Shown here piece by piece: positions 1 through 23,713 of a DNA stretch of 23,713 bases (the first letter of the stretch is position 1; each line of letters opens with the position of its first letter). The DNA lies in IMG/VR virus record IMGVR_UViG_3300010396_000101, positions 1 through 23,713 of that record; one strand, 5' to 3'. Under the pieces are notes generated by a model that ran no database searches, was not told the DNA's origin, and worked only from the letters and a program-made list of their open reading frames with translations. The translations under genes were made by a program, and so were the position numbers. This DNA is from a virus.

Positions 1-177
1 ATGACAACAGATGTTACTGACGTGATTGCGAAAGCCATATCAACGGCCCACCTCGATGGCGATGATATTAAGAGCCGCGCCATCGAGGCGGCAGAGGCTT
101 TCGCCGCTGCCAATGCCGCATACGTTAATGAGTTTTCTCGTCTTGAAGTGATGCGGAAAGAAGGCGCAAAAGGGTAG
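1..177 (+). CDS. small hypothetical protein, 58 aa
   Basis: An open frame begins with ATG at the first base of the window and ends at TAG. Its product is an acidic, Ala-rich, probably helical peptide (VIAKAIS, AIEAAEAFAAANAAYVNEF) with a basic end. I do not recognise it. The upstream ribosome binding site lies outside the window, so the true start could be further left. Its last 53 bases overlap the 3' end of the leftward gene at 125-331, giving a convergent arrangement. The codon pattern looks coding, but length and context alone cannot prove it. Confidence 0.45.
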   Translation: MTTDVTDVIAKAISTAHLDGDDIKSRAIEAAEAFAAANAAYVNEFSRLEVMRKEGAKG

Positions 178-331
178 TGAGATAGGCGCCATCGGCACTT
201 GCCATATTCGCGGCCGATTCCTCCTTGGACTGCGTTCCGGATGGGATGTTGCCCTTCAGTTTTATGGAATTGCTCTGTAGTGCGGCGCAAACGATTTTGA
301 CCGCTGCTTCTTGCGATTCTGTTGTGTTCAT
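125..331 (-). CDS. small hypothetical phage protein, leftward, 68 aa
   Basis: This is the only leftward gene I accept. The chosen ATG (331-329) is preceded on its own strand by AAAGGCAGG at good spacing. The frame continues upstream to a TTG, but that start lacks a Shine-Dalgarno sequence. The product begins MNTTESQEAAVKIVCAAL and has a charged and Ser-rich middle. Its end (GAYLTTLLRLLSASLQ) resembles the tails of short conserved phage proteins of unknown function. No membrane segment or metal motif is visible. Its Shine-Dalgarno lies inside one arm of the inverted repeat at 332-391. Leftward orientation next to a rightward early operon fits the far end of a control region, but no repressor is seen here. 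Confidence 0.55.
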   Translation of the reverse strand: MNTTESQEAAVKIVCAALQSNSIKLKGNIPSGTQSKEESAANMASADGAYLTTLLRLLSASLQDEKTH

Positions 332-391
332 GGGAAACCTGCCTTTCGATGTGGATTGAGGAATGCACATCATAGCAAAGGTAGGTTTCCC
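332..391. promoter_or_regulatory. 15-bp inverted repeat covering the Shine-Dalgarno of the leftward gene
   Basis: GGGAAACCTGCCTTT at 332-346 is the reverse complement of AAAGGTAGGTTTCCC at 377-391 with one mismatch (14 of 15), separated by 30 bases. On the leftward transcript the downstream arm contains the AAAGGCAGG Shine-Dalgarno and ends at the ATG, so folding would hide the ribosome binding site. The same dyad could instead be a protein-binding site between the leftward gene and the rightward genes. Both roles are inference. Confidence 0.45.
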
Positions 392-423
392 GCCCAATAA
401 GTTGTGAAGAATCAGGAGTAACC

Positions 424-534
424 ATGCAATACCAAACCTGCCACCGCTGCACGAATACGCACAGCTCCATCGTTGTATTGAACGGCTCGGAGCGCGTCTG
501 CCCGAACTGCATCACGCATGTGGCGGACTTCTGA
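424..534 (+). CDS. 36-aa zinc-ribbon protein
   Basis: A very short gene with an excellent ribosome binding site (AGGAG, five bases before the ATG). The product has two CxxC pairs (C6-H-R-C9 and C26-P-N-C29) separated by 16 residues, the spacing of a zinc ribbon or rubredoxin-type knuckle, and almost nothing else. Such mini-ribbons are common in phage early regions, but their partners are unknown. It is the first rightward gene after the inverted repeat. Start and stop are clear; the function beyond metal binding is not. Confidence 0.65.
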   Translation: MQYQTCHRCTNTHSSIVVLNGSERVCPNCITHVADF

Positions 535-613
535 CGTGTCGCAGTTCGTAGCGATTGATTTGACGCCGGATATTGAGTGCGGCGATTTAAAAAGTTTTGT
601 GGTTTCCATGTAA
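518..613 (+). CDS. possible 31-aa overlapping peptide
   Basis: An ATG inside the end of the zinc-ribbon gene opens a 31-codon frame ending at TAA 611-613, with an acidic middle (AIDLTPDIECGDLKS). There is no clear Shine-Dalgarno sequence; translation would depend on coupling to the upstream gene. It fills most of the gap before the regulator at 681. I cannot tell it from a chance frame. Confidence 0.22.
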   Translation: MWRTSDVSQFVAIDLTPDIECGDLKSFVVSM

Positions 614-680
614 AAAATTTTGCTCTCGATTCAACCTGAAACGCAACCTGTAATCCACCTCTTTTTGATTGTATTTCACT

Positions 681-1043
681 ATGAACACGCAAGCAGAAAT
701 GCCATTTTTTGCGCTACTTCCGAAGGTACAGTTTGCGCCGCTGCATGAGGTAGAAAAGTTCGAGAGCTACCGTGATGCTGTGGTGTGGGTATGGGAAAAC
801 AGAGCGCAGAAGCGCGGAGACCAGATTGCAGACCAAGCCGTATGCGCTCGTTATTTGGGCCTGTACGCACCCCACATGAGCCGGTACGTTCGTCGCCATT
901 CCAAGTCACCTATGAAGCTTGATCCTGACGTAGTGCCAGCATTTGAGGCTTTCTGCGGCTGGAATGCAATCAGCCAGTTCATGGCGCGGAAAAAGCAGTT
1001 CACTCTATTGGAGCAAGTTATTGAAGAGCGGAGGCAGGCATGA
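681..1043 (+). CDS. phage DNA-binding regulator, Cro/CII position, 120 aa
   Basis: The central part (residues ~45-75) reads as a helix-turn-helix: DQAVCARYLGLYAPHMSRYV, followed by a basic stretch. A CGWNAISQFMARK segment follows, in the place where CII-like phage regulators carry a CGN...Q motif. Position also fits, as the first sizeable gene of the rightward early operon. Its function is probably transcriptional control, with DNA as the likely target; no family could be confirmed here. The ATG at 681 is preferred over an in-frame TTG at 669, but neither has a good Shine-Dalgarno. The bases before it (614-680) hold a CAACCTG direct repeat at 632 and 644 that could be an operator. It overlaps the next gene by ATGA. 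Confidence 0.6.
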   Translation: MNTQAEMPFFALLPKVQFAPLHEVEKFESYRDAVVWVWENRAQKRGDQIADQAVCARYLGLYAPHMSRYVRRHSKSPMKLDPDVVPAFEAFCGWNAISQFMARKKQFTLLEQVIEERRQA

Positions 1044-1354
1044 ACATTACCAAGGTGCCATGCTGGGCATTTATTCGCGCATTGCCAGAAACTGGTGAGC
1101 AAGCCGGCAAGCCCGTGCAAGTTCATCGCGTGGCGTCGCCGCTTGGATTTGTGTTTGAGAAGAACGGAATTCGCTACGGTCAGTGCGGCATGCGTAGATA
1201 TGAGGTTGAATTTAGCCGCCCCGTCGCCCACAAGGGCTTTGCGACTTCCGCACATCACATCGTGAAAGACTGCTATTTGATCGAAATCAAAGGCGGCGAC
1301 AAGGCCGAGGACACCGAAACCGAAGCACCTATCGAGCATGGGGTGGCGGAATGA
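1040..1354 (+). CDS. hypothetical protein, 104 aa
   Basis: The frame starts at ATG inside ATGA, overlapping the stop of the regulator, and ends with another ATGA overlap, so it is translationally coupled on both sides. The product looks like a small mixed alpha/beta protein (GFVFEKNGIRYGQCGMRRYEV) with an acidic tail (DKAEDTETEAP). No metal site, membrane segment or catalytic motif is obvious, and I do not recognise a family. Tight packing within the early operon is the best evidence that it is real. Confidence 0.7.
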   Translation: MNITKVPCWAFIRALPETGEQAGKPVQVHRVASPLGFVFEKNGIRYGQCGMRRYEVEFSRPVAHKGFATSAHHIVKDCYLIEIKGGDKAEDTETEAPIEHGVAE

Positions 1355-1572
1355 GCATCGTAATTGAGCGTGGCATCCCCCTGCCACCTGACATTAGCAA
1401 AATCGGCGACTTGACCAAAACCCTTTCGTCAATGGAAATCGGCGATTCGATTTTGATCACGTCGAACCAGAGAAGCGCCCAATCAGCCGCCTCCAAATAC
1501 GGTCACCAAAACGGTAAGCGTTTCACTTCGCGCACCATGAATACCGGCCTGCGGATATGGAGGAAGGAATGA
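1351..1572 (+). CDS. conserved small phage protein, 73 aa
   Basis: The product has a pattern I know from many phages and prophages: a short N-terminal strand ending in a proline run (GIPLPP), then MEIGDSILI, then an Ala/Ser helix with a KYG..NGKRF turn, and a final GLRIWR strand. These proteins have about 70 residues and no assigned function; some databases hold them as a DUF family. The size matches. The ATG overlaps the previous stop (ATGA), and the stop overlaps the next start. DNA or RNA binding is possible given the basic second half, but that is inference. Confidence 0.75.
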   Translation: MSIVIERGIPLPPDISKIGDLTKTLSSMEIGDSILITSNQRSAQSAASKYGHQNGKRFTSRTMNTGLRIWRKE

Positions 1573-1916
1573 AGCCGGAAAACGATCCTGTTCGCATGAT
1601 GCTGGTCGATGTCATTCGCGCCAATCCCGGCCTGACTCAGCGTGAAATTCGCAAGCATCTGCCCATCGAATTGCGCAGCGACCGCTTATCGCACGATCTG
1701 GACGCGCTTTGCTCGAAACAGAAGCTTCAGCGCATCGTCGGCAAAACGCATGAGCGCGTCTATTTCTTGTATGACTGCGTTGTATCAGAGGCCAGCGAGG
1801 GCGAATTTACCGAAGTGCACCAAGTTTGCCGCGCTGCACGGCCTGAAGATTTCAACTATCCACTTTACCAATCCGCGCTTGCATGGTCAATGGTGCATTT
1901 ACTGGGGGCATCATGA
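1569..1916 (+). CDS. winged-helix-like protein, 115 aa
   Basis: Residues ~8-60 look like a winged helix: a helix (MMLVDVIRANPG), a turn and helix (LTQREIRKHLP), then SDRLSHDLDALCSKQKLQRIV and a wing ending in RVYFL. This is typical of small phage proteins that bind DNA. The C-terminal half is not recognised. ATG 1569 was chosen over ATG 1557 because GGAGGAAGG sits immediately before it and it forms an ATGA overlap with the previous stop. It may regulate the operon or support replication; neither can be shown. Confidence 0.65.
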   Translation: MKPENDPVRMMLVDVIRANPGLTQREIRKHLPIELRSDRLSHDLDALCSKQKLQRIVGKTHERVYFLYDCVVSEASEGEFTEVHQVCRAARPEDFNYPLYQSALAWSMVHLLGAS

Positions 1917-2110
1917 AAATCTACGTTACGAAAAATTGCCTCACATACGGCATTCAAGAACTTGAAGGCGGCGATTTCCACAAGAATTTTTTCAATGGCG
2001 CATGGTTTTCAACGCGAGAAGAAGCCGTAGCCGATGCCAACCACCGCCGCGAACTTGAAATTGAAAAACTGAAACGCGACATTTTGATGCTGCGCGCAAT
2101 GAAATTTTAA
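1913..2110 (+). CDS. hypothetical protein, 65 aa
   Basis: Start at ATG inside an ATGA overlap with the preceding gene; an upstream in-frame start at 1883 would lie deep in that gene. The N-terminal half is a short beta sequence (MKIYVTKNCLTYGIQELEGG). The second half is a charged helix (EEAVADANHRRELEIEKLKRDILML) that could form a coiled coil or pack on a partner. Similar short early proteins occur in other phages without a known role. Confidence 0.65.
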   Translation: MKIYVTKNCLTYGIQELEGGDFHKNFFNGAWFSTREEAVADANHRRELEIEKLKRDILMLRAMKF

Positions 2111-2119
2111 GGGGCAATC

Positions 2120-2467
2120 ATGAAACTCTCCGATTACCAACAATCCCTTTGCAAGACCATCCACCTCAATCCAGGAGCGACTGCAAAGTCATTGAATGCC
2201 AACCCCGGTTCGCTGCGTTCTCTGCTCAAACATGGCCACGTAATCGATACAGACGGCATTCTCTCGCTGTCTGACGCCATGACCGAGCAGGTTTGCTTGA
2301 GCGTGTTGCGCGATGAGAGGGCGTGCGCCGAGCAGCCGAACTATTTTAAGCCGCTGAACCCAAAATTTTTCATCAGCGCAAGAGGTCCACGCGATACAGA
2401 GGCGCCCCGAGAGTTTCATCCGGTCACGCTGTCTAGTAATGTTCCTTATTCGCATTTGGAGTATTGA
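2120..2467 (+). CDS. hypothetical protein with helix-turn-helix-like N-terminus, 115 aa
   Basis: The start has a GGGG Shine-Dalgarno at good spacing. Residues ~3-55 (YQQSLCKTIHLNPGATAKSL, then SLRSLLKHGHVI, then GILSLSDA) have the rhythm of a winged helix: helix, Pro-Gly turn, helix, then a wing. The C-terminal 40 residues are Pro-rich and low in structure. The resemblance is weak, so DNA binding is only a suggestion. It lies between unknown early genes and ends just before the Cys-rich protein gene. Confidence 0.6.
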   Translation: MKLSDYQQSLCKTIHLNPGATAKSLNANPGSLRSLLKHGHVIDTDGILSLSDAMTEQVCLSVLRDERACAEQPNYFKPLNPKFFISARGPRDTEAPREFHPVTLSSNVPYSHLEY

Positions 2468-2469
2468 GC

Positions 2470-2772
2470 GTGGGTACCGTCGCAATGGTCACTCTCTGGG
2501 GCGAAACCATCATGGTTCCCGAACCAAGCACAGCAAAGCGCAAGCCAACGGTCAAGAAGGGCTATGCGGCGATGCCTGGTACCGGCCCTGAAGGCAAGAC
2601 ATGCAAGACCTGCGAGCATTGCAAGCGTTTCGGTGGTCCTGGCTACGGCAAACACTTCATCAAATGCAACCTCATGAAAAACGCTTGGACTAGTGGCGAA
2701 GGAACAGACATTTTGGCCCGTTCTCCTGCTTGCCGCAATTGGGTCAAGGCGCAGCCGAAGGAAAAAGCATGA
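2470..2772 (+). CDS. Cys-rich putative zinc-binding phage protein, 100 aa
   Basis: The product belongs to a type seen in many phages. It has an N-terminal VTLWGETI-like strand, a Pro/Lys-rich linker (KRKPTVKKGYAAMPGTGP), then a Cys cluster (CKTCEHC), a later KCNLM, and an end containing GTDILARSPACRNW. The five cysteines and neighbouring His residues suggest a zinc-stabilised fold; the role is unknown. I choose the GTG at 2470 because GGAG lies eight bases upstream. A TTG at 2464 would be only two bases from it, and the ATG at 2485 is too far. The stop overlaps the methyltransferase start. Confidence 0.7.
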   Translation: MGTVAMVTLWGETIMVPEPSTAKRKPTVKKGYAAMPGTGPEGKTCKTCEHCKRFGGPGYGKHFIKCNLMKNAWTSGEGTDILARSPACRNWVKAQPKEKA

Positions 2773-3428
2773 TTGAGCCGGTCATTATTGGCGACGCAAC
2801 CCTCTATTTGGGTGATTGCCGCGATCTGCTTTCCGGCCTGCGAGCTGACGCGATTGTATCTGACCCGCCATATGGTTTGGGCGACAAGATGACTGGCGGA
2901 ACAAAGCGCTTTCAAACTGGCGAGGGTGGGCTAAAAACCCTTGGAGCATGGGACGCATCGCCGGTCGACAACCTTCTTGGATTGATTGATGAGGTAGCGC
3001 CAATCAAGATGCTATGGGGTGGCAACTATTATCCGGTACCCGCTTCTCGCGGATGGCTTGTCTGGGTAAAAACAAACGGCGTTGAAACTATGGCCAGTAT
3101 TGAGCTTTGCTGGACAAACATCGACATGAACTCAAAGCATTTTATGCATCCTGTGAATGGATGGCATCGCGATCACCCGACGCAAAAGCCGCTTGACCTG
3201 ATGCATTGGTGCCTATCGTTCTTGCCGTTGGCTGAAACTATTCTTGATCCCTTTATGGGCGCGTGCACCACTGGCGTTGCCGCAATTCAGCAAGGTAAAA
3301 AGTTTGTTGGCATAGAACGTGAAGAGAAATATTTTGACGCCTCATGCCAGCGCATAGAAAAGGCCATAGCACAAGGCCAACTATTCGTTCCAGAACCAAT
3401 CAAGCAAGAACAAGTGAGTTTGATATGA
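2769..3428 (+). CDS. DNA methyltransferase, DPPY (amino-methyltransferase) type
   Basis: A 220-residue S-adenosylmethionine-dependent DNA methyltransferase. The catalytic motif IV, DPPY, is at residues 32-35, and the cofactor-binding motif DPFMGACTTG is near residue 160. A preceding HPTQKP segment (~136-141) is typical of this class. Catalytic before cofactor motif gives the beta-type order, used by N6-adenine and N4-cytosine enzymes; DPPY favours adenine but does not settle it. The protein is short, with little room for a target-recognition domain. It has no restriction partner nearby, so protection of phage DNA against host restriction or timing of packaging are the likely jobs. The ATG overlaps the previous stop, and an earlier in-frame TTG is disfavoured. 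Confidence 0.92.
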   Translation: MIEPVIIGDATLYLGDCRDLLSGLRADAIVSDPPYGLGDKMTGGTKRFQTGEGGLKTLGAWDASPVDNLLGLIDEVAPIKMLWGGNYYPVPASRGWLVWVKTNGVETMASIELCWTNIDMNSKHFMHPVNGWHRDHPTQKPLDLMHWCLSFLPLAETILDPFMGACTTGVAAIQQGKKFVGIEREEKYFDASCQRIEKAIAQGQLFVPEPIKQEQVSLI

Positions 3429-3787
3429 CCGAAGAACTAGACCTCCCGGGCGAAGGCGATTCATGGCGCACGGTAGCCCAGAATCGTTATCAGTGGCCGC
3501 TTTTGACCGCATGGGCCAAGCAAAAACAGTGGCCCATCAATGGCGAAATGACTTGGATAACGCCAGAGGACTACAAAGACATCCTTACCGCTGCATTCGA
3601 GAAAGAAACCAATCCACGCATCGCCAAGGGATACGACGGGGGTGTGGTCATGCTGGGCCGCAGAACGAGCAAGTACGGCAAGAAGAAATTCGCAGAATGG
3701 ATCGAATGGCTGAATGCCGCGACTGTGATGTCTGGCATCAAAGTGCCCGCGTACAAGTGGCAGGTGGATGACAAGATCGCCGCATGA
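3425..3787 (+). CDS. ninB: NinB-like recombination mediator, 120 aa
   Basis: The sequence follows NinB of lambda: VAQNRYQWPLLTAWA near the N-terminus (lambda has SLAQNRLMWALLTDLS), then a TPEDYKDILTAAF segment, then GYDGGVVMLGRRTSKYGKK and a final helix of the ELIEWL type. NinB (Orf) of lambda acts on single-stranded-DNA-binding-protein-coated DNA and can replace RecFOR in Red recombination. The length is slightly below lambda NinB (~146 aa). It is coupled by ATGA to the methyltransferase upstream and the C5-methyltransferase frame downstream. No recombinase gene is visible in this window. Confidence 0.88.
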   Translation: MTEELDLPGEGDSWRTVAQNRYQWPLLTAWAKQKQWPINGEMTWITPEDYKDILTAAFEKETNPRIAKGYDGGVVMLGRRTSKYGKKKFAEWIEWLNAATVMSGIKVPAYKWQVDDKIAA

Positions 3788-4719
3788 CTGCCTATTACAA
3801 CGAATTCGACAAGAAAGCCGCCGCATGGTTGCGGGAGCTTATCAAGGGCGGAGAGATTCCAGATGGAGAGGTTGATGAGCGTTCAATTGTCGATGTTCGA
3901 CCAGGTGATCTATGAGGATTCACCCAGCACCACTTCTTTGCCGGAATTGGTGGTTGGCCCCTCGCACTTAGGCTCGCCGGCTGGCCTGACGATCGCAAAG
4001 TCTGGACTGGTTCATGCCCGTGCCAATCTTTCAGCGCGGCAGGCAAAGGACTTGGGTTTGCTGACGAGCGGCACCTTTGGCCTTTTTGGCATTACCTCAT
4101 CCAAGAGTTCCAGCCTACAACGATCCTTGGAGAGCAAGTTGATGCGGCAATTAGATTCGGCTGGCTCGACCTTGTTCAAACTGACTTGGAAGCCCTTGGT
4201 TACCTCTTCGGGTCTGCGGTCATTCCTGCTGCGGGCGTCGGCGCTCCGCACGGCAGACATAGAACTTGGTTCGTGGGGCACGCCAGCAGCTCGGGATTAC
4301 AAGGACGGCTCTCCATGCAAGGAGGTGCCGATAAATGGGCTATTGGGACGTCAGGTATGGATGGCGGCATGGTGCAGTCCGACAGCACAAGATGCGAATC
4401 GTGGAAGTGCGCCGCCACGTCCGCAGGACAAGGGAATTCCCCTGTCGCAGCAAGTGACATTTGCTCAGTGGTCCACGCCCAGGGCGAACAAGAGAGGATT
4501 TCCAGATTCGCACGGGAGTCAAGAAAGACCGCTGGATTCTGGAATGATGCCGACTGGATACCTTGTACAGATGACCGCTGGAGGCCCATTGAACCCGGAG
4601 TTTTCCCGCTGGCTAATGGGGTATCCGCAAGAATGGACAAGCTACGCGGATTTGGCAATGCCATCGTCCCGCAAGTCGCGCAAGTCTTCATTGAATCCGT
4701 AATGGAATGCATCGCATGA
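3784..4719 (+). pseudogene. C5-cytosine DNA methyltransferase interrupted by an in-frame TGA
   Basis: Read as one frame this gives a 311-residue C5-cytosine methyltransferase of the phage type. Motif I is FFAGIGGW (residues 51-58), and the catalytic loop is SCPCQSFSAAGKG with C80. GEQV (~116-119) replaces the usual ENV, and GFGNAIVPQVA lies near the C-terminus. Codon 44 (3913-3915) is TGA where arginine (CGA) would give a normal LRGFTQ sequence. The stop precedes motif I, and no ATG, GTG or TTG lies between it and motif I, so reinitiation cannot rescue the enzyme. Either it is dead and yields a 43-residue peptide, or the stop is read through, or it is a recent mutation or a sequencing error. 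The rest of the frame is undamaged, which argues for a recent event. A second frame is nested inside (3863-4702). Confidence 0.8.
3863..4702 (+). CDS. 279-aa protein nested in the +1 frame of the methyltransferase
   Basis: An uninterrupted +1 frame lies wholly inside the methyltransferase gene. ATG 3863 has GGAGAG seven bases upstream; ATG 3875 has a second GGAGAG at four bases and gives the N-terminus MSVQLSMFDQ, also plausible. The product is rich in Ser, Thr, Pro and Leu. Its features are TTSLPELVVGPSHLGSPAG, LLTSGTFGLFG, LESKLMRQLDSAGSTLFKLTW, repeated WxxPTAxDxN-like segments, and an end containing LNPEFSRWLMGYPQEW followed by SSRKSRKSS. I recall similar proteins in many phage genomes, often labelled DNA methyltransferase although they lack the catalytic PCQ. 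Here the frame is intact while the enzyme frame is broken. Function unknown; it could still be a non-functional shadow with unusually good composition. Confidence 0.6.
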   Translation: MERLMSVQLSMFDQVIYEDSPSTTSLPELVVGPSHLGSPAGLTIAKSGLVHARANLSARQAKDLGLLTSGTFGLFGITSSKSSSLQRSLESKLMRQLDSAGSTLFKLTWKPLVTSSGLRSFLLRASALRTADIELGSWGTPAARDYKDGSPCKEVPINGLLGRQVWMAAWCSPTAQDANRGSAPPRPQDKGIPLSQQVTFAQWSTPRANKRGFPDSHGSQERPLDSGMMPTGYLVQMTAGGPLNPEFSRWLMGYPQEWTSYADLAMPSSRKSRKSSLNP

Positions 4720-5297
4720 ACCGCTCCACCATCCTCCGCACCTCGCGCCCAACCAAGCCGCCACGCTGCAAAGCATGCCGGCAAACGTTCGAAAAGACGC
4801 GCCCAGGGCAATTAGTATGCGACGAAGCTTGCGGATTGGAATTTGCACGTCTGAAGCGCGAGAAGGCAGAAAGAGTCAAGGCTAAGGCGGTTCGGGCTTC
4901 TGATCGGGAGCGGAAGGAAAAGCTCAAAACGCGCTCGGATTGGCTCAGGGAGGCGCAGACGGCTTTCAATGCTTGGGTGCGAGAACGTGACCGCGACGAA
5001 CCCTGCATAAGCTGCCAGAGGCACCACCAGGGCGCCTATGACGCGGGACATTACAGAAGCAGGGGAGCAATGTCTGCGCTCAGGTTCCATCCTGATAATT
5101 GCCATAAACAATGTGTTCCCTGTAACCAACACAAGAGCGGGAACATCGTGGAATACAGAATCAACCTGGTTCGCAAGATAGGCACGGCAAGGGTGAATTT
5201 CCTCGAAGGCGACCATGAGCCGGAAAAGTGGGCGATTGAGGAAATCAAAGCGATTCGGGATTTGTATCGGGAAAAGGTTAGGAGGATGCGGGGATGA
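4716..5297 (+). CDS. ninG: NinG-like recombination protein (Rap, HNH-type), 193 aa
   Basis: The sequence is recognisably NinG. It has an N-terminal zinc motif (CKACRQTFEK ... CDEACGLEF), a long charged helix, the hallmark LKTRSDWLREAQTAFNAWVRERD, then CISCQRHHQG.YDAGHYRSRGA, then HKQCVPCNQHKSGN. The Cys/His cluster is the HNH-like zinc centre. In lambda, Rap is a structure-specific endonuclease that resolves recombination intermediates. The length matches the family (~200 aa). ATG 4716 overlaps the methyltransferase stop; an in-frame ATG at 4707 is possible but lies further inside. With NinB it suggests a nin-type recombination module. Confidence 0.93.
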   Translation: MNRSTILRTSRPTKPPRCKACRQTFEKTRPGQLVCDEACGLEFARLKREKAERVKAKAVRASDRERKEKLKTRSDWLREAQTAFNAWVRERDRDEPCISCQRHHQGAYDAGHYRSRGAMSALRFHPDNCHKQCVPCNQHKSGNIVEYRINLVRKIGTARVNFLEGDHEPEKWAIEEIKAIRDLYREKVRRMRG

Positions 5298-5401
5298 AGT
5301 CTTTGATGAAGCGCGGCCTGATGTGGCTCTGGTGTCGAGGGTATATCAGGGGTTCCGTTGTGGATTGGTTTTTCGATGCATTTAACTTGAGGTCTGCATG
5401 A
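5294..5401 (+). CDS. 35-aa basic/hydrophobic small protein
   Basis: Too short for most gene callers, but bracketed by perfect ATGA overlaps with ninG upstream and the replication gene downstream. This exact fit strongly supports translation. The product is Trp-rich (WLWCRGYIRG ... VVDWFFDAFNL), with a positively charged N-terminus and a hydrophobic second half that could be a membrane-surface helix. I recall similar short proteins just before DUF1376-type genes in other phages. No function known. Confidence 0.62.
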   Translation: MKSLMKRGLMWLWCRGYIRGSVVDWFFDAFNLRSA

Positions 5402-6096
5402 TTCATTACCCGCATTTCATCGCCGCTTTTAACAATGCGACGCGCCATTTGACGCGGCTAGAGCGCAGCGTGTACCGAGACATGATTGACCTTTATTATG
5501 AACTTGAGGCGCAATTACCACTTGATGTTGAGTGGCTTTGCAGAAAAATTATTGCTCGTTCCAACGAGGAATCAACGGCTGTTGAACAGGTGTTGAACGA
5601 GTTTTTTACAAAAACGCCGACAGGGTATTACAACGACCGTTGCGAAGAGGAAATAGAGAAGTATCGGAACACAAAAACACAAAAAGCCAAGGCGGGGAAG
5701 GCTTCGGCGGACAAAAAAGCAGCGAAAAAGCAACGAGCTGTCAACGGAGAGCCGACGAGTGTTGAGCATTCGTTAGATTCTTGTTTGACTCCCGTTATAA
5801 CGGACGGCAACGACGCTTCAACCAATCAGAATCAGAATCATTTAAAAGAAGCCGAACCCCCCGATTCTGGCGAATCGGCAGAAGACCCCCGCGCTTTGAT
5901 TTTTCGTCAGGGCGTAAAGATTTTGGTTGACCAGGGCTCCAAGCCAGAGCAGGCCCGATCATTCCTCGGCAAGTTCGCCAAGGACGAAGCCAAGCTTGCA
6001 TCGGTCATAGGCGAAATCATGGTTCGACCAAAGGCGGATGCCAAAGCGTATATCGCTGGCGCTATGACGCCGAAAAAACGCGAGGTCCAGATATGA
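5398..6096 (+). CDS. DUF1376-type (YdaU-like) replication protein, 232 aa
   Basis: The N-terminal ~90 residues match the DUF1376/YdaU pattern: HYPHFIAAFNNATRHLTRLERSVYRDMIDLYY, with the family's acidic and aromatic helices, then a QVLNEFF helix and the GYYNDRC segment. A Lys/Ala-rich helix (KAKAGKASADKKAAKKQ) and a long Asn/Glu linker follow, then a C-terminal helical domain (PRALIFRQGVKILVDQG...). Proteins of this family occupy the replication-initiator position in phages and probably recruit the helicase to the origin; this is inferred from position. It is immediately followed by, and overlaps, the primase-helicase gene. An origin inside this gene, as in lambda O, is possible, but I see no clear iterons. 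Confidence 0.82.
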   Translation: MIHYPHFIAAFNNATRHLTRLERSVYRDMIDLYYELEAQLPLDVEWLCRKIIARSNEESTAVEQVLNEFFTKTPTGYYNDRCEEEIEKYRNTKTQKAKAGKASADKKAAKKQRAVNGEPTSVEHSLDSCLTPVITDGNDASTNQNQNHLKEAEPPDSGESAEDPRALIFRQGVKILVDQGSKPEQARSFLGKFAKDEAKLASVIGEIMVRPKADAKAYIAGAMTPKKREVQI

Positions 6097-7811
6097 AAAC
6101 GTTCCGCGATTACGGCATCGATATCGGCACCAAAACCGGAAACGAGGTCAAGACCCAATGCCCGCAATGCAGCCAAACCCGCAAGAAGTCGAAATTGCCA
6201 TGCCTGAACGTGAACACGGACAAGGGCGTCTGGAATTGTTGGCATTGCGGCTGGGCTGGCTCACTCAAAGGCGGCGAATGGCAGCGACCGGAAATCGTCA
6301 AGGCGTACACCAAGCCTGCGTTTTCCAAGGCCATGCCGGCAGATACCATCATCACTTGGTTTGCCTCGCGCTGCATTCCCCAATCGATTTTGGAGAGGAA
6401 TGGGATTTCAAAAGGCGCGGCCTATTTTCCCCAAACCGAAGAGGAAATGCCTTGCATCATGTTCCCCTATTTTCGGGGCGATGATGTGGTCAACATCAAG
6501 TATCGGACCAAGGAAAAATATTTCCGCATGGCTGCTGGCGCAGAACGGGTTTTGTACGGCATCAACGATATCGCCGAGACATTGATTTGGGTCGAAGGCG
6601 AAATCGACAAGCTTTCGATTGAGGCGGCCGGATTCGTTTCCTGCGTCTCAGTTCCAGACGGCGCGCCGGCAGTCGAATCGAAAAGCTATTCGAACAAATT
6701 CGACTTCATGCAAGAAAAGGCTCTGGAACGGGTCAAAACGCACATCGTAGCCGTTGACAGTGATGCGCCCGGTGTCCGGCTGCAACAAGAGTTGGTGCGC
6801 CGCTTGGGGCGCGAAAAATGCCTTGTGGTGACCTGGCCCGATGACTGCAAGGATGCAAACGAGGTATTGCAAAAACATGGCGCCGAATTTCTTGCCGAAT
6901 GCCTCGCCAATGCCCAGCCTTTGCCAATCGAAGGTACGCACAAGGCCGGCGACGTGATGGAAGTCTTGCGCAACCAGTATTTGCACGGCAGCGAGCGCGG
7001 CATGTCCACAGGCTGGCATTCGCTCGAAGACCTATACCGCGTTATGCCCGGAGAGTGGACGCTTGTTACCGGCATTCCAGGGCACGGAAAATCGGAGTGG
7101 TTGGACGCCTTGACGATCAATCTTGCAATGCGTCTTGGTTGGACGTTCGCTGTTTTCTCGCCCGAGAATCAACCGCTTGAATACCACGTTCAAAAGATCG
7201 CCGAAAAGTACATCGGCAAGCCATTCAATCCCGGGCCTACCGAGCGTATGTCACTTGATGAATTCGGCGCGGCGGTAGAGTGGATAAACGAGCATTACAC
7301 CTTCATGCTGCCCGAGGCGCCTACGGTTGAAATGCTGCTGGACACGGCAACGGAAATTGTCCTTCGTCACGGCATACGCGGTCTTGTCATTGACCCATGG
7401 AACGAAATAAACCATGCGCGAGAGGCTTACATGACCGAGACAGATCACATTTCGCAAAAGCTCTCGAAGATTCGAGCATGGGCCAGAAACTACGGCGTGC
7501 ATGTCTGGGTCGTGGCGCACCCCACAAAGCTCATGAAGGACGTGGGCGGCAACTACCCTGTCCCAACGCCCTATGACGTGGCCGGCAGCGCCCATTGGAG
7601 AAACAAGGCGGATAACTGCATCACGATCTATCGCAACGTCAAAGAAGACGACGACAACGTAGAAATTCACGTCCAAAAGGTTCGCAAAAAGATGAACGGC
7701 AAAGTGGGCATGGCAACCCTTATCTATAACCGAGTTACTGGCCAATACCGCGACGATGTTCCAGGCTATATGCCTAAAGCGTTCGCCAAGAAACACGCAG
7801 AATTTGCATGA
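6093..7811 (+). CDS. bifunctional primase-helicase, T7 gp4/Twinkle type, 572 aa
   Basis: Domains in order: a zinc-binding domain with C23xxC26 and C49xxC52; a TOPRIM primase core with the catalytic glutamate in WVEGEID (~167-172) and DSD at 222-224; then a RecA-like DnaB-type helicase. In the helicase, Walker A is GIPGHGKS (327-334), Walker B LVIDPWNE (431-438), followed by VWVVAHPTK (471-479) and a C-terminal VQKVRKK segment. The enzyme would form a ring on the lagging strand, unwind DNA with nucleotide hydrolysis and make RNA primers. The length fits T7 gp4 (566 aa). No phage DNA polymerase is seen here, so it probably works with the host replisome or with a polymerase encoded elsewhere. 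ATGA overlaps join it to both neighbours. Confidence 0.95.
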   Translation: MKTFRDYGIDIGTKTGNEVKTQCPQCSQTRKKSKLPCLNVNTDKGVWNCWHCGWAGSLKGGEWQRPEIVKAYTKPAFSKAMPADTIITWFASRCIPQSILERNGISKGAAYFPQTEEEMPCIMFPYFRGDDVVNIKYRTKEKYFRMAAGAERVLYGINDIAETLIWVEGEIDKLSIEAAGFVSCVSVPDGAPAVESKSYSNKFDFMQEKALERVKTHIVAVDSDAPGVRLQQELVRRLGREKCLVVTWPDDCKDANEVLQKHGAEFLAECLANAQPLPIEGTHKAGDVMEVLRNQYLHGSERGMSTGWHSLEDLYRVMPGEWTLVTGIPGHGKSEWLDALTINLAMRLGWTFAVFSPENQPLEYHVQKIAEKYIGKPFNPGPTERMSLDEFGAAVEWINEHYTFMLPEAPTVEMLLDTATEIVLRHGIRGLVIDPWNEINHAREAYMTETDHISQKLSKIRAWARNYGVHVWVVAHPTKLMKDVGGNYPVPTPYDVAGSAHWRNKADNCITIYRNVKEDDDNVEIHVQKVRKKMNGKVGMATLIYNRVTGQYRDDVPGYMPKAFAKKHAEFA

Positions 7812-8002
7812 ATGAGCAAGAACACCGCTACCGTTGCGAAGTCCGGCATTGCATCAAGCTAGGAATTCGCAAGAAACTTGATCCATACCTAGAAATAGTG
7901 CAGAACAAGCGAGGCAAGGAAGCAGCAGATAGATTGAGGCAGGAGGCGCGGCGACAATATGGGAAGGGCAATCGCGGCGATTTTAATGTTTGGTTTGAAT
8001 AA
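7808..8002 (+). CDS. conserved small phage protein, 64 aa
   Basis: A short, highly charged, helical protein whose core (YLEIVQNKRGKEAADRLRQEARRQY, then GKGNRGDF) matches a pattern I remember from many phage early regions, listed as a DUF of about 65 residues. Two cysteines near the N-terminus (RCEVRHC) lack partners. It overlaps the primase-helicase stop by ATGA, so it is coupled to it. Function unknown. Confidence 0.7.
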   Translation: MNEQEHRYRCEVRHCIKLGIRKKLDPYLEIVQNKRGKEAADRLRQEARRQYGKGNRGDFNVWFE

Positions 8003-8012
8003 CGGAGGGAAT

Positions 8013-8195
8013 ATGTTTGCAGCTTTGGGTTTGTTTCTCACAGTCATCGGCTTTTTCGGAGTTCGCGGCGCATCTAGCAATGTGCATGCTGCATTTGATC
8101 ATCCATCACTGCCATATTGGGCATTGGCGTTTCTTGTGGGCCTAGTTTTGGTTTTGGTCTCGCTATGCATCATGGCTTGGAAATTTTTGCCGTGA
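8013..8195 (+). CDS. two-segment small membrane protein, 60 aa
   Basis: GGAGGG sits at good spacing before ATG 8013, which is preferred over an earlier in-frame start at 7959 inside the preceding gene. The product has a hydrophobic segment at ~2-18, a polar loop with His and Pro, and a second, strongly hydrophobic segment at ~35-56 (LAFLVGLVLVLVSLCIMAW). It should sit in the inner membrane. Two segments and small size would fit a holin, but early position argues against a lysis role; superinfection exclusion or membrane anchoring is equally possible. Confidence 0.65.
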   Translation: MFAALGLFLTVIGFFGVRGASSNVHAAFDHPSLPYWALAFLVGLVLVLVSLCIMAWKFLP

Positions 8196-8347
8196 ACTGG
8201 CTCTCCAATCCACGCGCATTCAATTACCTAATCATCGGACTATTTGTCTGCGCGGCTATTCGATGGGCATTGGCTAAAAATTGGTGGCAGGTGGCTTATT
8301 GGCTGGCGGCAGCGGTGATCAACATTGCGACGCTGCCGGCTGATTGA
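8192..8347 (+). CDS. two-segment small membrane protein, 51 aa, GTG start
   Basis: The GTG at 8192 overlaps the stop of the previous gene (GTGA) and gives a natural N-terminus (NWLSNPRAFNYL). Two hydrophobic segments follow, at ~11-27 and ~31-47, joined by a short basic and Trp-rich turn (AKNWW). Longer readings from 8117 would start inside the neighbour. With the preceding gene it forms a pair of small membrane proteins that may act together; no family is recognised. Confidence 0.6.
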   Translation: MNWLSNPRAFNYLIIGLFVCAAIRWALAKNWWQVAYWLAAAVINIATLPAD

Positions 8348-8371
8348 TTATGGTTTAACTAGGAGGATGAA

Positions 8372-8869
8372 ATGGGAAGAGAAATTCGCAAGGTTCCGGC
8401 GAACTGGGAGCACCCAAAAACAGATTGGTATGGCGATGGTCGATATCATCCCATGTACGATCAAACGTTCGAAGATGCATGCTTACGATGGAAAAAAGAA
8501 TTCATCGAATGGCCCGAAAGTGAGAGCTTCGCCAAGTGCGGTGGCGAATACTGGGAATACGCAGGGGACCCTCCAGACAGGGAATATTATCGAGCATATA
8601 AGGATGATGAGGCAACTTGGTATCAGGTCTACGAAACGGTATCCGAGGGTACGCCAGTAACGCCGCCATTCGCCACAAAAGAAGAGTTGATTCAGTACCT
8701 TGTCGAGAATGGAGATTTTTGGGACCAAGCCCGACGCAAAGAAAGGCCCTGGGAACGGGGGAATGAACCATGGCCTTTGGCTAATGCCATACGCTTTGTT
8801 ACTGGGGAGTCTTCTTTGCCGAGCATGATGGTATCCAATGGACAGGTTTTGATGCCGAAGGATATTTAA
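8372..8869 (+). CDS. conserved phage protein, Trp/Tyr-rich, 165 aa
   Basis: AGGAGG precedes the ATG at ideal spacing, one of the best ribosome binding sites in the window. The product starts MGREIRKVPANWEHP and is rich in Trp, Tyr, Glu and Asp. Its patterned stretches (EYWEYAGDPPDREYY, YQVYETVSEGTPVTPPFATKEELIQYLV, GDFWDQ, then PSMMVSNGQVLMPKDI) I recall from a protein shared by many phages of Gram-negative bacteria, without known function. It is acidic and lacks membrane segments or recognisable catalytic motifs. A small intergenic gap (8348-8371) sets it apart from the membrane pair. Confidence 0.78.
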   Translation: MGREIRKVPANWEHPKTDWYGDGRYHPMYDQTFEDACLRWKKEFIEWPESESFAKCGGEYWEYAGDPPDREYYRAYKDDEATWYQVYETVSEGTPVTPPFATKEELIQYLVENGDFWDQARRKERPWERGNEPWPLANAIRFVTGESSLPSMMVSNGQVLMPKDI

Positions 8870-8871
8870 TC

Positions 8872-9213
8872 GTGAATACGACTCAAGAACACGTGACCGA
8901 ATCAGCCCGAAAAATGCACGAAATACTGTCTGCGCATCTTGCGGGACGGGCCATCGAATACCGAGGCTTGAGCCTTGACCACGCTTACGACGACTGGCAA
9001 CCACTTCCCGAGGCGCACAATTGGAATTTCAACCAATACGCCTATCGCGTTACGCCTAAGCCGAAGGTGAAGAGGTGGAAATGGGTGATAAGAAATAATG
9101 TAACTGGAAAACTTATAGTCTACGACGAATTTCTTTCGGGAGACGAAACGATTAAAGGATTTTATTCGATGGTTCAAAAAATCGACAGCACCGAGCAGGA
9201 ATTTGACGAGTAG
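8872..9213 (+). CDS. hypothetical protein, 113 aa, GTG start
   Basis: The frame begins with GTG three bases after the previous stop. No strong Shine-Dalgarno is visible, so translation is probably coupled. The N-terminal half has an IEYRGLSLDHAYDDWQPLP...WNFNQYAYRVTPKPK segment. Short proteins ending in a tyrosine-rich strand and Pro-Lys-Pro are common in phage early regions and unassigned. The second half holds two beta-type strands (KRWKWVIRN, GKLIVYDEF) and an acidic tail. Confidence 0.6.
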   Translation: MNTTQEHVTESARKMHEILSAHLAGRAIEYRGLSLDHAYDDWQPLPEAHNWNFNQYAYRVTPKPKVKRWKWVIRNNVTGKLIVYDEFLSGDETIKGFYSMVQKIDSTEQEFDE

Positions 9214-9241
9214 CCCAACAACTTGCAGGAGCGATTGAAAA

Positions 9242-9541
9242 ATGAATATCCCAATAATTCGCCTTGAAATCCAAGGTATGCAGCATACAGTCATGACCGC
9301 TTTAACCCAATATGCGGCAAAAATGGATGCTGATATACAGGCTGCCGTATCAGAAGCGATCACGGAAGAAAAGGTAATTGCCCTCATCAAGAAAACCGCA
9401 GACGAGGAAATAAATCGATGCATCGCCAACGAAATTCGGGAATTTTACAGCCGAGGCGCTGGGATGCAAGCCGTTCGACGCGCTGTAAATGCCACGCTCA
9501 ATGAGAAGGCAAAGTTCATGCAAGAAAATGGGTTGACTTAG
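9242..9541 (+). CDS. hypothetical helical protein, 99 aa
   Basis: A clear AGGAG lies before the ATG. Apart from a short N-terminal strand (IPIIRLEIQG) the product is predicted by eye to be almost all helix, with alternating charged and hydrophobic positions (AAVSEAITEEKVIALIKKTADEEINRCIA) suggesting a coiled coil or helical bundle. No family recognised. A stop directly abuts the next start (TAGATG). Confidence 0.6.
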   Translation: MNIPIIRLEIQGMQHTVMTALTQYAAKMDADIQAAVSEAITEEKVIALIKKTADEEINRCIANEIREFYSRGAGMQAVRRAVNATLNEKAKFMQENGLT

Positions 9542-9850
9542 ATGGAATGCGTAACCTTACCCGTGCCGATGCTAGACTGTGACGAATACCGCGGTCTGGC
9601 GTCGCGTGAAAAACAGTTCCTGATTGACCTCTATATCTGTTTCGGCGACTGCGAAACATTTACAATAGACGCTGAGAGGCCGCAGGAATACCGGCAACGT
9701 CATTGCGACGCTGCGACGATCTATCGCAAGCTGCGCGCCCTTATTTCCGCTGGGTTAGTATCCATTTCATACCAGCCCAACGGAAAGCAGGGGCGCCCTA
9801 CAACCGTCTACTCATTCAAATATCAGGTGCCCTATGTACTCAACGCGTGA
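9542..9850 (+). CDS. putative winged-helix protein, 102 aa
   Basis: The ATG follows the previous stop without a gap. The sequence reads as a winged helix: a first helix (SREKQFLIDLYI), then a helix pair around CDAATIYRKLRALISAGLVSI, then a wing (GRPTTVYSFKY). The pattern of a recognition helix followed by a beta hairpin with a GRP turn is typical of transcription-factor-like proteins that sense nothing and bind DNA. It directly precedes and overlaps the Q-like late regulator, so a role in controlling late expression is plausible but unproven. Confidence 0.6.
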   Translation: MECVTLPVPMLDCDEYRGLASREKQFLIDLYICFGDCETFTIDAERPQEYRQRHCDAATIYRKLRALISAGLVSISYQPNGKQGRPTTVYSFKYQVPYVLNA

Positions 9851-10250
9851 GATTGAAGGAATGCTTAGCAATGAACTTGACAACTGGTTGCGCTGGGGGC
9901 GAAGTCGAGATTGGATGCCAGCGTCTTATGGCTCGATCTTGGGGCAGCTATACCGAGCGCGCCTTGCGGAAGGAGTAAGCCCAGAGGATGACGTTCCGCC
10001 ACCTCCCCGAATCCAGGCCAACGAAGCGGAAGCAATGCGACTTGAGCGAATCATCGTTTCGCTTCCCAACCAGCAGAAGGCCGCATTCGTTCTGCATCAC
10101 CTATTCAAGGGCGCCTATTGCGGATGGGTAGTCAAGATTCGCACGCGGGAGGATGCGGCTCGGATTCTGGGGGTGGGCAAGACCAAATACCATCAGATCG
10201 TCAATTCTGCGCATTCGAGCGTTTGGCGCAAATACACAGAAAATAATTAG
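9834..10250 (+). CDS. Q-like late regulator with sigma-region-4-like C-terminus, 138 aa
   Basis: The protein begins YSTREIEGMLSNELDNWLRWGRS, the helical N-terminus expected of phage antitermination Q-type proteins. It continues to SLPNQQKAAFVLHHLFKG and ends with TREDAARILGVGKTKYHQIVNSAHSSVW. The latter two blocks have the shape of sigma-factor region 4 (a helix, then a helix-turn-helix). It is the last gene of the early operon, directly before the promoter-like dyad, the structured leader and the terminator at ~10830, exactly where lambda Q lies relative to its late promoter and terminator. It overlaps the previous gene by 17 bases, with an AGGTG before the ATG. The assignment rests on layout and fold; the exact family is uncertain. 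Confidence 0.65.
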   Translation: MYSTREIEGMLSNELDNWLRWGRSRDWMPASYGSILGQLYRARLAEGVSPEDDVPPPPRIQANEAEAMRLERIIVSLPNQQKAAFVLHHLFKGAYCGWVVKIRTREDAARILGVGKTKYHQIVNSAHSSVWRKYTENN

Positions 10251-10305
10251 TCGCATATTTTGCAAATCACAGGCAAATTTGTCCGAACGAATCGCCGATT
10301 TATGT

Positions 10306-10324
10306 ACTATAATTTTGCTATAGT
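10306..10324 (+). promoter_or_regulatory. candidate late promoter with -10-like dyad
   Basis: A consensus TATAAT lies at 10308-10313 and a second -10-like TATAGT at 10319-10324. Together they form a perfect dyad, ACTATA (10306-10311) and TATAGT (10319-10324), seven bases apart. The flanks are AT-rich, unlike the coding DNA around. I see no good -35 hexamer 16-18 bases upstream, which is common for activated phage promoters. The site begins the long noncoding leader that follows. Confidence 0.4.
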
Positions 10325-10339
10325 AGAGACAAGTAGCAA

Positions 10340-10840
10340 GAGAGAGTTCTGACGCCTTTTAAGCCCGTTGCGTAACGATCACCGTAGCGGCAGATGGGAA
10401 GAAGTCACGGTCCCCGCTTAAAAGGCGTGAGGGCTTTCCTTTGCAGCGTTATGACACATGCGGATTGCAATGGCAAAAGGGATACTCGGAACTGGACGCA
10501 GGGGCTATCCTAATAGGCAGGCATGCCAGCCAAAACCGAGAATCGTAGTCCGCAGTTGTGATAGCGAATGCGAAGACTGATTCGCAACAAGGAATGCGTG
10601 CTGGGACAAGGCTTAAACGCGCCGAACGAAGCGACCCACTAGACAGGTAATGCTGCTAGCCGCTTGGCCCAGAATGCCAGATTTCAGTACTGGCCGCTAT
10701 CAAATTCTGGCGTCATCCGGTAAAGCCAATAAAAGCCATTCCGGCGCGGCCCCGCCCTCTTAATATAGGGCCGTGAAGAATTCCAACCTTGCGCCCCGGG
10801 CGTGAGCCAAGCCCCGCTAAATGCGGGGTTTTTGTTTTGG
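10340..10840 (+). ncRNA. candidate structured leader RNA, about 490 nt, undescribed
   Basis: This 598-base gap (10251-10848) holds no convincing gene but many nested complementary arms. (1) A 13-bp perfect stem, 10352-10364 with 10416-10428, encloses hairpin CGTT/AACG (10366-10377) and stem ACCGT/ACGGT (10381-10385 with 10407-10411): a three-way junction. (2) CTCGG/CCGAG, 10485-10489 with 10536-10540, encloses GGCT/AGCC (10503 and 10528). (3) A long imperfect arm runs from 10548 to 10607: GTC/GAC, CGCA/TGCG, TTGT/ACAA, then GCGAAT/ATTCGC around a 10-base loop. (4) AAGCG/CGCTT, 10629-10633 with 10661-10665, encloses CTAG/CTAG. (5) CCAGAAT/ATTCTGG, 10669-10675 with 10704-10710, encloses GCCAG/CTGGC. 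(6) GCCCT/AGGGC, 10754-10771. The terminator at ~10812 closes it. No tRNA or Rfam class is recognised. Confidence 0.55.
10809..10838 (+). terminator. intrinsic terminator at the end of the leader
   Basis: A six-base GC stem, CCCCGC (10812-10817) and GCGGGG (10823-10828), with loop TAAAT, is extended by AAG against TTT and followed by TTTTTGTTTT. The U tract ends just before the GGAGG of the next gene. By the lambda model this would be the terminator that the late regulator must overcome. Confidence 0.85.
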
Positions 10841-10848
10841 AGGTCGCC

Positions 10849-10992
10849 ATGCAAACCGCTCCAAGATTCGCAATCCCGTTCACCAAGACAGATGAGCGCC
10901 GCGCCCTGGCCGAAATCCGAGAGCGCAGGAACGCGAGTCCTCGGCATGATCCGGCGTGGATGGCTGCTTTCTTCAAAAGATTGGCCCAATGA
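10849..10992 (+). CDS. 47-aa small protein, first after the leader terminator
   Basis: GGAGG lies directly before ATG 10849, between the terminator U tract and the start. The product is basic and helical (TDERRALAEIRERRNASP) with a hydrophobic end (AWMAAFFKRLAQ). No family recognised. The ribosome binding site placed right after the terminator means this gene is expressed only when the terminator is read through. Its stop overlaps the next gene by ATGA. Confidence 0.6.
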   Translation: MQTAPRFAIPFTKTDERRALAEIRERRNASPRHDPAWMAAFFKRLAQ

Positions 10993-11120
10993 GTTTCGGG
11001 ATAAGGCATCGTCCACGCGCTCCAGAGGAAATGCTTACGCGCACCGAGGGAATTTTTCTTGTAATCCTCATATTGGCGGTGCTATGTGAAGTTATCTATG
11101 GAATTCTGTCGATTTCATGA
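10989..11120 (+). CDS. 43-aa single-segment membrane protein
   Basis: Starts in an ATGA overlap with the preceding gene and ends in another. An N-terminal basic stretch (IRHRPRAPEEM) is followed by one hydrophobic segment at ~22-40 (FLVILILAVLCEVIYGIL). This predicts an inner-membrane anchor with a cytoplasmic N-terminus. Missed by length filters but supported by its two exact junctions. Could take part in lysis, exclusion or anchoring; nothing in the sequence decides. Confidence 0.6.
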   Translation: MSFGIRHRPRAPEEMLTRTEGIFLVILILAVLCEVIYGILSIS

Positions 11121-11308
11121 AAGCCGCGCCCTCCTACGACATCTGCGAAGCCCGCAAGCAAATAGAGGCCGGCAAGACCACATACAAGAAGTTGGTCGAA
11201 ATTATGGAGCTTGTGGACGAGCCCGCAATTTTTGGTGTTGCAAGAGTCTGGCGCGGCACGGGGAAATTTGAGATGCGGGAAGTCAGCCAAGCGGAGTTTT
11301 ACAGATGA
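11117..11308 (+). CDS. hypothetical protein, 63 aa
   Basis: Coupled by ATGA overlaps to membrane-protein genes on both sides. The product is a soluble-looking, mostly helical peptide (ARKQIEAGKTTYKKLVEIMELV) followed by a beta-type stretch (AIFGVARVWRGTGKFEMREV). No metal site or catalytic motif; family unknown. Confidence 0.6.
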   Translation: MKAAPSYDICEARKQIEAGKTTYKKLVEIMELVDEPAIFGVARVWRGTGKFEMREVSQAEFYR

Positions 11309-11445
11309 TTGACAAAAATGCTCTTTACGTATTCGTTTTTTGCGCGTTTGCTGGCATATTTTTTTGTGGAGTTGCCGCGTTAGCCGCGTTGATCGGCGCA
11401 ATCTATGGGTGCTTTTGGCTATTCCATCACATCTCGTTCATTTAA
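11305..11445 (+). CDS. 46-aa membrane protein with small-residue-rich segment
   Basis: Starts in an ATGA overlap and ends at TAA 11443-11445. After four polar residues nearly the whole chain is hydrophobic, with Phe, Gly and Ala spaced in a way that favours close helix packing (FCAFAGIFFCGVAALAALIGAIYG). It ends in aromatic and His residues. It probably spans the inner membrane once or folds as a hairpin. With the 43-residue protein it could form a small lysis-like pair, but no endolysin is found here. Confidence 0.58.
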   Translation: MIDKNALYVFVFCAFAGIFFCGVAALAALIGAIYGCFWLFHHISFI

Positions 11446-11457
11446 CGAGAATTGCAT

Positions 11458-11661
11458 ATGACAAATCTGGAACTGATGACCGACGTTCTGGCCGACGTGC
11501 TAGCCAAGCTAGGCCCAGTTCCAAACAGAGTCGAGACATTCAAGAAGACGCTCGAAAGTTATGCGCGATTTGCCGTTTCTGAATGGCAATTAAGCCAGAT
11601 TCAGGGCGTGAGCGGCGACATGGCCGAGGTCGAGCGGATTCGGCAGGAAAGCAAAAATTAA
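11458..11661 (+). CDS. hypothetical helical protein, 67 aa
   Basis: ATG 11458 is preferred over an in-frame TTG six bases earlier. The product is acidic and entirely helical by eye (NLELMTDVLADVLAKLG, then RVETFKKTLESYARFAVSEWQLSQI), with spacing suited to a two-helix bundle. It is the last gene before the terminator at ~11691. Unknown function. Confidence 0.58.
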   Translation: MTNLELMTDVLADVLAKLGPVPNRVETFKKTLESYARFAVSEWQLSQIQGVSGDMAEVERIRQESKN

Positions 11662-11668
11662 CCCCCCC

Positions 11669-11713
11669 TCCATCCCTCCTGATGGATTTTGCCCGCTTCG
11701 GTGGGCGTTTTTA
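11669..11713 (+). terminator. intrinsic terminator pair
   Basis: The main hairpin is GCCCGC (11691-11696), tetraloop TTCG, GTGGGC (11701-11706), followed by GTTTTT. A UUCG loop on a GC stem is a classic stable terminator. Just upstream, TCCATC (11669-11674) and GATGGA (11681-11686) form a second hairpin followed by TTTT. Together they close the small-gene cluster. Genes to the right have no obvious new promoter and would need antitermination. Confidence 0.82.
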
Positions 11714-11726
11714 TTCGTGACTCAAC

Positions 11727-11981
11727 ATGCAATCAGCGCCGCAAATTCCTCCTCTTCCGCAAGTTGGGGATGACGTTTCTGTGTGTGATGTTGACAACTC
11801 GATCTACTTGGGCCAGATCACAGCCCAGCCAGCGGTAAATGGATTTGACGTATCGGCCACGCTGTCGGATGGGTCAAGCCTGACTTGGCAACTGATTCCC
11901 TACGTCGGGCCGGCTATGCTTGCCCCTGCGGTTGGGGCTTATATAACTGCGCAAGGCGTTACGCGTCCTCGCAAGAACTGA
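11727..11981 (+). CDS. hypothetical protein, 84 aa, paralogue of the next gene
   Basis: The product is a small beta-rich protein: VGDDVSVCDVD, then NGFDVSATLSDGSSLTWQLIPYV, ending GAYITAQGVTRP. It shares these three blocks with the product of the following gene (IGDDVWLW, AFDGNTIFRAALPLI, EAFITMKGVRP), so the two look like diverged tandem copies. No strong Shine-Dalgarno; it follows the terminator by only 13 bases. Confidence 0.6.
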   Translation: MQSAPQIPPLPQVGDDVSVCDVDNSIYLGQITAQPAVNGFDVSATLSDGSSLTWQLIPYVGPAMLAPAVGAYITAQGVTRPRKN

Positions 11982-11989
11982 AAGAAAAC

Positions 11990-12325
11990 ATGACAACTCC
12001 TGAAATTGGTGACGATGTTTGGCTGTGGGAAAGCGCCACGCCAGAAGCCGCAAAGATCGTTGCGGAAGCCTACCCGGCCGGCTATCACGTTGTTGCGTGG
12101 GCATTTGATGGAAACACCATCTTTCGCGCTGCACTGCCCCTGATCGACGCCACAAGCGCCGTTCCTTATGAAGCATTTATCACCATGAAGGGCGTGCGCC
12201 CAAACTGGAATACCGCCACGGCAGTTGAGGCTGCAACGCCTCCAACCATCGAACCAGCACAGCCAACGAACGAAACACCTGAAGCTGCACCGGAAGCCAC
12301 GCCAACCACAGAGGCCCATCAATGA
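11990..12325 (+). CDS. hypothetical protein, 111 aa, paralogue of the previous gene
   Basis: ATG 11990 is used; the frame extends upstream to 11885 inside the neighbour, which has no ribosome binding site. The N-terminal ~72 residues parallel the 84-aa protein before it (IGDDV...YHVVAWAFDG...EAFITMKGVRP). The last ~40 are a low-complexity Ala/Thr/Pro/Glu tail (TPPTIEPAQPTNETPEAAPEA) that should be disordered. It overlaps the next gene by ATGA. Position before the terminase genes suggests a virion or assembly role, but this is unproven. Confidence 0.65.
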   Translation: MTTPEIGDDVWLWESATPEAAKIVAEAYPAGYHVVAWAFDGNTIFRAALPLIDATSAVPYEAFITMKGVRPNWNTATAVEAATPPTIEPAQPTNETPEAAPEATPTTEAHQ

Positions 12326-12720
12326 CCGCATCCAGTCTCCAACAAGCCAGCCAGGGCGCGCAGCCTTCTGATCCATCGCAAGCCAATGGCATGAGCGGCG
12401 GAGCCGACATGGGAGAATCGCAAGGTGGCATTGACCCAAGCCAAGGCTACCAAATCTGCATCAACGTCGGCGGCGATAACACCATTTCCGTTTCGGTCGA
12501 GCCTGGTTCTGGCGACTCAAGCGGCGCATCTGGCGCAATGGGTGGTTCTGGTGGGTCCGATGCCGGCGCAAGTGGCGGAACAGATCAAGACTCGCAACAA
12601 GTGCCCAATATTCACGCCGCCATGCAAGTCGTTATGGACATCTACAAGCACGCCGGCCAGATGAACGAAAGCGGCGCCGAGCAAGACGCCATGACCCAAG
12701 CCTATGGGAGTGGTTCTTGA
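12322..12720 (+). CDS. low-complexity Gly/Ser/Gln-rich protein, 132 aa
   Basis: Much of the protein is Ser, Gly, Gln and Asp (for example SSGASGAMGGSGGSDAGASGG). One short beta segment (YQICINVGGDNTISVSVEP) and one C-terminal helix (IHAAMQVVMDIYKHAG) are the only likely folded parts. Composition suggests a linker-like or assembly-assisting protein. Starts with ATGA overlap and ends with a TTGA overlap, so it is in the operon chain. No family recognised. Confidence 0.6.
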   Translation: MTASSLQQASQGAQPSDPSQANGMSGGADMGESQGGIDPSQGYQICINVGGDNTISVSVEPGSGDSSGASGAMGGSGGSDAGASGGTDQDSQQVPNIHAAMQVVMDIYKHAGQMNESGAEQDAMTQAYGSGS

Positions 12721-13064
12721 TTAAGCGATACAGGTTTGTTGGCACTTTGTCTGATCCGCATGCGCATGAGCCAATTGAATCTGACGTTGGCCAATGGGTC
12801 AAGTTCGAGGACTTTCAGGCCATCATGACCCACAAGCCCGAGGCCAATAGCCTAGAGCACTTGGCCGAAATCACGCTTGAGCGTATCGCGGAATTCTTCG
12901 GCAAATGCGTCAACAGTGACAAGTTCGCCGGCTTCGGTGTGGATGAACTGGAAACTCCAGCAGGCCTTCCGGCATCGCTCACTTTGGTTGCCTGCGATGA
13001 AAACGGCGATGAGCCAATCCGCCGCGTTGCCCGCACGATACCCAAAGTATTGATTGCGCACTGA
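12717..13064 (+). CDS. hypothetical protein, 115 aa, TTG start
   Basis: The start is TTG in a TTGA overlap with the previous stop, preceded by GGGAG at workable spacing; the first in-frame ATG is 35 codons further on and would remove a conserved-looking N-terminus (KRYRFVGTLSDPHAHEP). The product is mixed alpha/beta and acidic, with two cysteines far apart. No family recognised. It lies in the pre-terminase block of small late genes. Confidence 0.6.
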   Translation: MIKRYRFVGTLSDPHAHEPIESDVGQWVKFEDFQAIMTHKPEANSLEHLAEITLERIAEFFGKCVNSDKFAGFGVDELETPAGLPASLTLVACDENGDEPIRRVARTIPKVLIAH

Positions 13065-13065
13065 C

Positions 13066-13383
13066 ATGGATATTTATAAGCCGCCCCAAGATAACCGACG
13101 AAGCGTAATTCTGAAGTTCGCTGATGGCGAACAACTTATGAATGCCATGAGCGAGTTGGCGCAAGGCGGCCACATGAACCGCAAGGGGCTGGAAATCGTT
13201 TATCTCCCCCCGAAGCAAATCAAAAATGACCCGCTTTCCCACTGCGGCTATATTGGAGTGTCTTGGGATGAGTCGCCCTTATATGGGCAGTCTATTGCGG
13301 AGATGGCAGTAGATTCTGAAAGAGCCGCCCCAGAATCGGGAGCGGAGCGCATTTCCCGCATTACAAAAGGTATGTGCAAATGA
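13066..13383 (+). CDS. hypothetical protein, 105 aa
   Basis: ATG 13066 begins one base after the previous stop and is likely coupled to it. The N-terminal half has beta strands (RRSVILKFADGEQL, GLEIVYLPPKQI) and a helix between. The C-terminal part is Ser/Glu/Ala-rich and ends in a basic stretch. Two upstream codons in the same frame start at 13054, but this would overlap the neighbour without a ribosome binding site. No function can be assigned. Confidence 0.58.
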   Translation: MDIYKPPQDNRRSVILKFADGEQLMNAMSELAQGGHMNRKGLEIVYLPPKQIKNDPLSHCGYIGVSWDESPLYGQSIAEMAVDSERAAPESGAERISRITKGMCK

Positions 13384-13580
13384 TGCACAAGGTCAGATCA
13401 TCCAGCATCGCCGCAATCGGCCACGACGGCAAAGCTATGCATGTTCAGTTCTCGACGGGGGAGACATATCGCTACCCCACTGCTAGCCAGAAAGACGCAC
13501 AAGCACTAATGCAGGCGCCTTCCATTGGGAAGCATTTCTTGGCGCATATTCAAAACAAGCACAAGGGCACAAAGGTTTAA
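13380..13580 (+). CDS. KTSC-domain protein, 66 aa
   Basis: The product matches the KTSC domain (PF13619 as I recall). It has VRSSSIAAIGHD, then AMHVQFSTGETYRYP, then ALMQAPSIGKHFLAHIQNKH, the sequence order seen in this small, mostly single-domain family. KTSC proteins are common next to phage terminase genes and in bacteria; their biochemical role is unknown, and nucleic-acid binding is sometimes suggested. ATG 13380 has AAAGG upstream and overlaps the previous stop; ATG 13383 would serve equally. Confidence 0.8.
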   Translation: MMHKVRSSSIAAIGHDGKAMHVQFSTGETYRYPTASQKDAQALMQAPSIGKHFLAHIQNKHKGTKV

Positions 13581-13582
13581 CT

Positions 13583-13993
13583 GTGCTGACACCAAAGCAA
13601 GAAGCGTTCTGCATAGAGGTACTGAAGCATGGCAACGCGAGTGAAGCATATCGCAATGCCTACGCATCAGCGGCGGCGAAGAGTAACGACAACTCGATCA
13701 ACCGCCGCGCACATGAATTGATGCACAACGGCAAGATCATAGCTAGACTCCAGGAACTGCGGGCGCCTGCCATCAAAAATGCTCGCATATCGCTGGAATC
13801 GCACTTAGAGGACCTTCTTAGGCTGCGCACCAAGGCAGAGGCCAGTGAGAAATATCAAGCCGCCATACAGGCTGAGGTGGCGCGTGGCAAGGCATCGGGT
13901 TTGTACATTGAAAAGATCGAGCATTCTGGTTCGATTGAGCTAAAGACCTTCATCGAATCGCTTTCCGGGTCTGAATTGCCCATCAAGAAGTAA
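13583..13993 (+). CDS. terminase small subunit, 136 aa
   Basis: The N-terminus LTPKQEAFCIEVLKHGNASEAYRNAY is the standard start of the terminase small-subunit family with a helix-turn-helix (Terminase_2 type). A recognition-helix-like segment (SINRRAHELMHNGKIIARLQEL) and a C-terminal oligomerisation region follow. The protein recognises the packaging site and presents DNA to the large subunit. The start is GTG at 13583 with AAAGG eight bases before. The large subunit follows 59 bases later, the usual order. Length is normal for the family. Confidence 0.9.
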   Translation: MLTPKQEAFCIEVLKHGNASEAYRNAYASAAAKSNDNSINRRAHELMHNGKIIARLQELRAPAIKNARISLESHLEDLLRLRTKAEASEKYQAAIQAEVARGKASGLYIEKIEHSGSIELKTFIESLSGSELPIKK

Positions 13994-14052
13994 TGCCACT
14001 TGGCCTTAATTGTCAAAAATCACGGGGTTTTACCAACTTACTCTAATACCAC

Positions 14053-15609
14053 ATGGAATTTTCGGCTGAATTGGAGAAGATTCGGCCGTATTTGTCCGAC
14101 CCTAACTGGCGAATCGCGAATCTCTACAAGATCATCGTAAAGGGCGACGACAACGAAGACGGCATGGTGGTTCAGTTCAAGCCGAACCGCGCACAGCGTC
14201 GATTTATTGACCGACTGCACCACCGCAACATCATCCTGAAGGCCCGCCAGCTAGGCTTCACCACGCTGATATGCATCGTGTGGTTAGACCATGCATTGTT
14301 CAACTCGAACGTGCGGTGCGGGATCGTGGCGCAGGACAGGGATTCGGCGGCGGTGATCTTTCGTGACAAAGTGAAGTTTGCATACGAAAACCTGCCGGCA
14401 TTCATCAAGGCGGCAATGCCACTGAAGGCCGATAACGCAAGCGAACTGCACTTCGGCCACAACAACAGCAGCATTCGAGTCGCAACATCGATGCGCTCTG
14501 GAACGATTCACCGACTCCACATTTCGGAGTTCGGCAAGATTTGCGCCAAGTACCCGGAGAAGGCTAAGGAGGTCATGACCGGCTCAATCCCAGCGGTTCC
14601 TCTAAATGGCGTGATCGTCATCGAAAGCACGGCGGAAGGCGCAGAGGGCAGGTTCCACGACCTGACACAACGAGCAATGGAAATGGAAGATCAAGGCAAA
14701 GAGCTAACCGAGCGCGATTACCGCTTCCATTTCTTCCCGTGGTGGCAGGAACCGCGCTATCGCATGAGTCCTGAGCATGTTGTCATCACTTCCAAGGACA
14801 ACGAATACTTTGACTCCGTTGAATCGACCATGCGCACCGCGTTGGACATGGAGCAGCGCGCCTGGTACGTGGCAACGCGGGACTCCGACTTCGTTGGCAA
14901 TGAAGACAACATGTTGCAGGAATACCCGAGTACGCCAGACGAAGCATTTGCAGTATCGAACGAAGGTTGCTACTACACATTGCAACTTTCGCAGGCGCGA
15001 AAGCAGGGCAGAATCCTGCGCATTCCGCTGATCAATACTCCCGTCAATACGTTCTGGGACATTGGCAATAGCGACGGCAGCGCAATCTGGTTCCATCAGC
15101 AGGTTGGCATGGAAGATCGATTCGTCGGTTACTACGAGGCGCACGGAGAAGACTTGAGCCATTACATGTTGCACTTGCAGCAGCGCGGCTACATCTTCAA
15201 CAAGCACTTCCTGCCACACGATGCCGACCACATTAGGCTTGGCGCGAAGAATCGAAGCATCAAGCAGATGCTTACAGAAATGGGCCTGCAAAACATCGTC
15301 ATCGTTCCTCGCATTGAGGCAATCAACGCTGGCATACAACAGGTTCGCCAAGTCTTCCCAAGTTGCTACTTCGATGAGGTCGGATGCAAGGACGGCCTGT
15401 CGCGGCTGACTGGATACAAAAAACGTTGGAACGAAGCGCAAGGCCGTTGGAGCGATGAGCCGTTGCATGATAGTAATTCGGAAGGCGCAGACGCATTCAG
15501 GCAGTTTGCCCAGGCAAAGATGGGGGGGTTGATCACTCCTGTTGCGTCGCGGCCACGCACATTTATGAACACGCCGAAGTTTTCTGGCGGCACTGGAATA
15601 TTAGGATAA
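14053..15609 (+). CDS. terminase large subunit, 518 aa
   Basis: ATPase: a Walker-A-like LKARQLGFTT at 62-71, Walker B around RLHISEF (154-160) and a coupling motif IESTAEG (~190-196). The nuclease has FWDIGNSDG with D336, the HDADH segment with D390 and D392, and a C-terminal SEGADAF with D480: the three acidic sites expected for metal binding. The motor drives DNA into the procapsid and cuts the concatemer. The ATG lacks a good Shine-Dalgarno, but the N-terminus (DPNWRIANLYKI) is typical. The 59-base gap before it (13994-14052) has no clear terminator; a TTGTCA at 14010 is not matched by a convincing -10 box. Its size is in the usual range. Confidence 0.95.
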   Translation: MEFSAELEKIRPYLSDPNWRIANLYKIIVKGDDNEDGMVVQFKPNRAQRRFIDRLHHRNIILKARQLGFTTLICIVWLDHALFNSNVRCGIVAQDRDSAAVIFRDKVKFAYENLPAFIKAAMPLKADNASELHFGHNNSSIRVATSMRSGTIHRLHISEFGKICAKYPEKAKEVMTGSIPAVPLNGVIVIESTAEGAEGRFHDLTQRAMEMEDQGKELTERDYRFHFFPWWQEPRYRMSPEHVVITSKDNEYFDSVESTMRTALDMEQRAWYVATRDSDFVGNEDNMLQEYPSTPDEAFAVSNEGCYYTLQLSQARKQGRILRIPLINTPVNTFWDIGNSDGSAIWFHQQVGMEDRFVGYYEAHGEDLSHYMLHLQQRGYIFNKHFLPHDADHIRLGAKNRSIKQMLTEMGLQNIVIVPRIEAINAGIQQVRQVFPSCYFDEVGCKDGLSRLTGYKKRWNEAQGRWSDEPLHDSNSEGADAFRQFAQAKMGGLITPVASRPRTFMNTPKFSGGTGILG

Positions 15610-15611
15610 CC

Positions 15612-15896
15612 ATGGAATTTGTCTTGCCCATCATGGGCGAACCCTACACGGAATCAACGATTCCCGCCGCTGGTAATGCAACAGTCAGTATGCGTCGCGC
15701 CCCCGTGCCATGCACACTCTGGCTTGACAGTACGAACGGAAGCCGCTCGATTCAAATCTCGGTAGATGAAGGCGTTAATTTTTTCACGCCAACCTACGAT
15801 ACGAACACGACCGCGCAATTGGTCGTTGCGATTACCGCGCCCATTTCGCACGTTAAATTCACTGGCACGACTGGTGAAGCATACGGCATTCGTTAA
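15612..15896 (+). CDS. putative virion-associated protein, 94 aa
   Basis: Begins two bases after the terminase stop with AGGA upstream of the ATG. Nearly all beta by eye: an N-terminal hydrophobic strand (EFVLPIMGEP), then alternating strands rich in Thr, Ser and Val (RSIQISVDEGVNFFTPTY). This resembles small phage decoration or fibre-associated folds. No family recognised. It ends in a TAATG overlap with the SGNH-like protein gene, so the two are likely translated together. Confidence 0.62.
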   Translation: MEFVLPIMGEPYTESTIPAAGNATVSMRRAPVPCTLWLDSTNGSRSIQISVDEGVNFFTPTYDTNTTAQLVVAITAPISHVKFTGTTGEAYGIR

Positions 15897-17173
15897 TGTC
15901 CTGGCCGCTTAAACAGCAATTCGCGCAGGATAGCGCGGGTAACATTCAAGGGCTTGTGGGGCCAACCGGCACGATTCCGCTTTCCACGCAAACCTCGATT
16001 GCCTCGCTTGGTCTGATGCCTTTACCCAGTAATTCCACGGTAACTGGTGACGCGACAAACGGGATTCTGATCAACGTTCAACTGCCGGCGTTGGCGCCAT
16101 TCTATGCGGTCAAGCTGGTTTATCTGAATTACGACACAACCGCAACGCAGAACTACGACGGCGCTTATGTGACTGCTGCGCCAAAATCGCTACAGTCTGG
16201 CAACAACTCGGTTTTGTTCACATGGGTTCCGGTGACGGTGAACGGCAGCGCATCGTTTTCTGTGCCGATAGCCACAACTGGTGCAGGTGGTCAGATTATC
16301 CCGGGCATTATGATTACGGATTTTGTTCCCGTGACATGGACTCCGCGAATCGATACAGTAGGCGCGCCGCCTCTGCTTCGTGTGGCATCGCATATCGTGC
16401 CTTCTGCGAGTTCCACGAATCACCCGAACTATAACGGTACGAATTACGCTGCGTTTAACGCACTATCGGGGAATCCCGGCCTTGTAACCGGAACATTCGA
16501 AACAAATGGCGTGCCGCTTTCCGGAATTCTGACCTCGGGCCTGACGGTCGCGAACAGTGGGGGCACGCAAAACCCGCTGGCCGCGATCTTTTACTACAAC
16601 AATGTTCACTTGGATATTTGGGAGTTCGGCGATTCCATCATCCAGGGGCAGGGCACAACCACGCACATTGCCGGCCTGAGCGAGTACTTGGCTTTCAACA
16701 GCTACGGCAACCCGACGCAGTTTTCGGGAATGAATTTCGCCACATCCGGACAAAAGACAGTGGACACGATGGCGCGCCTCAAAACGACCTTGGCTGCTGG
16801 CGCCGCGAATGGACAACTGCCGAAATACGCGCTGTTCAAATCTTGGTCCCCGAACGACACGCCGATCAACACGCAATCGACGTTCGACACGGTATGGGCC
16901 TACGTCATGGAAATGGTTAATTTCTGTATTCAGAAAGGCGTCCAGCCCATCGTCTGCACTGGACCATTTTGCAATGGTTACACGCTATCTATGATTCAAA
17001 CGCAGAATGCGCGAGTTATGGCGCTGCCGGCGACGGTGCGCAAGGTTGACTTGTTCAACATCTGGACGCCTGGCGGCGTATGGAATCCATCGTATTTTGT
17101 TGATGGAACGCACCCCAATGATTTGGGCGAAAGCGCTGCCGCTAATCAAATTCTCGCATCGGTAACTTATTGA
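15896..17173 (+). CDS. SGNH-hydrolase-like virion protein, 425 aa
   Basis: The C-terminal half carries the block residues of SGNH/GDSL hydrolases. Block I is FGDSII with S247 (~245-248). A glycine in NFATSGQKT fits block II, SPND (318-321) sits at block III, and block V DGTH is at 403-406 with D403 and H406. This is a plausible Ser-Asp-His triad, so esterase activity, for example removing acetyl groups from host surface sugars, is likely. The N-terminal ~230 residues are Thr/Gly/Val-rich and beta-like, as in tail-fibre or head-fibre shafts. No signal peptide. Its place between terminase and portal is unusual for a receptor-binding enzyme. Confidence 0.78.
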   Translation: MSWPLKQQFAQDSAGNIQGLVGPTGTIPLSTQTSIASLGLMPLPSNSTVTGDATNGILINVQLPALAPFYAVKLVYLNYDTTATQNYDGAYVTAAPKSLQSGNNSVLFTWVPVTVNGSASFSVPIATTGAGGQIIPGIMITDFVPVTWTPRIDTVGAPPLLRVASHIVPSASSTNHPNYNGTNYAAFNALSGNPGLVTGTFETNGVPLSGILTSGLTVANSGGTQNPLAAIFYYNNVHLDIWEFGDSIIQGQGTTTHIAGLSEYLAFNSYGNPTQFSGMNFATSGQKTVDTMARLKTTLAAGAANGQLPKYALFKSWSPNDTPINTQSTFDTVWAYVMEMVNFCIQKGVQPIVCTGPFCNGYTLSMIQTQNARVMALPATVRKVDLFNIWTPGGVWNPSYFVDGTHPNDLGESAAANQILASVTY

Positions 17174-17174
17174 T

Positions 17175-17504
17175 ATGTGGCCCAGCAAATCAGGTTTTGG
17201 TAACCAGCAATCGTTTAGCGGCGTGACATCGGGCCAAACACTTGTTGTGCCCAGCACGAACCAAGACACGCTGGTTTCCATTTCTGCCGCCGGAACACTT
17301 GCCTCATTGACTTTGACGCTGCCGCCAGATGCGGCAACCGCAATTGGTCAGCAAATCCGCATCTACACTTCTGTGGCGGTGACTGCATTTACTGTCAATG
17401 GAGAAACCAACATCTACGGCGCCCCGACTTCGTTAAACGCGCAAGACAACTTCGGGTTTCAGAAGGTTGCCCCAAACACTTTTACATTGATAGGCATATC
17501 TTGA
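17175..17504 (+). CDS. putative virion-associated protein, 109 aa
   Basis: Starts one base after the previous stop. The product is Thr/Ser-rich and nearly all beta ([46 protein letters not shown]), in the style of short repeats found in phage fibre and decoration proteins. No family recognised. It ends in a TTGA overlap with the collagen-like gene, suggesting a shared assembly. Confidence 0.6.
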
Positions 17505-18373
17505 AAAGACTTCTTGTATGGCTCATTACGGCGGCACTTTATGTGCCGTTCTATGTTTATGCACAATCGCAACCCGGCGACTTCCTGATCACCCAGCGCA
17601 ATGCGGCGAATACTGGCAACAACGTCTTCAATACGCATCTGCCCAGTGGCGGTGGCATCTTTGCCATTTCCATCTATGATCCGGTTACAGGATTGCCGGG
17701 ATTCGCCACGCTTGGAACTGGATGCACCGAAACATCGAATGTGCTTACTTGCATTGGTGCTGTAGGCCCACAAGGTCCGACCGGCCCCCAAGGACCGCAG
17801 GGCGCACAAGGGCCGGCTGGTCCACAAGGAGCAGTAGGAGCTACAGGCGCGACTGGCTCAACAGGTGCAACGGGACCAGCAGGCGCTACTGGGGCGCAGG
17901 GTCCGCAAGGCGCTACTGGATTAACGGGCGCACAAGGCCCGCAAGGTTTGACAGGCGCCACGGGCGCAACTGGCCCGCAGGGACCGGCAGGTACGCCAGC
18001 AGCGCAGTTCAATTTCGGCACTCCAAATAGCCGTACGCTCGCGCTTTCAACCGCCTACCAAGCCACAGATTCAACGAAGGCCGCGATTGCCAGCATCAGC
18101 CCGCAATGTACCGCATCAATTAGCCTCACTGGTGGGTCAACCTGCACGATTCAGGCGCGTCTTGGAGGCAGTACGTTGTCATGCACAACGGGAACCGTTG
18201 TGGCGACATGGACGAATGGCAATACTGGCACCCTTACCGTTGGGTTGGCGCTTAATCAGATCATTGGCGCGCCAGGAAGTATCAACGTCCCCATTGGCGG
18301 CTATTTCATCCTCTGCCAAACCAGCGGTACGGGCGCCACCATTACAACCGCAGTTGACCAAAGCGCCGGCTAA
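17501..18373 (+). CDS. secreted collagen-like protein, 290 aa, TTG start
   Basis: Residues 1-21 form a signal peptide: basic KR, hydrophobic [12 protein letters not shown], then VYA before a probable cleavage. Residues 86-166 are 27 uninterrupted Gly-X-Y triplets with Pro, Gln, Ala and Thr, without a break or a lysine. The C-terminal part has paired cysteines ([17 protein letters not shown]...LC), fitting disulfide formation in the periplasm. A trimeric collagen-like stalk with globular ends is expected. The start is TTG overlapping the previous stop. A phage virion protein normally has no signal peptide, so export to the periplasm or cell surface is likely, unless the N-terminal segment is a membrane anchor. 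Confidence 0.75.
17756..17998 (+). repeat. collagen-type Gly-X-Y coding repeat, 27 triplets
   Basis: An in-frame run of 27 Gly-X-Y codon triplets inside the secreted protein gene, built from units such as GAT, GPQ, GAQ and GLT. Codons vary between units (GGC, GGT, GGA, GGG), so the array is old or recoded rather than a fresh expansion. Such arrays change length easily by recombination. Confidence 0.9.
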
Positions 18374-21042
18374 TGCATCCACAGAAGTTTTTGGGCCGTG
18401 CGCCACAAAGCGCGCCGGTCATGTCGGATGATGAGCGCGAAAGCCACCTAGCAAAGCTAAGCGGCATCATCGCCGAAAAGCGCCAGGAAGCGGTAGACGC
18501 ACGCAAAAATTCCGGTATAGAGAAGACATGGACGGAATGCGAAGAAGCCAATATCGGCATCGATGACGTGAACCGGCACGAATTCTCTGGCGCAAAGTGG
18601 ATGAAGCCGACATCCATGGTTGGCCCAGTCACAACATCGAGACTTGATCGCGACGACGCCAAGGCAACGATTTTCATTCCACTGACGAATCGATATGTCA
18701 ATGGCGCCACGTCCAAGATGTGCGAAATCATCTTGCCGATAGATGACAAGGCATTTTCGTTAAAGCCATCGCCAGATCCTAAACTGGTGAAGTTGTCGAA
18801 AGACCTTTCCCCTTTCATCGGCCCTAATGGTTTGCAGCAAATGAGAGCGGCGCAACCTGGAGAAACACCGCCAGGAATGCAACAGGCAATGCAGCAATTG
18901 GCCCAGCCTGCCGCTTCGCAGCCAGCATCGATATTGAGTCAAGCGCAGTTGAGCCAACTCTATCCTGCGCAGCCGGCACAACCAGCGCAGGGCGCGCAAC
19001 CTCAAGCGCCACAACAGCCCCAGCAAGGGCAGCAGCCGGCACCACAGCCGCAAGTCGGCGCTCAGCCACCTCAGCAGCCTCCCGCACAGCCAATGATGGC
19101 GGTGACCAATGCGGAAATGGCGCAAAAGCAGATGGATGCCGCAAAGGATGCCGCAGATAAGTCCGAAACGCGTATTTACGATTGGATGATTGATAGCAAG
19201 TATCCGACCGAGGCGCGCAAGGTCATTGAAGATAGTGCGCGGTGCGGAACGGGCATTCTGAAGGCGCCATATGCCGAAGTGAAACGCAGCAAGGCGTTCA
19301 TCAAGACCGGAGATATCGGCGCGCTGGAAATTAACGAGCGCATTATCCCAGCTCTGAAATGGGTAGATTTCTGGAATATCTATCCTGATCCTGGCTGCGG
19401 AGAAAATATCAACGATGGCGATTACATCTTCGAGCGCGATTACCTGTCTGCCAAGAAGTTGCGGGAGTTGAAGGATCAGAAGGGCTACATCGGGAGTGCC
19501 ATTGATCAGGTTTTGGAGGAAGGGCCGCAAAAAGCATTCGTGGATAACGGCAACCTAGCCAACCGCGAAGAGGAAAAGGGCAAGCGTTACGAAGTCTGGT
19601 ATTTCTACGGGGTATTGACGCGCAAGGACATGATCGCGCTTAACCCGGACAATGAAGCCGACTTGGACGAAGATCAAGACGATATTTACGCCATCGGCAC
19701 GATGGTCAATGACACGATGATTCGCGCCGTTGTAAATCCGATGGATTCGGGATCATTTCCGTTCAAGGCATTCCAATGGAAGCGCCGCCCTGGAAGTCCG
19801 TGGGGAATCGGTATTGCTGAGCAAATGAGCGCATCCCAACGCATGGTCAACGCAGCGACACGCGCCATGCTGAATAACGCCGGCTTATCTGCTGGGCCGC
19901 AAATCATCATGGACGAACAAAGCGTTAGGCCAGCAGACGGGAGCGGCAAGCTTTATCCGAATAAGTTTTGGTACCGCACTGCGGACGCAGTTGGCCCAGT
20001 TCAAGATTCATTTTTTTGCGCCAACATCCCAAGCGTGGTCGATGAGATGCAAAAAATCATTGACTACGCGATGAAAACCGCCGAGGAATCGACGGGCATT
20101 CCCTTGGTGACTCAAGGGCAAACTGGCCCAGATGACCCGCAGACATTTGGCCAAGCAGAATTAAATAACGACAACGCGCATACGTGGTTGCGGCAACTGG
20201 CTGAGCGATATGACGATCAGATTACTTTACCGCTCGTTGAAGACCTTTATGAATGGCTGTTGCTGGACCCTGAAATTGACGAATCTGAAAAGGGCGATTT
20301 CAAGATCGATGCGACTGGCTCTGTGGCGATGGTCGAGCGCGCCATACAAGAACAATTCCTGATGAACCTATGGGGGCAGGTTGCAAACCCTGCCTTTGGC
20401 ATTAACCCATATGAGTTGATGACGCAATCTCTGAAGGCAAAGCGATTCGACCCGCGTAAGGTTCAGTATTCGCAAGAAGATTTCCAAGCAATCCAGTCCA
20501 AGCAGCAGCCGCCACCACCAGAAGTGCAAGTGGAGCAAATGCGAGGTCAAAACGCCCTTCAACTGCAACAGGCAAAGGCACAAGGAGAGCAGCAGAAATT
20601 GCAAACAGAAGCGCAGCTCGACCAGCAAGCATCGCAAAACGGCGGCGCGGCACCACATCAAGTTGCCGCAGAGGCGCGCATTACCGATGCAAAGATTCGC
20701 GCCCAAACGGAGCAATCCGTTCAGCAGCAAAAGAATCAGACCGATCTGCAACAAGCACAAATCGAAGCGCAAATGGCTCGCGAGGATCGCCAAGCAGACA
20801 TTCAAATGAAGATGATCGAACGCGACATGCTGATTTTGAAAATGAGCATGGAAAACAAGATGAGCCTGCAAGAGGTCCACGCAGGCTTGCTAGACCGATC
20901 CGCGCAAGAGAACACCAAGCGCCAACTTTCAACTGTGGAAGCTAATTTGCAAGCCAACGAGAATGGCAAAGCACGTGCCCACGAAATGAATATGGCGGCA
21001 ATTAACGCAGCAAGTCAGCCACCGCAGCCTAGCGCGCAATGA
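18373..21042 (+). CDS. portal protein, 889 aa, with Gln/Pro-rich insertion and tail
   Basis: The N-terminal part (IGIDDVNRHEFSGAKWMKPTSMVGP, then TIFIPLTNRYVNGATSKM and ILPIDDKAF) is the start of a phage portal of the long podovirus-like type. A core with GTGILKAPY, WNIYPDPGCGENINDGDYIFE, PWGIGIAEQMSASQRMVNAATRAMLNNA and GQAELNNDN follows; this is typical of a dodecameric DNA channel. Two odd regions exist: a Gln/Pro/Ala-rich stretch at ~155-245, and a long Gln-rich coiled-coil tail at ~700-885. The latter may line the channel or reach into the head as a barrel. The start could also be the ATG at 18421. It is followed by a four-base overlap with the next gene. Confidence 0.9.
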   Translation: MHPQKFLGRAPQSAPVMSDDERESHLAKLSGIIAEKRQEAVDARKNSGIEKTWTECEEANIGIDDVNRHEFSGAKWMKPTSMVGPVTTSRLDRDDAKATIFIPLTNRYVNGATSKMCEIILPIDDKAFSLKPSPDPKLVKLSKDLSPFIGPNGLQQMRAAQPGETPPGMQQAMQQLAQPAASQPASILSQAQLSQLYPAQPAQPAQGAQPQAPQQPQQGQQPAPQPQVGAQPPQQPPAQPMMAVTNAEMAQKQMDAAKDAADKSETRIYDWMIDSKYPTEARKVIEDSARCGTGILKAPYAEVKRSKAFIKTGDIGALEINERIIPALKWVDFWNIYPDPGCGENINDGDYIFERDYLSAKKLRELKDQKGYIGSAIDQVLEEGPQKAFVDNGNLANREEEKGKRYEVWYFYGVLTRKDMIALNPDNEADLDEDQDDIYAIGTMVNDTMIRAVVNPMDSGSFPFKAFQWKRRPGSPWGIGIAEQMSASQRMVNAATRAMLNNAGLSAGPQIIMDEQSVRPADGSGKLYPNKFWYRTADAVGPVQDSFFCANIPSVVDEMQKIIDYAMKTAEESTGIPLVTQGQTGPDDPQTFGQAELNNDNAHTWLRQLAERYDDQITLPLVEDLYEWLLLDPEIDESEKGDFKIDATGSVAMVERAIQEQFLMNLWGQVANPAFGINPYELMTQSLKAKRFDPRKVQYSQEDFQAIQSKQQPPPPEVQVEQMRGQNALQLQQAKAQGEQQKLQTEAQLDQQASQNGGAAPHQVAAEARITDAKIRAQTEQSVQQQKNQTDLQQAQIEAQMAREDRQADIQMKMIERDMLILKMSMENKMSLQEVHAGLLDRSAQENTKRQLSTVEANLQANENGKARAHEMNMAAINAASQPPQPSAQ

Positions 21043-21248
21043 ACACAGAAAAAGTTCCTTTTGTCCTCAATGAAGAGGACAGGAGAAGCGCCGTCTGGGC
21101 GAGATTGATGCGCTATATGAATGACCGCTTGGCCGAGCTTCGCTTAGCCAATGATGCAGACAAGACCGAGATTGAAACCGCAAAATTGCGCGGACAAATC
21201 ACGGAAATCAAGGCATTTCTTCGCCTAAACGAAGAGAAAAAGTTTTAG
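21039..21248 (+). CDS. small helical protein between portal and scaffold, 69 aa
   Basis: ATGA overlap with the portal stop. A charged, helical product (ARLMRYMNDRLAELRLAND, then TEIETAKLRGQITEIKAFLRL) that suggests a coiled coil. Short proteins in this slot are common in phage head modules, but their roles are unknown. It could help procapsid assembly or connect the portal and the head. Confidence 0.7.
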   Translation: MNTEKVPFVLNEEDRRSAVWARLMRYMNDRLAELRLANDADKTEIETAKLRGQITEIKAFLRLNEEKKF

Positions 21249-21343
21249 TAAATCGACGCCCCGTATATTCGGCACGTCAAGAAATGGCAACCCACGTTAA
21301 ATCGCCGGTTGATTTTGTGGTAAATCGCATTTGGAGAGTATGA
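21249..21343 (+). promoter_or_regulatory. noncoding gap with three TAAATCG repeats
   Basis: This 95-base gap before the scaffold gene carries TAAATCG three times, at 21249, 21298 and 21321. No terminator hairpin and no consensus promoter is visible. The GGAGAG just before ATG 21344 serves the scaffold gene. The repeats may bind a protein or be coincidence. Confidence 0.3.
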
Positions 21344-22120
21344 ATGCAAGACGGTGAAAACAGTAACAATGTGAATCTGGAAGAAAGCAGTTTTGAATCT
21401 GCCTATGACGGAAAGGCCACGGAAACGCCGCCGACTACGCAAGAGCAGCAACAAAACAGCGCGGCACCCGCGCAGCAATCTGCACAGAAGACATTGGAGG
21501 AACGTTTCGCGGCGCTCGAAAAGAGCCACGATACATTGTCAGGGACTTTTGGCGGCATTAAGCGCGACCTACAGTCTTTGTTAGCCACTTCGAAAGAGGC
21601 CGCTAGCAAAGTGAGTGATGCGCCAACGCAGCAACAAGTCCAGCAGGCGGCGAACAATCCTCAAAAGTGGCAAATCCTTCAGCAGCAGCATCCTGATTGG
21701 GCGGCAGCCCTTCAGGAAGGAATGACCGAGCGCTTATCAAAAGAGCGTGGCGAGTTATTTACGGAAGCACGAAAAGCGGCACGCATTGACTACAAGCTAG
21801 ATGCCATTGTCTCCAATGGAGATTGGCAGCAAGTGGTTACAAGCGATGAGTATAAGCAGTGGATATCGGCACAGGCCCCTGAATTTCAGGCACTTGAGCA
21901 ATCCGATTCAATTGCTGATGCAGAAAAGCTATTGCGCGCCTATGAGTACTTCCAGAAGCAGAAGGGAAAGACTGCGACCACACCGCAACAACCATCTCCG
22001 CAGGCTCAGACTCGACAAAAGCGAATTGAAGCATCCCTACAGCCTCGCGGCTCTGGTGCGCCAATTTCGTCCAGCATTAACGATGAAGAAGCCGCCTTTG
22101 AAGCCGCATACAAATCTTAA
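21344..22120 (+). CDS. capsid scaffold protein, 258 aa
   Basis: Located between portal and major capsid and built like a scaffold: acidic, Gln-rich, no globular fold, with a long helical centre (KTLEERFAALEKSHDTL, LQEGMTERLSKERGELFTEARKAAR). The C-terminal helix region ends in QTRQKRIEASLQPRG and INDEEAAFEAAYKS, a common end of scaffolds that bind capsid proteins. An EExxFExAY motif occurs both near the N-terminus (13-21) and at the end (248-256). GGAGAG precedes the ATG, with slightly short spacing. It is expected to be removed or ejected when the procapsid matures. Confidence 0.82.
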   Translation: MQDGENSNNVNLEESSFESAYDGKATETPPTTQEQQQNSAAPAQQSAQKTLEERFAALEKSHDTLSGTFGGIKRDLQSLLATSKEAASKVSDAPTQQQVQQAANNPQKWQILQQQHPDWAAALQEGMTERLSKERGELFTEARKAARIDYKLDAIVSNGDWQQVVTSDEYKQWISAQAPEFQALEQSDSIADAEKLLRAYEYFQKQKGKTATTPQQPSPQAQTRQKRIEASLQPRGSGAPISSSINDEEAAFEAAYKS

Positions 22121-22141
22121 TTCTTCAAAGGAAATTGAAAC

Positions 22142-23209
22142 ATGACTATGCAAACCTTTGCGCTTGATCCTGCCCGTATCGGCAAGTTCAAGGGCGATAT
22201 CCTCAAGCACGCCAAGCCTTTCGAGTGCCTTGGCAAAGCCGGCCGTCAGGTCAAGTATGACAAGAACATGAGCGATACCTATGTCGCTCGTCGTTGGCTT
22301 CCGTATGGCGCTACCGCAACCAATCCCAATATCTTCTTCCAGAATGGTACTGGTGATCGCGGCAATGCTTACGTTCAAGCCCACCTCACCGCCGAAGGCG
22401 TGACACCGAACCCGGATAGCATCGCTCCGGTTGACATCACGGAAATCGTCTATCAGTACTCATGTCTGTACGGCTTTACCGACAAGACATACAACCTGTA
22501 CGAAGACGATGTGCCGGAACAAATGAAAATGCAAATCGGCGAACGCGTGGCATTGGTCAATGAAATGATCAGCTACGGGAAGCTGAAGGCGACCACCAAC
22601 CAGTACTACGGCGGCGCAGGCACTTCCCGCGCAACAACCAATGGCCCGGTGACGCTGACGCTGCAATCCGCATTCGTGCGCGGCCTCAAGGCTAACCACG
22701 CTATGCCGGTGACGCGCCTTCTGTCTGCCGCTGCAAAGTACGACACCTCGGCTGTCGCACCAGGCTACTTCGTCTACGCTCACACGGACTTGGAACGCCA
22801 GATTCGCGACTTGCCGAACTTCACGCCGGCAGAAAAGTACGCATCCGGCACTCCGGAGCCTGGTGAAATCGGCAAGTGCGAACAATGCCGCTACATCCTG
22901 TCGCCTGACCTGCCGTCGTTCCAAGATGCGGGCGCCGCCGTGGCAACCTGGCAGGGTGCCGGTTCTGGTTACTCGACCTCCGGCACCAATCTGGACGTGT
23001 ACAGCATGATCGTCATGGGCGCTGATGCATTTTCGCAAATCGCCGTACGTGGTCTGAACTCGCTGGACCCCACCTTCTTGCCGCCCGGCGAAAAGAGCAA
23101 GTCCGACCCGCTCGGCCAACGTGGCTATGCTGGCACCAGCTGGTGGAAGGCAACGATGCTGGAAAATCCACTGTGGATGGCCTGTATCAACGTCGCTCGT
23201 CAAGCGTAA
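22142..23209 (+). CDS. major capsid protein, N4-gp56 family, 355 aa
   Basis: The protein has the features of N4-gp56-type major capsids: AGRQVKYDKNMSDTYVARRWLPYG near the N-terminus, then VTPNPDSIAPVDITEIVYQYSCLYGFTD and the GERVALVNEMISYGKL helix. A long segment containing VYAHTDLERQIRDLPNF follows, and the end is GYAGTSWWKATMLENPLWMACINVA. AAAGGA precedes ATG 22142. It should form HK97-fold hexamers and pentamers of the head. It directly follows the scaffold with a short gap (22121-22141). Confidence 0.93.
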   Translation: MTMQTFALDPARIGKFKGDILKHAKPFECLGKAGRQVKYDKNMSDTYVARRWLPYGATATNPNIFFQNGTGDRGNAYVQAHLTAEGVTPNPDSIAPVDITEIVYQYSCLYGFTDKTYNLYEDDVPEQMKMQIGERVALVNEMISYGKLKATTNQYYGGAGTSRATTNGPVTLTLQSAFVRGLKANHAMPVTRLLSAAAKYDTSAVAPGYFVYAHTDLERQIRDLPNFTPAEKYASGTPEPGEIGKCEQCRYILSPDLPSFQDAGAAVATWQGAGSGYSTSGTNLDVYSMIVMGADAFSQIAVRGLNSLDPTFLPPGEKSKSDPLGQRGYAGTSWWKATMLENPLWMACINVARQA

Positions 23210-23219
23210 TGGGTGAGTC

Positions 23220-23713
23220 ATGCAAGCAACCATCACCCAGTACCTTGATGGCATGCCTAACGAGGGTTCGCGCAGGGCAGTTGCGGCTTCTTTGAAGGAA
23301 ATCGGCGACACGGTTTCTTCTCAATCGCTGCAATCTGCTGCGTTGCGAATCTCGGGCGGCTCCGCCTCTCCAACTGTCCAGACGAATGCCACGTATTACG
23401 GCGTCGCCATGGGCAAACTGCAAAAAATCGCGTCGGGAACCGCAATGCCCGCACTACCCGGCACTGTGGTTAATGGAACATTCAATGTGTTCTGTTTCTA
23501 CGTGAATTTTGCAGGAACCGTTTCGGTTACTCCCGGTACGCCGGGCGCAACGCTGGCGCAGGTTCTTTTCCCGCCAAGCTCCACGATCGGCTCAGCATCT
23601 ATCGGCTTCGTCATCATTAATCCGACCGGCACCGGCAACTTTGTTGGCGGCACCACGAATCTTGATGACGCAACCGTTGTGCCAAATGCCGTCTTCATCA
23701 ATACCTTGGGTCC
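23220..23713 (+). CDS. virion-type protein after the capsid, partial at the right edge
   Basis: ATG 23220 has GGGTGAG upstream and the frame stays open to the last base, so at least 164 residues are seen and the C-terminus is missing. The N-terminus is helical (MQATITQYLDG, RRAVAASLKEIGDTV). The rest is Thr/Gly/Val-rich and beta-like (GTFNVFCFYVNFAGTVSVTPGTPG). Position right after the major capsid suggests a decoration, adaptor or fibre protein. A family cannot be named from this part. Confidence 0.65.
   Translation, partial: MQATITQYLDGMPNEGSRRAVAASLKEIGDTVSSQSLQSAALRISGGSASPTVQTNATYYGVAMGKLQKIASGTAMPALPGTVVNGTFNVFCFYVNFAGTVSVTPGTPGATLAQVLFPPSSTIGSASIGFVIINPTGTGNFVGGTTNLDDATVVPNAVFINTLG

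Follow-up and report, generated by a model that had tools for sequence, protein, structure and literature searches.

A probable long terminated leader RNA, predicted to fold strongly at its 5' end, in a putative lambda-type late switch of an uncultured phage

Results

Position of the putative leader between early and late genes

In an uncultured phage of lambda-like organisation, the segment that separates a candidate late regulator gene from the late genes is probably the pR'-tR' interval of a late switch of the lambda type whose structured leader is unusually long, a reading to which we assign a probability of roughly 0.6. The window analysed is the whole IMG/VR record IMGVR_UViG_3300010396_000101 (23,713 bases), and its features are collected in Table 1. 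The candidate regulator gene, a tandem -10 sequence, a leader whose first two domains fold better than chance on the + strand, and a terminator follow one another in this order. The initial annotation had placed a structured RNA downstream of a Q-like gene and ahead of the late genes, beginning at a -10-like dyad and ending in a strong terminator, and had proposed a leader among its possible roles; both the placing and the leader reading fit the evidence.

Table 1. Features of the window around the putative late leader
Feature	Position	Strand	Remarks
Primase/helicase	6093-7811	+	PHROG 239
102-aa helix-turn-helix-like protein	9542-9850	+	
138-aa late-regulator candidate	9834-10250	+	all-alpha, weak sigma-70-region-4-like helix-turn-helix
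Direct repeat GCAAAT-N5-GCAAAT	10262-10278	+	exact, 11-bp spacing; upstream of the putative late promoter, not at the Q21 QBE position
Dyad TACTATA-ATTTTGC-TATAGTA	10305-10325	+	7-bp arms, N7; only perfect 7-bp dyad in the region
Predicted RNA domain 1	10336-10445	+	27-bp helix closing a three-way junction; z -5.9, 0/300 shuffles as good
Predicted RNA domain 2	10446-10570	+	long imperfect arm; z -3.6
6-bp hairpin GCGAAT/ATTCGC	10569-10586	+	10568-10585 alone: z -3.1, p 0.02
Leader 3' part	10587-10806	+	predicted helices, e.g. 10665-10680/10690-10715; at chance level
Intrinsic terminator, tR'-like	10809-10837	+	AAGCCCCGC-TAAAT-GCGGGGTTT, then T-run; strong terminator at 10809-10831
First late ORF, 47 aa	10850-10993	+	Shine-Dalgarno (SD) GGAGGT at 10840; immediately 3' of the terminator
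Terminase small subunit TerS	13583-13993	+	PHROG 51/PHROG 2 assignments for TerS/TerL; late operon marker
Terminase large subunit TerL	14053-15609	+	PHROG 51/PHROG 2 assignments for TerS/TerL; late operon marker

The gene order on the + strand is lambda-like and runs from small early genes over the primase/helicase, further small genes, the 102-aa and the 138-aa protein to the gap, followed by small ORFs, TerS and TerL and the genes for the portal/head-tail and major head proteins, with the regulator candidate (9834) lying between the replication genes (primase-helicase, 6093) and TerS/TerL/portal. No PHROG match was obtained for the 47-aa first late ORF. TerL is nearest to the Burkholderia Lessievirus / Pseudomonas F116 group, its best relatives being an IMG/VR contig (72%) and Burkholderia phage JC1 (63%), and judging from relatives the hosts appear to be Burkholderiales or related bacteria. 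Elsewhere in the window, ORFs 3863-4702 and 4186-4719 overlap, and each is similar to a part of one and the same region in a related locus (L148); the stretch 3863-4719 appears to be a C5 DNA methyltransferase gene that a frameshift has split, or else one with an overlapping layout. An ORF at 17501-18373, between the terminase and portal genes, carries long collagen-like Gly-X-Y repeats.

The 138-aa protein upstream of the gap

The claim that the RNA follows a Q-like gene held for the placing upstream of the promoter and for a hint of sigma-70 region 4 (Pfam PF08281, E 0.004; NCBIfam sigma70-ECF, E 0.0035; both below the cut-off). It did not hold for the family, as neither the 138-aa protein nor any other part of the window matched PF06530 (Phage_antitermQ), and no other Q family was among the Pfam hits. 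The AF2 model of the protein is poor (pLDDT 57), and its better matches in Foldseek were largely sigma-factor structures, often of region 4, at non-significant values of E > 0.6. The protein can be called Q21-like by layout and not by family test, and its Q-likeness is weak. No homologue of it was found in IMG/VR, GTDB contigs, phages and 399 genomes; among these searches, the scans with peptide patterns detect fairly close relatives only.

Predicted promoter region and terminator

The -10-like dyad from which the RNA had been said to start was located as TACTATA-N7-TATAGTA. It holds TATAAT (10308-10313) and the extended -10 TGCTATAGT (10316-10324); TATAGT at 10319 is preceded by TG and lies 11 bp past TATAAT. 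Nowhere else on the + strand of the window do two -10 hexamers stand in such a tandem. Related loci contain 22 such pairs per 1.58 Mb, and a chance occurrence in a 600-bp gap is roughly a 1% event. By its sequence pattern, the dyad is predicted to combine the -10 of a late promoter with a -10-like sigma-pause element in the initially transcribed region, and transcription would start near 10320, or at 10331 if the second hexamer serves as the -10. No -35 element was found. The Q binding element (QBE), which is expected between -35 and -10 and consists of direct repeats in phage 21, was not recognised either: in 10260-10325 no 6 bp recur directly at a spacing of 7-9 bp, even with one mismatch allowed. 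Q types other than that of phage 21 use other sites, and the GCAAAT repeat may be a regulator site, on weak grounds.

The strong terminator expected at the end of the leader was likewise located, at 10809-10831 (segment 10806-10835: z -3.3). It lies between the promoter and the first late gene, with the SD adjoining.

Coding content and known RNA families

Within the gap (10251-10849) there is no convincing gene, in accordance with the earlier statement that it shows no good coding frame. The longest + strand ORF wholly inside has 40 aa, and the short frames tested had no match in PHROGs. A coding region was rejected, as the ORFs in six frames are short and without family matches, and neither tRNA nor tmRNA was detected. 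Rfam 15, which includes group I/II introns, GOLLD, ROOL and known ribozymes, gave 0 matches at gathering score in the window; with a lax filter the best hit was a plant miRNA model on the - strand (E 1.6). The RNA can therefore still be called undescribed with respect to Rfam 15 and the sequence collections searched.

Folding of the putative leader

Minimum free energy folding with a dinucleotide-shuffled control led to -200.1 kcal/mol for 10330-10845 (z -3.71), and 0 of 100 shuffles were as good; when the terminator was left out (10320-10806) z was -4.75, so that the leader beats all shuffles at z about -3.7 to -4.7. As a control, 18 segments of matching length, taken from genes of the window, ranged from z +1.95 to -2.87, and the reverse (- strand) of the leader gave z -1.4, within the range of the shuffles. 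Because the fold survives removal of the terminator, exceeds the gene segments, is at z -1.4 on the - strand and contains G-U pairs favouring the + strand, the signal is RNA-like and specific for the + strand. The fold itself is a prediction from a single sequence, and its conservation is unproven.

The excess structure is concentrated in domain 1, domain 2 and the terminator, i.e. the first ~240 nt and the terminator alone are more structured than chance. Domain 1 is the strongest-folding window and is promoter-proximal. Its predicted helix (10336-10364/10416-10444) is an inverted repeat of 27 bp with single mismatches and a mean pair probability of 0.98, and encloses junction hairpins at 10365-10390 and 10396-10414. 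A perfect 13-bp stem closing a three-way junction, noticed before at 10352-10428, does exist and turned out to be the inner portion of this helix (10352-10364/10416-10428). The energy of the domain is -53.0 kcal/mol on the + strand versus -38.5 on the - strand, as several pairs are G-U and become mismatches on the other strand. No T-run follows domain 1, which therefore is not a second intrinsic terminator. A loop-loop contact (ACCGT with ACGGT) is not claimed, most of these bases being already in hairpin stems. For domain 2, helices are predicted at 10447-10456/10557-10566, 10459-10468/10545-10554 and 10481-10489/10536-10544, with mean pair probabilities of 0.87-0.98.

Downstream of domain 2 the picture drawn in the initial annotation was too strong. 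A uniformly elaborate RNA of ~490 nt is not what was observed, as the 3' half (10571-10806, z -1.5) is at chance level, and with z 0.0 for 10586-10740 'at least six independent stem systems' could not be confirmed. The 60-base arm of four helices proposed for 10548-10607 gave z -1.47 alone; the bases at 10545-10554 and 10557-10566 find their partners within domain 2 instead, which leaves the 6-bp hairpin as the sole helix standing. A pairing of 10656-10678 with 10799-10822 (-23.7 kcal/mol) competes with the terminator and is absent from the minimum-energy fold; that it might act as an antiterminator is an idea only.

Search for relatives

Searches by blastn, tblastn, back-translated patterns and a single-sequence covariance model revealed no relative of the leader RNA or the 138-aa protein in phages, plasmids, IMG/VR, GTDB contigs, fetched loci and the 399 genomes, which represent one order, that of a betaproteobacterial MAG with a related primase. 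With blastn against phages and plasmids, only ~30 nt of the leader, at the terminator, were matched. Related viral loci, picked through TerL, through the primase and through the protein encoded at 8372-8869, carried neither the leader RNA nor the 138-aa regulator candidate. The covariance model of domain 1 found no homologue in 113 sources. One match in the 399 genomes (E 3.6e-6) was attributed to chance, lying inside a 389-aa ORF in another context and with many broken pairs. In IMG/VR, the domain 1 stem pattern occurred 0 times and the tandem -10 pattern in 6 contigs; in those read, a layout of Q-like gene plus structured leader was not apparent.

Folded gaps in other phages

Several strongly folded peaks in the leaders compared coincide with terminators. 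The leader of lambda had z -3.65 with tR' and -0.44 without, and the peak of a sliding scan lay on tR'. Well-folded stretches were found in the corresponding place of HK97 and of two relatives (L109 and L012), and a folded late leader is therefore not unheard of. In the primase relative L109, a small ORF is followed at 12100-12420 by a GCTATAGTA site, a stretch of strong folding (z -4.2) and a terminator, analogous as a late leader and without sequence similarity; L012 has two terminators ahead of TerS. Other folded gaps were noted in passing. On a 160,705-base contig (L155), a 477-nt gap between two small ORFs (9393-9869) has z -8.3 and no Rfam or tRNA match, and a Pistol ribozyme lies ~340 nt beyond it (10211-10274). 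Locus L022 has a 638-nt gap (7897-8535) directly after the large terminase gene, with several terminator-like hairpins and z down to -6.8.

Discussion

Host RNA polymerase would start at the promoter within 10305-10325 and probably pause at the -10-like repeat. Without the phage regulator, ~510 nt would be transcribed up to the terminator, and the product would be a terminated leader RNA, presumably stable, with the 27-bp domain capping its 5' end and the terminator its 3' end. The 138-aa protein, whose gene closes the early operon, would load at the promoter and, as a putative antiterminator, allow transcription to pass the terminator and enter the late genes, which begin at 10850. Gene order and the identity of the late genes fit this late switch. 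The sigma-region-4-like hints of the 138-aa protein are in line with the Q of phage 21, which has a sigma-R4-like fold; this Q, like Q-type late promoters, depends on a -10-like element within the initially transcribed region (PMC6606751). Further support comes from the only + strand tandem -10 sitting exactly between regulator gene and leader, from the strong terminator adjoining the SD of the first late ORF, and from the same layout in P22 and YA3, with partial parallels in L012 and L109. The fold is strand-specific, and its 5' part is not owed to the terminator (z -4.75 without it, against -0.4 in lambda). The missing -35 and phage-21-like QBE repeat count against the late switch, as do the lack of a PF06530 match and of homologues and the poor model for the 138-aa protein, and a leader of ~510 nt that far exceeds those compared.

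One rival reading holds that domains 1 and 2 fold by chance or as a relict within spacer DNA, e.g. as the remnant of an inserted element, so that promoter and terminator alone would matter. No homologue was found from which covariation could be read, half of the stretch folds no better than shuffled sequence, and 10 of 4101 evaluated 110-nt windows from gaps of related phage loci reach z < -5, several of them likely terminators; we nevertheless regard this reading as unlikely, given the strand specificity with its G-U pairs, two adjoining domains that each beat their shuffles, the lack of a T-run after domain 1 and, for a relict mobile repeat, 0 copies of the stem in IMG/VR. Similarly doubtful is that the 138-aa protein would be an activator of the -35-less promoter, for example at the GCAAAT repeat, instead of an antiterminator, with a terminator that is leaky or shields from upstream read-through. 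In that case a strong terminator right before the first late ORF would block the late genes and the tandem -10 would be left without explanation, whereas the extended -10 without a -35 would be accounted for, and so would the two identical 6-bp units that lie upstream, spaced by one turn of the helix. Region-4-like folds occur in transcription activators as well.

Two further readings concern the RNA itself. The terminated leader might be a trans-acting small RNA that is made in the lysogen and pairs with mRNAs of the host or the phage. The precedent is StxS, which arises during lysogeny when the pR'-tR' transcript of Shiga-toxin phages is cut (PMC7873438). This would be compatible with the leader reading; RNAs of this kind typically combine a stable 5' domain with a terminator, and the strong + strand fold is devoid of coding frames. 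We consider it improbable all the same, as no homologue was found, the T-run is short for Hfq, and the one long complementarity to the Q-like mRNA of this phage (10206-10217 with 10565-10576) is at an estimated chance level. Very unlikely is a cis-acting antiterminator of the HK022 put type, in which domain 1 would fold on leaving the polymerase, stay bound and suppress the terminator, either alone or together with the 138-aa protein. Domain 1 does lie directly downstream of a promoter and -10-like pause, as does putL, where sigma pausing is thought to aid folding (PMC9378689), and it has two hairpins within its junction and a very strong fold. Put sites, in contrast, are RNAs of ~70 nt with two adjacent stem-loops and act in early operons; here a 27-bp helix surrounds a three-way junction of 110 nt, and blastn revealed no kin of putL/putR and no similarity to any phage record beyond the terminator fragment.

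On the late-switch reading, the folded 5' end would most likely stabilise the terminated transcript, and any activity beyond being a leader is something that we infer. That the leader is an extra-long, elaborate variant of the terminated leader RNA known from lambda-type phages is plausible. It is unlikely, though conceivable, that domains 1 and 2 form a new RNA element controlling late expression, i.e. an RNA close to the promoter that acts on polymerase during elongation in concert with a new Q-like protein family, or a dedicated noncoding RNA of the lysogen with its own targets, and not a passive leader. Lambda-type late leaders have usually been regarded as by-products, and StxS shows that regulators can arise from them. 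Here the part of the leader outside the terminator is far more structured than in lambda and lies beside a putative regulator of no known family, which would make it a concrete case for an RNA role in late antitermination or lysogen physiology.

Among the systems known, the arrangement is closest in its parts to pR'-6S-tR'/Q of lambda, with a regulator gene, a promoter plus a second -10-like element just downstream, a terminated untranslated leader and the late genes. Lambda-type 6S leaders are ~194 nt long, the figure of the initial annotation, against ~510 nt here, 58 in P22 and 224 in YA3. The strongly folded 5' domain also sets the locus apart, the leader of lambda having z -0.4 once its terminator is left out; sequence similarity to lambda is lacking, and QBE and -35 were not recognised. 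In P22 the same layout is annotated (pR' start 37887, tR' 37917-37945), and in Pseudomonas phage YA3 it has been inferred, with tR' 224 nt downstream and a 139-aa Q (PMC7326022). With the PF06530 system of phage 21, also annotated in YA3, the locus shares a small all-helical sigma-R4-like protein ending the early operon and a -10-like pause element; it differs in the missing PF06530 match and direct-repeat QBE and in a leader more than twice as long as that of YA3. Like StxS, the RNA is predicted to be made between promoter and terminator, behind a gene of the Q type. With putL/putR of HK022 it has in common a -10-like pause sequence and the position of a folded RNA straight after a phage promoter, and it is set apart from them by a closed three-way junction and a second arm of 120 nt, both placed before the late genes.
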